Assembly: GCA_004173235.1 (NCBI GenBank)
Contig: SEAC01000027.1
Coordinates: 1-64,000 of the forward strand
Length of the DNA: 64,000 bases
DNA from: Chitinophagaceae bacterium
Lineage (GTDB): Bacteria > Bacteroidota > Bacteroidia > Chitinophagales > Chitinophagaceae
Reading direction: 5' to 3'
The notes under the pieces: generated by a model
What the model saw: only the letters and a program-made list of their open reading frames with translations
Told to the model about the DNA's origin: nothing
The model's database searches: none
Part shown: piece after piece, positions 1 to 64,000 of the stretch
Layout: each line of letters starts with the position of its first letter
Position numbering within the stretch: position 1 is the stretch's first letter
Position numbers and translations under genes: made by a program

Positions 1-94
1 ATGATCTCTTTTACCTGTGAGGAGAAATTATTGTCCATTTGATTGATTAAGCGGTGAATGATGCTTGTTACAATAATAACGATTATTTTTTTGC

Positions 95-102
95 TAGGTT
101 TA
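95..102 (+). promoter_or_regulatory. -7 promoter element of the STAS gene
   Basis: TAGGTTTA matches the Bacteroidetes -7 consensus TAnnTTTG at 7 of 8 positions and lies 32 bp before the STAS start. No good TTTG is seen 19-21 bp upstream. The rest of positions 1-94 is A+T-rich and holds no gene I can recognise. Confidence 0.4.
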
Positions 103-134
103 CGCCGAAACTGTTAATATAACCGCTGAAGCGT

Positions 135-524
135 ATGGAGGTCAAAACTAGTACCAAAGAGAAATTCACTGTCATAACTGGCATGCCGGCGCAATTGTCG
201 GAAACAATGACAGCCGAATTGGGAAGTCTCCTGACAGGCTTCCTGCAACAGCCGGTGAAGAACATCGTGCTCGACATGCAGGATGTTCAAAGCATCGACG
301 AAGCAGCGGCGGAAAAGCTCACCAAAACGCAGCAGGACTTCTATGAGGCCGGGGCATCGTTCGTTATTTGCGGACTGCAGCCGGCAGTAGAAACACGGCT
401 GGACGAACTCGAATTGCTGGAATTGATGAACGTCACGCCCACCGAAAGCGAGGCCTGGGACATCGTACAAATGGAAGAAGTGGAGCGCGAGCTGCTGGAA
501 GGCGACGACGAAGACGAACAGTAG
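135..524 (+). CDS. STAS-domain protein (anti-sigma-factor-antagonist-like)
   Basis: A 129-residue soluble protein. Residues about 10-105 have the alternating strand/helix pattern of a STAS domain, with the hydrophobic strand ending in VLDMQDVQSID, the segment that in SpoIIAA-like antagonists holds the phosphorylatable serine (here S53 of QSID). STAS proteins bind partner proteins, such as anti-sigma factors, in a phosphorylation-dependent way. No kinase or sigma factor is encoded next to it, so its partner is unknown. The C-terminus is a strongly acidic tail (EGDDEDEQ). It stands alone, 96 bp before rnz. The domain call is fairly secure; the role is inferred. Confidence 0.75.
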   Translation: MEVKTSTKEKFTVITGMPAQLSETMTAELGSLLTGFLQQPVKNIVLDMQDVQSIDEAAAEKLTKTQQDFYEAGASFVICGLQPAVETRLDELELLELMNVTPTESEAWDIVQMEEVERELLEGDDEDEQ

Positions 525-578
525 AGTTGCGCCGAAAATTCCACAATTGATGAGCCGCCTGCGTGGCCTGAAAATTAG

Positions 579-606
579 TTCCGATATTCAACTTCCGACT
601 TCTTTC
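579..606 (+). repeat. Four degenerate 7-mers upstream of rnz
   Basis: Read in register, this is TTCCGAT-ATTCAAC-TTCCGAC-TTCTTTC. The register ends one base before the putative -7 box of rnz. It is the weakest member of the periodic intergenic block family described in the findings. Confidence 0.4.
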
Positions 607-607
607 A

Positions 608-615
608 TATTTTTA
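608..615 (+). promoter_or_regulatory. -7 promoter element of rnz
   Basis: TATTTTTA (7 of 8 to TAnnTTTG) ends five bases before the ATG, so transcription would begin at or next to the start codon (a leaderless mRNA). Confidence 0.45.
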
Positions 616-620
616 CTGCG

Positions 621-1526
621 ATGTTATCGGTGACGATCCTGGGAAATAATTCGGCTGTACCTGCCTTTAACCGGCATCCCACCAGCCAGGTCGTAACGCA
701 GGATGGCACCAACTTTTTGGTAGACTGCGGCGAAGGCACGCAGATACAGATGATCCGCTATAAGATCCGCCGCGGCAAGATCACGCACATCTTCATCTCG
801 CACCTTCACGGCGACCACTACTTCGGGCTTATCGGGCTGCTCAACTCCTTCAACCTCCTCTCGCACAAACAGGAGCTGCACATCTTCGCACCGGCGCCGC
901 TGGAGGACATTATCAACCTGCAGTTGAAGGTCGCCGATTCGCAGCTCTGCTACCCGCTGCATTTTCACACACTGGGCGGGGCGGGCGTGCTTGTAGACAA
1001 CGACAACATCCGCATCAGCGCCTTCCCCGTCACCCATCGCATTGAAACTTACGGGTTCCTGTTTGAAGAAAAGGAAGGAAAACGCAAGCTCCTGATCGAA
1101 GAAGTGCGCAAATACAAGATCCCGATCTCGTTTTACAGCTCGCTCCAGGCGGGCCGCGACTACATCACGTCGCGCGGGGAGGTGATCGCCAATGGCCGCG
1201 TCACCGCGCCGGCAGAGCCCGGCAAGCGCTATGCGTTTTGTGCCGATACCCGCTACGATGAGAACATCATCCCGTATATCTACGGTTGCGACCTCATCTA
1301 CCACGAAACGACTTACCTGGACAACATGCGCGACAAGGCCGAACTGCGCTTTCACTCAACCACAAGGCAGGCAGGCGAGATCGCCCGCAAAGCGCGGGTA
1401 AAGAAAATGCTGATCGGTCACTTCTCGTCGAAGTATGCCGTGCTCGATCCGTTTCAGGATGAAGCGCGCGAAGTGTTTCCCAACACGGAAATTGCAATGG
1501 AAGGAACGACGTACGAAATTCACTAG
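621..1526 (+). CDS. rnz: Ribonuclease Z
   Basis: A 301-residue metallo-beta-lactamase-fold endonuclease that trims the 3' end of tRNA precursors. The zinc motif HLHGDH (H61, H63, D65, H66) is intact. Further metal ligands are visible in the C-terminal half: PVTHR near residue 140, FCADTRYDE near 207, and GHFSSKY near 272. Length matches bacterial RNase Z (about 300-310). CCA is not encoded in the one tRNA gene of this window, so RNase Z would have a substrate here. It converges with the esterase gene, and its stop codon lies inside the shared hairpin at 1523-1550. Confidence 0.95.
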   Translation: MLSVTILGNNSAVPAFNRHPTSQVVTQDGTNFLVDCGEGTQIQMIRYKIRRGKITHIFISHLHGDHYFGLIGLLNSFNLLSHKQELHIFAPAPLEDIINLQLKVADSQLCYPLHFHTLGGAGVLVDNDNIRISAFPVTHRIETYGFLFEEKEGKRKLLIEEVRKYKIPISFYSSLQAGRDYITSRGEVIANGRVTAPAEPGKRYAFCADTRYDENIIPYIYGCDLIYHETTYLDNMRDKAELRFHSTTRQAGEIARKARVKKMLIGHFSSKYAVLDPFQDEAREVFPNTEIAMEGTTYEIH

Positions 1527-1550
1527 CCCCATTTCGCTACAGGGGGCTAG
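1523..1550. terminator. Hairpin spanning both convergent stop codons
   Basis: CTAGCCCC (1523-1530) pairs with GGGGCTAG (1543-1550) around a 12-base loop. The stop codons of rnz (TAG, 1524-1526) and of the esterase on the other strand (1547-1549) are both in the stem. There is no U-tract on either side, so the terminator role is tentative. Confidence 0.5.
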
Positions 1551-2701
1551 AAGCGCGGCGTAAACGGTTTCGGTTCCTTCTTCATGATGAAGCGAATGAA
1601 GCCCGGGAACTCCTTGCGCCAGGCCGCTTCGGTGTGGCGCGCATCGGCGCGGATCACGGTCTCCATCTTCGCCTTCGACAGCTGGTGCAGCAGGTTGAAA
1701 ATGGTCAGCATGTCGGGAACCATCGTTTCGCTTTCGGCTTCGCCAGCATAAAAGAACACCTTGCCGGTAAGCGAATTGCCCTGCCGCAGCACGTCTTTGC
1801 GGATATCGGGGGCCACCCAGAATGCGGGAGAGAAAACGCCGCTTGCGCCAAACACCTGCGGGTAACGGAGGTGCGCATAAAGTGAAATGAGTCCGCCCAT
1901 CGACGAACCGGCGATGAACGTATTGGAGCGGTCGCGGCGCGTGCGGAGCGTGCGGTCTACCAAAGGCTTGAGTGTTTGCACGAGGAAGTCGGTGTAGGCG
2001 CGCCCCTCTCCTTTTCCAAAGCGCTCCATATCGTACGGCGAATATTCATTGATACGCTTGTTGCCACCATGCTCGATGGCTACGATGATGATGCCACCCA
2101 CGCTGCGTTCGAGCGAATCCATCGCCTCGTCGATGCCCCATTCGCCAAACGCGGTGACGCTGTCGTCAAAGAGGTTCTGCGCATCCTGCAGGTAGAGAAC
2201 CGGGTAGCGCTTCTTGCTCTGGTAATAGTCTTTCGGCAGGCACACCCAAACGCGTCGGCTGCGTTCGAGTTGCGGCATCCACAGGCTGTCGCGGAGCACG
2301 CGAACGGTGGGAAGCGCGGTGCGGGGCTTTGCTTTGCGCACAAAGCGGTCTTTCCATCCGCGGATGGATACGTGCACCAGCGTGTCGCCGCGCACGTCGA
2401 TGGTGCGGTTCTCGATATCGCCACCTTTGGCGCTTGTTTCTACCGAGTTCCAGGAGCCGCGCGTAAACTTGAACGACAGCAGTCCGGCAGGCGCATTGAT
2501 CAGCATCTGCAAAGGGCCGTCGGGCGGCGGGATCACCTGGTGGTCTTTCGACTGCGGGTTCCAGCCATTCACCGTGCCGGCAACGAAGATCGAGTCCATG
2601 GGTGTGAAGTGGGGAATCGTATCGATCTCCAGCACCACGTTGTATTGTGCGGCGCCGGGCAATGCGCCGAGCACAAGCAGGAGGAAGAAAAGTTTACGCA
2701 T
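1547..2701 (-). CDS. Secreted alpha/beta-hydrolase esterase with N-terminal CBM48/E-set-like domain
   Basis: A 384-residue exported protein: a signal peptide (residues 1-18, ending GAAQ), then a carbohydrate-binding/E-set-like domain (FVAGTVNGWNP near residue 45), then an esterase-D-like hydrolase. The nucleophile elbow GSSMGG places the catalytic serine at 267; a histidine in ARHTEAAW near the C-terminus is the likely third triad member. Enzymes with this layout hydrolyse acyl esters, including siderophore and sugar esters; the substrate is not decidable. The ATG at 2701 is chosen because it starts the signal peptide. It overlaps the dapA stop by 8 bp, so the two are probably co-transcribed. 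Confidence 0.8.
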   Translation of the reverse strand: MRKLFFLLLVLGALPGAAQYNVVLEIDTIPHFTPMDSIFVAGTVNGWNPQSKDHQVIPPPDGPLQMLINAPAGLLSFKFTRGSWNSVETSAKGGDIENRTIDVRGDTLVHVSIRGWKDRFVRKAKPRTALPTVRVLRDSLWMPQLERSRRVWVCLPKDYYQSKKRYPVLYLQDAQNLFDDSVTAFGEWGIDEAMDSLERSVGGIIIVAIEHGGNKRINEYSPYDMERFGKGEGRAYTDFLVQTLKPLVDRTLRTRRDRSNTFIAGSSMGGLISLYAHLRYPQVFGASGVFSPAFWVAPDIRKDVLRQGNSLTGKVFFYAGEAESETMVPDMLTIFNLLHQLSKAKMETVIRADARHTEAAWRKEFPGFIRFIMKKEPKPFTPRF

Positions 2702-3599
2702 GAATACCCGGTGCGCCATGTAATTGTTGGAGGTAGCCGCGCACCTGATCGTGGAGCCCGCTGCTGAGCGGCACGAGCGGAAGGCGCAGGTGGTTTTGAA
2801 TGATGCCGAGTTCGGCAAGAAATGCCTTTACGCCGGCAGGATTGTTTTCGGCAAAGAGCAACTCATACCCGGCAAGCAGACGGTCGTTGATGCCACGCGC
2901 GCCGGCGAAATCGCCGTCGAGTGCGTAGTTCACCATCCGGCTGAAATCTTTCGGGAAGCAATTAGCCGCAACGGAGATCACGCCGCGCATGCCGCAGGCG
3001 ATCTGCGCCATGGCAAGGTTGTCGTCGCCGCTTACCACGAGGAAGTCGGGAGATACGTCGCGCAGTATCTGCATGCACTGCGCCAGGTTTCCGCTGGCCT
3101 CTTTTATACCATGAATATTGTCCACTTCTTTCGAAAGACGCACCGTTGTTGCCGCCGCGATGTTGGAGCCGGTGCGGCCCGGCACATTATAAAGAATGAT
3201 GGGACGCGTGGTTGCCGCGGCCACGGCTTTGTAGTGCTGGAAGATCCCTTCCTGCGAAGGCTTGTTATAGTAGGGGCTTGCCGACAGGATGGCCGCAGCT
3301 TTCTCCACGGGAAACGATTCGATCTCGCGAATGACGGAAGCCGTGTCGTTGCCGCCGGAGCCGATCACGATGGGCACGCGGCCGGCAGTGGCGTCGAAGG
3401 TACACTGCAGCACTTCAAGCTTCTCCGCGTGGCTCAGCACGGGCGTTTCGCCGGTGGTGCCCAGCGACACGAGGTAATCAACGCCTCCGTCAATCACGAA
3501 GTTGATGACCTTTTCGAGCGCAGGAAAATCCACTCCGCCCTGACTATTGAATGGAGTTACCAGCGCAACGCCGGTACCCCTGAGAAGCTCGTTGATCAT
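2694..3599 (-). CDS. dapA: 4-hydroxy-tetrahydrodipicolinate synthase
   Basis: A 301-residue TIM-barrel lyase condensing pyruvate with aspartate semialdehyde, the first step of the lysine/diaminopimelate branch. The Schiff-base lysine is K166 (GIKEASG), the catalytic tyrosine Y137 (LYNVPGRTG), and the substrate loop GTTGE is at 47-51. Length is typical (290-300). It lies 17 bp downstream of accA on the same strand and overlaps the esterase start, suggesting an accA-dapA-esterase transcript. Confidence 0.95.
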   Translation of the reverse strand: MINELLRGTGVALVTPFNSQGGVDFPALEKVINFVIDGGVDYLVSLGTTGETPVLSHAEKLEVLQCTFDATAGRVPIVIGSGGNDTASVIREIESFPVEKAAAILSASPYYNKPSQEGIFQHYKAVAAATTRPIILYNVPGRTGSNIAAATTVRLSKEVDNIHGIKEASGNLAQCMQILRDVSPDFLVVSGDDNLAMAQIACGMRGVISVAANCFPKDFSRMVNYALDGDFAGARGINDRLLAGYELLFAENNPAGVKAFLAELGIIQNHLRLPLVPLSSGLHDQVRGYLQQLHGAPGIHA

Positions 3600-3616
3600 A
3601 AGGGTGTTTGATGCGT

Positions 3617-4606
3617 TTATTGAGCGGCTTCGGCCGGCACTTCTTCAAAGAATCCCATCTTGCCGAACTTCTCGATGCGGGCTTCCACGCGTTGCTGCGG
3701 CGCAACGTGCTTCACTTCTTCCAGCGCTTTGAGGATGGCCGTTTTGAGGTATTGCGCCGCGCCGTCGTAGTCCCAGTGCGCACCACCCGGTGGTTCTGTA
3801 ACGATGGTATCAACGAGGCCGAAGGATTTCATGTAGTCGGCGGTGAGCTTCAGCTGCTCGGCAGCGATCTCCTTTTGCGCCCAGCTGCGCCACAGGATGG
3901 TGGAGCAGTTTTCGGGCGAGATGACGGTATACCAGGCATTTTCCATCATCAGGATGCGGTCGCCGACGCCGATGCCGAGTGCGCCACCAGATGCGCCTTC
4001 ACCGATGATGCAAACGATGACGGGCACCTTCAGGCGGATCATTTCATATATGTTGCGCGCGATGGCCTCACCTTGTCCGCGCTCTTCGGCTTCAAGGCCA
4101 GGGAAGGCTCCTGGAGTGTCGATGAGGGTCACGACAGGCTTGTTGAATTTCTCGGCGAGGCGCATGAGGCGCAGCGCCTTTCTATAGCCTTCGGGGTTGG
4201 CCATGCCGAAGTTGCGCAGCTGGCGCGTCTTCGTATTGATGCCTTTTTGTTGGCCGATCAGCATCACCGTCTGGCCGTCCAGTTGCGCGAAGCCGCCTAC
4301 CATCGCTTTGTCGTCCTTCACGTTGCGGTCGCCATACAGCTCCACAAAGTTGTCCGTCATTTTGTCGATGTATTTCAAAGTATAGGGACGGTCGGGATGT
4401 CGGCTGAGTTGGACTTTTTGCCAGGAGGTAAGGCTTTGGGTGATGGCCGTGCGGCGCTCGAGTATCTGTGCTTCGAGTTTCCCGATCTGGTCGGCGTAAT
4501 CGATCTTCTTCTGTTCACCGGCGTGCCTGAGGCGCTCGATCTCGTCGATCAGGTCTTTGATCGGCTTTTCGAAATCCAGAAACTGGCGGTTCGCATTCTT
4601 GGGCAT
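3617..4606 (-). CDS. accA: Acetyl-CoA carboxylase carboxyltransferase subunit alpha
   Basis: A 329-residue crotonase-fold subunit. With AccD it transfers CO2 from carboxybiotin to acetyl-CoA, giving malonyl-CoA for fatty acid synthesis. Recognisable stretches are the N-terminal [10 protein letters not shown] helix, the oxyanion region ([15 protein letters not shown]) and [16 protein letters not shown]. The ATG at 4606 (MPKNANRQ) is preferred; the open frame upstream reads through the inverted repeat between accA and accD and is unlike AccA. Family length is about 315-320. Confidence 0.95.
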
Positions 4607-4624
4607 AATCGGAATATGTGGCGG

Positions 4625-4632
4625 TAAAAATA
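4625..4632 (-). promoter_or_regulatory. -7 promoter element of accA
   Basis: On the minus strand this reads TATTTTTA, 7 of 8 to TAnnTTTG, 18 bp before the accA ATG. Confidence 0.4.
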
Positions 4633-4660
4633 GGGAATGGACTGCAAAAGAGCCGAAGGA

Positions 4661-4751
4661 CACGTGAATCGTCAATCGTGAATCGTGAAGGCTAACGCCA
4701 GACCAGGTCGCGCATCGCGGCACTCACGATTGACGATTCACGATTCACGTC
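4661..4751. repeat. Inverted pair of 7-mer blocks between accA and accD
   Basis: The left arm (4664-4691) is four 7-mers: GTGAATC, GTCAATC, GTGAATC, GTGAAGG. The right arm (4724-4751) is TCACGAT, TGACGAT, TCACGAT, TCACGTC. The arms are inverted copies of each other built from the same words, but the single variant unit (GTC/GAC) sits at a different place in each. They are separated by about 32 bp with a small CGCG-CAT-CGCG hairpin. The right arm abuts the -7 box of accD. Confidence 0.8.
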
Positions 4752-4759
4752 TATATTTG
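4730..4759 (+). promoter_or_regulatory. accD promoter (-33/-7)
   Basis: TTG at 4730-4732, 19 bp, then TATATTTG at 4752-4759, a full match to TAnnTTTG. The -33 TTG is supplied by the variant unit of the periodic block. The ATG follows 19 bp after the -7 box. Confidence 0.75.
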
Positions 4760-4778
4760 CCCCTAAACTGATTGGCTG

Positions 4779-5693
4779 ATGTCCAAACCAATTGAAGACT
4801 TTGACGCGAACCTGGCTGGTGAAGAAGGACGGACCGAAGAATCGAAGAGCAGCTGGTTCAAGCGCCTGAAGAAAGGGATCACCACGCCTTCCTCCGAAAG
4901 GAAAGAAACACCCGAAGGACTCTGGGCCAAGTGCCCGGAGTGCAATTATATATGTACGGTGAACGACCTGCGCGAGCAATTGTTCGTTTGCCCCAAGTGC
5001 AACTACCACCACCGCATCGGCAGCCGCGAGTATTACGACATACTGTTCGACAACCAGGAATACAGCGAGCTGTTTGAGAACATCCGCTCGAAGGATGCCC
5101 TCGGCTTTACCGATCTCAAACCGTATGGCAAGCGCCTAGAAGAGATCTGGGCTAAGACGGATCTGAAGGATTCAATGCGCGTGGCGACAGGCCAGGTGGA
5201 TGGCCACGGACTTGTGGTTGCATGCATGGACTTCGAGTTCATCGGCGGTTCGCTGGGATCGGTGATGGGTGAGAAATTTTCGCGTGCCGTAGATTACTGC
5301 ATCGAGCACAGGCTACCGTATATGGTGATCAGCAAAAGCGGTGGCGCCCGTATGATGGAAAGCGCCTTCTCGCTGATGCAACTGGCCAAAACGTCGGGCA
5401 AGCTCTCGCAGCTTTCCGATGCCGGCCTCCCCTACATCTCGCTGCTTACCGACCCTACGTTCGGCGGCATCTCCGCATCGTTCGGGATGCTGGGCGATCT
5501 CAACATCGCCGAGCCGGGCGCCCTCATCGGGTTTGCCGGTCCGCGCGTGATCAAGGAAACGATCAAGAAAGACCTCCCCGAAGGCTTCCAGCGCTCCGAG
5601 TTCATCCTCGAGCATGGCTTCCTCGACTTCATTGTGGACCGCAAGGAACTCAAAGGCAAGATTGCCAAAGTGCTGACCCTTTTTGCAAACTAG
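4779..5693 (+). CDS. accD: Acetyl-CoA carboxylase carboxyltransferase subunit beta
   Basis: A 304-residue partner of AccA. The N-terminal zinc ribbon is visible as two CPxCxY pairs (CPECNY and CPKCNY, residues about 47-72), followed by the carboxyltransferase domain (GGARMMES, DPTFGGISASFGMLGD, GFAGPRVI). Length is normal. The gene is divergent from accA across a 172-bp control region, so the two subunits can be tuned from one site. Its TAG stop shares one base with the GTG start of smpB. Confidence 0.95.
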   Translation: MSKPIEDFDANLAGEEGRTEESKSSWFKRLKKGITTPSSERKETPEGLWAKCPECNYICTVNDLREQLFVCPKCNYHHRIGSREYYDILFDNQEYSELFENIRSKDALGFTDLKPYGKRLEEIWAKTDLKDSMRVATGQVDGHGLVVACMDFEFIGGSLGSVMGEKFSRAVDYCIEHRLPYMVISKSGGARMMESAFSLMQLAKTSGKLSQLSDAGLPYISLLTDPTFGGISASFGMLGDLNIAEPGALIGFAGPRVIKETIKKDLPEGFQRSEFILEHGFLDFIVDRKELKGKIAKVLTLFAN

Positions 5694-6148
5694 TGGCGCG
5701 TAAACCCCGGATCGTAGACATTCGCAACAGGCCCGTCTACCACGAGTATTTCATCGACGACACCTACGTGGCGGGGGCCATGCTGCTCGGCACGGAGGTG
5801 AAAGCGCTGCGCGAAGGCAAGGCCTCCTTCAACGACGCCTTCTGCCAGTTCAACAAAGGCGAGCTCTGGCTCAAAAGCCTGCACATCACGCCCTATAGTC
5901 ACGGCACGATGAACAACCACGACCCGCTGCGCGACCGCAAGCTGTTGCTCGAAAAGCGGGAGCTGAAAAAGCTGGAGGCAAAGATCCGTGAGAAGGGTTA
6001 CACCATCGTGCCGGTACGCATCTTCAGCAACGACAACAACCTCATCAAGATCGAGATCGGGCTTGCGCGCGGCAAGAAACTGCACGACAAGCGCGATTCC
6101 ATCAAACAGCGCGACAACGACCGCGAACTGAAACGCTACCTGAAATAA
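5693..6148 (+). CDS. smpB: SsrA-binding protein
   Basis: A 151-residue OB-fold protein that binds tmRNA and delivers it to stalled ribosomes for trans-translation. Family signatures are the N-terminal NRPVYHEYFIDD, GTEVKALREGKASFND, and the basic tail (KRDSIKQRDNDRELKRYLK) that enters the empty mRNA channel. The start is a GTG overlapping the accD stop by one base, so translation is probably coupled. No ssrA gene is in the window. Confidence 0.95.
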   Translation: MARKPRIVDIRNRPVYHEYFIDDTYVAGAMLLGTEVKALREGKASFNDAFCQFNKGELWLKSLHITPYSHGTMNNHDPLRDRKLLLEKRELKKLEAKIREKGYTIVPVRIFSNDNNLIKIEIGLARGKKLHDKRDSIKQRDNDRELKRYLK

Positions 6149-6175
6149 GAGCCGTTGAAAAACGTTATTCCTTCA

Positions 6176-7111
6176 ATGAAGCAACTGCGCACCTGCCTAC
6201 TCGTTCTTGCACTCCTGTTTTGCAGCAGCCTTTCGGCGCAGGACCTCAACGGCTATTGGTACGGTTCCGGGAACGTCGAGAATGGCGGCTCTTCCAACAA
6301 CTATATGTTCGAGCTCCTGCTCGAACACAAGGGCACTTCGGTGAAAGGCATCGTGAACTACTATTTCAAAAATGCCTTCCGCTCCTTCAAATTGAGCGGC
6401 AACTTCAATTCCCTCACGCGCACGGTGACGTTGTTCAATCTTCCGGTTACGTACTTCAATTCGCCGGTGAACCTGGAGGTAGATTGCCCGATGGATTTCG
6501 TGGGGCAGCTGCGCGTGAGCCGCGTGAGCGCCGACATCAGGGGTTCGCTTATCGCGAAAGGAACGTACCGCAACACCTGCCCGTCCATTGTCATGGATCT
6601 GAAACAGAACAAAGATGCAGGCAACCGCGATTCCGTGCTGCAGGCCATTGCGCAATTCAAGGAGCAGCAGCAATACTGGACGCCCGGCGCCGACGACACG
6701 CTTGCGGCGGTGAAAGTGCAGCAGCGCCCCGTGGTGAACTACGTTATTGCCGGGGATTTTGAGAAGCGCGAAACCGAACTTGTGCAGACCATCGAAGTGG
6801 ACGCCGATTCGGTGAGCATTGATTTTTACGACAACGGCGAAGTGGACGGCGACTCCATTTCCGTTTTTTACAACAAGCAGCTTCTCACCTTCAACCGGAT
6901 GCTGAGCACGCGCGCCATCCACTTTTATGTGGGTGTTGATTCAACGCGCGAATACAACGAGGTGAGCATGTTTGCCAACAACCTGGGCCGCTACCCTCCC
7001 AACACCGCGTTGATGACCGTGTGGGATGGAAAGCAACGCTACGAGCTGCGTCTTTCCAGCAACCTGCAAAAGAATGCAGCGGTGCGGATAAGGCGCAAGA
7101 AACGGAAATGA
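6176..7111 (+). CDS. Secreted protein of unknown function
   Basis: A 311-residue protein with a clear signal peptide (CLLVLALLFCSSLSAQ). The N-terminal half (about 20-150) starts GYWYGSGNVENGGSSNNY and is rich in beta strands, like a lipocalin-type barrel. A charged linker (about 155-200) precedes a C-terminal beta domain (about 205-305) with VSIDFYDNGEVDGDSISVFYN. The tail is very basic (RIRRKKRK). I recall similar two-domain proteins in other Chitinophagaceae but no function. The ATG at 6176 is chosen because the signal peptide begins there; a TTG at 6155 in the same frame is less likely. Confidence 0.7.
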   Translation: MKQLRTCLLVLALLFCSSLSAQDLNGYWYGSGNVENGGSSNNYMFELLLEHKGTSVKGIVNYYFKNAFRSFKLSGNFNSLTRTVTLFNLPVTYFNSPVNLEVDCPMDFVGQLRVSRVSADIRGSLIAKGTYRNTCPSIVMDLKQNKDAGNRDSVLQAIAQFKEQQQYWTPGADDTLAAVKVQQRPVVNYVIAGDFEKRETELVQTIEVDADSVSIDFYDNGEVDGDSISVFYNKQLLTFNRMLSTRAIHFYVGVDSTREYNEVSMFANNLGRYPPNTALMTVWDGKQRYELRLSSNLQKNAAVRIRRKKRK

Positions 7112-7160
7112 GCAACCGAAATTCAGAGCCATCAATTCCTGCCGTTTTCCCGCGCCGGGC

Positions 7161-9092
7161 CTACTTCAGCGGGAACGTTACCTGCCGCAAAATGGTTCCA
7201 CCCATCGGCACAAGGTGAATCGTTTGCATCTGACCCGTCGCAGGATTTATAGCCTTCGCTTCAAAAAGCAGCCTGCCTGTAAGCGGGCCGGTGACTGTGG
7301 TATCGGCATTGCGAAAAGGGACCTCCTGCGCACGCTCGTAATGGAGGTCGCGGAAGCCGGGCAAGAAATACGCTTTAACGGCCTTAGGCACAGCGGCGAT
7401 TTCGCGGGCCAGCACCAGCGGGCCGTAAGTAAAAAAGCGCTCACCCTGCGCATCTGAAGCAGGCGTCACCGCCGGTTGCAATTGAAGCTCGATGCGCTCG
7501 CGTCCGCGCCATTTGCGGCGAACGACCAGGTATCCATCTTTTTCCTCAAAAGGCACATTCATGCGCACGCTACCGCTCCAGGCTGGCTTGCGTATCTTTA
7601 AAACAAACGATGCGCCGGCACCTTCCACATTGAAAGCGATACCGTAGTTATACGGATAGCCTGTTTCTTCTGTGATGCGGATCGGGCGCCCTTTGAAGCG
7701 GGTACGCACTTCGGAGGGGCCCAGCAGCGTGGCCACCAGCCCTTCAGCATCCTGACCCCACATATACTGCACGTAGTATGGAGCCACGCGCCCTGCATTC
7801 GGCACACAGCAAACCGCTGCATCCTGGTGCACCGGCGAGTATTTGTAGCGCACCTGCTGCTTGTCCGAAGTATCGCCATTAAGTCCGCCGGTCATTTGAT
7901 ACGAGTTGTCCGACTTGAGGTAGGCAATGGAAGACTCATGAGGATGTCGCGCACCTTGTGCGGCGTTGAAGAAGATGCGCTCTACCTGGTCGCCCCATTG
8001 AGCAGTACCTGTTTTAAAAAGAAGCTCGCTGTAGCTATGCTGCAATTCCTGGATCGAGCAATACTCGTAGCCACGCCGCGTAGCATCCGCGCCACGTCCT
8101 CCGATCCACTCATCCCCTACCGGGCCGCCAGAGGGTGCGGTTGCAACCGCGATCTTCCGGAGATAGTTCGCAAGCGCGCGCTGCAGCACCGTATCGCCGG
8201 AAACCTGGTAAGCAGCGGCTACCGATCGCAGGTGCTCGTAGGTGTGCACGCCGTGGCCTTTCAGCGGGAGCGTCGCATCCAGCAGCTTGCGCAGCTGCGC
8301 GTCTTCATTGATCACTGCAGCTGAAAAATCGCGGTAGCAAAACAGAAGATATTCAAGGTATGTTTTGTTGCCACTGATGCGGTAGAGGTTCTCGAGCACG
8401 TCGGTAAACATCAGTCCGTGCGAAAGTCCGCCCACGTTGGGGTTGACGGTTTTGAAAGGATGTGCCGTCGCAATAGGCCAGCTGCGCATCGTGAGTTGCA
8501 CCGCACGCTCCACAGCGGTGCGCACACGCTCTTCGCCCGTGGCTTCATACCAGGCGAGCAATCCGCGAAACAACGTGGCCTGCGCCCAAAGCTCACCGTT
8601 CTCATTGTCGAACCGATAACGAAGGGACGGAGCATAGATACCGATGTATCCATCGCTGTCCTGCGTTGCGAGGATGCGGTACACGTAGCGGCGCAACCGC
8701 GCGAGGTGCAATGTATCCTGCACCAGCAGCGCGCTGCGGATGTAGCCGTCGCGCCAGTTGCTTTGCGTTTCGGAGTTCCACCAGAGAAACTGCACCTGCC
8801 ACTCGCCCGGCGCGCCTTCCGCTCCCACGTCCTTGCTTTTCACTTTGGGTGTGAGGCGGTCCGTTCCATAGATATCATCCTGCAAAATGAGTTTGGGCAC
8901 CAACGAATCGAGGTGGCCCGTAAAGCCCGCGAGGTTGTCTTCCACCTGCTGCCTGAGCCATCCCTGCGGCCGCACCGATCCAAATGGGAGCGGGTGCAGC
9001 TTCTCAGGAATGGGCCGTGCTTTTTGCGCGGTGGCAGACGCAACGAGGAGGAAACTGGTAGCAGAAAGGAGACAGCGTTTCAGTGCATTCAT
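7161..9092 (-). CDS. GH127-type beta-L-arabinofuranosidase (DUF1680 family)
   Basis: A 643-residue exported glycoside hydrolase: a signal peptide (residues 1-23), an (alpha/alpha)6 barrel (DNENGELWAQATLFRGLLAWYEATGE, GLMFTDVLENLYRI) and C-terminal beta domains. Adjacent cysteines C428-C429 (AVCCVPNAGR) match the zinc/nucleophile cysteine region of GH127 enzymes. Known members release beta-L-arabinofuranose from plant hydroxyproline-rich glycoproteins; the family also includes other activities. The ATG at 9092 overlaps the transporter stop (ATGA), so translation is coupled. It is the last gene of the PhyH-isomerase-porter-hydrolase operon. Confidence 0.82.
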   Translation of the reverse strand: MNALKRCLLSATSFLLVASATAQKARPIPEKLHPLPFGSVRPQGWLRQQVEDNLAGFTGHLDSLVPKLILQDDIYGTDRLTPKVKSKDVGAEGAPGEWQVQFLWWNSETQSNWRDGYIRSALLVQDTLHLARLRRYVYRILATQDSDGYIGIYAPSLRYRFDNENGELWAQATLFRGLLAWYEATGEERVRTAVERAVQLTMRSWPIATAHPFKTVNPNVGGLSHGLMFTDVLENLYRISGNKTYLEYLLFCYRDFSAAVINEDAQLRKLLDATLPLKGHGVHTYEHLRSVAAAYQVSGDTVLQRALANYLRKIAVATAPSGGPVGDEWIGGRGADATRRGYEYCSIQELQHSYSELLFKTGTAQWGDQVERIFFNAAQGARHPHESSIAYLKSDNSYQMTGGLNGDTSDKQQVRYKYSPVHQDAAVCCVPNAGRVAPYYVQYMWGQDAEGLVATLLGPSEVRTRFKGRPIRITEETGYPYNYGIAFNVEGAGASFVLKIRKPAWSGSVRMNVPFEEKDGYLVVRRKWRGRERIELQLQPAVTPASDAQGERFFTYGPLVLAREIAAVPKAVKAYFLPGFRDLHYERAQEVPFRNADTTVTGPLTGRLLFEAKAINPATGQMQTIHLVPMGGTILRQVTFPLK

Positions 9093-10480
9093 CAGGACTG
9101 GTGTTTTGAAGGGTGGTTGGACGTATTCCAAAGGTCGTTCATCTGTTCCAGCGTCTTATTGCGGGTTTCGGGCACGTAGCGGCGCACAAAGACAAGGGCC
9201 ACAGCACAAAGCACTGCGAAGAGCAGGAATGGGAACGCGCCATGAAAACGCTCACGCAGCAATTCCGAGCCGGTAAGCAGGGGAAAGGTCTGTGATACGG
9301 CAAAGTTGGCCGCCCATTGTATAAATACGGCTATCGATAACGCAAGGCTGCGCACGCTGTTGGGAAATATCTCAGAAAGCAACACCCATACCACCGGTCC
9401 CCACGAGAGAGAAAAGGAGGCCATGAATAGTAGCAGGACCGGCAGCAACCACACCCCACCCTCCCCCTGCCAGGAGGCGATACCGACCACCGAAAGCGCC
9501 ACCAACATTCCTACAGAACCCGCCAGCAGCAATGGTTTGCGACCTACACGGTCTACAAGGAAGATGGACACGATGGTAAACACCAGGTTGATCACACCAA
9601 GCATGCTCGTTTCAAGCAGCGATGCAGTGGCATCGGAGCCGAAGCTTTTGAAGATCTCCGGCGCATAGTACAGGATCGCGTTGATGCCCGTTACCTGTTG
9701 AAAAATAGAAAGCCCGATGCCGATCCACAGTGCCCTGCGAAAACCTGGCTGTAGCAACGTACGCCACGAAGCCTCTTGCTTTTGCTGCAGCGATTCCCGG
9801 ATCTCTTCGCAGATCTGGGTAGCCACAGGCGCAGGGTTGAACCTTTCGAGCACGGCCTGGGCACGCTCGCCGCGGCCTTTCATCAGGAGCCATCGAGGAC
9901 TTTCGGGAATCACCAGCACGAGCACGAGGTACAACGCCGAAGGAATCGCTTCCGATGCGAACATCCAGCGCCATCCCGTATGCAGGTTCCATTCGTCGTT
10001 ACCCTGCAGCGCAATAAAGTAGTTGACGAAATACACGACAACGATCCCGATCACGATCGCCAGCTGATTGTAAGCCACGAGTGCGCCCCGTTTATTGGCG
10101 GGTGCGATCTCCGCGATATACATGGGCACCACCATCGAAGCGATGCCTACGCCGATGCCTCCAACGATGCGAAACATCACGAACGTTGAAAAGGAATCCG
10201 GGAATGCGGTACCGATAGATCCGGCCAGAAACAGCAACGAAGCAAGCGCCATGCTCCACTTGCGCCCGAAGCGCTGGCTGGTGTAGTCCGCAGCCAGCGC
10301 ACCCGCAAGGCATCCTACGAGCGCCGACGAAATGGCCCAGCCCGTTTGAGCAGGCGTCAATGAAAAATATTTCGTCAGGTTGCCGATGGCGCCTGAGATT
10401 ACGGCAGTGTCGTAGCCAAACAGCAGGCCGCCAATGGCTGCAATGAGGCTGATCATACGGAGGTTTCCGGTTGCATTCAT
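9092..10480 (-). CDS. MFS sugar porter family transporter
   Basis: A 462-residue inner-membrane transporter with twelve predicted helices. Sugar porter signatures are present: GGLLFGYDTAVISG in helix 1, RFGRK in loop 2-3, PESPRWL after helix 6, GINAILYYAPEIF in helix 7, RVGRKPLL in loop 8-9 and PETRNKTLEQ after helix 12. It resembles XylE/AraE proton symporters. Between GH127 and the isomerase it most likely imports the pentose released outside the inner membrane. It starts 3 bp after the isomerase stop. Confidence 0.9.
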   Translation of the reverse strand: MNATGNLRMISLIAAIGGLLFGYDTAVISGAIGNLTKYFSLTPAQTGWAISSALVGCLAGALAADYTSQRFGRKWSMALASLLFLAGSIGTAFPDSFSTFVMFRIVGGIGVGIASMVVPMYIAEIAPANKRGALVAYNQLAIVIGIVVVYFVNYFIALQGNDEWNLHTGWRWMFASEAIPSALYLVLVLVIPESPRWLLMKGRGERAQAVLERFNPAPVATQICEEIRESLQQKQEASWRTLLQPGFRRALWIGIGLSIFQQVTGINAILYYAPEIFKSFGSDATASLLETSMLGVINLVFTIVSIFLVDRVGRKPLLLAGSVGMLVALSVVGIASWQGEGGVWLLPVLLLFMASFSLSWGPVVWVLLSEIFPNSVRSLALSIAVFIQWAANFAVSQTFPLLTGSELLRERFHGAFPFLLFAVLCAVALVFVRRYVPETRNKTLEQMNDLWNTSNHPSKHQS

Positions 10481-10483
10481 GTG

Positions 10484-11317
10484 CTAAGTGGTCAGGGTTT
10501 GTTGGAGGTATTGTTTCATCCGCAGGTTCACTCCGTGCTGGTTGGCAAGCGGACGCGCGCTGTGAGGCTCGGCCGGCATGTAAGGTGCGGGGCCGCTCTC
10601 CGGTGTGATTGTAAGAAGCCTTACACCACGGGATTCCATGGAGCGGCAGAGCGATCGCCACCATCCTGTGTAGCGCGCAAGTGCTGCGGCACATTCGGGC
10701 GCGAAAGGATCGGCAAGCTGTGGCGACTGCGGTCCGCCGACGCGCGCATGCAAATGCGCAACATGCGGGAAGCTTTTCAAGAGGTACGGCTCCTGGTCTT
10801 CAAGCATACTCTCCGATACGGTGCACCAGTGGCTATAGTCGGCAGTTAGCTGCAACTCCGCAAAGCGCTCCAGGTAGGGCATCAGCGTGGGCGCATGGAA
10901 GCTGAATCGCCCGCGATGGATCTCGTGGTACACCGGTATGCCGCTGTGCCGGCTGAAGGCTTCCGCCGCCTCGATGATGCGACAGTTGTCTTCGAAGGAG
11001 AAGTGATCCTTGCCGGTGTGCGCATTGATCGCCTGCGGCCTCAGGGCTGCAAGTTCTTCGAGGCGCGCAAGCATCCGGTCGCAATAGGCGGTTGCATCTT
11101 CCACTGCCGGTGGCAACACCTGCTGCGCATAGAAAACAAATCCGGGCTGAAGTTTACGGATACGGGCAAGTCCTTCGGAGAGCTGTGCCCGGAAACAGTC
11201 GTCGGACGGGACATTCACCTCCACGCCATCGTACCCTTCATCGAGTACGCCTTCGAGGAAGGTTTCCGCATCCTGGTGCTCGCGACCCCAGTAAGTACAA
11301 AGGAATTTTATTTCCAT
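10484..11317 (-). CDS. Sugar phosphate isomerase/epimerase (xylose isomerase-like TIM barrel)
   Basis: A 277-residue TIM barrel of the AP-endonuclease-2/xylose isomerase-like superfamily. The metal-binding residues appear conserved: E in YDGVEVN (about 33), H in INAHTGKD (about 100), E in VYHEIHRG (about 135), D and H in TADYSHW (about 160) and H in HLHARVG (about 190). Members isomerise or epimerise keto sugars or inositols; the exact sugar cannot be read from sequence. Its start overlaps the PhyH stop by 10 bp. Confidence 0.8.
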   Translation of the reverse strand: MEIKFLCTYWGREHQDAETFLEGVLDEGYDGVEVNVPSDDCFRAQLSEGLARIRKLQPGFVFYAQQVLPPAVEDATAYCDRMLARLEELAALRPQAINAHTGKDHFSFEDNCRIIEAAEAFSRHSGIPVYHEIHRGRFSFHAPTLMPYLERFAELQLTADYSHWCTVSESMLEDQEPYLLKSFPHVAHLHARVGGPQSPQLADPFAPECAAALARYTGWWRSLCRSMESRGVRLLTITPESGPAPYMPAEPHSARPLANQHGVNLRMKQYLQQTLTT

Positions 11318-12144
11318 GAAGCTTCGTATAGTACCGGGTTGATGGGACTGTTGATAATCTCACCGATCTGTGCACCGGGGCACCAGGTGTTCCAGTCGTG
11401 CACCTGGTTGTCGTTTTCGGGATGCTTCAGTATCATATCGCGGTCCATGTAAATGATGGTCATCACGCGGCGCATATCCTGCGTTGTGTTGGCACCGGCG
11501 CGGTGAAACACCCAGCCGGAGTGAAATGAAATCTCGCCTGCATCGAAGGGTTCGATCACGTGCTCGAAGTCGGTTACACGCAGGCGCTGCTGCATTACCT
11601 TTTCACTTTCGTCTCCTATGGCCAGTTCCCGGCCTTCTACAATGCGGTGCGAGCCCGCGCTGAACTCGAGCGGACCCATTTCCAATGGGGTTGCCTGCAA
11701 AGGAATCCACGCGGTGACGGTCCTATCGGTTTCGAGCGGCCAATAATACTGATCGGCGTGCCAGGGCGTAATTCCGCCGCCGCCTTCCTTGAACAGCGCC
11801 TGGTCGTGGTAGAGCCGCACGCCGTCCACCTGCATCAGCTCGGCTGCAATGCGCGCAAGCCTCTTGCTGAACACGAGCTCTTTCACCGCCTCGTCTTCGC
11901 GCCAAAGATTGAATAGTTGCAAAAATGCCTTACCATAAGTGTCGCGCTCTTCCAACTTCGAACTGTTGGTATTCATCTGTGCAACGCGATCGTTGATCGC
12001 CCGGCTCAGGTAAGCAAGTGTGTTGGCATCGAACACGTGCTTCAGTTTGATAAAACGGTTTTTCTGGTAGAAGGCAATGTGGTCGGCACTCAGCGCGTAA
12101 GGCTCGCTGAATGCCTGCTGAAGATCGTATGGGTTTTCGGGCAT
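11308..12144 (-). CDS. PhyH-type Fe(II)/2-oxoglutarate dioxygenase
   Basis: A 278-residue protein of the phytanoyl-CoA dioxygenase family. The iron triad is visible as H129-x-D131 (PWHADQYY) and H214 (VFHRAGANTT), with the downstream arginine for 2-oxoglutarate. It is the first gene of the leftward sugar operon, which suggests a substrate tied to that sugar or its aglycone, but this is inference. The ATG at 12144 is used because a good -7 box lies 15 bp upstream; the longer frame would run across the promoter. Confidence 0.82.
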   Translation of the reverse strand: MPENPYDLQQAFSEPYALSADHIAFYQKNRFIKLKHVFDANTLAYLSRAINDRVAQMNTNSSKLEERDTYGKAFLQLFNLWREDEAVKELVFSKRLARIAAELMQVDGVRLYHDQALFKEGGGGITPWHADQYYWPLETDRTVTAWIPLQATPLEMGPLEFSAGSHRIVEGRELAIGDESEKVMQQRLRVTDFEHVIEPFDAGEISFHSGWVFHRAGANTTQDMRRVMTIIYMDRDMILKHPENDNQVHDWNTWCPGAQIGEIINSPINPVLYEASWK

Positions 12145-12159
12145 ATGCTTCGTTTGTTG

Positions 12160-12167
12160 CAAACCTA
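12160..12167 (-). promoter_or_regulatory. -7 promoter of the PhyH/GH127 operon
   Basis: On the minus strand this is TAGGTTTG, a full match to TAnnTTTG, 15 bp before the PhyH ATG. The 125-bp divergent region also holds the AraC promoter and presumably the AraC operator. Confidence 0.6.
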
Positions 12168-12214
12168 CCGGGCCCCGGCGGCAATGCCCGGCACCGGGAT
12201 GCAAATACCGGCAC

Positions 12215-12222
12215 TATATTTA
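12215..12222 (+). promoter_or_regulatory. -7 promoter of the AraC-family gene
   Basis: TATATTTA (7 of 8 to TAnnTTTG), 47 bp before the regulator ATG. Confidence 0.45.
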
Positions 12223-12269
12223 CTGTTCGCACAGAAAAGCTCCGCAGTTCAAGCTTATATTGTATCACC

Positions 12270-13130
12270 ATGCGTCCCTCGTTTGAAGATATCGGAAGCC
12301 GAAAAGGCAATGCTTCGTTCGTGGCCTACGACCTCCGTGTGCCGGCGTTTCCCTTCAAGTGGCACTACCATCCCGAATACGAGCTAACGCTCATTACGAG
12401 GGGCAGCGGCAAACGAATGGTGGGCGACTCGCACGAATCGTTTACTGCCGGCGACCTGGTGCTTGCGGGCCCGGACCTTCCGCACACCTGGGTGTCGGAT
12501 CGCGTGCAGCGCGGCGGAGCGGCAGCGGTGGTGATTCAGTTCCCGGAATCCTTCGTGCAGGATTTTCTGCACTGGCCCGAATGCGAAGCGATCGCCCGCC
12601 TTCTCAAAGCTTCTGTGCACGGTCTGCATTTTCCCGCCCGCCGCAGCCGCGCGGTGGCCGAAGCCATCACGGCACTTCCGGCGCTTTCGGGCCTCCACCG
12701 TATCACGGCATTGATCGAGATCCTGCAGGCACTTTCGCGGCTCAGGAGCGAGCCCCTCGTATCCGACTACTTTTCTTTTGTAAAAGGAAAAGAAGCCGGC
12801 CAGCGCATCAACAAGGTATGCCGTCACATCCAGCAGCATGCCTCCACCACGATAGCGCTCGGCGACGTGGCGGCGATGGTCAACCTCACGCCCAGCGCGT
12901 TCTGCCGTTTTTTCAAGCGCGTCACCGGAAAGACGTTTTCCGACTATGTGAATGAAGTGCGCATCGGCCACGCGTGCAGCCTGCTTACAGAAACCGATCA
13001 AACCGTTTCCGAGATCGCTTTTGCAACGGGCTATGAAAGCCTCACCTACTTTAACCGCGTCTTTTTGCGCAAGAAAGGCGAGTCGCCCCGCTCCTTCCGT
13101 GCACGCGTGCAGCTGCTGGCGCTGCGATGA
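12270..13130 (+). CDS. AraC-family transcriptional regulator
   Basis: A 286-residue one-component regulator. The N-terminal cupin (HYHPEYELTLITRGSGKRMVGD, about 28-50) is the likely sugar sensor. The C-terminal pair of helix-turn-helix motifs (about 185-280) includes IALGDVAAMVNLTPSAFCRFFKRVTG and VSEIAFATGYESLTYFNRVF. It is divergent from the PhyH-isomerase-porter-GH127 operon, the classical position of a regulator of a sugar operon. The ATG at 12270 (MRPSFEDIG) is preferred over an upstream in-frame start that would cross the divergent promoter. Confidence 0.9.
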   Translation: MRPSFEDIGSRKGNASFVAYDLRVPAFPFKWHYHPEYELTLITRGSGKRMVGDSHESFTAGDLVLAGPDLPHTWVSDRVQRGGAAAVVIQFPESFVQDFLHWPECEAIARLLKASVHGLHFPARRSRAVAEAITALPALSGLHRITALIEILQALSRLRSEPLVSDYFSFVKGKEAGQRINKVCRHIQQHASTTIALGDVAAMVNLTPSAFCRFFKRVTGKTFSDYVNEVRIGHACSLLTETDQTVSEIAFATGYESLTYFNRVFLRKKGESPRSFRARVQLLALR

Positions 13131-13179
13131 AAGCACAGTTCGCCTTGCAGGCCATCCGGTATTGCGCTAGCTTGCGCCC

Positions 13180-14163
13180 ATGTCGTTTCTGGAAGTTGCG
13201 GGCATTGCCAAACGGGTGGGTACCGGCTTCATGCTCGAACCCATCTCTATCTCCATCGAGGCTGGTGAGAAGTGGGCCATTGCAGGCGCCACCGGTTCGG
13301 GCAAAAGCACCCTGCTTAAGATCATCGGCGGGCTGGAGCAGCCTGACGCGGGCGCAGTGCTGCTGGAAGGGACGCGGGTGAAAGGTCCAGCCGAGAAACT
13401 GATCCCCGGCCACGAGCGCATCGCATACCTCTCCCAGCACTTTGAGCTCCGCCACCACTACCGGGTCGTAGAAATACTGGAGCGCGTTAATAAGCTCGAA
13501 GTCAGTGAGGCACACAGGATATATGATGTTTGTCGCATCGGCCACCTGCTGGCGCGCAAGGAACATGAACTTTCGGGCGGCGAGAAACAGCGCGTAGCCG
13601 CCGCAAGGCTGCTTGTGCAAAAGCCGGCGCTCCTGCTGCTCGACGAGCCTTTTTCCAACCTCGACCGCGGGCACAAAGCGCTCATGCAATCCGTCATCCA
13701 CGACATCGGGACAGAACTGGGCATCACCTGCCTGCTCGTCACGCACGAGCCGCCCGATGCACTTTCCTGGGCCGACCATATGGTGCTGCTGCAGGAGGGA
13801 CGGATCGCGCAGCAGGGTTCGCCGCAGCATTTGTACCGGCAACCGGCATCAGAATACGTTGCAGGTTTGCTCGGGGCCTATAACCTGCTGACGGCAGAGC
13901 AGGTAGCGGCATTTTCCGACAGCACGGTGTTCCGACTCGGCCGCCACGACATCGGCATACGCCCCGAAGGACTGCGCCTTGCCCCTGCGAGCGAAGCCGG
14001 GGCCCGCGGAATGGTGGAGCAACTGTATTTCTACGGGAGTCATTACGAGGCCGACGTGCGCGTAGGCGGAGACAGGCTGCGTGTGCGCGTGCCGGGCGAA
14101 AGCACAGCCCCGGGGCAGGAAGTGACGGTCCTCATCGACGCGGCGCATGTTTGGTATGTGTAA
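13180..14163 (+). CDS. ABC transporter ATP-binding protein with TOBE-like tail, no permease nearby
   Basis: A 327-residue nucleotide-binding subunit: Walker A GATGSGKST (36-44), signature LSGGEKQR (131-138), Walker B LLLLDEPFSNLD (about 151-162) and H-loop VTHEPPDA (about 189). The C-terminal 80-90 residues resemble the TOBE regulatory domain of importer ATPases of the CysA/PotA/FbpC type. No permease or binding protein lies beside it: the upstream gene is AraC and the downstream genes are on the other strand. It either serves a permease encoded elsewhere or has a non-transport role. Confidence 0.85.
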   Translation: MSFLEVAGIAKRVGTGFMLEPISISIEAGEKWAIAGATGSGKSTLLKIIGGLEQPDAGAVLLEGTRVKGPAEKLIPGHERIAYLSQHFELRHHYRVVEILERVNKLEVSEAHRIYDVCRIGHLLARKEHELSGGEKQRVAAARLLVQKPALLLLDEPFSNLDRGHKALMQSVIHDIGTELGITCLLVTHEPPDALSWADHMVLLQEGRIAQQGSPQHLYRQPASEYVAGLLGAYNLLTAEQVAAFSDSTVFRLGRHDIGIRPEGLRLAPASEAGARGMVEQLYFYGSHYEADVRVGGDRLRVRVPGESTAPGQEVTVLIDAAHVWYV

Positions 14164-14166
14164 AGT

Positions 14167-14418
14167 TCAGTCCTCCAGCGAACCCGACGAATCCGGCAGC
14201 CGGTCGTAGTCGCCCTTCCAGGCATACCAGCCAAAGATGGCAAGCCCGATGGCGATGGGTGTAAAAACTACGATGATGATGATCCACGGAACGGGCTTGT
14301 TGATATCGCGCAGACCGGCAGGATCGATGTTTTGCAGGGCACCGGCGAAAAGCAGGAAGAGCACGAACGGAGCAAGCAGCATCCACACTAGCCCGAGATA
14401 TCGTTTGAAAAGATTCAT
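14167..14418 (-). CDS. Small two-helix membrane protein paired with the MHS transporter
   Basis: An 83-residue protein with two hydrophobic helices (about 8-28 and 44-66) joined by NIDPAGLRDINKPVPW and ending in an acidic tail. It starts 10 bp downstream of the MFS transporter on the same strand. I recall similar small proteins next to MFS transporters in Bacteroidetes, but no function. The arrangement recalls YjcH with the ActP acetate permease. It ends 3 bp from the convergent ABC ATPase gene. Confidence 0.7.
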   Translation of the reverse strand: MNLFKRYLGLVWMLLAPFVLFLLFAGALQNIDPAGLRDINKPVPWIIIIVVFTPIAIGLAIFGWYAWKGDYDRLPDSSGSLED

Positions 14419-14428
14419 TTGAATTCGT

Positions 14429-15997
14429 TTAGTCGTTCACGTTCTTATCGATGCCGTTGCGCAGGTAGAGCGCGCCAATGACGAAGCAGAGTGCCGCCAC
14501 GGCCACCGGGTACCACAATCCCACCAGCGGATCGGACGGGTAGGACGCAGCCAGCAGCAGACCGATGAAGGGCACCAGTCCACCAAACACACCATTGCCG
14601 ATGTGATAAGGCAGCGACATCGAGGTGTATCGGATGCGCGTCGGGAAGAGCTCCACAAGGAATGCAGCGATGGGGCCGTATACCATCGTCACAAACAGCA
14701 CTTGTAGAAATACAAGAAAGATGTACCGCCGTCTCGTTGCCGGAGGCAGCACCTTGTCTTTGTAGGTGGTCTTTGCATAATGCGCAACGATTGGCGTCGG
14801 CACGAAGGCCGTGTCGGCTACAACGCGCACGAAACGCAGACCGCCCGCAAGCTGCAGCGTATCCAACGTGCTATGCACGGTGCCGTTGCCACTTTTTAAA
14901 GATTCTGTTTTCTTTACCGCCTTGCTTTGATAAACCACTCCTTCCGTTTCGATGCGTTGCGGGTCAACGGCGGCTTCCGTGATCATGCTGTTGTAAATGC
15001 CCCAGTCTTTCACACCAGGTATATCGCGGTAAGTAAGCACTCCCAGCAACATACCGGTGAGCATGATCCACTTGCGCCCTATGCGGTCGCTCAGCCACCC
15101 GAAGAAAACAAAGAAGGGCGTTGCGAAAGCGATGGCCCACAGGAGAATGGAGCGGCTTTCCATGAATTCGAGGCGCACCGTTGTTTCGAGGAACGATTGC
15201 GCATAAAACTGCCCGGTATACCAGATAACCCCCTGCCCCATCACGGCCCCGAAGAGCGCCAGCAGCACCGTCTTGAAATTCACCCGGTGCCCGAAGCTTT
15301 CCTTGAGCGGGTTCGCCGAGGTGGTGCCTTCCTTTTTCAGGCGCGCAAAGAGCGGCGACTCCGCCATCCGCATCCGTATATATACGGATACCGCAACGAG
15401 CAGCGCCGATACCCAGAACGGGTAACGCCAGCCGCCCCATTCGGCATTGAAGGCGGCATCGCTGCTGCCACCCTTCACGGCCATGATCACGCCAAGTGCC
15501 ACAAAGAGCCCAAGCGTTGCGGTGGTCTGGATCCAGCTCGTATAGAACCCGCGTTTGTTGGCAGGTGCATGCTCGGCAACATACGTGGCGGCGCCGCCAT
15601 ACTCGCCACCCAATGCCAGGCCCTGAAGCAGGCGGAGCAATAGAACCAGCAGCGGCGCGGCTATGCCAATGGTTTTGTAACCAGGCACAAGCCCGATGAG
15701 GAAGGTCGCTCCGCCCATCAACACCAGAGTGAGCAGGAAGGTGTGCTTGCGCCCGGCCTTGTCGCCCAGGCGGCCAAACAGCAAAGCGCCGAACGGCCGC
15801 ACGAGAAAGCCTGCCGCAAAAATGGCAAGCGTGCTGAGCAAGGCGGCAGTTTCATTTCCTTCGGGAAAGAACTGCGTGGAGATGGTCTTGGCCAGCATTC
15901 CGAAAATATAGAAGTCGTACCATTCGATCAGCGTGCCTACGGAGGAAGCGGCGATCACCGTGAAGAGGGTACGTTGCGAAGCCGGGGCCTGGGTCAT
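14429..15997 (-). CDS. MFS metabolite:H+ symporter (MHS) family transporter
   Basis: A 522-residue transporter. The N-terminus SSVGTLIEWYDFYIFG and the loop FGRLGDKAGRKHTFLL are hallmarks of the MHS family, which imports small carboxylates and compatible solutes with protons. A loop of about 100 residues after helix 8 (from about DIPGVKDWGIYNS to PPATRRRYIF) is absent from the standard 430-residue members. It is co-oriented with the small two-helix protein and divergent from acs, pointing to acetate or another short-chain acid as substrate (inference). Confidence 0.85.
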   Translation of the reverse strand: MTQAPASQRTLFTVIAASSVGTLIEWYDFYIFGMLAKTISTQFFPEGNETAALLSTLAIFAAGFLVRPFGALLFGRLGDKAGRKHTFLLTLVLMGGATFLIGLVPGYKTIGIAAPLLVLLLRLLQGLALGGEYGGAATYVAEHAPANKRGFYTSWIQTTATLGLFVALGVIMAVKGGSSDAAFNAEWGGWRYPFWVSALLVAVSVYIRMRMAESPLFARLKKEGTTSANPLKESFGHRVNFKTVLLALFGAVMGQGVIWYTGQFYAQSFLETTVRLEFMESRSILLWAIAFATPFFVFFGWLSDRIGRKWIMLTGMLLGVLTYRDIPGVKDWGIYNSMITEAAVDPQRIETEGVVYQSKAVKKTESLKSGNGTVHSTLDTLQLAGGLRFVRVVADTAFVPTPIVAHYAKTTYKDKVLPPATRRRYIFLVFLQVLFVTMVYGPIAAFLVELFPTRIRYTSMSLPYHIGNGVFGGLVPFIGLLLAASYPSDPLVGLWYPVAVAALCFVIGALYLRNGIDKNVND

Positions 15998-16001
15998 CGG
16001 T

Positions 16002-16009
16002 GAAAATTA
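16002..16009 (-). promoter_or_regulatory. -7 promoter element of the MHS transporter
   Basis: On the minus strand this is TAATTTTC (7 of 8 to TAnnTTTG), four bases before the ATG, which implies a leaderless transcript. Confidence 0.4.
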
Positions 16010-16067
16010 GCGAATAAAATGGTGCAATCGATTTCAGTAACTTGGTGCACAAAGAAGCACGAAAGCA

Positions 16068-17993
16068 ATGGCCTACCCCTACCAGATCACCTCGATGGAG
16101 CAATACCGCACCGATTACCAACGCAGCGTGGACGACCCCGAAGGCTTTTGGGCCACGGTGGCCGGCCACTTTACGTGGCGTCGCAAGTGGGATCGTGTGC
16201 TCAACTGGAATTTCCGAGAGCCGCGCGTCGAGTGGTTCGCCGGTGGCAAACTCAATATCACCGAGAATTGCATCGACCGTCACCTGAAAGAAAAAGGCGA
16301 AGAGGCTGCGTTCATCTGGGAACCCAACAACCCCGAAGAACGCGTGCGCGTGGTGACCTACAACCGGCTCCACAAGCGCGTTTGCCAGTTTGCGCAGGTG
16401 CTCACCAACCTGGGCGTAAAAAAGGGCGACCGCGTGTGCATCTATATGGGCATGGTGCCCGAACTCGCTTATGCCGTGCTCGGTTGCGCGCGCGTGGGTG
16501 CCATCCACTCGGTGATCTTCGGGGGATTCTCCGCACAAAGCATAGCCGACCGGCTCGAAGACGCGCAGGCCGAATACATCGTCACCTGCGATGGTGCCTA
16601 CCGCGGCGATAAGGTGATCCCGCTCAAGAGCGTTATCGACGACGCGCTCATTGGCAACCGCACCGTAAAGAAGGTGATCGTGTATACGCGCACCCGCACC
16701 CCGGTGGCCATGATCAAGGGTCGCGACGTGTGGTGGGAAGACGAAATGGAGCACGCAGAAACGCAGGTAGAAAAAGACGGCGTCGTACATTTTCCTGCCA
16801 CCGAAATGGATGCCGAAGACCCGCTCTTCATCCTCTATACATCGGGCTCAACGGGAAAGCCGAAGGGCGTGGTGCACAGCATTGCGGGCTATATGATCTG
16901 GACGACCTACACGTTCGTGAATGTATTTCAATACCGGCCCGGCCAGATCCATTTTTGCACGGCCGACATCGGATGGATCACCGGCCACAGCTACATCGTA
17001 TATGGCCCTTTGAGCGCCGGCGCCACTTCGCTGATGTTCGAAGGCATCCCCACCTGGCCCGATGCCGGACGCTTCTGGGACATCGTTGAAAAACACAAGG
17101 TCAGCATACTGTACACTGCACCTACAGCGATCCGTTCGCTCATGGGCTTTGGCCTTGAGCCTTTGCAGGGCAAGGATCTTTCTTCGCTCGAAGTTCTGGG
17201 CACGGTGGGCGAACCCATCAACGAGGAAGCCTGGCACTGGTACGACGAGCACGTAGGTGGCAAGCGCTGTCCCATCATCGACACCTGGTGGCAAACGGAA
17301 ACCGGCGGCACGCTCATCTCCAACCTGGCAGGTGTAACGCCTTCGAAACCCAGTTGGGCCACTTTGCCCATGCCCGGCGTGCAGCCAATGCTGGTAGACG
17401 AAGCGGGCAACGAAATAAAAGGCAACCCGGCTTCGGGCAACCTGTGCATCAAGGCTCCCTGGCCTGCCATCCTGCGCACTACGTGGGGCGATCACGAACG
17501 CTGCCGCACCACCTACTTTGCCACGTATGAAAATTTGTACTTTACCGGCGACGGTGCCCTGCGCGATGAAGACGGCAACTACCGCATCACCGGACGCGTG
17601 GATGACGTGCTCAACGTAAGCGGCCACCGCATCGGGACTGCAGAAGTGGAGAATGCCATCAACATGCACAGCGATGTTGTAGAGAGCGCGGTGGTAGGCT
17701 ACCCGCACGACATCAAGGGACAAGGAATTTACGCGTACGTTGTATGCCCGCACTTTCACGGAAGCGAAGAAGAGACGCGCAAGAACATCGTCCAAACGGT
17801 TTCACGCATCATCGGCCCCATTGCGAAGCCCGATAAGATCCAGTTTGTGAAAGGCCTACCGAAGACGCGCTCCGGGAAGATCATGCGCCGCATCCTCCGC
17901 AAAATCGCTGAAGGCGAAACATCGAACCTCGGAGATACTTCTACCCTGCTCGATCCGGGTGTGGTGGAGGAGATCAGGAACGGCAAGCTGTAG
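16068..17993 (+). CDS. acs: Acetyl-CoA synthetase (AMP-forming)
   Basis: A 641-residue adenylate-forming ligase converting acetate, ATP and CoA to acetyl-CoA. Motifs: the P-loop YTSGSTGKPKGVVHS (about 257-271), the aromatic motif DTWWQTETGG (about 405), YFTGDGALRDEDGNY (about 490) and the C-terminal RSGKIMRR with K604, the lysine acetylated in known Acs enzymes. Length fits (about 650). It is divergent from the MHS transporter and small membrane protein. Confidence 0.95.
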   Translation: MAYPYQITSMEQYRTDYQRSVDDPEGFWATVAGHFTWRRKWDRVLNWNFREPRVEWFAGGKLNITENCIDRHLKEKGEEAAFIWEPNNPEERVRVVTYNRLHKRVCQFAQVLTNLGVKKGDRVCIYMGMVPELAYAVLGCARVGAIHSVIFGGFSAQSIADRLEDAQAEYIVTCDGAYRGDKVIPLKSVIDDALIGNRTVKKVIVYTRTRTPVAMIKGRDVWWEDEMEHAETQVEKDGVVHFPATEMDAEDPLFILYTSGSTGKPKGVVHSIAGYMIWTTYTFVNVFQYRPGQIHFCTADIGWITGHSYIVYGPLSAGATSLMFEGIPTWPDAGRFWDIVEKHKVSILYTAPTAIRSLMGFGLEPLQGKDLSSLEVLGTVGEPINEEAWHWYDEHVGGKRCPIIDTWWQTETGGTLISNLAGVTPSKPSWATLPMPGVQPMLVDEAGNEIKGNPASGNLCIKAPWPAILRTTWGDHERCRTTYFATYENLYFTGDGALRDEDGNYRITGRVDDVLNVSGHRIGTAEVENAINMHSDVVESAVVGYPHDIKGQGIYAYVVCPHFHGSEEETRKNIVQTVSRIIGPIAKPDKIQFVKGLPKTRSGKIMRRILRKIAEGETSNLGDTSTLLDPGVVEEIRNGKL

Positions 17994-18003
17994 AAGAAAG
18001 ACG

Positions 18004-18120
18004 CACGGAAATCACGGGGCACACGGAATAGCAAAAAAAATGGCTCGCGAGCGAGCCATTTTCACATTATTAATCGCAATTTGTTTCCGTGTATTCCGTC
18101 CCGAAGCTTCGGGATTCCGT
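18004..18120. repeat. 9-mer blocks flanking a terminator (acs/parC)
   Basis: The left arm reads CACGGAAAT, CACGGGGCA, CACGGAATA (18004-18030). The right arm (18085-18120) holds the complementary word TTCCGTGTA, TTCCGTCCC, and a third TTCCGT after a perfect 14-bp palindrome CCCGAAGCTTCGGG (18100-18113). The arms enclose the terminator at 18037-18062. Confidence 0.75.
18037..18062. terminator. Bidirectional terminator between acs and parC
   Basis: AAAATGGCTCGC pairs with GCGAGCCATTTT around a 2-base centre. A-tract and T-tract make it usable on both strands, serving the convergent acs and parC genes. Confidence 0.85.
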
Positions 18121-18127
18121 TCGCGTC

Positions 18128-20632
18128 TCAGAACAGATCCGCCTGCTTCGCTTCCTCTTTCACTTCCCACGCCAACTCGATGCTTTTGGCAAAGTCCACC
18201 AGCTTGGCGCCGACGGCCTTCCAGCCCATTACTTCCACGAGGTTGGCTACCTTGTAGCGGCCCGCACGTTGCTGCGCACCTTTGCCGGTCTTCACCAGCA
18301 GCAGCGGGTCGGCTTCGGTAGAGATGGCCTCGAGCTTATTGTTCTTCCCTTCCTTGATGAAGGTGAATTTCGTTTTTAGTGTTTGGGTTTCGATGCGAAA
18401 GCGCTTCACGTTGAACTGCATCTTTTCGGCATCGAGATAAACGGCCGTGATGACGCGCTGCGGCTCAAACTTCTCCACCAGCCACACTTCCTCCGGGTTG
18501 AAGCGCTGCGTCAGCTCCTGGTCGGTGATCTCGTAGGAACCATCGGCATAGATGACAAGAATGCGGTCGTCGGCATCGAAGTCGCCCAGGTCAATCCCCT
18601 TGCCCTCGTGGTTGAGGCGTCCGAACTTATCGTCGAACCACAGGCGGATGGAGCCAAGCGTGGCCACCCCGGCTTCCTTGAACTTCACCTGGCGCACCGG
18701 GTACTTGGTCACCTGGTTGCCGATGGATGACCGGCTCTTGATCTCGAGCTCCTCGAAGAAGAAGTCGAGCTCTTTTTTCTTGGCCGTGCAGTTGGGGCTG
18801 AGCACGATCCGCACCACTTCGGCCTCGCCGTTGGGATTGACGGAGAAGTAATGCACTTTGCTCTTGTCGTGGCCTTTCGTGAGGTCGTATTCCTTGTCGC
18901 GCGTGATGCCCGTAACGTTGAAACGCTTGGCGTAACTCGTGCCGCTATCGCCGTCGGTATACAACATGTTGTACGTGGTGCGCTCGTCGCCCTTGCGGAA
19001 AACGGCTGCGTGAATGATGTCCTTGCCGATGAACACCTTGTCCTGCACCTTCACGATCTTCATGATGCCGCGCTTGGTGAATGCAATGATGTCGTCGAGG
19101 TCGGAGCACTCCACGAGGAATTCGTCCTTCTTCAGTGATGTGCCGATAAAACCTTCGGCGCGGTTGAGGTAAAGGCGTGTGTTGGCAATGGCCACGTGTT
19201 TCGCTTCAATCACCTCGAACACTTTCAACTCGGTCTTGCGCTCGCGGCCCTTCCCGAATTTCTTCAACAGGTTTTCGAAGTAAGCGATCGCGTAGTCATT
19301 GAGATGCGCGAGGTCGTGGTTGACGCCTTTGATCTCTGCTTCGAGGCCGCGGATCTGCTCATTCAGCTCGTCGATATCCAGCTTGTAGATGCGGCGAACG
19401 GGCTTCTCGGTGAGCTTCAGAATGTCTTCGCGACTGATGGGGCGACGGAGTTGCTTTGCAAAAGGCGCAAACGCCTTGTCGATTGCCACGATCACCTTGT
19501 CCCAGGTTTCGTGCTTTTTCTCCAGCTCTTTATAGATCTTCTCTTCAAAGAATATTTTTTCCAGCGACGTGTAGTGCCATTTCTCCTGCAGCTCACCCAG
19601 CTTAATCTCCAGCTCGCGCTGCAGCAGGTCTTTGGTGCGGTCTACCGATATGCGCAGCAGCTCCTGAACGCCGATGAACACCGGCTTCTGGTCTACGATC
19701 ACGCAGGCATTGGTGGCTACCGACACTTCGCAGTCGGTGAACTTATACAGCGCATCGATGGTGATGTCGGGCGAGATGCCGGGCGCAAGGTCGATCTGGA
19801 TCTCCACTTCGGCAGCCGTGTTGTCGGTTACTTTTTTAATCTTGATCTTGCCCGCATCGTTGGCCTTCACGATCGAATCCATCAGCGAGCTGGTGGTTAC
19901 CCCGAAAGGAACGCTCTTTACGAGCAGCGTTTTTTTATCGAACTCTTCGATGTGCGCGCGCACCTTTACACGGCCGCCGCGTACGCCCTGGTTATAGTCG
20001 GTTACGTCGGCCATCGCCCCCGTAAGGAAGTCGGGATACAGGTCAAACTTTCGGCCCTTGAGGTATTTGATCGCGGCATCGCACAGCTCGCAAAAGTTGT
20101 GCGGGAGGATCTTCGTGGCGAGGCCTACGGCAATGCCCTCGGCGCCATGCGCCAACAGCAGCGGAAACTTCATGGGAAGCGTCACCGGCTCGTTCTTGCG
20201 GCCATCGTACGAAAGCGCCCAGTTGGTCGTTTTCGGGTTGAACACGATCTCGTGCGCCAGCTTCGACAGGCGCGCCTCGATGTACCGGGAGGCTGCGGCA
20301 TCGTCGCCGGTGCGCACGTCGCCCCAGTTGCCCTGCGTGTCGATGAGCAGGCCCTTCTGGCCCATGTTCACCAGCGCATCGCCAATGGAGGCATCGCCGT
20401 GCGGATGATATTGCATCGACTGCCCGATGATGTTGGCCACCTTGTTGAAACGACCGTCGTCCATCTCCTTCATTGCGTGAAGAATACGGCGCTGCACGGG
20501 TTTCAGGCCGTCTTCAACCGCGGGCACGGCGCGCTCCAGGATCACGTACGAAGCGTAATCGAGGAACCAGGTCTTGTATTGCCCGTTGATGCCGTGATCG
20601 GTTTGAACGTGTTCGAAATTTTTGTTTTTCAT
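18128..20632 (-). CDS. parC: DNA topoisomerase IV subunit A
   Basis: An 834-residue type IIA topoisomerase breakage-reunion subunit. The catalytic tyrosine is Y117 (AASRYIEARL), with the upstream QYHPHGDASIGDALV helix. A coiled-coil region (about 380-470) and a degenerate C-terminal beta-pinwheel follow. It lacks a clear GyrA-box, and its partner upstream is ParE-like, so topoisomerase IV is preferred over gyrase. It is third in the leftward parE-DUF1835-parC run, 51 bp after the middle gene; that gap holds four TTTATTGG-type 8-mers. Confidence 0.9.
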   Translation of the reverse strand: MKNKNFEHVQTDHGINGQYKTWFLDYASYVILERAVPAVEDGLKPVQRRILHAMKEMDDGRFNKVANIIGQSMQYHPHGDASIGDALVNMGQKGLLIDTQGNWGDVRTGDDAAASRYIEARLSKLAHEIVFNPKTTNWALSYDGRKNEPVTLPMKFPLLLAHGAEGIAVGLATKILPHNFCELCDAAIKYLKGRKFDLYPDFLTGAMADVTDYNQGVRGGRVKVRAHIEEFDKKTLLVKSVPFGVTTSSLMDSIVKANDAGKIKIKKVTDNTAAEVEIQIDLAPGISPDITIDALYKFTDCEVSVATNACVIVDQKPVFIGVQELLRISVDRTKDLLQRELEIKLGELQEKWHYTSLEKIFFEEKIYKELEKKHETWDKVIVAIDKAFAPFAKQLRRPISREDILKLTEKPVRRIYKLDIDELNEQIRGLEAEIKGVNHDLAHLNDYAIAYFENLLKKFGKGRERKTELKVFEVIEAKHVAIANTRLYLNRAEGFIGTSLKKDEFLVECSDLDDIIAFTKRGIMKIVKVQDKVFIGKDIIHAAVFRKGDERTTYNMLYTDGDSGTSYAKRFNVTGITRDKEYDLTKGHDKSKVHYFSVNPNGEAEVVRIVLSPNCTAKKKELDFFFEELEIKSRSSIGNQVTKYPVRQVKFKEAGVATLGSIRLWFDDKFGRLNHEGKGIDLGDFDADDRILVIYADGSYEITDQELTQRFNPEEVWLVEKFEPQRVITAVYLDAEKMQFNVKRFRIETQTLKTKFTFIKEGKNNKLEAISTEADPLLLVKTGKGAQQRAGRYKVANLVEVMGWKAVGAKLVDFAKSIELAWEVKEEAKQADLF

Positions 20633-20649
20633 GTAGATCGTAGTGCTCG

Positions 20650-20681
20650 TTTATTGGTTTATTGGTCTATTGGTCTATTTG
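20650..20681. repeat. Four tandem 8-mers upstream of parC
   Basis: Exact register of eight: TTTATTGG, TTTATTGG, TCTATTGG, TCTATTTG. The block fills most of the gap between the DUF1835 stop and the parC start. The same consensus recurs six times at 57021-57068. Confidence 0.9.
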
Positions 20682-20683
20682 TA

Positions 20684-21568
20684 CTATCCGCCATCAGCGG
20701 AGCGCGCCTCAACGCCTTCGGCATCGTTGGCATCCCCTTCCGCAGCAAACGGCAATCCGCCACCAGGCAGGCGTACGTCGAAATCCTTCCAGCCTTTTGA
20801 AGGGTCGCCGGTGAGCACGATCTCCTCGCGTTCGGCGAGCACGCGCATCCGCCAAAGAAGAAAGATATCACCGGTCTTGATCTTCATCTTCGAAAGAACA
20901 CCGCTGATCGCCTTACTGCCTTTTTGCGGCTCCTTCGTCAGTTGCTTGAGGATGTCTTCGTCGAAGAAGTCGGCAGCTTTGCTCACGATCTTCTTGCCGC
21001 CTTCGAGGATACGCACCATCGTATTTTCAGCGCAAAGACGTTTCCATTCGTCGGGGTCCACTTCCATTTCCGAAAGCGTCACCTTGCGGCACAGCTTCTT
21101 CGCCTTCCGGTATTCCGCAGGCGGGATCTCGAAAAGGTATACCGGGTAAAAGATGCCGCCCTTCTCGTTAATGAACGGAAGGTTGTTCATGTAGAGCACG
21201 AAGACCTGGCCCTGGTAGTTCTGCAGCTGCGAAATGAGCCAGTAGTAGCCGCACACATCGTGCGCATTCTGGCCCATCCAGATCCACAGTTCTTCTTTGG
21301 TATTTTCTTCCAGCGTGCGCGTCAGCTGGTGCACCGTCATCTTATCGTCCACCATCGGTAGCGTTTCCACGCTATAGGGCGAAGCCTCCCAAAGGCCTTG
21401 CCACCAGTCGCGGCGTTGCTGCCAGCTTTCCGCTTCATCCGAAACGTAAAGCGGCCCAACGGCGTAATCGTCTTTGATCACCACAATATCTCCCTGGAGG
21501 GATTCCTCAAGCTCCATGGCCTTGCGCAGGGTTTCTGCATCGGCCGGCTGGAATACTAAATGGATCAT
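20684..21568 (-). CDS. DUF1835/DUF3658 domain protein
   Basis: A 294-residue cytoplasmic protein. The N-terminal domain (MIHLVFQPADAETL to about 120, with VIKDDYAVGPL) fits DUF1835; the C-terminal part (about 150-260, with MEVDPDEWKRLCAENTMVRILEGGKKI) fits DUF3658. Neither has a known activity. The tail is acidic and low in complexity. The ATG at 21568 is chosen because the family starts with MIHLVF. It lies between the two topoisomerase IV genes, 46 bp after parE, suggesting co-expression. Confidence 0.75.
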   Translation of the reverse strand: MIHLVFQPADAETLRKAMELEESLQGDIVVIKDDYAVGPLYVSDEAESWQQRRDWWQGLWEASPYSVETLPMVDDKMTVHQLTRTLEENTKEELWIWMGQNAHDVCGYYWLISQLQNYQGQVFVLYMNNLPFINEKGGIFYPVYLFEIPPAEYRKAKKLCRKVTLSEMEVDPDEWKRLCAENTMVRILEGGKKIVSKAADFFDEDILKQLTKEPQKGSKAISGVLSKMKIKTGDIFLLWRMRVLAEREEIVLTGDPSKGWKDFDVRLPGGGLPFAAEGDANDAEGVEARSADGG

Positions 21569-21614
21569 CGTTCTGGTCTGTTTATCGGTTGGCGCAAAGG
21601 TGCGGTTTTCCGTC

Positions 21615-23531
21615 TTAAGAGGCGGCTGCGACGGCATCGTCCACCGCATCGAGCTCCACGCGTAGGTTGTTGATGATGAACTCCTGGCGCTCCTGCGTAT
21701 TCTTGCCCATGTAATATTCGAGCAGGTGCGTGATGTGATCGCCATGCTCGAGGATCACCGGGTCGAGGCGCATCTCGTCGCCAATGAAGCGGCCGAACTC
21801 GTCGGGCGAGATCTCTCCCAACCCCTTGAAGCGGGTGATCTCCGGCTTGTTGCCCAGTTTTTTCACGGCTGCCTGCTTTTCGGTTTCCGAATAGCAATAG
21901 ATGGTTTCCTGCTTGTTCCGCACGCGGAAGAGCGGCGTTTGCAGGATGTATACGTGGTTGTTCTTCACGAGGTCGGGGAAGAACTGCAGGAAGAACGTCA
22001 TGATCAGGAGGCGGATGTGCATGCCATCGACGTCGGCATCGGTAGCGATCACGATGCGGTTGTAGCGGAGCCCGTCGAGGCCTTCCTCGATATTGAGCGC
22101 GTGCTGCAGCAGGTTCAGCTCTTCGTTCTCATACACCACTTTTTTGCTCATGCCGAAGCAGTTGAGCGGTTTGCCGCGGAGCGAGAACACGGCCTGCGTG
22201 TCTACATTGCGCGCCTTGGTGATGGAGCCCGAAGCGGAGTCTCCTTCGGTGATAAAGATCGTCGTGTTCTGCTGTAGCGTGAAGAACTCCTGCTTCACTT
22301 TCGTCGGTGCTTCTTCATTAAGGTGCACCTTGCAGTCGCGGAGCTTCTTGTTGTGCAGGTTGGCCTTTTTCGCGCGTTCGTTCGCCAGCTTCTTGATGCC
22401 GGCAAGGTCTTTCCGTTCGCGTTCGCTCTGCTCGATGCGCTTCTTGAGCGCGTCGGAGATCGTGGGATTTTTGTGCAGGAAGTTATTGAGCTCCCGGCCA
22501 AGGAAGTCGTTTACGAACTGGCGCATCGAAGGACCGCCCTCGTCTACGTTGAGCGAGCCCAGTTTCGTCTTCGTTTGCGATTCGAACACCGGCTCCACCA
22601 CGCGCACCGAAACGGCCGCAACGATGGACTGGCGGATGTCGGACGCGTCGTAATCCTTTTTGTAATATTCACGGATGGCCTTTACGTAGGCCTCTCGGAA
22701 GGCCGCCTGGTGGGTGCCTCCCTGCGTGGTATGCTGGCCGTTGACGAAACTGTAGTAGTCTTCGCCGTAGTCGTTGTTGTGGGTGATGGCCACCTCGATG
22801 TCGTCTCCTTTGAGGTGGATGATCGGGTAGCGAAGTTCGTCGGCATTCGTATTGCGCTCCAGGAGGTCGAGCAGGCCGTTCTTGCTTACGTAGTTCTTCC
22901 CGTTGAAGTGAATGCGTAGACCTGCATTGAGGAAGCAATAGTTCCAGATCTGCTTCTCGAGGTATTCAGAGAGGTAGTGATAGTTCTTGAAGATCGAGTC
23001 GTCGGGCGTGAACGTGACGAAGGTGCCGTTGGCCTCGGTGGTGGCCGTTTCCTTGTGCTCTTTTACGAGGTTGCCGCGCTCGAATTCGGCGGTCTTCTGC
23101 CTGCCCTCCCGAAAGGCGGTGACCTTGAAGTAAGTGGAGAGGGCGTTTACAGCCTTCGTACCCACACCGTTGAGGCCCACGGATTTCTGGAAGGCCTTGG
23201 AGTCGTACTTGGCGCCGGTGTTGATCTTGCTCACTACGTCGACCACTTTGCCCAGCGGGATACCGCGGCCGTAGTCACGGATGGTTACGCCCTTGTCGGA
23301 GATGTTGACCTCCACCGACTTGCCGTAGCCCATGGTATATTCATCGATACAGTTGTCGATCACCTCCTTTACCAGCACGTAAATACCGTCGTCGGGGCTG
23401 GAGCCGTCGCCCAGCTTGCCGATATACATGCCGGGGCGGAGGCGGATATGTTCTTTCCAGTCCAGGCTCCGGATACTGTCCTCGGTGTATTCGAAACCGG
23501 TTTTCTTAGGATCTGCCATCAGTTCGTCCAT
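21615..23531 (-). CDS. parE: DNA topoisomerase IV subunit B
   Basis: A 638-residue GHKL ATPase subunit. Visible: the ATP site [14 protein letters not shown], the lid [31 protein letters not shown]-like segment (about 95-125), and the TOPRIM motifs [10 protein letters not shown] (about 425) and [12 protein letters not shown] (about 495). It lacks the long insertion of many GyrB proteins. Length fits ParE. A second in-frame ATG four codons in (MADPKK) is an alternative start. First gene of the parE-DUF1835-parC run. Confidence 0.92.
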
Positions 23532-23543
23532 TCACTTTTTTGG

Positions 23544-23551
23544 TAAAAATA
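23544..23551 (-). promoter_or_regulatory. -7 promoter element of parE
   Basis: On the minus strand this is TATTTTTA (7 of 8 to TAnnTTTG), 12 bp before the parE ATG. Confidence 0.45.
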
Positions 23552-23797
23552 ACGGTTACGGACAGGATTGGCCGGGCTACCCGCGCCTGCCGTTGCGGGA
23601 GGGTGGATAAACCGGTCGCCCGCGCCTCAGGCTCAGGCTTTTAGGGGGTTCAAACCCGTCCGGAAACTCTGCGGTCAAATATACGGTAATTCATCCGTAT
23701 ATGTGCTAAAGTATTTAGTTTTTTATTGATTTGACGACCGCAGCTCTGGCTTTGTACTTTCTTAATAATCAATTGTTTATAATTAGTTTTTCGATAG

Positions 23798-23811
23798 GGT
23801 AAAATTTTACC
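23798..23811. promoter_or_regulatory. 14-bp palindrome, possible operator
   Basis: GGTAAAATTTTACC is perfectly self-complementary and is nested in the TTTTTCG / CGAAAAA pair. It lies 32 bp upstream of the -7 box at 23843, a fitting place for a dimeric regulator site, but no regulator is identified. Confidence 0.45.
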
Positions 23812-23842
23812 AAACGAAAAATTATTTGGGACCGAAACCCCC

Positions 23843-23850
23843 TAATTTTG
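23843..23850 (+). promoter_or_regulatory. -7 promoter element of the small gene
   Basis: TAATTTTG is a full match to TAnnTTTG, 100 bp upstream of the ATG at 23951. This would give a leader of roughly 95 bases. Confidence 0.5.
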
Positions 23851-23950
23851 GAGCGGAATCGGCCCTTAACCCAGGCTTCCCGCCCCATTAAATTCGGAAG
23901 TTCACTTACTGACCCATACATCGTGTGATTTTAAAAAAGAGGAGTAGCGT

Positions 23951-24226
23951 ATGTATTCGTATGGATTACTGGAACCCGGCTGTTATTACCTGATCCAGGA
24001 GCAACAAGAAGATGCAATTCGATTGATCCGTATCGCCAGCGAAACGGATCACTGCCTGTATGTATTTTATTACGACGACCAGCTTTCAACGGGCTGGCGC
24101 CGGAAGACCGATGCCATCAACGACATTGTGGAATGCCTCAGTGACACCCAGGTGGCCGCCTGGGACAAGCAGTATAACGATCCCTCCAACCAGGAGCAGG
24201 ATAGTTATCGTGAGGATGAGGAATAG
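23951..24226 (+). CDS. Small acidic protein of unknown function
   Basis: A 91-residue cytoplasmic protein with no signal or membrane segment. It opens MYSYGLLEPGCYYLIQE and contains LYVFYYDDQLSTGWRRKTDAIND, followed by an acidic tail (SYREDEE). A purine-rich GAGGAG lies 8-13 bp before the ATG, a stronger ribosome-binding site than most genes here have. I cannot assign a family; the aromatic, strand-rich core looks like a small folded domain. It stands alone, behind a long structured leader region. Confidence 0.65.
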   Translation: MYSYGLLEPGCYYLIQEQQEDAIRLIRIASETDHCLYVFYYDDQLSTGWRRKTDAINDIVECLSDTQVAAWDKQYNDPSNQEQDSYREDEE

Positions 24227-24240
24227 CAGGAGGCTTTTTG

Positions 24241-24371
24241 AGAGAACGAACGCAGATAACGCCTTCGGCGTCTCGCAGATTATTATGATTTGTTATGATT
24301 TGCTTACGCACACTCGACAATTAGCTGCGCTAATCGTATAAATCATAGAAGATCTGCGTTCTTTCTGTCTA
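24241..24371. repeat. Nested inverted repeats between convergent genes
   Basis: Outer arms: AGAGAACGAACGCAGAT (24241-24257) and ATCTGCGTTCTTTCTGTCT (24353-24371). Next pair: TATGATTT (24284 and 24294 region) with AAATCATA (24340-24347). Small hairpins lie inside: ACGCC-TTC-GGCGT (24259-24271) and ATTAGC-TGC-GCTAAT (24319-24333). This is the 3' region of the small gene and of the peptide-binding lipoprotein. Confidence 0.65.
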
Positions 24372-26003
24372 ATCCTGCTGCTTCGTCACGCTCCGCAATT
24401 CCAACAAATTCAACGCATTCGCCGGAAGCCCTTCCACCCCTGGCTGGAGCAGGTGGATCACCATATCGTACCAGAGCGGCACTACAGGCGCGTCGCGCAC
24501 GATGAGCGCATCGGCCTGTTGATAGAGCTTGAAGCGCAGCGCGTCGTTGGGCTCGGCCAGCGCCCGCTCAAAAAGCGCATCAAACTCCGCGCTTTTATAC
24601 CGGGTATAATTGGGAGGCGCCGGGTTTTTCGAATAAAAAACAGAAAGGTAATTTTCGGCATCCGGGTAGTCGGCGATCCAGGAGCCGCGGAAGAACAAGG
24701 CTTTCCCGTTCGCCGTCATGTCGAGCAGGAGCGATTTCTGCACCACATCTACCTGCACCGCTATCCCTACTTCTTCGAGCTGCCGCGCCACGTAGTTGCC
24801 GATCTCGGCATAAACGGGGATCGTTTCGAGGCGTATGGAAGGCGTGGCCTTCCCGCCAAAACCCGCACTGCGCAATAGCTGGCGCGCTCTTTCGGGATCG
24901 TAGGTGTAGCCCCTCACCGCCGCTGAATCGAACGAAGGCATGCCCACAGGCACAAAGCCGCTCTCGGCCGCTGTGCCCAGCGAATTGCGCAGGTAGCGCA
25001 CGAGCCCCCGCCGGTCGATGGCGTAGTTGATGGCCTGCCGCACCGCCCGCTGCGCCGTGGGCGACTGCCGGAACACAGCGCTGGACGTATCCATCAGCAA
25101 ACCGAGGTATTCGATATTGAGGTATTCGTGTTTGTCGAGCCGCACTTTGCTTTGCCACTCCGGCCGCAGCTCGCCCTTGCGCGAAAGCACTTCGTCTTTG
25201 AAAGAAGCATCAATATCATTCAGGAAATCAAGCTTGCCCTGCCGGAACAACAGGAACTCGGTGGCCTTGTTGTCGGCAAAGGAAATGCGCACGCCATCGA
25301 GGTACGGGAGCCGGTTGCCGGACGCGTCCACTTCAAAATAGCGGGGATGCTTTTTCAGGATGAGCGCCTGCCCTTCATCCCAGGCCACAAAATGGAACGG
25401 GCCGCTGCCCACGGGGTGCTTTCGAAAATTCGCCCCGTATTTTTCGATCGCTTCTTTGGGTACGATAGAGCAGTATTGCATGGCCAGGATGCCGAGCACC
25501 GGCTGGTAAGGCTTTCGCAATTTCAATTGAAAAGTGCTGTCGTCAACCGCCACGAAGGGCTGCAGCGAATCTACCTTGTCGCCAAAGATCCATGCTCCGG
25601 GCGAGGCCACCGTTGTGTCGATCAGCCGGTGCAGGCTGTAGGCAACATCGCTGGCGGTGAGGCGGCGCCCCTTGCCCATGGCAAAGCAGGCATCATTGTG
25701 GAAGAACACGTCGGTGCGGAGGTGAAAGGTATATACCGTGCGATCGGACGAAAGCTCCCAGCTACGGGCAACCGAAGGCGCGATGTGCAGCGCCGAATCG
25801 GTTTCCACGAGCGTGTTGTACAACTGGTGCACCGCCCACATGATGCTTTGGTTCCTGGCAAAGGCCGGGTCGAGGGAAGCGATACCAGTAGCTTCGTTGT
25901 AGCGAAAGACATTGGCGGATTCCTTGCCGCCCCGGTAACAGCCTGCCATCCACCCGCATAAAACAGGAAGAACGAAAAGCCAATATTTATGCAAACGGTT
26001 CAT
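24369..26003 (-). CDS. Peptide/nickel-type ABC substrate-binding lipoprotein
   Basis: A 544-residue protein of the SBP_bac_5 (OppA/DppA) family. The lipobox ends at C22 (GWMAGC), so it is membrane-anchored. Family features include SLDPAFARNQ near the start, AVHQLYNTLVETD, the region KHPVGSGPFHFVAWDEG, and QAINYAIDRRGLVRY near residue 320. Family members bind oligopeptides, nickel or other ligands for import. No permease or ATPase genes are adjacent, so the transporter partners are elsewhere or the protein acts alone. Confidence 0.85.
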   Translation of the reverse strand: MNRLHKYWLFVLPVLCGWMAGCYRGGKESANVFRYNEATGIASLDPAFARNQSIMWAVHQLYNTLVETDSALHIAPSVARSWELSSDRTVYTFHLRTDVFFHNDACFAMGKGRRLTASDVAYSLHRLIDTTVASPGAWIFGDKVDSLQPFVAVDDSTFQLKLRKPYQPVLGILAMQYCSIVPKEAIEKYGANFRKHPVGSGPFHFVAWDEGQALILKKHPRYFEVDASGNRLPYLDGVRISFADNKATEFLLFRQGKLDFLNDIDASFKDEVLSRKGELRPEWQSKVRLDKHEYLNIEYLGLLMDTSSAVFRQSPTAQRAVRQAINYAIDRRGLVRYLRNSLGTAAESGFVPVGMPSFDSAAVRGYTYDPERARQLLRSAGFGGKATPSIRLETIPVYAEIGNYVARQLEEVGIAVQVDVVQKSLLLDMTANGKALFFRGSWIADYPDAENYLSVFYSKNPAPPNYTRYKSAEFDALFERALAEPNDALRFKLYQQADALIVRDAPVVPLWYDMVIHLLQPGVEGLPANALNLLELRSVTKQQD

Positions 26004-26058
26004 GTGGTTGTCGAAAGCAGTCTAATTTAGGCGCATCGCCCCGAAAACAGGCATCTGA

Positions 26059-27741
26059 ATGAAACTATTCGCAAAGCTTTTTACCATCGCGCTCCTTGCA
26101 GGCACTGCTGCACAGGCGCAGCCTCTCCACGGACAACGCCAGTTTACGCACCAGGACACGCTCCGCGGCTCGCTCAACCCGTACCGCACGTGGTGGGATG
26201 TGCAGCGCTACGAAATTGAAGTGACGCCTGATTTTGAAAAACGCAGCATCAGCGGAGCCGTGAACATCCGGTTCCGGGTAACCGGAAGCAACGAAGGCAA
26301 AATGCAGATCGACCTGCAAAACCCGATGCAGATCGACGCGGTGACGCTGGAGTATGTTCCTTTGAACAATCCGGCAGGAAAAGAAACGAAGAATATCGCT
26401 TTCACGCGCGATGGCAACACTTTTTTGCTGGAGACGAACGACGTTGCGCTGGTAAGCGGCGGCACATTGCGCATCTCTTTCCACGGCGTTCCGCGCCCGG
26501 CGGTGAACCCGCCCTGGGATGGTGGCTGGATCTGGAAGAAAGACAAACAGGGCCGTCCCTGGATGTCGGTGGCCTGCCAGGGCCTGGGCGCTTCGGTGTG
26601 GTATCCCTGCAAAGACCATCAGAGCGACGAGCCCGACAACGGGGCCTCGCTTACGATGATCGTTCCGGACACACTGGTGGCCGTGGGCAACGGAATACAA
26701 AAAATGGTGAAGCGCGCTGCGCGGCCCGAGTGGGCGGGCAAGCGCGTGTTCGACTGGGAGGTGAAGAACCCGATCAACAACTACACGATCATTCCCTACA
26801 TTGGCAAGTACGTCAACTTCACCGACACGATGATGGGGCTCAACGGCAAGCTCGATCTCTCCTACTGGGTGCTCGACTACGACCTCGAAAAAGCAAAGAA
26901 GCAGTTTGAGCAGGTGAAACCGATGCTGCGTGCGTTCGAATACTGGTTTGGCCCCTACCCCTTCTACGACGACTCGTATAAGCTGGTGCAGTCGCCGCAC
27001 CTGGGCATGGAGCACCAGAGCGCCGTGGCCTACGGCAACCAGTGGAAGAACGGCTACCTGGGCATGGACCGTTCGGGCACAGGGCAGGGAAGCTGGTGGG
27101 ATTACATCATCGTGCACGAGAGCGGCCACGAATGGTTTGCCAACAACATCACTACTAGAGACATTGCCGATATGTGGGTGCACGAAGGGTTCACCAACTA
27201 TTCGGAAGCGCTGTTCATAGAATATTACCGCGGCAAGGAAGCGGCCGATGCCTACGTGCAGGGCCTCCGCCGCAACATCCAGAACGACAATCCCATCATC
27301 GGGCCCTACGGAGTGAACCAGGAAGGCTCGGGCGATATGTACGACAAGGGCTCGGCGATGATCCACACCATCCGGCAGGTGATCAACGACGACAAGCTGT
27401 TTCGCGAGATCTTGCTTGGACTGAACAAAGACTTCGGCAAGAAGACGACCACGAGCGCCGAGGTGGAACAATACATCAGCCGGAAAAGCGGCAAAGACCT
27501 TTCGAAGATCTTCGACCAGTACCTGCGCACTACACAGGTTCCGCAACTGGTGCTGAAGGCCGACGGCAAAAAGATCAGGTTTTGGTGGAAGAACTGCATC
27601 GATGGATTCAACATGCCCGTGCGGCTTTCCAACGGTCAATGGATTTATCCTACCACCAAGGAAACGAAGGTGAAGCTGGAGGGAGCATCGTTTAAAGACG
27701 TCACCGCCGACAAGAATTTTTATATTACCGTGGGGTCGTGA
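26059..27741 (+). CDS. M1 family aminopeptidase, secreted
   Basis: A 560-residue zinc aminopeptidase with a signal peptide ending AAQAQ. The zinc site is H353-E-S-G-H357 (IVHESGHEWFANN) followed by the third ligand E in WVHEGFTNYSEA. The N-terminal beta domain (about 45-230) is present, but the long C-terminal helical domain of PepN is missing; the protein ends in a short beta domain, as in short bacterial M1 enzymes. It probably trims peptides in the periplasm. Divergent from the peptide-binding lipoprotein, which suggests a shared role in peptide use (inference). Confidence 0.9.
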   Translation: MKLFAKLFTIALLAGTAAQAQPLHGQRQFTHQDTLRGSLNPYRTWWDVQRYEIEVTPDFEKRSISGAVNIRFRVTGSNEGKMQIDLQNPMQIDAVTLEYVPLNNPAGKETKNIAFTRDGNTFLLETNDVALVSGGTLRISFHGVPRPAVNPPWDGGWIWKKDKQGRPWMSVACQGLGASVWYPCKDHQSDEPDNGASLTMIVPDTLVAVGNGIQKMVKRAARPEWAGKRVFDWEVKNPINNYTIIPYIGKYVNFTDTMMGLNGKLDLSYWVLDYDLEKAKKQFEQVKPMLRAFEYWFGPYPFYDDSYKLVQSPHLGMEHQSAVAYGNQWKNGYLGMDRSGTGQGSWWDYIIVHESGHEWFANNITTRDIADMWVHEGFTNYSEALFIEYYRGKEAADAYVQGLRRNIQNDNPIIGPYGVNQEGSGDMYDKGSAMIHTIRQVINDDKLFREILLGLNKDFGKKTTTSAEVEQYISRKSGKDLSKIFDQYLRTTQVPQLVLKADGKKIRFWWKNCIDGFNMPVRLSNGQWIYPTTKETKVKLEGASFKDVTADKNFYITVGS

Positions 27742-27822
27742 ATCGGCAAGCGTGAATGAGCAAGCCATCGCTCAGTAGCGTTTTGCTCAACGACTATCTG
27801 CGCAAATCTTAATCATCATAAA
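27735..27822. repeat. Remnant periodic blocks downstream of the M1 peptidase
   Basis: GTGAATCGGCAAGCGTGAATG (27739 region) uses the accA-accD word GTGAATC. ATCTGCGCAAATC and AATCATCATAAA (27796-27822) use the words of the 24241-24371 repeat. Only single arms are seen. The reading is approximate. Confidence 0.4.
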
Positions 27823-27858
27823 AAGTCGGCGATCCTTCTCTCCCGCCGCAGGCGGCAT

Positions 27859-27866
27859 TATCTTCG
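27859..27866 (+). promoter_or_regulatory. -7 promoter element of the flippase gene
   Basis: TATCTTCG (7 of 8 to TAnnTTTG) ends five bases before the ATG, implying a leaderless transcript. Confidence 0.4.
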
Positions 27867-27871
27867 CTCCC

Positions 27872-29374
27872 ATGAGCAGCATCCGGAAGCAAAGCCTCAT
27901 ATCATCGGTGATCGTGTATGCCGGCTTTGCCCTGGGCTTCCTGAACATCTACCTTTTCACGCGCGAAGGCGGCTTCACGCGCGAGCAGTACGGCCTCATC
28001 TCCTCCTTCATCGCGTTCGCAAGCGTGCTGCTGGCTTTTTCGGGCTTTGGCGTGCAGGCCTACATCGGCAAGTTCTTTCCTTATTACAACGCGCACCTGC
28101 AAACGCGCGACAACGACCAAGCTGCCTGGGCGCTGATGGCGCCGCTCGCGGGCTTCGGCATCATCTGGGCCTTGTCGCCACTGCTCAAGGGCTTCTTCAC
28201 CCGCATCTTCAACAACTCGCCCGAGCTGGTAACCTATTACGACTGGCTGTTTCCCTTCGCACTGGGCTATACCTTTTTCGTCATCCTCGAGGCGTTTGGC
28301 TGGATGCTCGGGCGCTCGATCCTGACCAACTTTTACAAGGAGCTTTTTCACCGCTTTCTCATACTGGTGCTCATCGCCTGCATTTACCTCGGGCTGATCA
28401 AACAATTCCACCAGTTTGTGCACCTGTTTGCCTTCAGCTACATCTTCATTACGCTGCTGCTTGGCTGGACGCTCTTCCGGCGCGGCCAGCTGAACCTCAC
28501 CTTCAGGCAAAGCAAGGTCACGAGACGCTACCGACATAAGATCCTGACGCTGGCAGCATTTACCTGGAGCAGCTCCATCATCTTCAACCTTGCCGGTGTT
28601 TTCGACACGATCGTGATCGCCGCGGTGCTTCCCGACGGGATGGCGCAGGTGGGCGTATTCACGCTGGGACAAACGCTGTCGGGGTTGATTCAGGCGCCCC
28701 AGCGCGCAGTAGTGTCTGCTGCCGTAGCGCCGCTTTCCGCCGCCTGGCGCGAGAAGCGGCTCGATACGATCCAGCGCATCTACCAGCGCTCCTCCATCAA
28801 CCAGCTGATTTTCGCCACCGGTATGTTCGGGCTCGTGTGGCTCAACTACGTGGATGCCATCGATACATTTCACCTGCAGGAGGCTTACAAAGCGTCCGCC
28901 TGGGTGTTCTTCCTGATGGGGATCAAAGTGATCATCGACATGGGCACGGGCGTTTCCTCGCAGATCATTGCTACGTCTACATATTGGCGGTTCGAGTTCA
29001 AGACCGGCCTGCTGCTGCTGGCGCTGTCGCTTGGCCTCAATTTCTTCCTCACAAGGCGGCTGGGCATCATCGGTCCGGCGATCTCCAACATCGTTGCCTA
29101 CCTGGTATATAACGGCATCCGATACTACTTTCTCTGGAAGAAATTCCGGATGCAGCCCTTCACGCTGCAATCGCTGCTCACGCTGCTGCTGGCAGCATCG
29201 GCTTACGTAGGTGCCTATTTCCCATGCGCCGATAAAAGCGGATTACTGTGGCTCGTTGTACGCAGCGCAATCTTTTGTGCGGTCTTCTTCCCAGGTGTGT
29301 TGCTGCTGAAGCTCTCGCCCGACATTGCACCGGTGTGGGCCACGGTGAGAAAGCGACTCGGCTTGGGCCAGTAA
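27872..29374 (+). CDS. Polysaccharide flippase (MOP superfamily, Wzx-like)
   Basis: A 500-residue integral membrane protein with about 12-14 hydrophobic helices. The N-terminus (SVIVYAGFALGFLNIYLFTREGG) and the overall pattern match lipid-linked oligosaccharide flippases of the MOP exporter superfamily. These move undecaprenyl-linked sugars across the inner membrane for O-antigen, capsule or exopolysaccharide. No glycosyltransferases are adjacent, so the polymer is unknown. It converges with the NlpC/P60 gene with a 36-bp gap and no clear terminator. Confidence 0.85.
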   Translation: MSSIRKQSLISSVIVYAGFALGFLNIYLFTREGGFTREQYGLISSFIAFASVLLAFSGFGVQAYIGKFFPYYNAHLQTRDNDQAAWALMAPLAGFGIIWALSPLLKGFFTRIFNNSPELVTYYDWLFPFALGYTFFVILEAFGWMLGRSILTNFYKELFHRFLILVLIACIYLGLIKQFHQFVHLFAFSYIFITLLLGWTLFRRGQLNLTFRQSKVTRRYRHKILTLAAFTWSSSIIFNLAGVFDTIVIAAVLPDGMAQVGVFTLGQTLSGLIQAPQRAVVSAAVAPLSAAWREKRLDTIQRIYQRSSINQLIFATGMFGLVWLNYVDAIDTFHLQEAYKASAWVFFLMGIKVIIDMGTGVSSQIIATSTYWRFEFKTGLLLLALSLGLNFFLTRRLGIIGPAISNIVAYLVYNGIRYYFLWKKFRMQPFTLQSLLTLLLAASAYVGAYFPCADKSGLLWLVVRSAIFCAVFFPGVLLLKLSPDIAPVWATVRKRLGLGQ

Positions 29375-29410
29375 GTCGCCAGATCAATCCAGAACTAAAA
29401 AGCGATAAAG

Positions 29411-30091
29411 CTATTCCATCCTCCCGGCGCCCGCAAAGCGTGCCTGCCAGTAGCGGTCGTTGAGATCGGAGATGGTCACACCTTCGGAAGTGGAGGCGTG
29501 CACGAACTTGTTGTTCTGCAGGTAAAAGCCTACGTGGCTGATGTTGGTGCCGCTGGTAAAGAACACGAGGTCGCCCTCGCGCAATTCGGAGAGGGGCACG
29601 CTGCGGGCGGCCTGGAACTGTTCGCGCGAGGTGCGCGGAAGCTGCATCCCGAAAAACTGGTGATACAACATGGAGGTAAATCCGGAGCAGTCGATGCCGT
29701 TGCGGTCGTTGCCACCGAGGCGGTAACGCGTGCCCCACCAGTCGTCGATAAGCACCATCAGCGGGAGCTGCGGCACCTGTTCCACTTCCACGTTGAGCAA
29801 CACTGCGAATTTGAGATGCAGGGTGCCTGCCTCTTCTATAACAACCGTTGGCTTGCGTGCTGCGGATGTTGGTACGGCGGTGCTGCGCGTTACTGCGCTA
29901 GCCGGGCTGGTAGTGACCAGAACAGCAGGCGAGGCGGCAACCTTAGCTTTTGGAGCGGCGGCTTCGGGGGCAAAGCCTACTTCTATATCATCGAGGAAGC
30001 GAACCTGGGAGGTTGTCTTGGGGCCGCTTTGAGCGGACACCCCGGCGCCGGTGGCGGCAGCCGCGAGGAGCAGGAGCATTTGCCGGATCAT
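29411..30091 (-). CDS. Secreted NlpC/P60 cell-wall peptidase
   Basis: A 226-residue exported cysteine peptidase. After the signal peptide comes an Ala/Thr/Val-rich linker (about 35-90), then the NlpC/P60 domain (about 105-220). The catalytic cysteine is in DCSGFTSML, followed by histidines in ISHVGFYL and FVHAST. Such enzymes cut gamma-D-Glu-diaminopimelate bonds in peptidoglycan stem peptides. The ATG at 30091 starts the signal peptide; a longer in-frame start would run across the -7 box. Confidence 0.88.
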   Translation of the reverse strand: MIRQMLLLLAAAATGAGVSAQSGPKTTSQVRFLDDIEVGFAPEAAAPKAKVAASPAVLVTTSPASAVTRSTAVPTSAARKPTVVIEEAGTLHLKFAVLLNVEVEQVPQLPLMVLIDDWWGTRYRLGGNDRNGIDCSGFTSMLYHQFFGMQLPRTSREQFQAARSVPLSELREGDLVFFTSGTNISHVGFYLQNNKFVHASTSEGVTISDLNDRYWQARFAGAGRME

Positions 30092-30112
30092 AGGACCTGT
30101 TTCGGTGGAAGA

Positions 30113-30120
30113 CGAAAATA
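30113..30120 (-). promoter_or_regulatory. -7 promoter element of the NlpC/P60 gene
   Basis: On the minus strand this is TATTTTCG (7 of 8 to TAnnTTTG), 21 bp before the ATG at 30091. Confidence 0.45.
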
Positions 30121-30256
30121 AGGTTTTTTTACACACATGTGGATATCAAGGCCCGGTTAAAGTGCCAAACCGTTCGCACGGAAGCGCGTAAATTGCAGGC
30201 CTCCCGGAACCATGCCGGGGCCTTTACCCGAAACCCATATCCGGGTCCTTTCCACT

Positions 30257-33200
30257 ATGAAATTCTCGCACCTCCACGTACACACGCAATACTCGCTGCT
30301 CGACGGCGCGGCCTCCATTTCCTCGCTCTACAAAAAAGCGATCGACGACGGCATGCCCGCACTCGCCATCTCCGACCACGGAAACATGTTCGGCGTTTTT
30401 GAATTCGTTTCGCAGGCCTACAAGCACACCGATGCAGAGGGCAAGCCGAAAGTAAAGCCGATCGTAGGCTGCGAATTCTACCTCGTGGAAAACCGGCACA
30501 TCAAAACGTTCACCAAAGAACAGAAGGACCGCCGCTTCCACCAGATCCTGCTGGCAAAGAACGAACGGGGCTATCGCAACCTGGTAAAGCTCACGTCGCT
30601 CGGTTACATCGAGGGGCTCTATTCCAAGTACCCGCGCATCGACAAGGAACTCATTTTAAAATACCATGAAGGACTGATCGCCACCACCTGTTGCCTCGGG
30701 GCTTCGGTGCCGCAGGCGATCCTCAATAAGACCGAAGCGGAAGCGGAGGCGGAGTTCAAGTGGTGGCTCAACATCTTCGGCGAAGACTTTTACGTGGAGT
30801 TTCAACGCCACGGGATGGCCGAGCAGGACAAGGTGAACGCCGTGCTGGTGAAGTTTGCGAAGAAGCACAACGTGAAGGTGATCGCGTCGAACGACTCGCA
30901 CTATACCAACGTGGACGACTTCAACGCACACGACATCCTGCTTTGCATCAACACCGGCGAAAAGGTGACCACACCGGCCCTCCGCGAATTTGCCGACGAC
31001 GATGTGAACACGAAGAACATGCGCTTCGCGTTTCCCAACGACCAGTTCTACTTCAAGAAGACCGAAGAAATGATCCAGGTGTTCCAGGATCTGCCGGAGG
31101 CCATCGACAATACCAACGAGATCGTGGACAAAGTGGAACTGCTCAACCTGAAGCGCGACATCCTCCTCCCCGCCTTCCCGCTGCCCAAAGAATTTCAAAC
31201 GCACGATGACAGCAACCTGAATCAGTGGGAATACCTCCACTACCTTACGTATGAAGGCGCACGCCAGCGGTACAGCGAGATCACCGAAGACATTCGCGAG
31301 CGGCTCGACTTCGAGCTGTTCACCATCAAGACGATGGGATTCGCCGGCTACTTCCTCATCGTGTCCGACTTCATCAAGGCGGGCCGCGACCTCGGCGTGT
31401 TTGTTGGCCCCGGCCGCGGATCGGCTGCGGGCAGCGCGGTGGCCTACTGCATCGGCATCACCAACATCGACCCCATCAAATACAAGCTGCTGTTCGAACG
31501 CTTCCTCAACCCCGATCGTAAATCGATGCCCGATATCGATACCGACTTCGACGATGAGGGTCGGCAGAAAGTGATCGACTATGTAGTGCAGAAATACGGT
31601 CAGAACCAGGTGGCGCAAATCGTTACGTACGGCACGATGGCTGCGAAGTCGAGCATCAAGGACGTGGCCCGCGTGATGGACCTCCCGCTGGCCGATTCCA
31701 ACGCACTTGCCAAGCTCGTTTCCGACAAGCCGGGTACGAAGTTGCATCGCATGCTTCACGCGCCGTTCACCGCCAAAGAAGGCGACAAACCACTGGACGA
31801 CGACTACGGGCAGGAAGACATTGAGAACGCCCGCAAACTGCGCGATATCTACAACGGCAAAGACATGCAGGCCGAAGTGCTGCACATCGCCGAAAAGCTC
31901 GAAGGCTCCGTGCGCAACACGGGCATCCACGCCGCAGGCATCATCATCGCCCCCAAAGATCTTACCGAGCTGATCCCGGTATTTACTTCGAAAGACTCCA
32001 ACCTGTTCATCACGCAGATCGAAGGTTCCATCATCGAAGACTCCGGTGTGATCAAGATGGACTTCCTCCAGTTTGAAAGTCCGGGCATGCAGAAATACCT
32101 CAAGGAACTGAAGCCCGACCAGTTTGCCGACCTCATTGCAATGAACGCGCTGTATCGCCCTGGTCCGATGGCGTACATCCCGCAATACGTAGACCGCAAG
32201 CACGGCCGCGAGGAAGTGGTATACGACATCGAAGAGATGGCCGAGTTCCTCGAAGAAACGTATGGCATCACGGTGTACCAGGAACAGGTGATGCTGCTGG
32301 CGCAAAAGATCGCGGGCTTCTCCAAGGGCGATGCCGACGTGCTGCGCAAGGCGATGGGCAAGAAGGACCGCAAGACGCTCGACAAGATGAAGAGCAAGTT
32401 CATCGACGGCGCCGTAGGCAAAGGCCACAACGCAAAAGTGCTCGAGAAGGTATGGACCGACTGGGAAGCCTTCGCGCAATACGCCTTCAACAAGTCGCAC
32501 TCCACCTGCTATGCCTTCGTGGCATATCAAACCGCTTACCTCAAGGCGCATTACCCCGGCGAGTATATGTCGGCCGTGCTCAACCACGCCAACGCGCTCG
32601 ACAAGCTGACCTTTTTCATGGAGGAGTGCAAGCGCATGGGATTAAAAGTGCTCGGCCCCGATATCAACGAATCGAAAAAAGGCTTTGCGGTGAACGAGCA
32701 GGGCGACATCCGCTTTGGCCTCGGCGGGCTGAAAGGTGTAGGTGAAAACGCGGTGGAGAACATCATGGACGAGCGGAAGAAAGACGGCCGCTATGCCGAC
32801 CCGTTCGACTTCATCAAACGCATCAACAGCCGCACGGTGAACAAGCGTACGCTGGAATGCCTCGTTCAGGCGGGCGCCTTCGACTCGTTTCCACAGCTCC
32901 ACCGCGCCCAATATTTCTGTAATGCCGAAGGCGAGTCGCAGAACGGGCTCGAAAAGATCATCAAGTTCGGGCAGATCGTGCAGGCGCAAAGCATCAACAC
33001 GAGCAACACGCTCTTCGGCGACCTGCCATCGGTGCTCGATATCAAGCCGCCGCAGATCCCCAACTGCGCTCCCTGGCCGCTCACCGAGCAGCTGGAAAAA
33101 GAAAAGGAAGTTGCGGGCATTTACCTGAGCGGCCACCCGCTGGATCACTATAAGTTCGAAATGCGGCACTATGGCATCACGTCCGTGAGCGACTTCAACG

Positions 33201-33742
33201 AAACGAAAGATTCAAAAGTGCTGGCGTCGCAGGGAAGGCCCTTCAAATTGCTTTGCCTTGTAACCGGCGCGCAGCAGCGCATTTCGCGGCAAGGCAACAA
33301 GTTCGGGTCGTACGTGCTCGAAGACTATTCGGGAAAGACGGAGCTGGTGCTTTTTGGAGACGACTACATCCGCTTCAGCCCCTACCTGCAATTGGGTGGC
33401 GCCGTGCTGCTCACGGGTTCGTTTCAGAAGCACCGCTTTCGCGAAGAGTATGAATTCAAGCCGGGCGCCATCAACCTGGCAGAGAACGTGAAGCGGCAGC
33501 TGACGAAAAGCCTGCATCTGGAGCTCGACGTGCGCAACCTGGAGACGGAGATCATCGAGTTCCTCGACGACAACATCCGACGGTACCCGGGAAGCACGGG
33601 GCTCAAGATCGTGGTGCGCGAACCGAAGGAGTCGCTGAAAGCCGGCTTCTCCACGCTCGGTTCGGGCTTCGAGATGAACTTCGATCTCATCCAGTGGCTG
33701 GAAGGCAGACCCGAAATTGACGTGAAGGTGCAGACGGCATAA
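30257..33742 (+). CDS. dnaE: DNA polymerase III subunit alpha
   Basis: An 1161-residue replicative polymerase. The PHP domain begins at once (SHLHVHTQYSLLDGA). The polymerase core has the catalytic aspartates in MPDIDTDFDDEGR (about 431-443) and the palm segment GPGRGSAAGSAVAYC; the helix-hairpin-helix and the OB-fold domain (FGSYVLEDYSGKTELVLFGDDY, about 1015) follow. The ATG at 30257 is chosen because DnaE proteins start at the PHP motif; the in-frame ATG at 30212 would add 15 unrelated residues. trxA follows after 125 bp with its own promoter. Confidence 0.96.
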   Translation: MKFSHLHVHTQYSLLDGAASISSLYKKAIDDGMPALAISDHGNMFGVFEFVSQAYKHTDAEGKPKVKPIVGCEFYLVENRHIKTFTKEQKDRRFHQILLAKNERGYRNLVKLTSLGYIEGLYSKYPRIDKELILKYHEGLIATTCCLGASVPQAILNKTEAEAEAEFKWWLNIFGEDFYVEFQRHGMAEQDKVNAVLVKFAKKHNVKVIASNDSHYTNVDDFNAHDILLCINTGEKVTTPALREFADDDVNTKNMRFAFPNDQFYFKKTEEMIQVFQDLPEAIDNTNEIVDKVELLNLKRDILLPAFPLPKEFQTHDDSNLNQWEYLHYLTYEGARQRYSEITEDIRERLDFELFTIKTMGFAGYFLIVSDFIKAGRDLGVFVGPGRGSAAGSAVAYCIGITNIDPIKYKLLFERFLNPDRKSMPDIDTDFDDEGRQKVIDYVVQKYGQNQVAQIVTYGTMAAKSSIKDVARVMDLPLADSNALAKLVSDKPGTKLHRMLHAPFTAKEGDKPLDDDYGQEDIENARKLRDIYNGKDMQAEVLHIAEKLEGSVRNTGIHAAGIIIAPKDLTELIPVFTSKDSNLFITQIEGSIIEDSGVIKMDFLQFESPGMQKYLKELKPDQFADLIAMNALYRPGPMAYIPQYVDRKHGREEVVYDIEEMAEFLEETYGITVYQEQVMLLAQKIAGFSKGDADVLRKAMGKKDRKTLDKMKSKFIDGAVGKGHNAKVLEKVWTDWEAFAQYAFNKSHSTCYAFVAYQTAYLKAHYPGEYMSAVLNHANALDKLTFFMEECKRMGLKVLGPDINESKKGFAVNEQGDIRFGLGGLKGVGENAVENIMDERKKDGRYADPFDFIKRINSRTVNKRTLECLVQAGAFDSFPQLHRAQYFCNAEGESQNGLEKIIKFGQIVQAQSINTSNTLFGDLPSVLDIKPPQIPNCAPWPLTEQLEKEKEVAGIYLSGHPLDHYKFEMRHYGITSVSDFNETKDSKVLASQGRPFKLLCLVTGAQQRISRQGNKFGSYVLEDYSGKTELVLFGDDYIRFSPYLQLGGAVLLTGSFQKHRFREEYEFKPGAINLAENVKRQLTKSLHLELDVRNLETEIIEFLDDNIRRYPGSTGLKIVVREPKESLKAGFSTLGSGFEMNFDLIQWLEGRPEIDVKVQTA

Positions 33743-33827
33743 GCCTTATTGACCGGAGCAATAAGCCCATCAAAACTTTCAATGGGCGAAGCGACTGACG
33801 GAATGTCGGGGAAAAGCGTTCCGGAAC

Positions 33828-33835
33828 TAAATTTG
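33828..33835 (+). promoter_or_regulatory. -7 promoter of trxA
   Basis: TAAATTTG is a full match to TAnnTTTG, 32 bp before the ATG. No clear TTTG lies 19-21 bp upstream. Confidence 0.6.
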
Positions 33836-33867
33836 TTTCTACAACCTGAATAATTAAACAACGAATA

Positions 33868-34185
33868 ATGGCACAAGCATTCACCGACTCAAATTTTCAG
33901 ACCGACGTTCTGAGTTCCGATAAACTGACCGTAGTGGATTTCTGGGCAGAATGGTGCGGTCCCTGCCGCGCAATCGGTCCCGTCATCGACGAGCTGTCGA
34001 AAGACTATGCCGGGAAGGTCAACATTGGCAAGGTCAACGTAGATGAAAACCCGCAGGTAAGCATGAACTACGGCATTACGTCGATCCCCGCTATCCTGTT
34101 CATCAAAAACGGGCAGGTGGTAGACAAGCTCGTAGGCGCGCAGCCGAAAGCCAACTTTGTAAAAAAGATAGAAGCGCATATCTGA
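33868..34185 (+). CDS. trxA: Thioredoxin
   Basis: A 105-residue cytoplasmic disulfide reductase. Active site WCGPC with C30 and C33, cis-proline loop [12 protein letters not shown], and a normal length for thioredoxin 1. No signal peptide. Confidence 0.96.
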
Positions 34186-34203
34186 TCCAGCGCAGATAAC
34201 AGG

Positions 34204-34235
34204 AAAGCCTCCCGTAGAAATACGGGAGGCTTTTT
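34204..34235 (+). terminator. trxA terminator
   Basis: A 13-bp perfect stem (34204-34216 with 34221-34233) on a GAAA tetraloop, followed by T residues. Confidence 0.92.
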
Positions 34236-34250
34236 ATGTGGGCAGGGCGA

Positions 34251-34282
34251 AAAAAAGCCCGCAGCAATTGCCGCGGGCTTTT
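34251..34282. terminator. Terminator of the NupG-like gene
   Basis: AAAAGCCCGC (34253-34262) pairs with GCGGGCTTTT (34273-34282); the loop holds the palindrome GCAATTGC. The run of A at 34251 gives a T-tract on the minus strand, so it ends the leftward transporter gene. It lies back-to-back with the trxA terminator. Confidence 0.85.
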
Positions 34283-34299
34283 CATTTATAGGGATACAA

Positions 34300-35562
34300 T
34301 CAGTGTGCTACATTTTCCACCGCCTTCGGATCGTGCTTGTGCCGGAAGAGCAGCATGAACAGCACCGCCACCACGAGCGCGTATCCGGCGAATGAAAGCC
34401 AGATCTGGTGCCAGTCTTTCTGGCCTGAGCCGTTGGTGAAATATTCATCAATAACAAAGCCCGAGATGCGGCTGCCAAGGAAGGCGCCGACACCGTTGGT
34501 CATCATCATGAACAAACCCTGCGCGCTGGAGCGAATGCGGGCATCGGTGGTCGTTTCCACGAACAGCGAACCAGAGATGTTGAAGAAGTCGAACGCCATG
34601 CCGTACACGATGCAGGAAAGCACGATCATCCAAAGGCCATCGGCCGGGTTGCCGTACGAAAAAAGCGCGAAGCGCAGCACCCAGGCGACCATCGAAAAGA
34701 GCATCACGTTCTTGATGCCAAAGCGACGGAGGAAGAACGGGATGGTGATGATGAAAAGGGTTTCCGATATCTGTGAGATCGACATGATGATCGTCGAATA
34801 TTTTACCACGAAAGACTCGGGACCATACAGCGGGTTGTTTTTGAAGTCGTCGAGGAACGTATCGCCGTAAGCATTCGTAAGCTGCAGGGCGCCGCCAAGC
34901 AACATGGAGAACAGGAAGAACAGCGCCATCTTGTAGTTGCCGAAAAGCTTGAAGGCTTCGAGCGGACCAGAACCGCGCTCCATACTCTTTTGCGGCGGGC
35001 ACCGGGGCAGCGTGAACGAAAAAAGACCGAGCGCGATGGCGCCGATGCCACCGATGATGAATTGGTTGGTGTTGGCCTTGGAGCCCGTGAGGTTGGTGAG
35101 CCACATGGCCACGATGAAGCCGATGGTGCCCCACACGCGAATGGGCGGGAACACTTTCACCACGTCGAAGCCTTCGCGCTTAAGAATGGTATAGGCGATC
35201 GAGTTGGAAAGCGAGATGGTCGGCATGTAGCAGATCATCGCTCCGAAAATCGTATAGTAGAGTTGATCGGAGGTTTCGGCACGGGGCACAAAAAAAAGAA
35301 AAACGCCGTAGAGGATGTGCAGGATGCCGTAGAGCTTTTCTGCGTCTACCCATTTGTCGGCGATGATGCCGGTGAGCGCGGGCATGAACAGCGAGGAAAG
35401 CGCGAGGGTGCCGAAGATGGCGCCGAACTGGGCCCCAGCATTGGGATTGTTGGCAACGAACGCCGGGTTGTTGAAATAATAGGTGGCGATCGTGATCAGC
35501 CAGGCGCCCCAGACGAAAAACTGGAGGAAACTCATCACCGTCAGCCGCAATTTGATATTCAT
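34300..35562 (-). CDS. NupG-like nucleoside:H+ symporter (MFS)
   Basis: A 420-residue MFS transporter with about twelve helices. The N-terminus MNIKLRLTVMSFLQFFVWGAWL, and the ending ADKWVDAEKLYGILHI of the first loop, fit the nucleoside:H+ symporter family (NupG, XapB). Several helices carry conserved FDFFNISGSLFVE and SAQGLFMMMTNGVGAFLG segments. Substrate is inferred from family only. The ATG at 35562 is used; a TTG two codons upstream is less likely. Confidence 0.85.
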   Translation of the reverse strand: MNIKLRLTVMSFLQFFVWGAWLITIATYYFNNPAFVANNPNAGAQFGAIFGTLALSSLFMPALTGIIADKWVDAEKLYGILHILYGVFLFFVPRAETSDQLYYTIFGAMICYMPTISLSNSIAYTILKREGFDVVKVFPPIRVWGTIGFIVAMWLTNLTGSKANTNQFIIGGIGAIALGLFSFTLPRCPPQKSMERGSGPLEAFKLFGNYKMALFFLFSMLLGGALQLTNAYGDTFLDDFKNNPLYGPESFVVKYSTIIMSISQISETLFIITIPFFLRRFGIKNVMLFSMVAWVLRFALFSYGNPADGLWMIVLSCIVYGMAFDFFNISGSLFVETTTDARIRSSAQGLFMMMTNGVGAFLGSRISGFVIDEYFTNGSGQKDWHQIWLSFAGYALVVAVLFMLLFRHKHDPKAVENVAH

Positions 35563-35586
35563 CAGCAAGTCATTTAATTAGGTGCG

Positions 35587-35594
35587 GAAAGATA
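35587..35594 (-). promoter_or_regulatory. -7 promoter element of the NupG-like gene
   Basis: On the minus strand this is TATCTTTC (7 of 8 to TAnnTTTG), 24 bp before the ATG. Confidence 0.4.
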
Positions 35595-35708
35595 GCCTTT
35601 TTCGGCAACCACGCAACTACCGCAGAGCGTTGGGGCAACCCCACCGGCTGCCCGGCCGTATCCCTTAGCGGCGCGAGGAAAAACGCGTCGTAATTTGGAG
35701 ACATTCGC

Positions 35709-35716
35709 TAATTTTA
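35709..35716 (+). promoter_or_regulatory. -7 promoter element of the T9SS protease
   Basis: TAATTTTA (7 of 8 to TAnnTTTG). It lies downstream of a possible TTG at 35695 and upstream of the TTG at 35755, which favours the latter as start. Confidence 0.4.
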
Positions 35717-35754
35717 AGGCCTATTCACTTTTTGATAACAAAAAACTCTCTGCT

Positions 35755-38700
35755 TTGAAAAAACTTCTACTCCTGCTTTTGGGAACGGGATTGTTGGGTG
35801 CTACAGTGCACGCCCAGAAGACCGATCCTTCAGCCGCGCTTCGTCGTTGCGGAACGATGGAAGCCATCGAACAACGCCTCCAGGCTGACCCGGCATTCCG
35901 GGCTGAGTGGGAACGCAACCAGCGCGCAGGTCTCGCACCCGGCGTGGCCCGCACCAATGGCACGCAGCGCACGCCAACGCTCACCGGGCCCGTAACCATC
36001 CCGGTGATCGTGCACGTGGTTCTGCCTAACCCCAACCAGATCACGGAAGCACAGGTGGACTATTTCCTGAGCCGCCTCAACCTCGACTTCTCGGGCCTCA
36101 ACCCCGACAGCGCCAATGCCGGGGCCTTCATGCCCCTGCGTGGTCACTCGCAGATCCGCTTTGCGCGCGCCCGCCGCACGCCCGGCGGACAGCTGACCAA
36201 CGGCATCGAGCGCCGCGTAGGCAACGTGCAGATCGCGGGCAACACCTACCAGCCCATCAAGCACGCAAGCGCCGGCGGTCTGGATCCCTGGGACGTTACT
36301 CAATATTATAACCTCTGGGTAGGTGATGGCGGTCCTTCGGGCCTGCTGGGCATTGCCCCGAACATCGGTCCGGGCAACGCCACCGAAACCACTTCCAGCT
36401 CCATCGGCATCGACGGTGTTTGCGTGGACTATCGTGGCTTCTCCAACGGATGCTTCTCGTACCCCGAATTTAACCTCGCCCGCACAGCGGTGCACGAGAT
36501 CGGTCACAACTTCGGCCTGTTCCACTCCTTTACGGGTTGCGCGGCCGGTGCCGACTTCGGTCAGATCACACCGAACTTCACCGATCCTTCGCTCTTCGGC
36601 GCCGCCGCCGATGATACGCCCGGCCAGTCGCAGCCTACCTCCGGCTGCCTCTCCGGCACCGTTGCCTCCAACTGCGCCGGTGTGCCCAACCCTCCGGGCA
36701 AAATGTACCAGAACTACATGGACTATACCGATGACGCCTGCTACTCGATGTTCACCATCAACCAGGTAAACCGGATGCATGCCGTTCTGGAGCAGATGCG
36801 CCCCGGCTACCTCACCACGCAGGGTCATATTCCTCCTCCCGGAACCCTGGCATTGGACGCTACGCCCACGCTGCTGATCGCACCGGGCGGTACGGAATTC
36901 AACAACGTTTCCTGCACATCCACTACTTACCCGATGCCCATCTGCGCAGGTTCTGTGGTACCGCGCATCGAGGTAACCAACGCCGGCACCTCTACGATCA
37001 CTTCGGTGACCGTTACGCTGATCGTGAACGGCAGCCAAACGGTAACCACTACCGCTACGGGCCTCAACATCCTCACCGGCTACGGCGCAACGGTGGTACT
37101 GCCCGCTATCACACTCGCCACCGGCAACAACACGCTGGTGTTCGCGGTGTCGAACCCCAACGGCGGTACCGACCAGAACAACGCGAACGACGTATTCACT
37201 ACCAGCATCGTGATCTCGGGCGGCACGCCGCCGCCGCTCACGGAAGGCTTCCAGTCGGCTACGTTCCCGCCCACCGGCTGGACCATTTACAACCCCGACG
37301 GCAATGCCACCTGGCAGCGTTCTGCGACAGCAGGTTTCAACAGCACTGCCTCCATGTACTTCGACAACTGGAACAACAACGCCGCAGGCCAGATCGACGA
37401 GCTCCGCAGTTCTCCCATCTCTGTGGTTTCTACCGACAACATCGAGGTAACTTTCGACGTGGCGCACAAGCCTTACAGCCTTACAGGCAGCCAGGATACA
37501 CTGGCGGTGCTGGTTTCGAAAGATTGCGGCCAGACCTGGACCGAGATCTATAAGAAGTGGGGTGCCAACCTCGCTACCGTATCGGGCGTAGCTACCGGCG
37601 CTGCCTACGTGCCCGCCGGCAACGGCGACTGGCGCCATGAAGTGGCTACCGTGCCTGCTTCGATGGTCAACGCAGGCAGCATCCTGGTTGCCGTGCGCAC
37701 CCGCGGCCGCTTCGGCAACAACGTTTACGTGGACAACATCAATATTCAGAAGCTTGTTGCCCGCGACATTTCGGTAACGGCGATCGTCAACCCGGGAACT
37801 ACGGTTTGTAACAAAACCTTCGTTCCGCAGATAACGGTACGCAACAACGGCACCGAAACCGTTACCGCGTATAATGTAGGCTACCGCATCAACAGCGGCG
37901 CGGTATTCACGCAAACAGTGACCACGCCGCTCGCAGCAGGTGCTTCCGCAACGGTGACCTTCAACCAGGCAGCTACTGCAGGCATCTTCGCTGTAGACAC
38001 GATCCGCACGTTTACGGCCGACCCCATCACGGGCAGCGGCATCGGTGATGCCAACACAGCCAACGACACTGCGATCCGCTACTTCCGCGTGATCAACCTC
38101 GCAACCACTCCGTTCGTTGAAGGCTTCGAAGGCGCTGCCTTCCCGCCGGTTGGCTGGACCATCAACAACCCCAACGCCGACATGACGTGGGCACCACGCC
38201 AGCCCGGACGCAACAGCCTCAAGTCGATGTTCATGGACAACTGGAACAACACGGATGGCTACATCGACGAGATCCGTATGCCTGCTGTCAACATCGGCAC
38301 CCCCGACTCCGTTGCAGTGAGCTTCGACGTTGCTTACAAGGAGTACACCGGCTCACCCGACACCCTTGCCCTGTATGCGTCTGCCAACTGCGGAAACAGC
38401 TTCACATCGGTTTACAAGAAGCAGGGCGCTACCCTGGCTACAGCCGGCGCCGCTACTGCCGAATTCACTGCACCTGCCGACAATGAATGGCGCAACGAGC
38501 GCACCGTGCTCACCACGCCTTCGCTGATCAACACCGGCAGCCTCATCTTCTACTTCCGCAACACGAGCCGCTTCGGCAACAACGTGTTCGTAGATAACAT
38601 CAACATCACCCCTTATTACGGCCGCGACCTTGCTGTTGTGTCAGCGCTCCCGGGCTTTACCGTGTGCGACCCGGCGGTTGCTCCTTCGGTGGTGGTGAAG

Positions 38701-39801
38701 AACTTCGGCACCCAGACCGTCACTGCCTTCAAGGTGGGTTATTCCATCAACGGCGGTGCGGCGGTAGTACAAAACGTAACGGCCAACCTGCCACGCGATG
38801 CTTCCATGACCGTGACGCTTGCCAATGCAACGTTCCCTGCCGGCGTTTCCACCTACAAAGTGTGGGTGGCCGATCCTGTGACCGCTTCGGGCACCGGCGA
38901 CGCCAAGCTGGATAACGACACGCTCACCCGCTCGGTGACGCTTGCCACCAAAGTGGCGGCTCCCCTCGTGGAGAACTTCAGCGGCAGCAGCGCAACTGCC
39001 TTCCCACCCCAGGGCTGGACGGTAGCCAACTTTGACAATGCAAGAACCTGGACCTGGAGCCCTACGGGCAACGGCAATGCAGGCTCGGCAACGGTGAACA
39101 GCTTCAACTACGCCGGCAACAACAACGTAGACAACCTCGTTACGCCGGTGGTTCAGTACAGCAACGCCGACTCGCTCACGCTTTCCTTTGATGTAGCTGC
39201 CTCGAGCCGCTTCTTCCCCGGCAGCACCACGCTTGCTCTGGATACGCTCGAAGTGCTGGCCACGTCCGATTGCGGCGCCACCTACCAGTCTGTTTACAAG
39301 AAGTGGGGGCAGGAACTGCAAACGGTGCTGGACAGCTTCAGCACGCCGAACCTGCCCCAGGCAGCCGGCTTTGTGCCCACTGCCCGCGCTACCGACTGGC
39401 GCAGCGAGCGCATCAGCGTAACCAACCTGGCCAGCCAGCCGCAGGTGCAGTTCGTTTTCCGTGCAACGACCAATAACGGCAACAACATCTATATCGACAA
39501 CGTAAACGTTACAGCCCGCACGCTCCCGGCCAACCTGAAGGCAAACGGCTACGTGATCTCGCCGAACCCGATGTACGGCAACACGTTCCGCATCTGGCAC
39601 CTTCGCCAGCCTACAACGCTGCGTTATGTGAACATTTACGACGCGAAAGGCGCGCTGGTATGGAGCAAATCCTTCGGCAAGAAGGGCGCTGAAAATGTTA
39701 TTACCGTAGATTTGTCGGGTCAACCGGCAGGCGTTTACATGGTCAGCCTGGGCTATGAAGACGAATACCGCAACGTAATCGAACGCGTCATCAAACACTA
39801 A
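35755..39801 (+). CDS. Giant secreted M43-type metalloprotease with T9SS sorting domain
   Basis: About 1348 residues. A signal peptide (KKLLLLLLGTGLLGATVHAQ) follows a TTG start; no ATG fits. The protease domain (about 80-350) has the extended zinc motif H247-EIGHNFGLFH and the Met-turn region NYMDYTDDACYSMF, as in pappalysin-like M43 enzymes. Then come three repeats of a CARDB-like strand domain plus a choice-of-anchor/cleaved-adhesin-like domain marked by FPPxGWTxxN at about 504, 796 and 1083. The last 80 residues (ISPNPMYGNTFRIW ... GVYMVSLGY) are a type A T9SS sorting domain, so the protein crosses the outer membrane. A TTG at 35695 is an alternative start. The stop overlaps the mqnE ATG by one base. 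Confidence 0.88.
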   Translation: MKKLLLLLLGTGLLGATVHAQKTDPSAALRRCGTMEAIEQRLQADPAFRAEWERNQRAGLAPGVARTNGTQRTPTLTGPVTIPVIVHVVLPNPNQITEAQVDYFLSRLNLDFSGLNPDSANAGAFMPLRGHSQIRFARARRTPGGQLTNGIERRVGNVQIAGNTYQPIKHASAGGLDPWDVTQYYNLWVGDGGPSGLLGIAPNIGPGNATETTSSSIGIDGVCVDYRGFSNGCFSYPEFNLARTAVHEIGHNFGLFHSFTGCAAGADFGQITPNFTDPSLFGAAADDTPGQSQPTSGCLSGTVASNCAGVPNPPGKMYQNYMDYTDDACYSMFTINQVNRMHAVLEQMRPGYLTTQGHIPPPGTLALDATPTLLIAPGGTEFNNVSCTSTTYPMPICAGSVVPRIEVTNAGTSTITSVTVTLIVNGSQTVTTTATGLNILTGYGATVVLPAITLATGNNTLVFAVSNPNGGTDQNNANDVFTTSIVISGGTPPPLTEGFQSATFPPTGWTIYNPDGNATWQRSATAGFNSTASMYFDNWNNNAAGQIDELRSSPISVVSTDNIEVTFDVAHKPYSLTGSQDTLAVLVSKDCGQTWTEIYKKWGANLATVSGVATGAAYVPAGNGDWRHEVATVPASMVNAGSILVAVRTRGRFGNNVYVDNINIQKLVARDISVTAIVNPGTTVCNKTFVPQITVRNNGTETVTAYNVGYRINSGAVFTQTVTTPLAAGASATVTFNQAATAGIFAVDTIRTFTADPITGSGIGDANTANDTAIRYFRVINLATTPFVEGFEGAAFPPVGWTINNPNADMTWAPRQPGRNSLKSMFMDNWNNTDGYIDEIRMPAVNIGTPDSVAVSFDVAYKEYTGSPDTLALYASANCGNSFTSVYKKQGATLATAGAATAEFTAPADNEWRNERTVLTTPSLINTGSLIFYFRNTSRFGNNVFVDNINITPYYGRDLAVVSALPGFTVCDPAVAPSVVVKNFGTQTVTAFKVGYSINGGAAVVQNVTANLPRDASMTVTLANATFPAGVSTYKVWVADPVTASGTGDAKLDNDTLTRSVTLATKVAAPLVENFSGSSATAFPPQGWTVANFDNARTWTWSPTGNGNAGSATVNSFNYAGNNNVDNLVTPVVQYSNADSLTLSFDVAASSRFFPGSTTLALDTLEVLATSDCGATYQSVYKKWGQELQTVLDSFSTPNLPQAAGFVPTARATDWRSERISVTNLASQPQVQFVFRATTNNGNNIYIDNVNVTARTLPANLKANGYVISPNPMYGNTFRIWHLRQPTTLRYVNIYDAKGALVWSKSFGKKGAENVITVDLSGQPAGVYMVSLGYEDEYRNVIERVIKH

Positions 39802-40925
39802 TGAATCACACATCTGTCGAAAGATTAATTACTGAACAACCCCGTGAACTGAGAGAAATCGGCGAGAAAGTAATCAACCATAATCGGCTTACAGATGAAG
39901 ACGGACTGCTCCTTTTTGAAAGGGGCAGTCTTTCTTTTGTCGGAGCCCTCGCCAACCACGTGCGGGAAGAAAAGCACGGCGACAACACCTATTTCAACCG
40001 CAACTTCCACATCGAGCCTACGAACGTGTGCGTGTTCTCGTGTCACTTCTGCTCCTACTCGCGCCTGTATGCGCACCGCGAGGAGGGCTGGGAACTGAGT
40101 CTCGAGGATATGCTCAACATCGTGAAGAAGTACGACGGCAAGCCCGAAACGGAAGTGCACATCGTGGGCGGCGTGCATCCCAAGATGAACCTGTATTTCT
40201 TCGTTGACCTGCTGAAAGCGATCAAAGCGCACCGGCCGGAGCTGCATATCAAGGGATTCACGGCGGTGGAGCTGGATTATATGTTCCGCAAAGCGAAGCT
40301 GTCGGTTGAGGAAGGCCTCCGCATCCTCCACGAGGCGGGTCTCGACTCGCTGCCCGGCGGCGGAGCGGAGATCTTCAACGAGGAAGTGCGCCAGAAGATC
40401 TGCCCCGACAAAGTGGATGCGAAAGGCTGGCTGCACATTCACGGTGCGGCCCACGAGCTGGGCATGCACAGCAACGCGACGATGCTTTACGGCCACGTGG
40501 AAACCTACGCCGACCGCGTGGACCACATGCGCCAGCTGCGCGAGCTACAGGACCGCACTGGCGGCTTCAACACGTTCATCCCGCTCAAGTTCCGCAACGG
40601 CGGCAACGACATGAGCCATGTGCCCGAATGCAGCCTCGTGGAGGATTTCAAGACGTACGCGATTGCGCGTCTTTACCTCGACAACTTCCCGCACCTGAAA
40701 GCCTATTGGCCGATGCTGGGCCGCAAGAATGCGCAGCTCTCTCTTGCCTTCGGCGTCAACGATATCGACGGCACGATCGACGACACCACCAAGATCTATT
40801 CGATGGCGGGCTCAGAAGAACAAACGCCTGCCATGAGCACCGAAGAGATCGTGACCCTCATCAAACAAGTGCGCCGCAAGCCGGTGGAGCGGGATACGCT
40901 GTATAACGTGATCACTGCCTATTAA
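39801..40925 (+). CDS. mqnE: Aminofutalosine synthase (radical SAM)
   Basis: A 374-residue radical SAM enzyme of the futalosine route to menaquinone. The cluster motif is C77-x3-C81-x2-C84 (NVCVFSCHFCSY). The C-terminal STEEIVTLIKQVRRKPVERDTLYNV fits MqnE better than MqnC, the other radical SAM enzyme of the pathway. The ATG shares one base with the stop of the T9SS protease gene (TAATG). No other mqn gene is in the window. Confidence 0.85.
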   Translation: MNHTSVERLITEQPRELREIGEKVINHNRLTDEDGLLLFERGSLSFVGALANHVREEKHGDNTYFNRNFHIEPTNVCVFSCHFCSYSRLYAHREEGWELSLEDMLNIVKKYDGKPETEVHIVGGVHPKMNLYFFVDLLKAIKAHRPELHIKGFTAVELDYMFRKAKLSVEEGLRILHEAGLDSLPGGGAEIFNEEVRQKICPDKVDAKGWLHIHGAAHELGMHSNATMLYGHVETYADRVDHMRQLRELQDRTGGFNTFIPLKFRNGGNDMSHVPECSLVEDFKTYAIARLYLDNFPHLKAYWPMLGRKNAQLSLAFGVNDIDGTIDDTTKIYSMAGSEEQTPAMSTEEIVTLIKQVRRKPVERDTLYNVITAY

Positions 40926-40949
40926 TGTGCAGCTGGGTAATGTGCTAAT

Positions 40950-40982
40950 AAAGAACGCCGCTCGATGAGCGGCGTTCTTTTT
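40950..40982. terminator. Strong bidirectional terminator (mqnE/icd)
   Basis: A 14-bp perfect stem (40950-40963 with 40967-40980) on a 3-base loop, with A- and T-tracts on both sides. It serves the convergent mqnE and icd genes. Confidence 0.93.
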
Positions 40983-41018
40983 AAAACGATCGTAACGGGT
41001 TAGGCAAAAACCCTCTTC

Positions 41019-41043
41019 TGTCACGCTGAGCGTGGCCGAAGCG
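41019..41043. repeat. Small palindromic word beside icd
   Basis: CACGC-TGA-GCGTG (41022-41034) lies inside TGTCACGCTGAGCGTGGCCG. A similar TGTCA-GCTGAG-GCGAAGC word is, from memory, frequent between genes of Bacteroidetes; I cannot verify that here. Confidence 0.45.
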
Positions 41044-42273
41044 TTACCCCATTTTCGCTTTCAGATTCTCATCGATCGCGTCAAGGAATTCTTCTGTGTA
41101 GAGGTAGTCTTTCCCGTGCTCGGCTTTGCCGGGGTTGATGGTGATGGCGAGGTCCTTGGTCATCTTGCCGCTCTCAACGGTTTCGATGCACACGGCCTCG
41201 AGCTTGTTGCAGAAGTCGATCAGCTCCTGGTTGCCATCGAGCTTCCCCCGGAAGGCCAGACCACGCGTCCACGCGAAGATGGAAGCAATGGGATTGGTGG
41301 ATGTGGGACGACCTTTCTGGTGCTCGCGGTAGTGACGCGTTACGGTGCCGTGGGCCGCCTCGGCTTCCATCGTTTTACCATCGGGGGTAATCAGCACAGA
41401 GGTCATCAGGCCGAGTGAACCAAAGCCCTGCGCCACGGTGTCGCTTTGCACGTCGCCGTCGTAGTTCTTGCAGGCCCATACGAAATTGCCGTTCCACTTT
41501 AGGGCAGAAGCAACCATGTCGTCGATGAGGCGGTGCTCGTAGGTGATGCCGGCCGCTTCGAATTTCGACTTGTAGTCGGCCTGGTAGATCTCTTCAAAGA
41601 TGTCTTTGAAACGACCGTCGTATTTTTTGAGAATGGTGTTCTTGGTAGAGAGATAGAGCGGCCAGCCCTTGCTCAGCGCCATGTTGAAGCAGCTGTGCGC
41701 GAATCCGCGGATCGACTCTTCGGTGTTGTACATAGTGAGCGCAACGCCGTCGCCACGGAAGTTATACACTTCGTGCTCGATAACGGTGCCGTCTTCACCC
41801 TCGAATTTCACTGTGAGCTTGCCTTTGCCTTTTGTAACGAAGTCGGTAGCGCGGTATTGATCGCCGAATGCGTGGCGGCCTACGATGATGGGCGCATCCC
41901 AGTTGGTAACCAGGCGCGGGATGTTCTTAATGACGATGGGCTCGCGGAAAACGGTGCCGTCGAGGATGTTGCGGATGGTGCCGTTGGGGCTCTTCCACAT
42001 CTGCTTCAGGCCGAATTCTTCTACGCGCGCTTCGTCGGGCGTGATGGTGGCGCACTTGATGCCCACACCGTATTGCTTGATGGCATTGGCGGCATCGATC
42101 GTAACCTGGTCGGCCGTCTGGTCGCGGTACTCCACACCCAGGTCGAAGTACTTGATGTCGACATCGATATAAGGAAGAATGAGTTTGTCCTTGATGAATT
42201 TCCAGATGATCCGGGTCATCTCGTCGCCATCCAGTTCAACCACCGGGTTGGCTACTTTAATCTTTTGCGTCAT
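41044..42273 (-). CDS. icd: Isocitrate dehydrogenase, NADP-type (eukaryote-like subfamily)
   Basis: A 409-residue TCA-cycle enzyme oxidising isocitrate to 2-oxoglutarate. The N-terminus [19 protein letters not shown] and the substrate serine region [20 protein letters not shown] are typical of the homodimeric subfamily shared with mitochondrial IDH, rather than the E. coli type. [15 protein letters not shown] holds the NADP site. The ATG at 42273 fits the family start; upstream sequence in the same frame is intergenic. Confidence 0.94.
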
Positions 42274-42304
42274 TGCAAGAAGTTTTGGGTCAATCAATAA
42301 TGGG

Positions 42305-42312
42305 CGAAGGTA
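42305..42312 (-). promoter_or_regulatory. -7 promoter element of icd
   Basis: On the minus strand this is TACCTTCG (7 of 8 to TAnnTTTG), 31 bp before the icd ATG. Confidence 0.45.
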
Positions 42313-42356
42313 TTGATTTGCGGCTTTTAGGGACGGAAATCGGCGCAAACGTTTTC

Positions 42357-42521
42357 GTGAACCGTCAGCCGTCAGCCGTGAACGATCTCACCCTTCTCGT
42401 GCCCCCTCCCTTCTCCGCAGCGGAGCGGGTTGCCAACGCCAATAACCAAGAACGGAGGCCAATGGCCTCCGTTCTCTATACCGCGCATCGCGAGCTCACG
42501 GCTCACGGCTCACGGTCAGAA
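42357..42521. repeat. Inverted 7-mer blocks around a terminator (S9 peptidase/icd)
   Basis: The left arm (42357-42384) is GTGAACC, GTCAGCC, GTCAGCC, GTGAACG. The right arm (42494-42521) is GCTCACG, GCTCACG, GCTCACG, GTCAGAA. The arms are inverted copies in 7-bp register and enclose the terminator at 42449. The right arm overlaps the stop codon of the S9 peptidase. Confidence 0.85.
42449..42477. terminator. Terminator of the S9 peptidase
   Basis: A 12-bp perfect stem (42449-42460 with 42464-42475) on an AAT loop, nested inside the 7-mer arms. Confidence 0.8.
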
Positions 42522-44678
42522 CTGCTTCTTCGGCGCATTCACCGCGTTGCCTACGTGGCTCTTGTCCACATTCTCGTTGCCGAGATTGTCCAGGATCCAG
42601 TTGGTCATCTTGCTCCAGAGGTGCAGGCTTGTATTGTCGGCACCGCCGTTGATGCTGTGATTTTTGTTGGGATAGTACATCGTCTCGAAGTCGACGTTCG
42701 CTTTCACCAGCGCGGAGATCATCTGCGTGCTGTTCTGGAAGTGCACGTTGTCGTCGGCGCTGCCGTGAATGAGCAGGAACTTGCCTTTGATGCGATTCAC
42801 AAAGTTGATGGGCGCATTGTCGTCGTAGCCGGCCTTATTTTCCTGCGGCGTGCGCATGTAGCGCTCGGTGTAGATGTTGTCGTAAAAGCGCCAGGACGTA
42901 ACGGGAGCCACGGCCACCGCCGCGGTAAATGCTTCGTTGCCTTTCGTAATGGCCAGCGAGCTCATAAAGCCGCCAAAGCTCCAGCCCCAGTGACCCACGT
43001 TCTTCGGATCCACGAAGGATTGCTTCGCAAGGTATTTTGCCGCATCGATCTGGTCTTCGATCTCAAACTTGCCCAGCTGCAGGTAGGTCTTCTTCTTGAA
43101 TTCCTCACCGCGGAAGCCGGTGCCGGTGTTGTCTACCGACACTACGATGAACCCGCGCTGCGCAAGCATCTGGTGCCACATGCTGGCTGCCCCATAGCGG
43201 TTGGCCACCTGCTGCGAGCCCGGACCGCCATAGTTGCAGAAGATCACCGGATACTTTTTAGAAGGGTTGAAGTTGGCGGGCTTCAGCATCCAGCCGTTGA
43301 GCGTGTCGCCTTTGCTGTTCGGCACGCGGATGAACTCCACCTGGCCCACGCCGTAGTCGGCAATGGTCTGCTTCAGTTTCGTATTCTCGTTGATCGTCCT
43401 CACAAAGGTTGCCTTGTCTTTCTTCAGGTCATACAGCGACACCACCTGGGGCGTGTTGATGTTGGAGTAATAATCCATGTACTGGGTGAAGTCGTCCTTC
43501 AGCTCGATGCGGTGCCAGCCGGTGCCCTGGGTCAGCTGCTTCGTGTTGCGGCCGTTGAGGTCCGACACGAACAGGTTGCGATCCATTGGCGTGGGATAGG
43601 CGAGCGTGTAGTACACGAGGCCGTTCTTTTCATCTACGCCGTTGATGTCGGCGATGTCTGCCTTCAGCTTCGTGATCTGTACCTTCTGTTTGCCATCGAG
43701 CGTGTAGCGATAAAGCTGCGTGAAGCCGTTCATCTCCGAAGTAAAGAGATAGCTTTTCCCGTCTTTCAGGAACTGCCAGTTGTCGTTGATCTCCACGAAA
43801 TATTTGTTCTGCTCACGGTACATCTCCGTAGCGGCGCCGGTAGCCGGGTTGGTGAGCAGCAGGCGGAGATCGTTCTGGTGGCGGTTCATCCAGAATACGA
43901 CGAGCTTGGGATGCGCATCGCGGGTCCACTTGATGCGGGGAATGTAGATGTCGCCCTGCTCAAACTGCGCGGCCACGTCCTTGCTTCCGGCTACGTCATA
44001 GAGATGTATCTGCACTTTTGAATTGCTCTCGCCGGCCTTCGGATACTTGTAGCCGTACTGGCGGTTGTAGGTGCTGTCGTATACGGTGAACTGGAATTCC
44101 TTCACGTTCGTTTCGTCGAACTTGTAGTAGGCCACGTACTTGCTGTCGGGGCTCCATTCAAACGCGCGGCTGAACTCGAATTCTTCTTCGTACACCCAAT
44201 CGCAGTTGCCGTTGATGATCTTGTTCCACTGGCCATCCGTAGTAACGGCCTGGGTGGTGGCCGACGCGATATCGTAGATATACAGGTTGTTGTCGTATAC
44301 ATAGGCCACCTTCTGGCCGTCGGGCGAAAAGGTAGGATGCAGCACCTTTCCGCCGCCGAGACGCAGGGCCTTTTTGGTGCTGATATCATAAACGTATGCG
44401 TTGGACTTTGACGAGCGTCGGTAGATGGGCTCGCGGCCGTCGAAGAAAAGGATTCGCTTGCGGTCGGCAGCCACCTGGAAGTCGGTGCTGGCGATGATCT
44501 TGCCGCTCGCGTCTTTTACATCGGAGGCCTTGAACAGGGTATCATCGGAGCCACCCGCAAAGCCGGGTACGAACTCGCTGCGGAAGGTGCCTTTCTTATA
44601 AATGTCTTCGATGGTAATCTGCTTCTTCTGGGCTACGGCCAGGAAGGGCAGGAAGAGAAACAGGAAAAGGATGCGCAT
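42516..44678 (-). CDS. S9 family prolyl dipeptidyl peptidase (DPP IV-like)
   Basis: A 720-residue exported serine peptidase. After the signal peptide (RILFLFLFLPFLAVAQ) lies the beta-propeller (about 40-470), then the alpha/beta-hydrolase domain with the nucleophile in GWSFGGFMSS, the aspartate in HGSADDNVHF and the histidine in NKNHSINGG. The YEEEFEFSRAFEW stretch supplies the double glutamate that binds the peptide N-terminus in DPP IV. It removes X-Pro dipeptides, most likely in the periplasm. The ATG at 44678 is chosen for the signal peptide. Confidence 0.93.
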   Translation of the reverse strand: MRILFLFLFLPFLAVAQKKQITIEDIYKKGTFRSEFVPGFAGGSDDTLFKASDVKDASGKIIASTDFQVAADRKRILFFDGREPIYRRSSKSNAYVYDISTKKALRLGGGKVLHPTFSPDGQKVAYVYDNNLYIYDIASATTQAVTTDGQWNKIINGNCDWVYEEEFEFSRAFEWSPDSKYVAYYKFDETNVKEFQFTVYDSTYNRQYGYKYPKAGESNSKVQIHLYDVAGSKDVAAQFEQGDIYIPRIKWTRDAHPKLVVFWMNRHQNDLRLLLTNPATGAATEMYREQNKYFVEINDNWQFLKDGKSYLFTSEMNGFTQLYRYTLDGKQKVQITKLKADIADINGVDEKNGLVYYTLAYPTPMDRNLFVSDLNGRNTKQLTQGTGWHRIELKDDFTQYMDYYSNINTPQVVSLYDLKKDKATFVRTINENTKLKQTIADYGVGQVEFIRVPNSKGDTLNGWMLKPANFNPSKKYPVIFCNYGGPGSQQVANRYGAASMWHQMLAQRGFIVVSVDNTGTGFRGEEFKKKTYLQLGKFEIEDQIDAAKYLAKQSFVDPKNVGHWGWSFGGFMSSLAITKGNEAFTAAVAVAPVTSWRFYDNIYTERYMRTPQENKAGYDDNAPINFVNRIKGKFLLIHGSADDNVHFQNSTQMISALVKANVDFETMYYPNKNHSINGGADNTSLHLWSKMTNWILDNLGNENVDKSHVGNAVNAPKKQF

Positions 44679-44699
44679 GTGCGTTTTTAATTTGAGCGT

Positions 44700-44707
44700 T
44701 AAATATA
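44700..44707 (-). promoter_or_regulatory. -7 promoter element of the S9 peptidase
   Basis: On the minus strand this is TATATTTA (7 of 8 to TAnnTTTG), 21 bp before the ATG. Confidence 0.45.
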
Positions 44708-44798
44708 ACGTAGGAAAGCTACGCGGGGCGCGCCTTTTGAAGAGCGGCAAATACTTTAACGGAGCGGAGGGAAAGGAGGCTAAGACGAAGAAGATTCG

Positions 44799-44926
44799 GA
44801 ACCGCAAAGAGAAGAAGAAAAGAAGGTGGTACGCTAAGTTTTATTTCAATAAAACAGCCCCGCCTGCGGCGGGGCTGTTACCATATTTCTTAGCGAAACG
44901 CTTATTCACTTCTTTACTTCGCGGTG
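44799..44926. repeat. Three nested inverted repeats around a terminator
   Basis: Outermost: ACCGCAAAGAGAAGAAG (44801-44817) with CTTCTTTACTTCGCGGT (44909-44925). Middle: CGCTAAG (44832-44838) with CTTAGCG (44889-44895). Inner: the terminator at 44853. This is the same architecture as the other flanked terminators, between the oxoamine synthase and S9 peptidase genes. Confidence 0.75.
44853..44880. terminator. Terminator of the oxoamine synthase gene
   Basis: A 12-bp perfect stem AACAGCCCCGCC / GGCGGGGCTGTT on a TGC loop. A-rich on the left, giving a T-tract for the leftward gene. Confidence 0.85.
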
Positions 44927-44952
44927 AAAAACTCTTTTTCACCTTCTAAACC

Positions 44953-46215
44953 TTACGCTTTCGCATCGGCCATATCGGGGATCGCTTCCGATTTGTAGGC
45001 GCCCGCATCCAGCTTGGCTTTGGTTTCGCTGAAGGCCTTGAGCGTTGCCTCGATGTCGGCCTCGGTGTGCGCAGCAGTGGGGATGAGGCGATAGATGATA
45101 TGTCCTTTCGGGATCACCGGATACACCACGATCGAGCAGAAGATGCCGTAGTTCTCGCGGAGATCCATCACCATTGCAGTAGCTTCTTCTACGCCACCCT
45201 TCATGTAAACGGGCGTTACCATGGTGTCGGTGTTGCCGATGTCGAAGCCGCGCTCTTTGAGTCCGGCCTGCAGCGCAAGCGCGTTCTTCCAAAGTTTTTC
45301 GCGGAGCTCGGGCATCGCGCGCAGCATTTCAAGGCGCTTGAGGTTACCGATAACGATGGGCATCGGCAGGCTCTTGGCGAATATCTGCGAACGGATGTTG
45401 TAGCGGATGTAGTCTACGATCTGGCGGTCGCCGGCAACGAAGGCGCCGATCGACGCCATCGACTTGGCAAAGGTGGAGAAGTAGAGGTCGATGCCGTCCT
45501 GTACGCCCTGCGCTTCGCCTGCGCCGGCGCCGGTGGCACCAAGCGTACCGAAGCCGTGCGCATCGTCTACGAGGATGCGGAACGAGTATTTGTTCTTGAG
45601 GTCGATGATCTCTTTGAGCTTGCCCTGATCGCCGGCCATGCCGAATACGCCTTCGGTGATCACGAGAATGCCGCCCTGTTTGTTCTTTTCAACAAGCGCA
45701 GTGGCGCGCTCCATTTGCTTTTCGAAATCTTCGAGGTCGTTGTGCTTGAACACAAAGCGGTGACCGGCGTGGAGGCGCAGGCCGTCGATGATGCACGCGT
45801 GGCTCTCGGCGTCGTATACGATCACATCGTGGCGCGAACAAACCGCGTCGATGATGCTCACCATTCCCTGGTAGCCGAAGTTGAGGAGGGCTGCATCGTC
45901 TTTACCCACAAAGGTTGCGAGCTCCTGCTCCAGCTGCTCGTGGTAGTTGGAGTTGCCGCTCATCATCCGCGCACCCATGGGGTAAGCGAGCCCGTATTCT
46001 TTGGCGCCATCGGCATCCGCCTTGCGGATGTCGGGGTGGTTGGCCAGTCCGAGGTAATTATTGAGGCTCCAAACGATCACTTCTTTGCCGCGGAATTGCA
46101 TCCGGCTTCCGATCTCTCCTTCCAGCTTCGGGAAGGCGAAATAGCCATGCGCACGCTCACGATGCTGCCCGATGGGTCCATAATTCTTGACCAAACGCTC
46201 GAAAATATCTGCCAT
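44953..46215 (-). CDS. Alpha-oxoamine synthase family PLP enzyme (Kbl/BioF/serine palmitoyltransferase-like)
   Basis: A 420-residue fold-type I PLP enzyme. Recognisable: NNYLGLANHPDI, GSRM-like substrate region SGNSNYHEQLEQELA, the PLP-binding VDDAHGFGTLGATG, and the Schiff-base lysine in YFSTFAKSMASIGAF. Family members condense an amino acid with an acyl-CoA: Kbl (glycine), BioF (alanine), SPT (serine) or cysteate acyltransferase in sulfonolipid synthesis. Sphingolipids and sulfonolipids are common in Bacteroidetes, so a lipid role is plausible, but the substrate is not decidable here. Confidence 0.8.
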   Translation of the reverse strand: MADIFERLVKNYGPIGQHRERAHGYFAFPKLEGEIGSRMQFRGKEVIVWSLNNYLGLANHPDIRKADADGAKEYGLAYPMGARMMSGNSNYHEQLEQELATFVGKDDAALLNFGYQGMVSIIDAVCSRHDVIVYDAESHACIIDGLRLHAGHRFVFKHNDLEDFEKQMERATALVEKNKQGGILVITEGVFGMAGDQGKLKEIIDLKNKYSFRILVDDAHGFGTLGATGAGAGEAQGVQDGIDLYFSTFAKSMASIGAFVAGDRQIVDYIRYNIRSQIFAKSLPMPIVIGNLKRLEMLRAMPELREKLWKNALALQAGLKERGFDIGNTDTMVTPVYMKGGVEEATAMVMDLRENYGIFCSIVVYPVIPKGHIIYRLIPTAAHTEADIEATLKAFSETKAKLDAGAYKSEAIPDMADAKA

Positions 46216-46240
46216 GTAACGTAGGTTTTAAAAATTGCCG

Positions 46241-46248
46241 CGAAGGTA
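46241..46248 (-). promoter_or_regulatory. -7 promoter element of the oxoamine synthase
   Basis: On the minus strand this is TACCTTCG (7 of 8 to TAnnTTTG), 25 bp before the ATG. It overlaps the 3' side of the next gene's stop region. Confidence 0.45.
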
Positions 46249-46253
46249 AGTAA

Positions 46254-47060
46254 TTATAGCGGAAGCAGTTCCACCGCCAGTCTCCAGCCGCCGCGCTCGT
46301 GGCGCCACAGGCGTACAAACGGCGCCGGCTCCCCCTTTTCATCCTTAGCTGTGCCATATACGAGCGCAAGGTCGCCCGAAGGCGCGAGGAGCCTGCCGGA
46401 TGACTGCGTTTCCACCATCGCCGGAAGCGCCTTGATCCACTTTGCCTGCTGGCCGGGCGTGAGCGCGTAGGCCTGCCCGCTGCGGCAGAGCACGCTGGTG
46501 GCCGAAAGGGCGCCGCGGTGGGCCACCTTTGCATCGCGTTTGAGCAACTCGGCGAAAGCGCTGTCGGCCAACACCAGCGACGCCTCGTCGCCCCGCTCTT
46601 TGTCGGGGGCAAAGGGGTAGAGCACCTGCAGGGTCTCATCGCCTCCATGGGTGCCGGCATCGAAGAGGAACTTCCAGTCGCCTCCCGGCAGCCGGTGCCA
46701 GATGGTAAAGAAGTGGCCGCGGGCCGAAATGCTGTCTTTCGATGTAAGACGGAAGGTCCAGGGGCCGGTGGTTAAGCCCCAGTCGCCGGAGGAAGCGAGC
46801 TCCGCGACGAGCGGCTTCCAGTTGAGCACGCCCGGACCGGCGGCTTTGGCCTGCCACTCGGCGTAGCTTTTATGATAGGAATCCTTGCGGAACATCACCG
46901 CCGATGTATCCATAAAAGCTACGAACGCGTCGCGGGTGTTTTCAGCAACCGATTTTGCCGCAAAGGCGCGCTCCGATGCTACCATCGACTGCAATGCGGC
47001 GGGCTGCGCCTGTGCACCAACAGCTGCAAACAGGCCCGCAGCAAGGAGAATGTGCTTCAT
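46254..47060 (-). CDS. Secreted protein with two NTF2-like (DUF4440/SnoaL-type) halves
   Basis: A 268-residue exported protein (signal peptide KHILLAAGLFAAVGAQAQ). The first half (about 25-145) has the NTF2-like pattern SERAFAAKSVAENTRDAFVAFM ... WGLTTGPWTFR ... WKFLFDAG. The second half (about 155-268) repeats it in diverged form (ADSAFAELLKRDAKVAHRGALS ... LALVYGTAKD ... GWRLAVELLPL). No catalytic residues are evident. Such proteins often bind small molecules. Function unknown. Confidence 0.7.
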   Translation of the reverse strand: MKHILLAAGLFAAVGAQAQPAALQSMVASERAFAAKSVAENTRDAFVAFMDTSAVMFRKDSYHKSYAEWQAKAAGPGVLNWKPLVAELASSGDWGLTTGPWTFRLTSKDSISARGHFFTIWHRLPGGDWKFLFDAGTHGGDETLQVLYPFAPDKERGDEASLVLADSAFAELLKRDAKVAHRGALSATSVLCRSGQAYALTPGQQAKWIKALPAMVETQSSGRLLAPSGDLALVYGTAKDEKGEPAPFVRLWRHERGGWRLAVELLPL

Positions 47061-47118
47061 CGAATGAAGATAACATGCAATTATCAGCAGCAGCTTCCGC
47101 TGATCCTTTTTTGGAGCG

Positions 47119-47126
47119 TAATTTCG
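47119..47126 (+). promoter_or_regulatory. -7 promoter element of the PafA-like gene
   Basis: TAATTTCG (7 of 8 to TAnnTTTG), 19 bp before the ATG. Confidence 0.4.
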
Positions 47127-47145
47127 CGGCTTCAATGATCACCGG

Positions 47146-48771
47146 ATGATGAAGCGCCTGCTCCTGTCTCTCCTTTTTTTCTGCACATTATTCACTGCCT
47201 TTGCCCAGCAGTCCGAACGGCCCGCACTTGTGGTTGGACTGGTAGTAGACCAGATGCGCTGGGACTACCTGTACCGCTATGCCGACCGCTATGGCAACGA
47301 CGGCTTCAAGCGCCTGCTGCGCGAGGGTTTCAGCTGCGACAATACCTTCATTCCTTACACACCTACCTACACGGCGCCCGGACACACCTGTATTTATACG
47401 GGAAGCGTTCCGTCGCTCCACGGCATCATCTCCAATACCTGGTGGGACCGCAGCAGCGACACCACGATGTATTGCACGCAGGACAACTCCGTGCACGGCA
47501 TCGGCAGTAGTTCGAAGGCGGGCAAAATGTCGCCACGCAACCTTTGGGCGAGCACCATCACCGACGAATTGCGCCTCTCTACCAACTTTCGCAATAAGAC
47601 CGTTGCCATTGCGCTCAAAGACCGGGGAGCCATCCTTCCTGGTGGACACACGGCCAACGGCGCCTACTGGTTTGACAACGAAACGGAATCGTGGATCACG
47701 AGCTCGTTTTATGCAAATGCGCTCCCTGCCTGGGTTTCGGCCTTCAACAAGCGCGGGCTGCCGCGCGAGTACCTGAGCCGCAACTGGAATACGCTCTACC
47801 CGATCGGCACCTACGCGCAAAGCGGCCGCGACACCGCGTACTGGGAAGGCGTGCAGCCCGGCGGCACCAATTTTTTCCCCCACCGGATGGACTCGCTGAA
47901 GGGCCATACAGCGATGGAAGCGTTCCGCGTTTCGCCCTGGGGCAACAGCTTCACCCTCCAGTTTGCGCAGGAAGCGGTGCGTTCGGAGCGCCTCGGCAAG
48001 GGTGCCTTTACCGATTTTCTTACCGTTAGCCTCTCCTCCACCGACTACATAGGGCACGCCTTCGGCCCCAACTCCATCGAGATCGAAGACACTTACCTCC
48101 GCCTCGATCGCGAGATCGCAGCCTTTCTGAAATTCCTGGATGCGCAGGTGGGCAAGGGCAAATACCTGCTTTTCCTCACCGCCGATCACGGCGCGGCCCA
48201 CACGCCGGCCTACGCCAACAGCCAGCGGCTGCCGGCCGGCCGCATCAGCGACTACGCACTCATGGACAGCCTCAACGCCGCGCTCAACCGCGATTTCGGA
48301 GTGACGCGTGCCGTGCGTTCGCTCATCAACTACCAGGTTTATCTGAATGAGGAAAAGATCGAAGAAGCGCATGCCGACCGCGCAGCCATCAAGCATTTCA
48401 TCATGAACCGCCTGCTGCGCATTCCCGGAGTGTCGAAGGTGATCGACCTCGATAATATTGCTGCCGCGCCCCTGCCGCCCAAGATCCGCGACATGGTACT
48501 GAATGGCTACAACCAGAAGTTGAGTGGCAACATCCAGTATGTGTTCAAGCCCCAGTGGTTCGATTGGGGCGGTGTTACGGGCACTACGCACGGCGCGCCT
48601 TACCCCTACGATGCCCACATCCCGCTGGTGTGGTTTGGCTGGAAACAAAAGCCCGGCCGCCTCGTGCGGGAGGTATACATGACCGACATAGCCGCCACCC
48701 TCGCCGCCCTGCTTCGGGTGCAGATGCCGAACGGGTGCATCGGGCAGCCGATCGGGGAAGTTGTTCGGTAG
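47146..48771 (+). CDS. Secreted alkaline phosphatase, PafA/nucleotide pyrophosphatase type
   Basis: A 541-residue exported metalloenzyme of the alkaline phosphatase superfamily. The signal peptide ends AFAQ. The first metal aspartate is D35 (VVDQMRWDYL); the nucleophile region is TYTAPGHTCIYTGS (T76 or nearby) with N97 in SNTWWD; further metal ligands are in SSTDYIGHAFGP and TADHGAAHTP. This matches the threonine-nucleophile PafA enzymes of Bacteroidetes, which release phosphate from monoesters. An in-frame ATG one codon later is equally possible as start. Confidence 0.87.
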   Translation: MMKRLLLSLLFFCTLFTAFAQQSERPALVVGLVVDQMRWDYLYRYADRYGNDGFKRLLREGFSCDNTFIPYTPTYTAPGHTCIYTGSVPSLHGIISNTWWDRSSDTTMYCTQDNSVHGIGSSSKAGKMSPRNLWASTITDELRLSTNFRNKTVAIALKDRGAILPGGHTANGAYWFDNETESWITSSFYANALPAWVSAFNKRGLPREYLSRNWNTLYPIGTYAQSGRDTAYWEGVQPGGTNFFPHRMDSLKGHTAMEAFRVSPWGNSFTLQFAQEAVRSERLGKGAFTDFLTVSLSSTDYIGHAFGPNSIEIEDTYLRLDREIAAFLKFLDAQVGKGKYLLFLTADHGAAHTPAYANSQRLPAGRISDYALMDSLNAALNRDFGVTRAVRSLINYQVYLNEEKIEEAHADRAAIKHFIMNRLLRIPGVSKVIDLDNIAAAPLPPKIRDMVLNGYNQKLSGNIQYVFKPQWFDWGGVTGTTHGAPYPYDAHIPLVWFGWKQKPGRLVREVYMTDIAATLAALLRVQMPNGCIGQPIGEVVR

Positions 48772-48880
48772 GGAACATTTACAGTATTTAGTTTTCAGTT
48801 TTTGAGTGGTAGGACCCATCCCCCAATCCCTTGCCCACGGGAAGGGGAGCGCATCACCCTCACTTCGCCGCGTCAATCGA

Positions 48881-48944
48881 ATTACCCCATTATCCCACCA
48901 CCCCATCACCCTATTACCCCATTATCCCATCACCCCATTCTCCC
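48881..48944. repeat. Eight tandem 8-mers upstream of glmS
   Basis: Exact 8-bp register for 64 bp: ATTACCCC, ATTATCCC, ACCACCCC, ATCACCCT, ATTACCCC, ATTATCCC, ATCACCCC, ATTCTCCC. Four units are themselves repeated as a 32-bp block. It begins 110 bp after the phosphatase stop and ends 65 bp before the glmS ATG. No G-rich inverted arm of matching length is present. Confidence 0.92.
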
Positions 48945-49009
48945 TCCCCTTTGGTGGTCTGCCCGTTTTTACGGAATTTCGCGACCTTAATAACTTATAT
49001 CCCTTCACT

Positions 49010-50845
49010 ATGTGCGGAATCGTTGCCTATATCGGCCCTCGCGAAGCCTACCCAGTAATCTTGAAAGGCCTGAAAAGGCTGGAATACCGGGGCTATGACA
49101 GCGCCGGTGTGGCTTTGCTGGACAAGGATCTGAATGTTTACAAGAAAAAAGGCAAGGTGGCCGACCTCGAGGAAAGCCTTGTTGGAAAGAACCTGCACTC
49201 CCATATCGGCATCGGCCACACCCGTTGGGCTACCCACGGCGAGCCCAATGACCGCAATGCGCACCCTCACCTCTCCGCTTCGGGCAAGCTGGCGATGATT
49301 CACAATGGGATCATCGAAAACTACGCCCAGCTGAAGGAAGACCTGCAGCGCAAAGGCTACGCCTTTAAGAGCGACACCGACACGGAGGTGCTGCTGAACT
49401 TCATCGAAGACATCAAGAACAACCTCGGTTGCCCGCTCGAAGAGGCCGTGCGCGTGGCCCTCAAGCGCGTTGTGGGCGCCTACGTGATCGTGCTGATGGA
49501 CGAGGACACGCCCGACACCATCATCACCGCCCGTAAAGGCTCTCCCCTCGTGATCGGCATCGGCAAGAACGAGCACTTTCTCGCTTCCGATGCATCGCCC
49601 ATCATCGAATACACGAAGGAAGTTGTTTATGTAAACGACTACGAAATCGCAATCATCAAAGCCGACGAGCTCATTCTGAAGAACCTCGGTAACGAGCGCC
49701 AGACGCCATTTATCCAGAAACTCGACATGGAGCTCGCAGCCATCGAAAAAGGCGGTTTCGAGCACTTCATGCTGAAAGAGATCTTCGAGCAGCCGCAAAC
49801 CATCCATGATTGCCTCCGCGGCCGCCTCGATTCCGAGAACGGAACGATCACGATGAGCGGCATTGCAAAGTATGCCGACCAACTGATGAACGCCAACCGC
49901 ATCGTGATGGTAGCCTGCGGCACCAGCTGGCACGCCGGCCTCGTTGCAGAATACATTTTTGAAGAACTGTGCCGCATCAACGTGGAGGTGGAATATGCCT
50001 CCGAGTTCCGCTACCGCAATCCCGTCATCCAGCCCGGCGACGTCATCCTGGCCATCTCGCAAAGCGGTGAAACGGCCGATACGCTCGTTGCCATCGAAAA
50101 CGCGAAGAAGCAAGGCGCCATCATCATGGGCATCGTGAACGTGGTGGGCTCGTCGATTGCCCGCTTGTCGGACACCGGTGCCTATACCCACGCAGGACCG
50201 GAGATCGGCGTAGCATCCACCAAGGCCTTCACAGGCCAGCTGGCGGTGCTCACGATGGTTGCCCTCAAAGTGGCCCTCGAAAAAGGAACGATCACCCACG
50301 AGCGCTTCCTGCAGCTGGTGCGCGAGCTCGATGCCATTCCTGATAAAGTCGCCAAGATCCTCGAGCAGAACGATGCCATCAAGGCGCTTGCAGAAAAATA
50401 CAAGGACGCTTCCAACTGCCTCTACCTCGGTCGCGGCTACAACTTCCCTGTTGCCCTCGAAGGCGCGCTGAAGCTGAAGGAGATCTCCTACATCCATGCC
50501 GAAGGGTATCCTGCTGCCGAAATGAAGCACGGCCCGATCGCGCTTGTAGATGAGAACCTCCCGGTCATATTCATTGCTACTAAAGATTCCTACCACGAGA
50601 AAGTGATCTCCAACATGCAGGAGATCAAGGCGCGGAAAGGCCGCGTGGTGGCCATCATCAACGAAGGCGATACACAGAGCCTCTCGCTTGCCGATGACGT
50701 GATCGTGGTTCCGGAGACCGATGAGATCCTCGCACCGATGCTCAATTGCATCCCCATGCAACTCCTCGCCTACCACATTGGCGTGGCTAAAGGTTTCGAC
50801 GTGGACAAGCCGCGTAACCTCGCCAAGTCGGTAACGGTGGAGTGA
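49010..50845 (+). CDS. glmS: Glutamine-fructose-6-phosphate aminotransferase
   Basis: A 611-residue enzyme making glucosamine-6-phosphate for peptidoglycan and lipid A. The N-terminal glutaminase domain starts MCGIVAYIG; after removal of Met the cysteine is the nucleophile. HTRWATHGEPNDRNAHPH and the two SIS domains (ACGTSWHAGLVAEY, ISQSGETADT, GRGYNFPVALEGALKLKE) follow, ending in KSVTVE. The start is fixed by the need for Cys at position 2; the open frame upstream only translates the 8-mer block. No glmS ribozyme is seen. Confidence 0.96.
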   Translation: MCGIVAYIGPREAYPVILKGLKRLEYRGYDSAGVALLDKDLNVYKKKGKVADLEESLVGKNLHSHIGIGHTRWATHGEPNDRNAHPHLSASGKLAMIHNGIIENYAQLKEDLQRKGYAFKSDTDTEVLLNFIEDIKNNLGCPLEEAVRVALKRVVGAYVIVLMDEDTPDTIITARKGSPLVIGIGKNEHFLASDASPIIEYTKEVVYVNDYEIAIIKADELILKNLGNERQTPFIQKLDMELAAIEKGGFEHFMLKEIFEQPQTIHDCLRGRLDSENGTITMSGIAKYADQLMNANRIVMVACGTSWHAGLVAEYIFEELCRINVEVEYASEFRYRNPVIQPGDVILAISQSGETADTLVAIENAKKQGAIIMGIVNVVGSSIARLSDTGAYTHAGPEIGVASTKAFTGQLAVLTMVALKVALEKGTITHERFLQLVRELDAIPDKVAKILEQNDAIKALAEKYKDASNCLYLGRGYNFPVALEGALKLKEISYIHAEGYPAAEMKHGPIALVDENLPVIFIATKDSYHEKVISNMQEIKARKGRVVAIINEGDTQSLSLADDVIVVPETDEILAPMLNCIPMQLLAYHIGVAKGFDVDKPRNLAKSVTVE

Positions 50846-50966
50846 GGAATAACGAATGCCCAATATCGAAGTGAGACCTTTCCGGATGGAGAGGTCTTTT
50901 TTGTTGGGAGCAGCCCCTCGCCTGGATTCCTTGTTCACTATTCGTTATTCGTTCTTCATTGGGTAT
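50846..50966. repeat. 7-mer blocks flanking the glmS terminator
   Basis: The left arm (50847-50874) reads GAATAAC, GAATGCC, CAATATC, GAAGTGA. The right arm (50934-50961) reads TTCACTA, TTCGTTA, TTCGTTC, TTCATTG. The arms share inverted words (ATAACGAAT, CCCAAT). They enclose the terminator, and the right arm ends 2 bp before the -7 box of the next gene. Confidence 0.8.
50874..50902 (+). terminator. glmS terminator
   Basis: AGACCTTTCC (50874-50883) pairs with GGAGAGGTCT (50888-50897) on a 4-base loop with one G-U pair, followed by six T. Confidence 0.88.
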
Positions 50967-50971
50967 TTTCG
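50964..50971 (+). promoter_or_regulatory. -7 promoter element of the DUF4954 gene
   Basis: TATTTTCG (7 of 8 to TAnnTTTG), four bases before the ATG, just after the 7-mer arm. This implies a leaderless transcript. Confidence 0.45.
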
Positions 50972-50975
50972 TACC

Positions 50976-53189
50976 ATGAACGATATCCGCAAAATTGCCC
51001 TTCCGTCTATTGGCTACGGATTTGTGGACCCCAAGTACCTGCCCGAAGGCGCCGATGAATATTACCTGCGCAACCTCCAGAACCGCAGCGGCATCGCCTA
51101 TCGCAACCTGACGGCCTACGAGATCGAAAAGCTGGTGCGCAACAACAACACTTCCGACGACTGGAACAAGATCCAAGTGTCGGATGCCTTCAACGCCGAC
51201 CTCGTGCGCAACTGCAAGTTCTTCGGGCTGGTGCGCATCGGCAAGCTCGAAAGCTTCGCACTCCGTCATCACAACGTGACGCATCCTGTTGGCTTATACA
51301 ATAGCACGATCATCTCCTGCGACTTCGGCGACAATGTGGTGGTGGATAACGTAAAGTTCCTCTCGAATTATATCATCGGAAACGAAGTGCTGCTGCTCAA
51401 CATCGACGAACTGCACACAACGCAGTCGGCCAAGTTTGGCAACGGCATCCTCAAGGAAGGAGAAGATGAAAGCAGCCGTGTGTGGCTGGAAGTGTGCAAC
51501 GAGAACGCAGGACGCAAGATCATTCCCTTCAACGGCATGTTGCCCGGCGACGCGTGGATCTGGGCCAAGCACCGCGCCGATGGCGAGCTGATGCAACGCC
51601 TCGAAGATCTGACGCAGCTGCGTTATGATGCGCGCCGCGGTTATTACGGCAAAATCGGCGACCGCACCGTGATCAAGAATACGAGCATCGTGAAAGATGT
51701 GTGGGTGGGCACCGATGCCTACATCAAGGGCGCCAACAAGCTGAAGAACATCACCATCAACTCCGCGCCGGACGCGATGTCGCAGATCGGGGAAGGTTGC
51801 GAGCTCGTGAACGGAATCGTAAGCTATGGCTGCCGCGTTTTCTATGGCGTGAAAGCCGTGCGCTTCGTGATGGCCTCCCACTCGCAACTGAAATACGGCG
51901 CGCGTCTGATCAACTCCTACCTGGGCAACAACGCCACGATCTCCTGTTGCGAAGTGCTCAACTCGCTCATCTTCCCGGCGCACGAACAGCACCACAACAA
52001 CTCTTTCCTGTGCGCCGCCCTGGTGATGGGACAGAGCAACATGGCAGCAGGGGCAACAGTGGGCTCCAATCACAACAGCCGCGCGGCTGACGGCGAGATC
52101 GTTGCTGGGCGCGGGTTCTGGCCCGGCCTTTGCGTAAGCCTGAAACACAATTCGAAATTTGCATCCTTCACGCTCATTGCAAAAGGCGACTACACCAACG
52201 AGCTGAACATACCCATTCCGTTCAGCCTCGTGAGCAACGATGAAGGCAACAACCGCCTCGTGATCATGCCGGCGTATTGGTTTCAGTACAATATGTATGC
52301 ACTGGCACGCAATGCACACAAGTACGTTGACCGCGACAAGCGCACACGCAAGCGCCAGCATATTGAATACGACTACCTCGCGCCCGATAGCGTGAACGAG
52401 ATCTTCACAGGCATCCGTTTGCTCGAGCGCCTTACCGCCCTTCACGTGCGCGGCGGCGACGCCGGCGGCATGTCGGAACAGGAACTGGAAGCGGAAGGCC
52501 ACACCCTACTGACAGAAGGAAAGACCAACTTAAAGGCCGGCATCCAGGCCTATGGCTTCGAAAACAATACGCGCCCTACGATCCTGACCAAGGTGCCCGA
52601 AGCCTGGCGCGTGTTCCAGGACCTCATCGCTTATTACTGCGGCACGCAGCTGCTGCAATGGATGGAAGAAAACAGCTTCGGCTCCTTCGCCGAAATGAAA
52701 GAATCCTTCCCGGATGAAAGTCCCCGCGGTCAATGGCACAACGCCGGCGGACAGCTGATGCCCGAAAGCGCCTTGCAGGAATTGATAGAAGGAATCAAGA
52801 GCGGCGTGATCGGAAGCTGGAGCGAAGTGCACACGTTCTACGAAGTGAGCGGCGCCCGCTACCCCGAGCAAAAACGCGCGCATGCGCTTACCGCCTATTT
52901 TGAAATGATCGGAATGAGCCGCGCAGCCTTTGCGGAAGGGGATTTCCATACATTGCTCGAGCGCACGTTGCGTGTGAAGGAATGGATGGTGGAAGGAATA
53001 TTCAAGGCGCGTGCAAAGGATTATGAAAATCCATTCCGCACCATGATCTACGATAGCACCAAAGAAATGAACGAAGTGGTGGGCAGGCTCGAAGACAATA
53101 GTTTTATCTGCCACCAGCGCGAGGAGCTCGCGGCATTGCGCCTGCGGGTGAGCCATATATTGAAGGAAGGTGCACTTGCTTCGGCCTGA
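50976..53189 (+). CDS. DUF4954 protein with left-handed beta-helix
   Basis: A 737-residue cytoplasmic protein. Residues about 100-430 show hexapeptide-like turns (IISCDFGDNVVVDNVKFLSNYIIGNEVLL; KNTSIVKDVWVGTDAYIKGANKLKNITI), as in left-handed beta-helix acyltransferases such as GlmU. The C-terminal third is helical. The family is conserved in Bacteroidetes but has no assigned reaction. It follows glmS across its terminator, which suggests amino-sugar or sugar-nucleotide metabolism, but that is inference. The ATG at 50976 is chosen because the upstream frame translates the repeat arms. Confidence 0.82.
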   Translation: MNDIRKIALPSIGYGFVDPKYLPEGADEYYLRNLQNRSGIAYRNLTAYEIEKLVRNNNTSDDWNKIQVSDAFNADLVRNCKFFGLVRIGKLESFALRHHNVTHPVGLYNSTIISCDFGDNVVVDNVKFLSNYIIGNEVLLLNIDELHTTQSAKFGNGILKEGEDESSRVWLEVCNENAGRKIIPFNGMLPGDAWIWAKHRADGELMQRLEDLTQLRYDARRGYYGKIGDRTVIKNTSIVKDVWVGTDAYIKGANKLKNITINSAPDAMSQIGEGCELVNGIVSYGCRVFYGVKAVRFVMASHSQLKYGARLINSYLGNNATISCCEVLNSLIFPAHEQHHNNSFLCAALVMGQSNMAAGATVGSNHNSRAADGEIVAGRGFWPGLCVSLKHNSKFASFTLIAKGDYTNELNIPIPFSLVSNDEGNNRLVIMPAYWFQYNMYALARNAHKYVDRDKRTRKRQHIEYDYLAPDSVNEIFTGIRLLERLTALHVRGGDAGGMSEQELEAEGHTLLTEGKTNLKAGIQAYGFENNTRPTILTKVPEAWRVFQDLIAYYCGTQLLQWMEENSFGSFAEMKESFPDESPRGQWHNAGGQLMPESALQELIEGIKSGVIGSWSEVHTFYEVSGARYPEQKRAHALTAYFEMIGMSRAAFAEGDFHTLLERTLRVKEWMVEGIFKARAKDYENPFRTMIYDSTKEMNEVVGRLEDNSFICHQREELAALRLRVSHILKEGALASA

Positions 53190-53206
53190 GCATAGGAGAA
53201 AACACA

Positions 53207-53243
53207 AAATAAAATAGCCCTTCGGTGAAGGGCTATTTTATTA
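53207..53243. terminator. Bidirectional terminator (DUF4954/lipoprotein)
   Basis: AAAATAGCCCTTC (53211-53223) pairs with GAAGGGCTATTTT (53227-53239) on a GGT loop, A/T tracts on both sides. Confidence 0.92.
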
Positions 53244-53259
53244 TGTAGACCACTAAAGA

Positions 53260-53466
53260 TTAGTGGTTAGCAGCGTGCGTAGTGTCAACAGTTACAGTCG
53301 TTGTAGTTGTTGTATCTACAGTCGTAGCAGTCGTGTCAACCGGAGTAACAACGGTAGTTGTGTCAACAGTGTGCGTAGTCGTGTCGGTAGAAGTGGTGGT
53401 GGTTTCCGAGCCGTTGCAGGCTGCGAGGGTAGCGGCGATAGCGATTACGCCCAGTACTTTTTTCAT
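53260..53466 (-). CDS. Small threonine-rich lipoprotein
   Basis: A 68-residue protein. The lipobox LAAC places the lipidated cysteine at 17. The mature 51 residues are almost only Thr, Val, Asp and Ser in VDTT-type repeats, ending HAANH. Such a sequence is probably unstructured and could be O-glycosylated (Bacteroidetes modify D-S/T-hydrophobic sites; several DT[VA]/DTTT sites exist here). Function unknown. It has the best-matching -33/-7 promoter of the window, suggesting strong expression. Confidence 0.75.
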   Translation of the reverse strand: MKKVLGVIAIAATLAACNGSETTTTSTDTTTHTVDTTTVVTPVDTTATTVDTTTTTTVTVDTTHAANH

Positions 53467-53498
53467 TTTTCTTTGTGGTTTTAGTTAACTAATGGGCG

Positions 53499-53529
53499 CA
53501 AAGGTACACCTACGGATGAGATTTCCAAA
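53499..53529 (-). promoter_or_regulatory. Promoter (-33/-7) of the small lipoprotein
   Basis: On the minus strand: TTTG (53526-53529), 19 bp, TACCTTTG (53499-53506). Both elements match the Bacteroidetes consensus fully. The ATG is 32 bp downstream. Confidence 0.82.
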
Positions 53530-53556
53530 TACGCCAGGGAATTCTTTTCCACAGCA

Positions 53557-54864
53557 TTACTTCTTACGGAAGAACAAGCGTACCGGCACACCCGTGAAAT
53601 CGAAGTTTGCGCGCAGCTGGTTCTCAAGGTAATTCTTATAAGGCGTCTTCACTTCGTCGGGGAAGTTGCAGAAGAATGCGAAGGATGGAACTACGGTGGG
53701 CAACTGCGTGATGTACTTGATGCTGAGCATATGCCCCCGAATCACAGGTGCATGGTACGTTTCCACGGCTTTGAGCATCACCTCGTTGAGGCGTGCGGTC
53801 TGCACGCGGCGCTGGCGGTTTTCATACACCTTCAGTGCTGCTTCGATGGCCTGGTAAATGCGCACCTTGTCTTTCGCCGAAATGAAAATGATGGGAACGT
53901 CGTTGAACGGCGCCAGGCGCTGCTTCAGCATCTTCTCATAGTCGCGGGCGGTGTTGGTTTCCTTTTGCACCAGGTCCCACTTGTTTACCAGCACCACAAG
54001 GCCTTTGCCTTTGCGGGATGCGAGGCTGTAAATGCTGAGGTCCTGCGCGGCGATGCCTTTCTCGGCGTCCACGAGGAGCATACACACGTCGGCCTCGTCC
54101 ACGGCCTTGATGGCGCGGATCACCGAATAAAACTCGAGGTCTTCGTGCACCTTGGCCTTGCGGCGGATGCCCGCTGTATCGATAAGCACGAAATCTTTCT
54201 GAAACAGGTTGTAGCGCGTGTGGATCGTGTCGCGCGTGGTGCCTGCGATGTCGCTCACGATGGTGCGCTCCGCGCCCACCAGTGCATTCAGCAGCGACGA
54301 TTTACCCACGTTGGGCTGGCCGATGATGGCGAACTTCGGGATCTTTTCTTCTTCTACTTCTTCCTGCTCTTCGGGGATGAGGGCAGCAATCTCGTCGAGC
54401 AGGTCGCCGGTGCCGGAGCCGCTGATGGCCGAGATGAAATGCACGTGCTCGAAGCCGAGGCTGTAGAACTCGGCTGCTTCCAGCATGCGGTTGTGGTTGT
54501 CTACTTTGTTCACCACCAGGAACACGGGCTTGGTGCTTCGCCGCAGGAGATCGGCCATCGCATCGTCGAGGTCGGTGCTGCCGGTGGCTGCATCCACCAC
54601 AAAGAGGATCGCATTTGCTTCGTCAACGGCAATGCCCACCTGCTTGCGGATCTCGCGCTCAAACACATCCTGCGTATCGGGCACAAATCCGCCCGTATCG
54701 ATCACGTTGAAACTCTTGCCGTTCCACTCCGCCACACCATACTGGCGATCGCGCGTTACACCGGGAATATCTTCCACTATGGCCTTCCGCTGCTCGAGCA
54801 GGCGGTTGAAAAAAGTGCTTTTGCCCACATTGGGACGTCCCACGATTGCTACTGTAAAACCCAT
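53557..54864 (-). CDS. der: GTPase Der (EngA), ribosome assembly
   Basis: A 435-residue GTPase with two tandem G domains: GRPNVGKST with DTGGF, NKVD (residues 8-170) and GQPNVGKSS with DTAGIR, NKWD (about 180-345), followed by the KH-like domain. It acts in 50S subunit maturation. Length is standard. It lies 76 bp downstream of era on the same strand; the gap carries two 7-mer arms. Confidence 0.96.
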   Translation of the reverse strand: MGFTVAIVGRPNVGKSTFFNRLLEQRKAIVEDIPGVTRDRQYGVAEWNGKSFNVIDTGGFVPDTQDVFEREIRKQVGIAVDEANAILFVVDAATGSTDLDDAMADLLRRSTKPVFLVVNKVDNHNRMLEAAEFYSLGFEHVHFISAISGSGTGDLLDEIAALIPEEQEEVEEEKIPKFAIIGQPNVGKSSLLNALVGAERTIVSDIAGTTRDTIHTRYNLFQKDFVLIDTAGIRRKAKVHEDLEFYSVIRAIKAVDEADVCMLLVDAEKGIAAQDLSIYSLASRKGKGLVVLVNKWDLVQKETNTARDYEKMLKQRLAPFNDVPIIFISAKDKVRIYQAIEAALKVYENRQRRVQTARLNEVMLKAVETYHAPVIRGHMLSIKYITQLPTVVPSFAFFCNFPDEVKTPYKNYLENQLRANFDFTGVPVRLFFRKK

Positions 54865-54873
54865 AAAATTTAT

Positions 54874-54938
54874 GTCTGATTTCTGACGTCTGATGTCGGA
54901 TATGATTGTAAATCAGACATCCGACATCCTAAATCAGC
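54874..54938. repeat. Inverted 7-mer blocks between era and der
   Basis: The left arm (54874-54901) is GTCTGAT, TTCTGAC, GTCTGAT, GTCGGAT. The right arm (54911-54938) is AATCAGA, CATCCGA, CATCCTA, AATCAGC. Perfect 9-bp pairs are possible twice: 54874-54882 with 54910-54918, and 54892-54900 with 54920-54928. These cross each other, so they are alternatives or a pseudoknot. Confidence 0.85.
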
Positions 54939-54940
54939 GA

Positions 54941-55810
54941 TTAATATCCGTATTCTCTTAACAACAAATCATTCTCGCGCCACTTCGGACGCACTTTCAC
55001 GAACAGCTCGAGGAAGACCTTCGACTGGAGAAACTTTTCAATCTCCGTGCGGGCTTCCGAACCGATCCGCTTGATCATCCGGCCACCCTCGCCCAGGATG
55101 ATGGCCTTCTGCGACTCGCGCTGCACCACGATGATAGCGCCGATCTTGATGAGCGAGCTTTTGTGCTTGAACTCCTGCACCAGCACCGTCGCTTCGTAGG
55201 GGATCTCGTCCTGCAGGTGGTGAAAGATGCGCTCACGCACCATCTCCGCCACGAAGAACTTTTCCGGGAGGTCGGTCATCTCGTCTTCGGCATAAAAGGG
55301 TTCGCCTTCGGGCAGCAGTTCGGTGATGGCCTCCAGTAGCGTGGGAACGCCGTTCTGCGTAAGCGCGGAAAGGGTCACGATCCGCTTTGCATAAGGCTTG
55401 TCGGCAAAAAACGCAAGCGCAGCATCCAGCTGCTCCTTGCGCGCTTTGTCTACCTTGTTGAGCACCAGCACGCACGGCACGCGCAGGCGGAGGGCGGTGA
55501 ATATGGCGTCGTTTTCTTCAAGATTGTCAAGCACATCTACCAGCAAAACGCCAACATCAGCATCTTCCATCGCTCCTTTTACGGCCCCCATCATCCGCTC
55601 GTGCAGCTTGTAGCGCGTTTCGCCGATGATGCCCGGGGTGTCGGAAAAGATGATCTGGTACGCATCGGTGGTCATTATGCCCTTGATGCGGTGGCGGGTG
55701 GTCTGCACTTTGGGCGACACAATGGCGAGCTTCTCCCCGATCAGCGCGTTGAGGAGCGTGCTTTTGCCGGCATTGGGCTTTCCGAAAATGTTGACAAATC
55801 CGACTTTCAT
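54941..55810 (-). CDS. era: GTPase Era, 16S rRNA maturation
   Basis: A 289-residue GTPase: GKPNAGKST (10-18), switch/G3 DTPGI, NKVD, and the C-terminal KH domain with the GxxG-type EGGRMIKRIGSEARTEIEKFL. It binds the 3' end of 16S rRNA during 30S assembly. The ATG at 55810 (MKVGFVNIFGKPNAGKS) is chosen; it lies five bases after a perfect -7 box. The longer open frame upstream is not Era-like. Confidence 0.95.
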   Translation of the reverse strand: MKVGFVNIFGKPNAGKSTLLNALIGEKLAIVSPKVQTTRHRIKGIMTTDAYQIIFSDTPGIIGETRYKLHERMMGAVKGAMEDADVGVLLVDVLDNLEENDAIFTALRLRVPCVLVLNKVDKARKEQLDAALAFFADKPYAKRIVTLSALTQNGVPTLLEAITELLPEGEPFYAEDEMTDLPEKFFVAEMVRERIFHHLQDEIPYEATVLVQEFKHKSSLIKIGAIIVVQRESQKAIILGEGGRMIKRIGSEARTEIEKFLQSKVFLELFVKVRPKWRENDLLLREYGY

Positions 55811-55815
55811 CGCCG

Positions 55816-55823
55816 CAAAGGTA
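55816..55823 (-). promoter_or_regulatory. -7 promoter of era (leaderless)
   Basis: On the minus strand this is TACCTTTG, a full match to TAnnTTTG, ending five bases before the era ATG. Confidence 0.6.
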
Positions 55824-55937
55824 AGGCAGCGGCGGCGGACAGCCCCGGCAACGTTCCCGGAGCAGTTGGCAGCAGGTTTCGGGCAGTTGAAGCAGCCTGC
55901 GTTTACCGGGCACCCATGGTTGTAAGAACTTTGCCAT

Positions 55938-56426
55938 ATGATTGAGCCCAACAATACACTGCCACTCCAACCACCCACCGTTCCAGGCACCATCCAGCGG
56001 CCCGGGCCGCACGACTTTCAGGAGATCCTGGACGTGTGGGAACATTCCGTTCGGGCTACCCACTATTTTCTCAAGGAGGCCGATATCCTGCTCTTTCGCG
56101 CACTCATTCCCCGGTACCTCGAGCTCCTCGACCTGTATTGCGTTCGCGATGCAGCGGGGAGCATCAGCGGATTTCTCGGTGTGGCAGCGGGCAAGATCGA
56201 GATGCTGTTTATTCGTCCCGACCAGCGCGGGGCGGGTATTGGAAGGCTGCTCCTGCGCTACGCAACTACCGAGCTGTCATTGTCGAAAGTTGACGTGAAC
56301 GAGCAAAACGAGCAGGCGCGCGGATTTTACGAGCACGCTGGTTTTTGCGTCACCAGCCGGTCCAATACCGATAGCCTCGGGATGCCATACCCGCTGCTCC
56401 ACCTTACCTATTGCCCGGGCTGTTGA
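55938..56426 (+). CDS. GNAT family N-acetyltransferase
   Basis: A 162-residue acyl-CoA-dependent acetyltransferase. The N-terminal ILDVWEHSVRATHYFLKEADI resembles E. coli YjaB, and the acetyl-CoA loop is RGAGIGRLLLRYA (about 94-106), followed by VDVNEQNEQARGFYEHAGF. The substrate is unknown. Divergent from era. Confidence 0.85.
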   Translation: MIEPNNTLPLQPPTVPGTIQRPGPHDFQEILDVWEHSVRATHYFLKEADILLFRALIPRYLELLDLYCVRDAAGSISGFLGVAAGKIEMLFIRPDQRGAGIGRLLLRYATTELSLSKVDVNEQNEQARGFYEHAGFCVTSRSNTDSLGMPYPLLHLTYCPGC

Positions 56427-56439
56427 TCGGCATCGAAGA

Positions 56440-56467
56440 AAAAGCGCCCCCCTGGGGGAAGCGCCGT
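56440..56467 (-). terminator. Probable terminator of the 176-residue protein gene
   Basis: On the minus strand, GGCGCTTCCCCC and GGGGGGCGC form an imperfect stem followed by TTTTTC. Confidence 0.5.
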
Positions 56468-56480
56468 TTCTGATTTCCAT

Positions 56481-57011
56481 TCAGCTGAAGCTTTTCTTTT
56501 TCTTGTCGCCCGACAGCAGCCAGGCCGCAGCAGCAATCACCGCCGCCGTGGTAGCCACCTTGCGCACGAGGTGCCAGGGTGCGTGCTTCCATTCCGCCTT
56601 CCATCCGTGCTCGGCAAAGATGTTGGGGATGGTGCCCTTGCTGAAGTCGTCGAGGTAGCCCTCGATCACGTTTACGCGGTCGGCGAAGATCAGCGGCAGC
56701 CAGTGCCCGAACGATCCCTCACTATACTTGAACGCATAGCGGCGGATGGCGCCGCTCAGGCCCGAAGGTGGCGTAGACGTACCAAAGACGGCGCTCACAT
56801 TGGGGCGTTCGTTCGACTTCAGTAGTTCTACGGACAGCGGCTGCAACGTTGGCCGGTCATAATGTATCCGCTGGTGATCGTCGCCCGTATAGTGCTTCAT
56901 CGGGTAAGTGGGCTCATTCTCCGGGTCGGCATCAATGCCCCAGCCGTTGATGTGCTTGTACTTTTCGCGCAGGCTTTCCATGTCGGTGCCCGCTCTGTGA
57001 ATATGTTCCAT
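56481..57011 (-). CDS. Conserved-looking protein with C-terminal membrane anchor, unknown function
   Basis: A 176-residue protein. The body (about 15-145) is soluble, with HINGWGIDADPENEPTYPMKHY and FGTSTPPSGLSGAIRRYAFKYSEGSFGHWLPLIFADRVNVIEGYLDD. One hydrophobic helix follows (VATTAAVIAAAAWLL, about 152-168) with a short lysine-rich end, so it is probably tail-anchored facing the cytoplasm. I do not recognise a family. An internal ATG at codon 11 (MESLREKYKH) is an alternative start. A six-unit 8-mer block lies directly upstream. Confidence 0.65.
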   Translation of the reverse strand: MEHIHRAGTDMESLREKYKHINGWGIDADPENEPTYPMKHYTGDDHQRIHYDRPTLQPLSVELLKSNERPNVSAVFGTSTPPSGLSGAIRRYAFKYSEGSFGHWLPLIFADRVNVIEGYLDDFSKGTIPNIFAEHGWKAEWKHAPWHLVRKVATTAAVIAAAAWLLSGDKKKKSFS

Positions 57012-57020
57012 GTTAAGTTG

Positions 57021-57068
57021 TTTATCAGTTTTTTGGATTATTGGTTTAGTGGTTTATCGGTGTATTGG
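57021..57068. repeat. Six tandem 8-mers upstream of the 176-residue protein gene
   Basis: Exact 8-bp register: TTTATCAG, TTTTTTGG, ATTATTGG, TTTAGTGG, TTTATCGG, TGTATTGG. The consensus is TTTATTGG, the same as at 20650-20681, and the block is likewise in the 5' leader of a minus-strand gene. Confidence 0.9.
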
Positions 57069-57108
57069 TGATCGCCTCCGAGGTCTTCGTTACCGTCCTG
57101 ATCCCTTT

Positions 57109-57157
57109 TACTCATTACTTATTACTCATTACTCATTGACCATTCACCATTGACCTT
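57109..57157. repeat. Seven tandem 7-mers downstream of the alcohol dehydrogenase
   Basis: Exact 7-bp register: TACTCAT, TACTTAT, TACTCAT, TACTCAT, TGACCAT, TCACCAT, TGACCTT. The first four share the word of 62695-62722; the last three resemble the TGACGAT/TCACGAT units beside accD. It ends 6 bp before the dehydrogenase stop. Confidence 0.9.
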
Positions 57158-57163
57158 CAACGC

Positions 57164-58315
57164 CTACGCGGCCGAGGGGATCAGGATCGGCTTGATGCAG
57201 CCGTCGCGCTTGGCCGAGAAGATGTGGTAAGCATCGGCCACTTCTTCGAGAGGTACGCGGTGCGTGATGATCTCTTTCGGGTTGAGGCGGCCGGCCATTA
57301 CGTGCTCGATGAGTCGCGGGAGCAATCGCTTCACCGAAGCCTGGTTCGCGCGGATCGTAAGTCCCTTGTTGACCACGTTGCCTATGGGTACCATGTTGAA
57401 CGTGGGACCGTAAACGCCGACGATGGAGATGATGCCTCCTTTCTTAACGGAGTTGATGGCCCAGTGGAGCGCAGTGGCAGAGCCTGCCTGCAGCAAACCT
57501 TTGCGGCCGGTGAGGGTTTGCAGCATCGATCCCGCTGCTTCGCAACCCACTGCGTCGATGCACACGTCGGCACCAAAGTAGTCGGTTGTTTTCTTGAGGA
57601 AGAGTACCGGGTCGCCGATCGATTCGAAGTTATAGGCTTCGCACTGTGCATAGCGGCGCACAAAGTCGAGACGGTATTCGATGTGATCGATGACAATAAC
57701 GCGTCCCGCACCGAAGAGCCAGGCACAGCGTGCGGCCATGATTCCGATGGGGCCTGCGCCAAACACAACAACGGTGTCGCCGGGCTTGATGCCCGCCATT
57801 TCGGCTGCCTGATATCCCGTGGGAACCACGTCGGTAAGCAGCACCGCATCGTCGAGGTCCATACCTTCCGGAATGATGGTGGGACCTACGTTGGCATACG
57901 GAACGCGCACATACTCGGCTTGTCCGCCATCATAGCCACCGGCAGTATGCGAGTAGCCGAAAATGCCACCCACAGCGGTTGCCTGCGTGTTGGACTCGTG
58001 GCAGTTGCCGAAAAGTTCCTGCTTGCAAAAGGGGCAGGAGCCGCACGCAATGTTGAAGGGCACCAGCACGCGATCCCCTACTTTGATGTTGGTAACCTCA
58101 GGACCTACCTCTTCCACAACACCGGTGAATTCGTGTCCGAAGGTCATCCCTACGCGTGTATCGGGCACGAGGCCGTGATACAGGTGGAGGTCGGAACCGC
58201 AGATGCAGGAGCGGGTAACGCGCACGATGGCGTCCTGTGGATGAAGGATCTCGGGCATGGGCTTATTACGATCAGCGCGCACGCGGAAGGGCCCGCGAAA
58301 GTTCATTGCTAGCAT
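57164..58315 (-). CDS. Zinc-dependent alcohol dehydrogenase (formaldehyde dehydrogenase-like MDR)
   Basis: A 383-residue medium-chain dehydrogenase. Catalytic zinc ligands C39 (CICGSDLH) and H61-E62 (TFGHEFTG); structural zinc cysteines C91, C94, C97 and C105. The nucleotide fold has VFGAGPIGIMAAR. The sequence resembles the glutathione-independent formaldehyde dehydrogenase/threonine dehydrogenase group; substrate uncertain. An ATG three codons in (MNFRGP, 58306) is an alternative start. Confidence 0.88.
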   Translation of the reverse strand: MLAMNFRGPFRVRADRNKPMPEILHPQDAIVRVTRSCICGSDLHLYHGLVPDTRVGMTFGHEFTGVVEEVGPEVTNIKVGDRVLVPFNIACGSCPFCKQELFGNCHESNTQATAVGGIFGYSHTAGGYDGGQAEYVRVPYANVGPTIIPEGMDLDDAVLLTDVVPTGYQAAEMAGIKPGDTVVVFGAGPIGIMAARCAWLFGAGRVIVIDHIEYRLDFVRRYAQCEAYNFESIGDPVLFLKKTTDYFGADVCIDAVGCEAAGSMLQTLTGRKGLLQAGSATALHWAINSVKKGGIISIVGVYGPTFNMVPIGNVVNKGLTIRANQASVKRLLPRLIEHVMAGRLNPKEIITHRVPLEEVADAYHIFSAKRDGCIKPILIPSAA

Positions 58316-58564
58316 GGATTAAGGGTTTGATGAACAAAAGCTTTTTGCGGGGGAGGTGGGGCCATCGTATGTGCGTAAAAAGCATGCCGATCTTATCTGT
58401 AGCGCTTGAAGCACAACGGTTAAGAACGACGATCAAGAGGGAACAGTGGTATTTCAAGATGGCTCCGAATGAAGCCTGGTGAGTGGGTGCACAGAGCGCC
58501 ACGCGACGAGCGGAACACCTTGGGCCGCATCCACGGTTCTACGGGCACACTAAATACTGTTGTG
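58316..58564. other. Intergenic stretch without recognisable genes
   Basis: No open frame here looks coding. No promoter with a good TAnnTTTG box was seen for the dehydrogenase. Nothing further is supported. Confidence 0.5.
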
Positions 58565-58592
58565 AATAAAACCGTCCGATTAGGTGATCGGA
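58565..58592 (-). terminator. Possible terminator of the 137-residue protein gene
   Basis: TCCGAT (58575-58580) pairs with ATCGGA (58587-58592); on the minus strand it is followed by CGGTTTTATTC. A short stem, so moderate support. Confidence 0.45.
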
Positions 58593-59006
58593 TTACTGAT
58601 CGTGGAGCTCGCCATAGATGACCATTCCCGTACGCGGCCGCACTACGCTCAGGTTCGATAGTTTTCCATGTGAATAGCCCAGCATTATCCGTAGTTTCAT
58701 GCCCGTGCTGAGCTCGACCGCGGTATAGGTATCAACGGTGAATCCATCGCCTACGGACTCGTCCTCCTTTACCCTGTTCAACGCAACGTATTTGAAAACA
58801 TCATTCTTGCAATCGCTACAGATGATCGTCAGCTCACCGTCTTTCCAGTTAATGTAGTTTCGTACTTCGCGTTTCGAACGATCGAGATACTTCTCGAGAT
58901 TGTCGTTCCATTCGCTCACCGACATTTTTTCGGAAACCAGTGCCAGCTGCCCGATGCTGACAAGACAGAATGAACAGAGCAATCCAAGAAGGAAGAACTT
59001 TTTCAT
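58593..59006 (-). CDS. Small secreted protein of unknown function
   Basis: A 137-residue protein with a signal peptide (KKFFLLGLLCSFCLVSIGQ). The mature part has a cysteine pair (ICSDCKNDVF) and a beta-rich second half (DTYTAVELSTGMKLRIMLGYSHGKLSNLSVVRPRTGMVIYGEL). No family recognised. A good -33/-7 promoter precedes it, so it is very likely expressed. Confidence 0.7.
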   Translation of the reverse strand: MKKFFLLGLLCSFCLVSIGQLALVSEKMSVSEWNDNLEKYLDRSKREVRNYINWKDGELTIICSDCKNDVFKYVALNRVKEDESVGDGFTVDTYTAVELSTGMKLRIMLGYSHGKLSNLSVVRPRTGMVIYGELHDQ

Positions 59007-59030
59007 GCAGTTTTTGTAGTTGGTTACAGG

Positions 59031-59062
59031 TAAAATTATGCAATTTGCCCAGCCGGATCAAA
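59031..59062 (-). promoter_or_regulatory. Promoter (-33/-7) of the 137-residue protein gene
   Basis: On the minus strand: TTTG (59059-59062), 20 bp, TAATTTTA (59031-59038). The ATG is 24 bp further on. Confidence 0.7.
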
Positions 59063-59197
59063 TCGTAGACAGTCAGGATTTCACGTTCGTCTGATCTGAG
59101 CGCAAACTCAACTCCTCATTCCCAATCCCCCAAAAAATGTTCTTGATCCAAGGTTTGAGATTGATCCCTTATTTTAGGACGAGGCAAAGCCGGAAAC

Positions 59198-59227
59198 AAA
59201 AAAGCCCCAAAAAAATGGGGCTTTTTA
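59198..59227 (-). terminator. Terminator of the tRNA-fMet gene
   Basis: AAAAAGCCCC (59199-59208) pairs with GGGGCTTTTT (59217-59226) around a short A-rich loop, directly downstream of the minus-strand tRNA. Confidence 0.88.
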
Positions 59228-59232
59228 CCTAG

Positions 59233-59304
<72 letters not shown>

Positions 59305-59412
59305 TTGCAAATATAGGAGCGCAATTCATCCCGAACAAAAAAAAGATCCTCTTTTAGAAGAATCTTTCTCAAAATAATTTGTGTTTCGCCGCAAAAGCAA
59401 GCTGCTTGCGAT

Positions 59413-60129
59413 CTAACCGCGCTTGCCAATATCGGAGCCCCCCGATTTATGGCTTTCCGTGAGCGTTGCCGCGCCGCGGTAGTGCACATCCGACCCTCCG
59501 GAGGCGCGTGCCCGTATCTCGCGATTCACCGTTACATCCACATCCGAGCCGCCCGAAGCTTCGGCGGTGCAGGTTTCCACAGTCAGCCCCAACCCCTTGA
59601 AATCAGAGCCACCAGAAGCCGACACCTTCAACGAAGCGGCAGTGCCCGTAATGTTTGCGTCCGAGCCGCCGGAGAGATCAGCCTGGAGGTCGGCCTGAAC
59701 GGCCACGGCGCCCTTGAAGTCGGACCCTCCGGACAGGTCCAGGCGAAGCGACTGGGCGCGCAGCGTACCGTCAACGTATACATCCGAACCGCCGGATGCG
59801 CTCAGCTGGTCAAGCATTTTTGCAGAGACGTAAGCCTTCAGGTTGCGACCGTTGCCCCATACAACGCCTCCCCCACCGCTGGTTTCATACCAGATGCGGA
59901 GGATACCGTTCTCTACCGTCGTGCGGATGCGCTCGCGGAATTCGGTAGTGCGCCCGCTCACCGCCACGGCAGGTTCCCCCTCGCTGAGGTACAGGTCGAT
60001 ACCGGCCTGCACACGGATGCCGTGAAAGGAAGTGACCGTGCGCACCTGCGCCATATCGTCGTGGATGGTTTTTTGCGCGGAAGCCCCCAGTCCAAGTACG
60101 AGCAGGGCGGCGAAGAAGATCTTTTTCAT
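59413..60129 (-). CDS. Secreted GIN-domain (DUF2807) protein with SGGSD beta-helix
   Basis: A 238-residue exported protein (signal peptide ends GASAQ). The putative auto-transporter adhesin head GIN domain covers about 30-235. Seven SGGSD turns recur at residues 112, 133, 153, 172, 192, 210 and 229, every 18-21 residues, as expected for one coil of a right-handed beta-helix each. Asp-rich turns may bind calcium. Common in Bacteroidetes envelopes; function unknown. The ATG at 60129 starts the signal peptide. Divergent from the TPP-controlled receptor. Confidence 0.83.
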   Translation of the reverse strand: MKKIFFAALLVLGLGASAQKTIHDDMAQVRTVTSFHGIRVQAGIDLYLSEGEPAVAVSGRTTEFRERIRTTVENGILRIWYETSGGGGVVWGNGRNLKAYVSAKMLDQLSASGGSDVYVDGTLRAQSLRLDLSGGSDFKGAVAVQADLQADLSGGSDANITGTAASLKVSASGGSDFKGLGLTVETCTAEASGGSDVDVTVNREIRARASGGSDVHYRGAATLTESHKSGGSDIGKRG

Positions 60130-60202
60130 ATGAGGATGCATTGTTTGCTTGCCCATTAGACGTGCGGCTTAAAAAAATGTTACAGCCTCGGTCGGGTCGT
60201 TG

Positions 60203-60210
60203 TAATTTTG
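60203..60210 (+). promoter_or_regulatory. -7 promoter of the TPP-controlled TonB receptor
   Basis: TAATTTTG is a full match to TAnnTTTG. It ends about 8 bp before the riboswitch aptamer, so transcription starts at the aptamer's 5' edge. Confidence 0.65.
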
Positions 60211-60214
60211 CCCC

Positions 60215-60304
60215 GACATCCTCGGGGTGCTTCCCGCCGCAGGCGGGAGGCTGAGATCATACCCGTCGAACCTGATCAGGGTAATGCCTGCGCAGGGAAG
60301 GCTG
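60215..60304 (+). ncRNA. TPP riboswitch (THI element)
   Basis: All conserved blocks are in order: CGGGGTGC, a variable hairpin (CCCGCC/GGCGGG), GGCTGAGA, ACCCGTCGAACCTGATC, and GGTAATGCCTGCGCAGGGAA. It lies in the leader of the TonB receptor gene, about 70 bp before its ATG. No obvious terminator follows, so control is probably at translation initiation. Confidence 0.96.
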
Positions 60305-60371
60305 AACACTTCCTGTTCCACCGCTCCTTATCGCACCCGCATTTCCCTTTCATTTAAAACTGTTTTTTAAA

Positions 60372-62606
60372 ATGAAAAGGACTGCAGCCTCATTCTTCCT
60401 CCTGGCGCCCGCACTGATGGCCGGCGCACAGCAACGAACATCCGACACGCTCGAACTGCTACCCGTAGAAGTACGGAGCACACGCGCATCGGAAAAAGCA
60501 CCGTTCACGCGCACCGATCTTTCGCGGAGCACCATCGAACGCCAGAACCTCGGGCAGGACCTCCCCTTCCTGCTGAACCAAACGCCCTCCACCGTGGTGA
60601 GCTCGGATGCCGGCAACGGCGTGGGCTACACCGGCCTGCGCATCCGCGGCACCGACCTCACGCGGATCAACGTAACGCTCAACGGCATCCCGTACAACGA
60701 CCCGGAGTCGCAAAGCGTTTTCTTTGTCGACCTCCCCGACTTCGCATCATCGGTCTCTTCCATCCAGGTGCAGCGCGGCGTCGGCACTTCATCCAACGGC
60801 CCCGGCGCATTTGGTGCCAGCATCAACCTAAGCACCAACGAGGTGCGCAAAACGGCCTACGCGGAAGCCTTTAACACCTATGGCTCGTTCAACACCTGGA
60901 GAAATACGGTGAAGCTGGGCACCGGCCTGCTCAACGATCACTTCACGTTAGACGCCCGCCTGTCGCGCGTTTCAAGCGATGGATTCGTGGATCGGGGCAG
61001 CAGCAAATTGCAGTCGTATTACCTGTCGGGGGCGTGGCTGGGCAAAGCATCAAGCATCAGGCTCAACGTGTTTTCGGGGAAAGAAAAAACCTACCAGTCG
61101 TGGAATGGCGTGCCCGAGTACAAGCTTTTCTTCAATGCCGACAGCCTGCTCTCGCACTACTACAACAACCTGGGCTCGCTCTATTTCACCGCTGCCGATT
61201 CCGCCAACCTCTTTGGCGCGGATCCACGCCGGTACAACGGGTATCTATACCCCAACCAGACCGACAATTATCGCCAGGATCACTACCAGCTCTTTCTCAA
61301 CCACCGGCTGAAAAGCGGTCTTGCACTGGGCGCGGCCCTCTTTCTCACGCATGGAGAAGGTTATTACGAGGAGTATAAATACGGTCAGAAATTCAGCAGC
61401 TATGGACTCCCGAATTACAGTGCCGGAGGCGGCACTGTCACGCGCACCGATCTCGTTCGCCAGCTTTGGCTCAACAACGATCTGTATGGCGCTACTTTCT
61501 CTGCCGATTGGAAACGCCGGGACCTTGAACTCAACTTCGGTGGCTCATGGAGCGGCTTCGACGGGCATCACTACGGAGTTATTGCTTGGGCGCAGCAGGG
61601 CGTTCCGAAAGATCATGAATGGTATCGCTACCCTGCGCGCAAGAACGATGGGAATGTGTACGCGAAAGTGGGCTACACCTTTGCACGCAACCTCTATGCG
61701 ATGATCGACCTCCAATACCGCAGCGTAAGGCACGCGGTGACGGGTACCCGAAAATTCCCGACCCTTGCCGTCAACCGCACCTGGAATTTCTTCAACCCAA
61801 AAGCGGGGCTGCGCTACCAGGGACGCGGCTACAGCGTATACGCTTCGTATGCTGTGGGTCAGAAGGAGCCCAACCGCACCGACTTTGAAACCGGCGCGGG
61901 CATTTCCGATCCGCAGTCGGAGCAGTTGCACGATGTTGAGCTGGGCGCCGAGCACCGGGGTGAGCGCGCACAGTACGGCATCAACGGCTACTATATGTGG
62001 TACCGCAACCAACTGGTGCTTACGGGCCGTCTCAACGATGTGGGCGAGGCCATCAGGGTCAACGTTCCAAACAGCTATCGACTGGGCGTTGAAGCCTGGG
62101 GCGGCTATCGCGTCAACCGCTGGCTGTCGCTGCAGGGCAACGTGACGGTGAGCAGAAATGTGCTGCGTGATTTCTCGGACTACCTGCCCCGATACGATGT
62201 CAATTTCGATTTCGAAGGATACGATACGATGGCCTTCCGCAATACGCCCATCGCCTTTTCACCCTGGCTTACCAGCGCTGCTACGGTCGTAGTAACGCCA
62301 ATGAAAGGCTTCGAGCTTTCGCTGGTCAGCAAAGGTGTAAGCAAGCAATACCTCGACAACACCGGGAGCGATGCGAAAAAGATCCGCGGCTATTTTGTGC
62401 AGGATGCCGAAGCGCGTTACACGTTTGGAGGAAATTCGGCACGGAGCATCGAGCTTTTCGTGCGTGCCAACAATATCTGGAACAAGCAATACGAATCGAA
62501 TGGCTATACGTATTCCTACAAGTACGACAGCAACCTCGTGCGCGAAAATTTCTACTATCCCATGGCCGGAACGAACGTGATGACGGGTGTGAACATAAGG
62601 TTATGA
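60372..62606 (+). CDS. TonB-dependent outer-membrane receptor, probably for thiamine or a precursor
   Basis: A 744-residue outer-membrane receptor: a short signal peptide (FFLLAPALMAGAQQ), the plug domain (about 30-150, LPVEVRSTRASEKAPFTRTDLSRSTIERQN ... VGYTGLRIRGTDLTRINVTLNGIPYND), and a 22-strand barrel ending in a C-terminal aromatic strand. No carboxypeptidase-like N-terminal extension, so it is a vitamin/metal-type receptor rather than SusC. The TPP riboswitch in its leader ties it to thiamine status, so the cargo is likely thiamine, TPP or a precursor (inference). Confidence 0.9.
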   Translation: MKRTAASFFLLAPALMAGAQQRTSDTLELLPVEVRSTRASEKAPFTRTDLSRSTIERQNLGQDLPFLLNQTPSTVVSSDAGNGVGYTGLRIRGTDLTRINVTLNGIPYNDPESQSVFFVDLPDFASSVSSIQVQRGVGTSSNGPGAFGASINLSTNEVRKTAYAEAFNTYGSFNTWRNTVKLGTGLLNDHFTLDARLSRVSSDGFVDRGSSKLQSYYLSGAWLGKASSIRLNVFSGKEKTYQSWNGVPEYKLFFNADSLLSHYYNNLGSLYFTAADSANLFGADPRRYNGYLYPNQTDNYRQDHYQLFLNHRLKSGLALGAALFLTHGEGYYEEYKYGQKFSSYGLPNYSAGGGTVTRTDLVRQLWLNNDLYGATFSADWKRRDLELNFGGSWSGFDGHHYGVIAWAQQGVPKDHEWYRYPARKNDGNVYAKVGYTFARNLYAMIDLQYRSVRHAVTGTRKFPTLAVNRTWNFFNPKAGLRYQGRGYSVYASYAVGQKEPNRTDFETGAGISDPQSEQLHDVELGAEHRGERAQYGINGYYMWYRNQLVLTGRLNDVGEAIRVNVPNSYRLGVEAWGGYRVNRWLSLQGNVTVSRNVLRDFSDYLPRYDVNFDFEGYDTMAFRNTPIAFSPWLTSAATVVVTPMKGFELSLVSKGVSKQYLDNTGSDAKKIRGYFVQDAEARYTFGGNSARSIELFVRANNIWNKQYESNGYTYSYKYDSNLVRENFYYPMAGTNVMTGVNIRL

Positions 62607-62722
62607 GGAATCAGTACTGAGTAATGAGTGGCTGGCGCCGGTGTTGCCGTATCCGCTTTAATAGACAAGGCGCCGCAGTGCGGCGCCTTGTCTTTACTCA
62701 TTACTCATTACTCATTATTCAT
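62607..62722. repeat. 7-mer arms flanking a terminator (TonB receptor/rhodanese)
   Basis: The right arm (62695-62722) is TACTCAT three times and TATTCAT, in exact 7-bp register. The left arm (62607-62631) is the inverted, partly degenerate ACTGAGTAATGAGT. The strong terminator lies between. The right arm overlaps the rhodanese stop codon. Confidence 0.85.
62664..62695. terminator. Bidirectional terminator (TonB receptor/rhodanese)
   Basis: A 13-bp perfect stem (62664-62676 with 62680-62692) on a 3-base loop, followed by TTT. Confidence 0.88.
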
Positions 62723-63036
62723 TTCTCCACCGGGTACTTTTCCTGCCATGCAAGAATGCCTCCCACCAGGTTGCTGGTGTTCCTGAATCCAAGCTGGTCG
62801 AGCACGAGGGCTGCCATCATGGAGCGGTGACCGCTGCGGCACTGAAGGATTACCTCTTCGTCTTTCAGGTCTTCGAGCTCGTCTACCTGCATCGTCTGGA
62901 TCTTGCCAAGAGGGTACAGCCTGCTGCCGGCAATGTGGCTTTCGGTGTATTCGTGCGGCTCGCGCACGTCGATCAGGTTGATCTTTTCGCCGCGGTCCAT
63001 CCGCGCCTTCAGCTCGTCTACGGAGATGTTGTTCAT
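62719..63036 (-). CDS. Rhodanese-like sulfurtransferase
   Basis: A 105-residue single rhodanese domain with the active cysteine C66 in the loop QCRSGHRS. Cytoplasmic, no signal peptide. Such proteins carry persulfide sulfur (GlpE/PspE type). It lies 16 bp after the PASTA-domain gene on the same strand, so it is likely in its operon. Confidence 0.9.
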   Translation of the reverse strand: MNNISVDELKARMDRGEKINLIDVREPHEYTESHIAGSRLYPLGKIQTMQVDELEDLKDEEVILQCRSGHRSMMAALVLDQLGFRNTSNLVGGILAWQEKYPVEK

Positions 63037-63052
63037 ATTATAGTGTATTCGG

Positions 63053-63949
63053 TTATTGCTGTGCGGGAGGCGGCGCGGGAGCAGGTGCAGCCGTCGTGTC
63101 CACGGGTCGTGCCGGCGGGTTCACGTCCAGCCAGAGGTCTACCATCTGCCCCGGGCGGATGCGGAACCGGCGGCCCTTGCTATCGCGCACATCCGGGCTT
63201 TGGCGAATGACGTATGCTGCAAGCGAATCGCGCACGCCGGCGGCGACAACGGAGCCAAGGATGTAGCCTTCACTCTCGATCACCGCACGTGCCTGCTCGT
63301 AGGTCATGCCCACGAATTCGGGCACCTCGCGCGCATCGAGGCCAACGCCCGAACCCACAACGAGGTCGATGGTCGTACCAACACGGATCTTGGTGCCGGG
63401 CGCAATGGCCGCGCCTTCCACCAACTGGTCGAGCACGGTGCCCTTGGCAAAGTCGGGGCGCGACGTCGTGTCGCCCATCTTCAAACCAAGATTGCGCAGC
63501 AGCATTTCCGCGTTGCGCAGGTTATAGCCGCGCAGGTTGGGCATGTCCACATCAGGTGGAATCACACGGTTGACGGTAAGGTACACCGTGCGGTTCACTT
63601 TCACCACGGCATCGGCTTCGGGTATTTGCTTGATGACGGCTGAAGGAGCGAGCGAATCGTAGTAAACAGAATCCTGGATGATGTAGTCGAAGCCGCCGCT
63701 TTCGAGGAGCTTCTCGGCTTCGGCAAGTGTTTTACCGGTTACGGAAGGAACGCTGCGGGCAACACCGTGGCGCGTGAGGCCATTAAGTGAAAGCACGAAT
63801 ATGAGCAACAGCAGCAGCACGAGCGCGAGGGCCCACAAAATGTTGACCCATAACGGGCGACCGGTGATGTTGCGGTGAATGAATTGTTTCAAGTAAGGGA
63901 TCTGTTTGAGGCTGCAAGATAAGGATTCGCTCAGGAGGCGCCGAGGCAC
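63053..63949 (-). CDS. Membrane-anchored PASTA-domain protein
   Basis: Up to 298 residues. One transmembrane helix (about 33-56, VNILWALALVLLLLLIFVLSL) is followed by three PASTA domains (about 65-130, 132-205, 206-280), and a Pro/Ala-rich end. There is no kinase domain, unlike PknB of Gram-positives. PASTA domains bind peptidoglycan fragments or beta-lactams. A probable ddl gene upstream fits a cell-wall role. The true start may be a TTG at 63892 (MKQFIHRN), since the first 19 residues look non-coding. Confidence 0.85.
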   Translation of the reverse strand: MPRRLLSESLSCSLKQIPYLKQFIHRNITGRPLWVNILWALALVLLLLLIFVLSLNGLTRHGVARSVPSVTGKTLAEAEKLLESGGFDYIIQDSVYYDSLAPSAVIKQIPEADAVVKVNRTVYLTVNRVIPPDVDMPNLRGYNLRNAEMLLRNLGLKMGDTTSRPDFAKGTVLDQLVEGAAIAPGTKIRVGTTIDLVVGSGVGLDAREVPEFVGMTYEQARAVIESEGYILGSVVAAGVRDSLAAYVIRQSPDVRDSKGRRFRIRPGQMVDLWLDVNPPARPVDTTAAPAPAPPPAQQ

Positions 63950-64000
63950 TGCTCCACGAGGCTGCCGTAGAAGTCGGTGAGCGACAACCCGGCCGCACGC
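63931..64000 (-). CDS. 3' end of a gene, possibly D-alanine-D-alanine ligase
   Basis: Only the last 22 codons are in the window, reading RAAGLSLTDFYGSLVEQCLGAS before TGA. The AAGxSxxxFxxxLV pattern resembles the C-terminus of Ddl, which is found next to PASTA genes in Bacteroidetes as far as I recall. Too short to be sure. It overlaps the longer start of the PASTA gene. Confidence 0.4.
   Translation of the reverse strand, partial: RAAGLSLTDFYGSLVEQCLGAS

Follow-up and report, generated by a model that had tools for sequence, protein, structure and literature searches.

Why should a terminator-like hairpin between two bacterial genes be enclosed by a second, wider inverted pair whose arms are rows of short repeated units? 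The question is raised by the first 64 kb of contig 35 (the window in what follows) of a 3.76 Mb genome from the Chitinophagaceae, which on the evidence of a single protein is closest, among named organisms, to Flaviaesturariibacter aridisoli (87%) and F. flavus (78%). A sequence-only reading had pointed to five such sites, beginning near 18004, 42357, 44799, 50846 and 62607, and had suggested that the outer arms form an RNA stem that protects 3' ends, that they block antisense read-through at convergent genes, or that they are the footprint of an element that inserts beside terminators. Arrays of heptamers in bacterial intergenic DNA are a long-standing observation. The reading that we favour, at a probability of roughly 0.57, is that the five sites are copies from a many-family class of dispersed palindromic extragenic elements that would spread in the manner of REPINs or MITEs. 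Such an element is composed of a left arm, an interior and a right arm, the right arm being the left one inverted and the polarity being fixed within a family; the arms, mostly 20-40 nt long, are rows of a degenerate 7- or 8-nt unit with a conserved core and free positions; and in several families the interior contains a terminator-like stem associated with the family of the arms.

Samples and thresholds

The window and 400 kb of contig 22 (C22) together provided 464,000 bases of the home genome, and samples of 495,069 and 482,232 bases were taken from two relatives, G012 and G010; eight further relatives were sampled at 100 kb each. Genes were called with a home-made hexamer scorer. A wide inverted pair was defined by a loop of at least 15 and a score of at least 13, the thresholds for score and periodicity being set by us, and pairs so defined also take in repeats without heptamers, such as the ATTGCGAGG types. 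For the arms of the five sites, the left flank was aligned locally to the reverse complement of the right flank and the score compared with those of 1000 shuffles of the two flanks; the strict terminator scan required 5 T in 8 bases.

The five sites

An ordinary intrinsic terminator stem had been claimed for each site, and an inner stem is indeed present at all five (Table 1), but the strict scan passes only two of them, that at 50873 on the plus strand and that at 18037 on the minus strand; the stems at 42449, 44853 and 62663 are absent from it, their tails being poorer in T. The outer arms held up better. Those at 42357, 44799 and 62607 outscored 1000 of 1000 shuffles and the score at 50846 was equalled by 6 of 1000, so that four of the five beat at least 99% of the shuffles, whereas the arms at 18004 are not significant alone because 103 of 1000 shuffles reach their score. 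Arms of the same CACGGAA type occur at C22 49612, 100833 and 309357, with a stem that by eye resembles that of 18004 at the first and last of these. Left and right arms of a site are largely reverse complements of each other, and each site has units of its own (Table 1). As to unit length, said to be 7 or 9, the arms at 18004 are made of 9-mers, and the inverted pairs of the sampled DNA have mostly 7- or 8-nt units.

Table 1. Positions of arms, stems and related features along the 64-kb window
Feature	Position	Strand	Remark
Left arm, CACGGAA 9-mers	18003..18029	+	weak alone
Inner stem AAAATGGCTCGCGAGCGAGCCATTTT	18037..18062	.	strict terminator scan passed on - strand
Right arm TTTCCGTGTATTCCGT..ATTCCGTTCGCG, broken by palindrome CCCGAAGCTTCGGG	18084..18125	+	insert also at C22:49612
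Left arm, GTGAACC/GTCAGCC heptamers	42357..42384	+	period-7 array
Inner stem AGAACGGAGGCC..GGCCTCCGTTCT, T-poor tail	42449..42475	+	22 other copies share this stem family, with compensatory changes
Mini-hairpin CCGCGCATCGCG between stem and right arm	42481..42492	+	common to many element copies
Right arm, GCTCACG heptamers	42494..42517	+	enters stop codon of minus-strand gene ending 42516
Left arm, CGCTAAG/AAGAAG element	44782..44838	+	same element type in L010, L011
Inner stem AACAGCCCCGCC..GGCGGGGCTGTT	44853..44879	+	fails strict terminator scan
Right arm, CGCTAAG/AAGAAG element	44889..44945	+	
Left arm, GAATAAC heptamers	50847..50870	+	begins 1 base past TGA stop of gene 48806-50845
Inner stem, then T run	50873..50898	+	passes strict terminator scan
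Right arm, TTATTCG heptamers	50934..50957	+	
Left arm, TGAGTAA heptamers	62603..62629	+	TGA stop of gene 60372-62606 in unit register
Inner stem AGACAAGGCGCCGC..GCGGCGCCTTGTCT	62663..62693	+	fails strict terminator scan
Right arm, TTACTCA heptamers	62696..62722	+	extends to stop of convergent gene 62719-63036
CGTGAAT element without inner stem, between divergent genes	4662..4750	.	arms 4662-4688, 4724-4750
Wide pair, AACGCAGAT-type arms	24237..24372	.	arms 24237-24257, 24352-24372
Pair, TCTGATG/GACATCC arms	54868..54945	.	arms 54868-54897, 54916-54945

Abundance of arrays and inverted pairs

Five sites in 64 kb had been judged too many for chance; the phenomenon proved real, and wider than had been stated. 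The 236 intergenic regions of the home sample hold 58 period-7 arrays (0.6 after shuffling), 39 of period 14 (0.2), 16 of period 8 (0.2) and 10 of period 10 (0.6), and 0-3 arrays at each of the remaining periods from 4 to 13. The self-match of intergenic DNA is raised at lags 7, 14 and 21 (0.286, 0.281 and 0.277, most neighbouring lags lying at 0.25-0.27); coding DNA has a 3-base rhythm only, the peaks at 7 and 14 being absent. Wide inverted pairs were found in 40 of 202 regions of the home genome, 48 of 198 in G012 and 55 of 199 in G010, compared with 3, 1 and 2 in shuffled regions and 6, 9 and 10 in chimaeras of two regions' halves, a control in which a whole pair can survive within one half. 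When the left end of a region was matched to its inverted right end, a score of at least 13 was reached in 12.7% of 157 regions, against 0.5% with ends from different regions and 2.5% for same-strand matches. A period of 7 fitted the left arm best in 23 of 40, 22 of 48 and 29 of 55 pairs from the home genome, G012 and G010, and a period of 8 in 5, 5 and 12; arrays of one family less than 300 nt apart were inverted in 35 cases and direct in 4.

The distribution among relatives is patchy. Per 100 kb, period-7 arrays number 13.5 in the home genome, 10.6 in G012, 9.8 in G010, 7 each in G003, G016 and G005, 6 in G011, 2 each in G019 and G025 and none in G024, with 0-1.3 in shuffles; the 19 of G013 include one masked run. 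An inverted partner within 220 nt accompanies 37 of 81 arrays in the home genome, 31 of 60 in G012 and 42 of 69 in G010 (controls in that order: direct partners 14, 4 and 8; reversed 7, 0 and 3), as well as 18 of 24 in G013, 5 of 8 in G003, 4 of 9 in G011, 1 of 8 in G016, 2 of 7 in G005, 1 of 3 in G025 and 0 of 3 in G019.

Genomic position and orthologous sites

The pairs are packed behind genes. Over 191 sides facing a stop codon in the three main samples, the arm edge lies a median of 5 nt from the stop, with 64% within 10 nt, and several elements begin at the stop codon itself; over 137 sides facing a start codon the median is 30 nt, with 17% within 10 nt. The expectation that arms surround terminators as a rule failed: only 33 of the 164 pairs in the three genomes enclose a terminator-like hairpin, 11 have one outside, and no enrichment of these 164 pairs around such hairpins was found. 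Enclosing a hairpin is the property of a subset. Between convergent genes pairs are in fact rarer where there is a terminator-like hairpin (21/79 vs 28/55, p = 0.006); there is no difference in ++ regions (8/50 vs 38/143, p = 0.18), and in -- regions pairs are somewhat commoner with a hairpin (15/41 vs 32/150, p = 0.06). Divergent regions carry pairs in 22 of 165 cases.

Among 383 orthologous sites across the three species, 201 comparisons in which both intergenic regions measure 60-420 nt were counted; three species pairs share sites, and the comparisons are thus not fully independent. Both regions were occupied in 46, one in 49 and neither in 106 (odds ratio 8.2, p = 7e-11). By length strata the joint occupancy has p values of 1.6e-4, 1.3e-5 and 0.08, and by orientation it is significant for ++ and -- and not for +- (p = 0.34) or -+ (p = 0.18). 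Between convergent genes 26 of 41 regions are occupied in either species, between divergent genes 10 and 9 of 57.

A shared site is frequently not a shared family. In 24 of the 46 jointly occupied comparisons the similarity of the arms lies within the 95th percentile of random pairs, and in 22 related arms are kept, which also fits slow descent in place; averaged over the 46, the similarity of orthologous arms is 9.6, and that of random pairs is 5.5. At 4607-4778 of the window the arms are CGTGAAT, whereas G012 has GTGAGCC and G010 has GATCTCA/CAGATGT; the G012 pair scores 12, just below the threshold, and a GTGAATC right arm persists beside its GTGAGCC element. At C22 97999 the three species have three different, partly related 8-mers, and at C22 119171 a single family is kept in all three. 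That both arms change family together between species fits replacement of a whole element as well as it fits selection for pairing. There are 35 comparisons in which the pair threshold is passed by one region that is also longer than its counterpart by 25 nt or more; the counterpart lacks a 7- or 8-nt array in 29 of these and has one in 6. No target-site duplication was seen by eye in these 35 comparisons, whose flanks have diverged.

Stems, arms and sister copies

The stem inside an element tends to go with the family of its arms. Among 39 elements with an inner hairpin (score at least 9, no T run required; 51 same-family non-orthologous pairs in the three samples), the mean similarity of hairpins within families is 10.33, against a null of 6.63 (sd 0.41) and with none of 5000 permutations reaching it, in a test run after the list of hairpins from the interior comparison had been seen. 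A similarity of at least 12 is reached by 18 of 51 same-family pairs and by 31 of 678 others. By eye, GGATGCC or GGAGGCC stems are found in four of seven GTGAGCC-type elements (the others have GGCTGCC, GGAAGCC and GGCAGCC), GGATCGC-like stems in three of four GATNTC elements, GCCATCGC or GGCATCGC stems in three of three CACGCAGAT elements, and CCCGCC-like stems in five CGCTAAG elements.

A 137-nt GTGAGCC element on contig 28, a sister copy of that at 42357, matched many copies in all three genomes in a search that scored no more than 40 candidates per genome. Among the matches listed, 22 near-full-length copies were aligned, the query included, the other 21 being 73-85% identical to it and coming from three species. 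Their common order is left heptamers, GCGCTGACGCC, the AAGAACGGATGCC stem and its partner, a T-rich tail (in 19 of 22), CGCGCATCGCG and right heptamers; the window copy at 42357 aligns with them as a sister with an extra stretch before the stem. In these 22 copies 94.5% of the inner-stem cells are standard pairs, 7 of 14 pairs have changed on both sides, and 20 cells have done so against 4.9 in shuffles. As none of 500 shuffles reached the stem on any covariation measure, it is concluded to be under pairing constraint.

Are the outer arms under such constraint as well? A selected RNA structure, in which the arms pair after the stop codon, protect 3' ends or stop convergent transcripts, and are otherwise free to drift in their letters, is the rival nearest in weight to the favoured reading, and we regard it as unlikely, if deserving of serious attention. 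It would account for the joint occupancy of orthologous sites, for arms that change together where the family has switched, and for the preference for convergent genes and stop codons; the RNA fold of the whole strand is strong (z of -6.9 at 42357 and -6.8 at 62607), although the inner stem is included in it. Its main prediction was not clearly borne out in the one family and 22 copies aligned. In these GTGAGCC arms 87.2% of cells are paired against 85.3% in shuffles (10/500), 12 cells are changed on both sides against 8.6 (36/500), and the covariation score is 0.099 against 0.083 (24/500), all three being slightly above the shuffles, but the pairs changed on both sides, 5 of 21 against 4.4, are matched by 233 of 500 shuffles, and further pair types are no more frequent than in shuffles (267/500). 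The idea that an outer RNA stem protects 3' ends is weakened to this extent: the GTGAGCC arms are complementary mainly because both are built from the same unit, and any additional signal is at most weak. Moreover, a transcript terminated at the inner stem would lose the right arm, pairs also occur in divergent regions, and pairing alone does not require that one unit be used at many sites.

Unit families and polarity

Left-arm units include GTGAGCC, CGTGAAT, TGAGTAA, GAATANC, GATNTCN, GTTTGTN, GGAAGTN, TCAATNT and AGTTTAC, and among the 8-mers ATTGGTTT, GGTAATGT and GGTTCTGA. Where similar arms occur at different sites their polarity is the same in 191 site pairs and opposite in 6 (32:2, 59:0 and 100:4). 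The 19-mer pattern GTGAGCCGTNAGCCGTGAG of the GTGAGCC family, with up to 2 mismatches, matches the home genome 201 times, G012 306 times and G010 41 times, where matches that overlap inside an array are all counted, and each of the other 26 relatives 0-6 times; the reversed pattern has 0, 0 and 1 matches in the three main genomes and at most 7 elsewhere.

Could such arrays have arisen without mobility or function, the 7-nt rows growing by replication slippage and the second arm being an inverted copy templated on a hairpin? An excess of 7-nt arrays in bacteria, with a proposal of slippage, has been published (PMC4692102), and the excess at periods 7, 14 and 21 described above is what it would produce. 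Nevertheless we hold this origin to be very unlikely. One unit recurs at many sites, stems associate with arm families, and the arms of the GTGAGCC family share a non-unit interior at many sites. In five of six families examined, 1-4 freer positions stand beside a conserved core (TGAGTAA is conserved throughout), a variation at particular positions rather than an even one, though the measurement was anchored on the core, which favours the core and thus biases the result in part. A left arm, too, is not more like its own right arm than like arms of its family at other sites. Whole interiors were not clearly more alike within families than otherwise (p = 0.76 in the home genome, 0.046 in G012 and 0.29 in G010), and because neither these nor the arms of one element are closer to each other, the copies vary far more than those of recent transposons.

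Units also differ in a species-typical way. Pairs of adjacent GATxT units are G-G in 25 cases in the home genome, C-C in 25 in G010, and T-T in 11, C-T in 7 and C-C in 7 in G012, so that GATGT is typical of the home genome, GATCT of G010, and GATTT is the most frequent in G012. The 8-mer GGTTCT pair occurs 27 times in G010, once in G012 and not at all in the home sample, and some unit families are confined, or nearly so, to one sample. In 70 of 92 cases an arm is more similar to arms elsewhere in its genome than to as many non-orthologous arms from another genome, and in 20 it is less so (p = 7e-8). If each family were an array of sites bound by its own protein, spaced at 7-8 bp and inverted in pairs, such variants would reflect co-evolution with the binder, and a conserved core with free positions at fixed spacing and polarity would be expected. 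This we consider scarcely probable, given the many families per genome, the absence of some from sister samples and the change of family at about half of the jointly occupied comparisons. Dispersed elements remain the reading that we prefer.

Folded as DNA, eight single arms gave -1.8 to 0 kcal/mol, and between 27 and 200 of 200 shuffles folded equally well. Units such as TGAGTAA, GAATAAC and GTTTGTN are, by eye, without runs of three G. Many units contain TGA or TAA (GTGAGCC, TGAGTAA, GAATAAC), and 7 is not a multiple of 3. That the purpose of the arms might be stop codons in all frames was considered and rejected: CACGGAA, GTTTGTG and AATTCAA contain none, and in the TTGAATA family the stop-bearing strand, by eye, faces outward.

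Candidate enzymes

No recurrent gene between arms was noticed in 1.44 Mb of the three genomes, judged from coordinates rather than by comparison of the enclosed proteins; 19 inverted (of both polarities) and 14 direct pairs of same-family arrays 300-4000 nt apart were considered, and the genes between were listed for the 18 inverted pairs at least 400 nt apart. Y1 (IS200-like) transposases were considered as candidates. Of the 14 Y1 loci found in the three genomes, 3 have an array within about 1.1 kb, in one case at the far edge of that distance, and at 8 the gene is spanned by inverted repeats of other kinds (score 20-41). In the home genome the Y1 genes of contigs 25 and 34 are, by eye, near short GC-rich palindromes, and that of contig 36 is beside a GTTTG array. 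The last (L272) is orthologous to a locus on contig 11 of G012 (L261), their proteins being 77% identical to each other and 35-52% identical to other Y1 proteins; in G012 the gene is flanked by two GTTTNNN arms that match in polarity and are separated by about 2 kb, and at the home locus by related arms. A Y1 or RAYT enzyme as the necessary driver was rejected, as arrays are present in the nominally complete G005 and in G011 (62% complete), in neither of which a Y1 match was found; the flanked locus leaves Y1 as a candidate for the GTTTNNN family.

A true REPIN/RAYT or TIRtron system driven by Y1 would explain the inverted doublets, their dispersal and a place downstream of genes like that of REPs, and the orthologous locus just described speaks for it, but with so few arrays near Y1 genes, other repeats at most of them, arms that hardly fold alone and arrays in a relative without a Y1 match, it is the least probable of the explanations considered.

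How the elements might spread

For the reading as dispersed elements stand the dispersal itself, the sister copies, the polarity, the association of stem and arm, the covariation of the stem, the shared occupancy with turnover of families, the species-typical units and the proximity to stops. Against it stand the mobilising enzyme that was not found, the arrays of G005 without a Y1 match, the absence of any target-site duplication visible by eye, the interiors that were not clearly more alike within families and the lack of enrichment around terminator-like hairpins. Among the three original suggestions, that of an element's footprint has the best support, but with the correction that several families carry the stem rather than insert beside it.

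The arms would be the recognised ends, and elements may copy themselves into, or overwrite one another at, permissive places. In a compact genome such places would be few, lying just behind stop codons and away from promoters, and the removal of copies that harm promoters or coding sequence would leave the elements packed behind stops. A terminator that is carried along could become the ready-made terminator of the host gene, and a later element could replace it. A bolder version holds that self-spreading elements replace terminators, the stems travelling between arms that need only inverted repetition at 7-8 nt and whose letters hardly matter; this is a speculation that we think distinctly unlikely. 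Polarity could then come about if short units were added from a template at each 3' end of opened DNA, in the manner of a telomerase, and with such addition new unit families might arise without a new site-specific transposase.

Relation to known repeats

The closest published parallel is formed by the heptamers GGGAATC of Xanthomonas and GGGGA(C/T)T of Nostoc, which have conserved and free positions and are dispersed between genes (PMC4692102). They lie on average 28 nt from the 5' neighbouring ORF, are rare between divergent ORFs, form inverted pairs in 70 and 75 cases, and in two related species mostly have the same neighbouring genes although their sequence varies; their function is left open there (PMC4692102). 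As in Xanthomonas, the repeats described here are 7-nt arrays between genes with inverted pairs close by, and inverted pairs of heptamer arrays behind genes are thus already known, with a G-rich unit. The difference is that the units treated there are of one G-rich, quadruplex-forming type per organism, whereas units here such as TGAGTAA, GAATAAC and GTTTGTN lack the G runs for a quadruplex; the account in that paper includes no family of enclosed stems and no replacement of units at one site, and the word 'terminator' is missing from its main text (PMC4692102). The TAACTGA direct repeats of Beggiatoaceae, Cyanobacteria and Bacteroidetes share the intergenic heptamer arrays, the patchy distribution and the presence in some Bacteroidetes; in their main organism they lie mostly just upstream of start codons, with one inverted case, and a role in translation has been proposed (PMC4679880).

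REPINs and REP doublets are likewise dispersed, inverted, hairpin-forming doublets of fixed orientation, with several families possible per genome and a place between unidirectional and convergent ORFs; unlike the arms here, which hardly fold, REPs are self-palindromic and carry GTAG or CGTC tags, the GTAG type being associated with a RAYT gene (PMC3116915, PMC3733652). No dedicated transposase was found, and repeats flank Y1 at only one orthologous locus of the 14 loci. With MITEs the elements share terminal inverted repeats, represented by the arms. The inner stem resembles an intrinsic terminator in being GC-rich, in its compensatory changes and in the tail of most aligned copies, and differs in being one component of a larger dispersed element, together with arms, spacers and a mini-hairpin; of the five window stems, three also fall short of the strict T-run threshold.

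Inverted pairs of uptake sequences in Neisseria and Haemophilus are dispersed behind genes and associated with terminators as well. There one fixed species-wide motif is tied to DNA uptake, and the pair itself forms the terminator.

No stem-carrying heptamer element and no heptamer pair from Chitinophagaceae was found in titles and the openings of abstracts, and as far as these go, the coexistence of many unit families, the linkage of arm and stem, and the replacement of units at fixed orthologous sites appear to be new. One genome holds many unit families, some with terminator-like stems of their own, and at orthologous sites that remain occupied one pair of arms gives way to another. As a consequence of this pairwise swapping at occupied sites, it becomes testable whether terminators are spread by elements or inherited in place. 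For comparative transcriptomics it means that homology of the stems cannot be taken for granted at orthologous 3' ends.

Additional observations

At the Rfam gathering thresholds the window matches only tRNA and a TPP riboswitch (RF00059, 71.5 bits) at 60213-60315 on the plus strand, the latter directly before gene 60372-62606, which bears the element at 62607. An array of the 8-mer ATTACCCC lies at 48881-48944, within the called gene 48806-50845 near its start, and the true start codon of this gene may be downstream. The palindrome CCCGAAGCTTCGGG interrupts CACGGAA arms twice, the right arm in the window (18100-18113) and the left arm in the C22 region 49612-49736.

Other repeats were met along the way. 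Another dispersed inverted repeat, GTCATTGCGAGG..GAAGCAATC, which has no heptamer structure, occurs on contig 22 at 66083, 96644 and 275399 and at several sites in G012 and G010. In G010, contig 50 at 136571 and intergenic region 41 of contig 11 hold inverted repeats some 100 nt long, which have ends of the CACCCCCGGCC type and a GGATGCC hairpin as their core; these long repeats are missing at the compared sites of the home genome. A long array of tandem repeats, each about 50 nt (GGCAACAGGCATTGCCTCTCCATTGG...), lies upstream of the Y1 gene on contig 25 of the home genome (L129). Finally, G005 has period-11 arrays (L198-L202) at 9 per 100 kb, against 0 after shuffling and at most 2 in the other relatives sampled.
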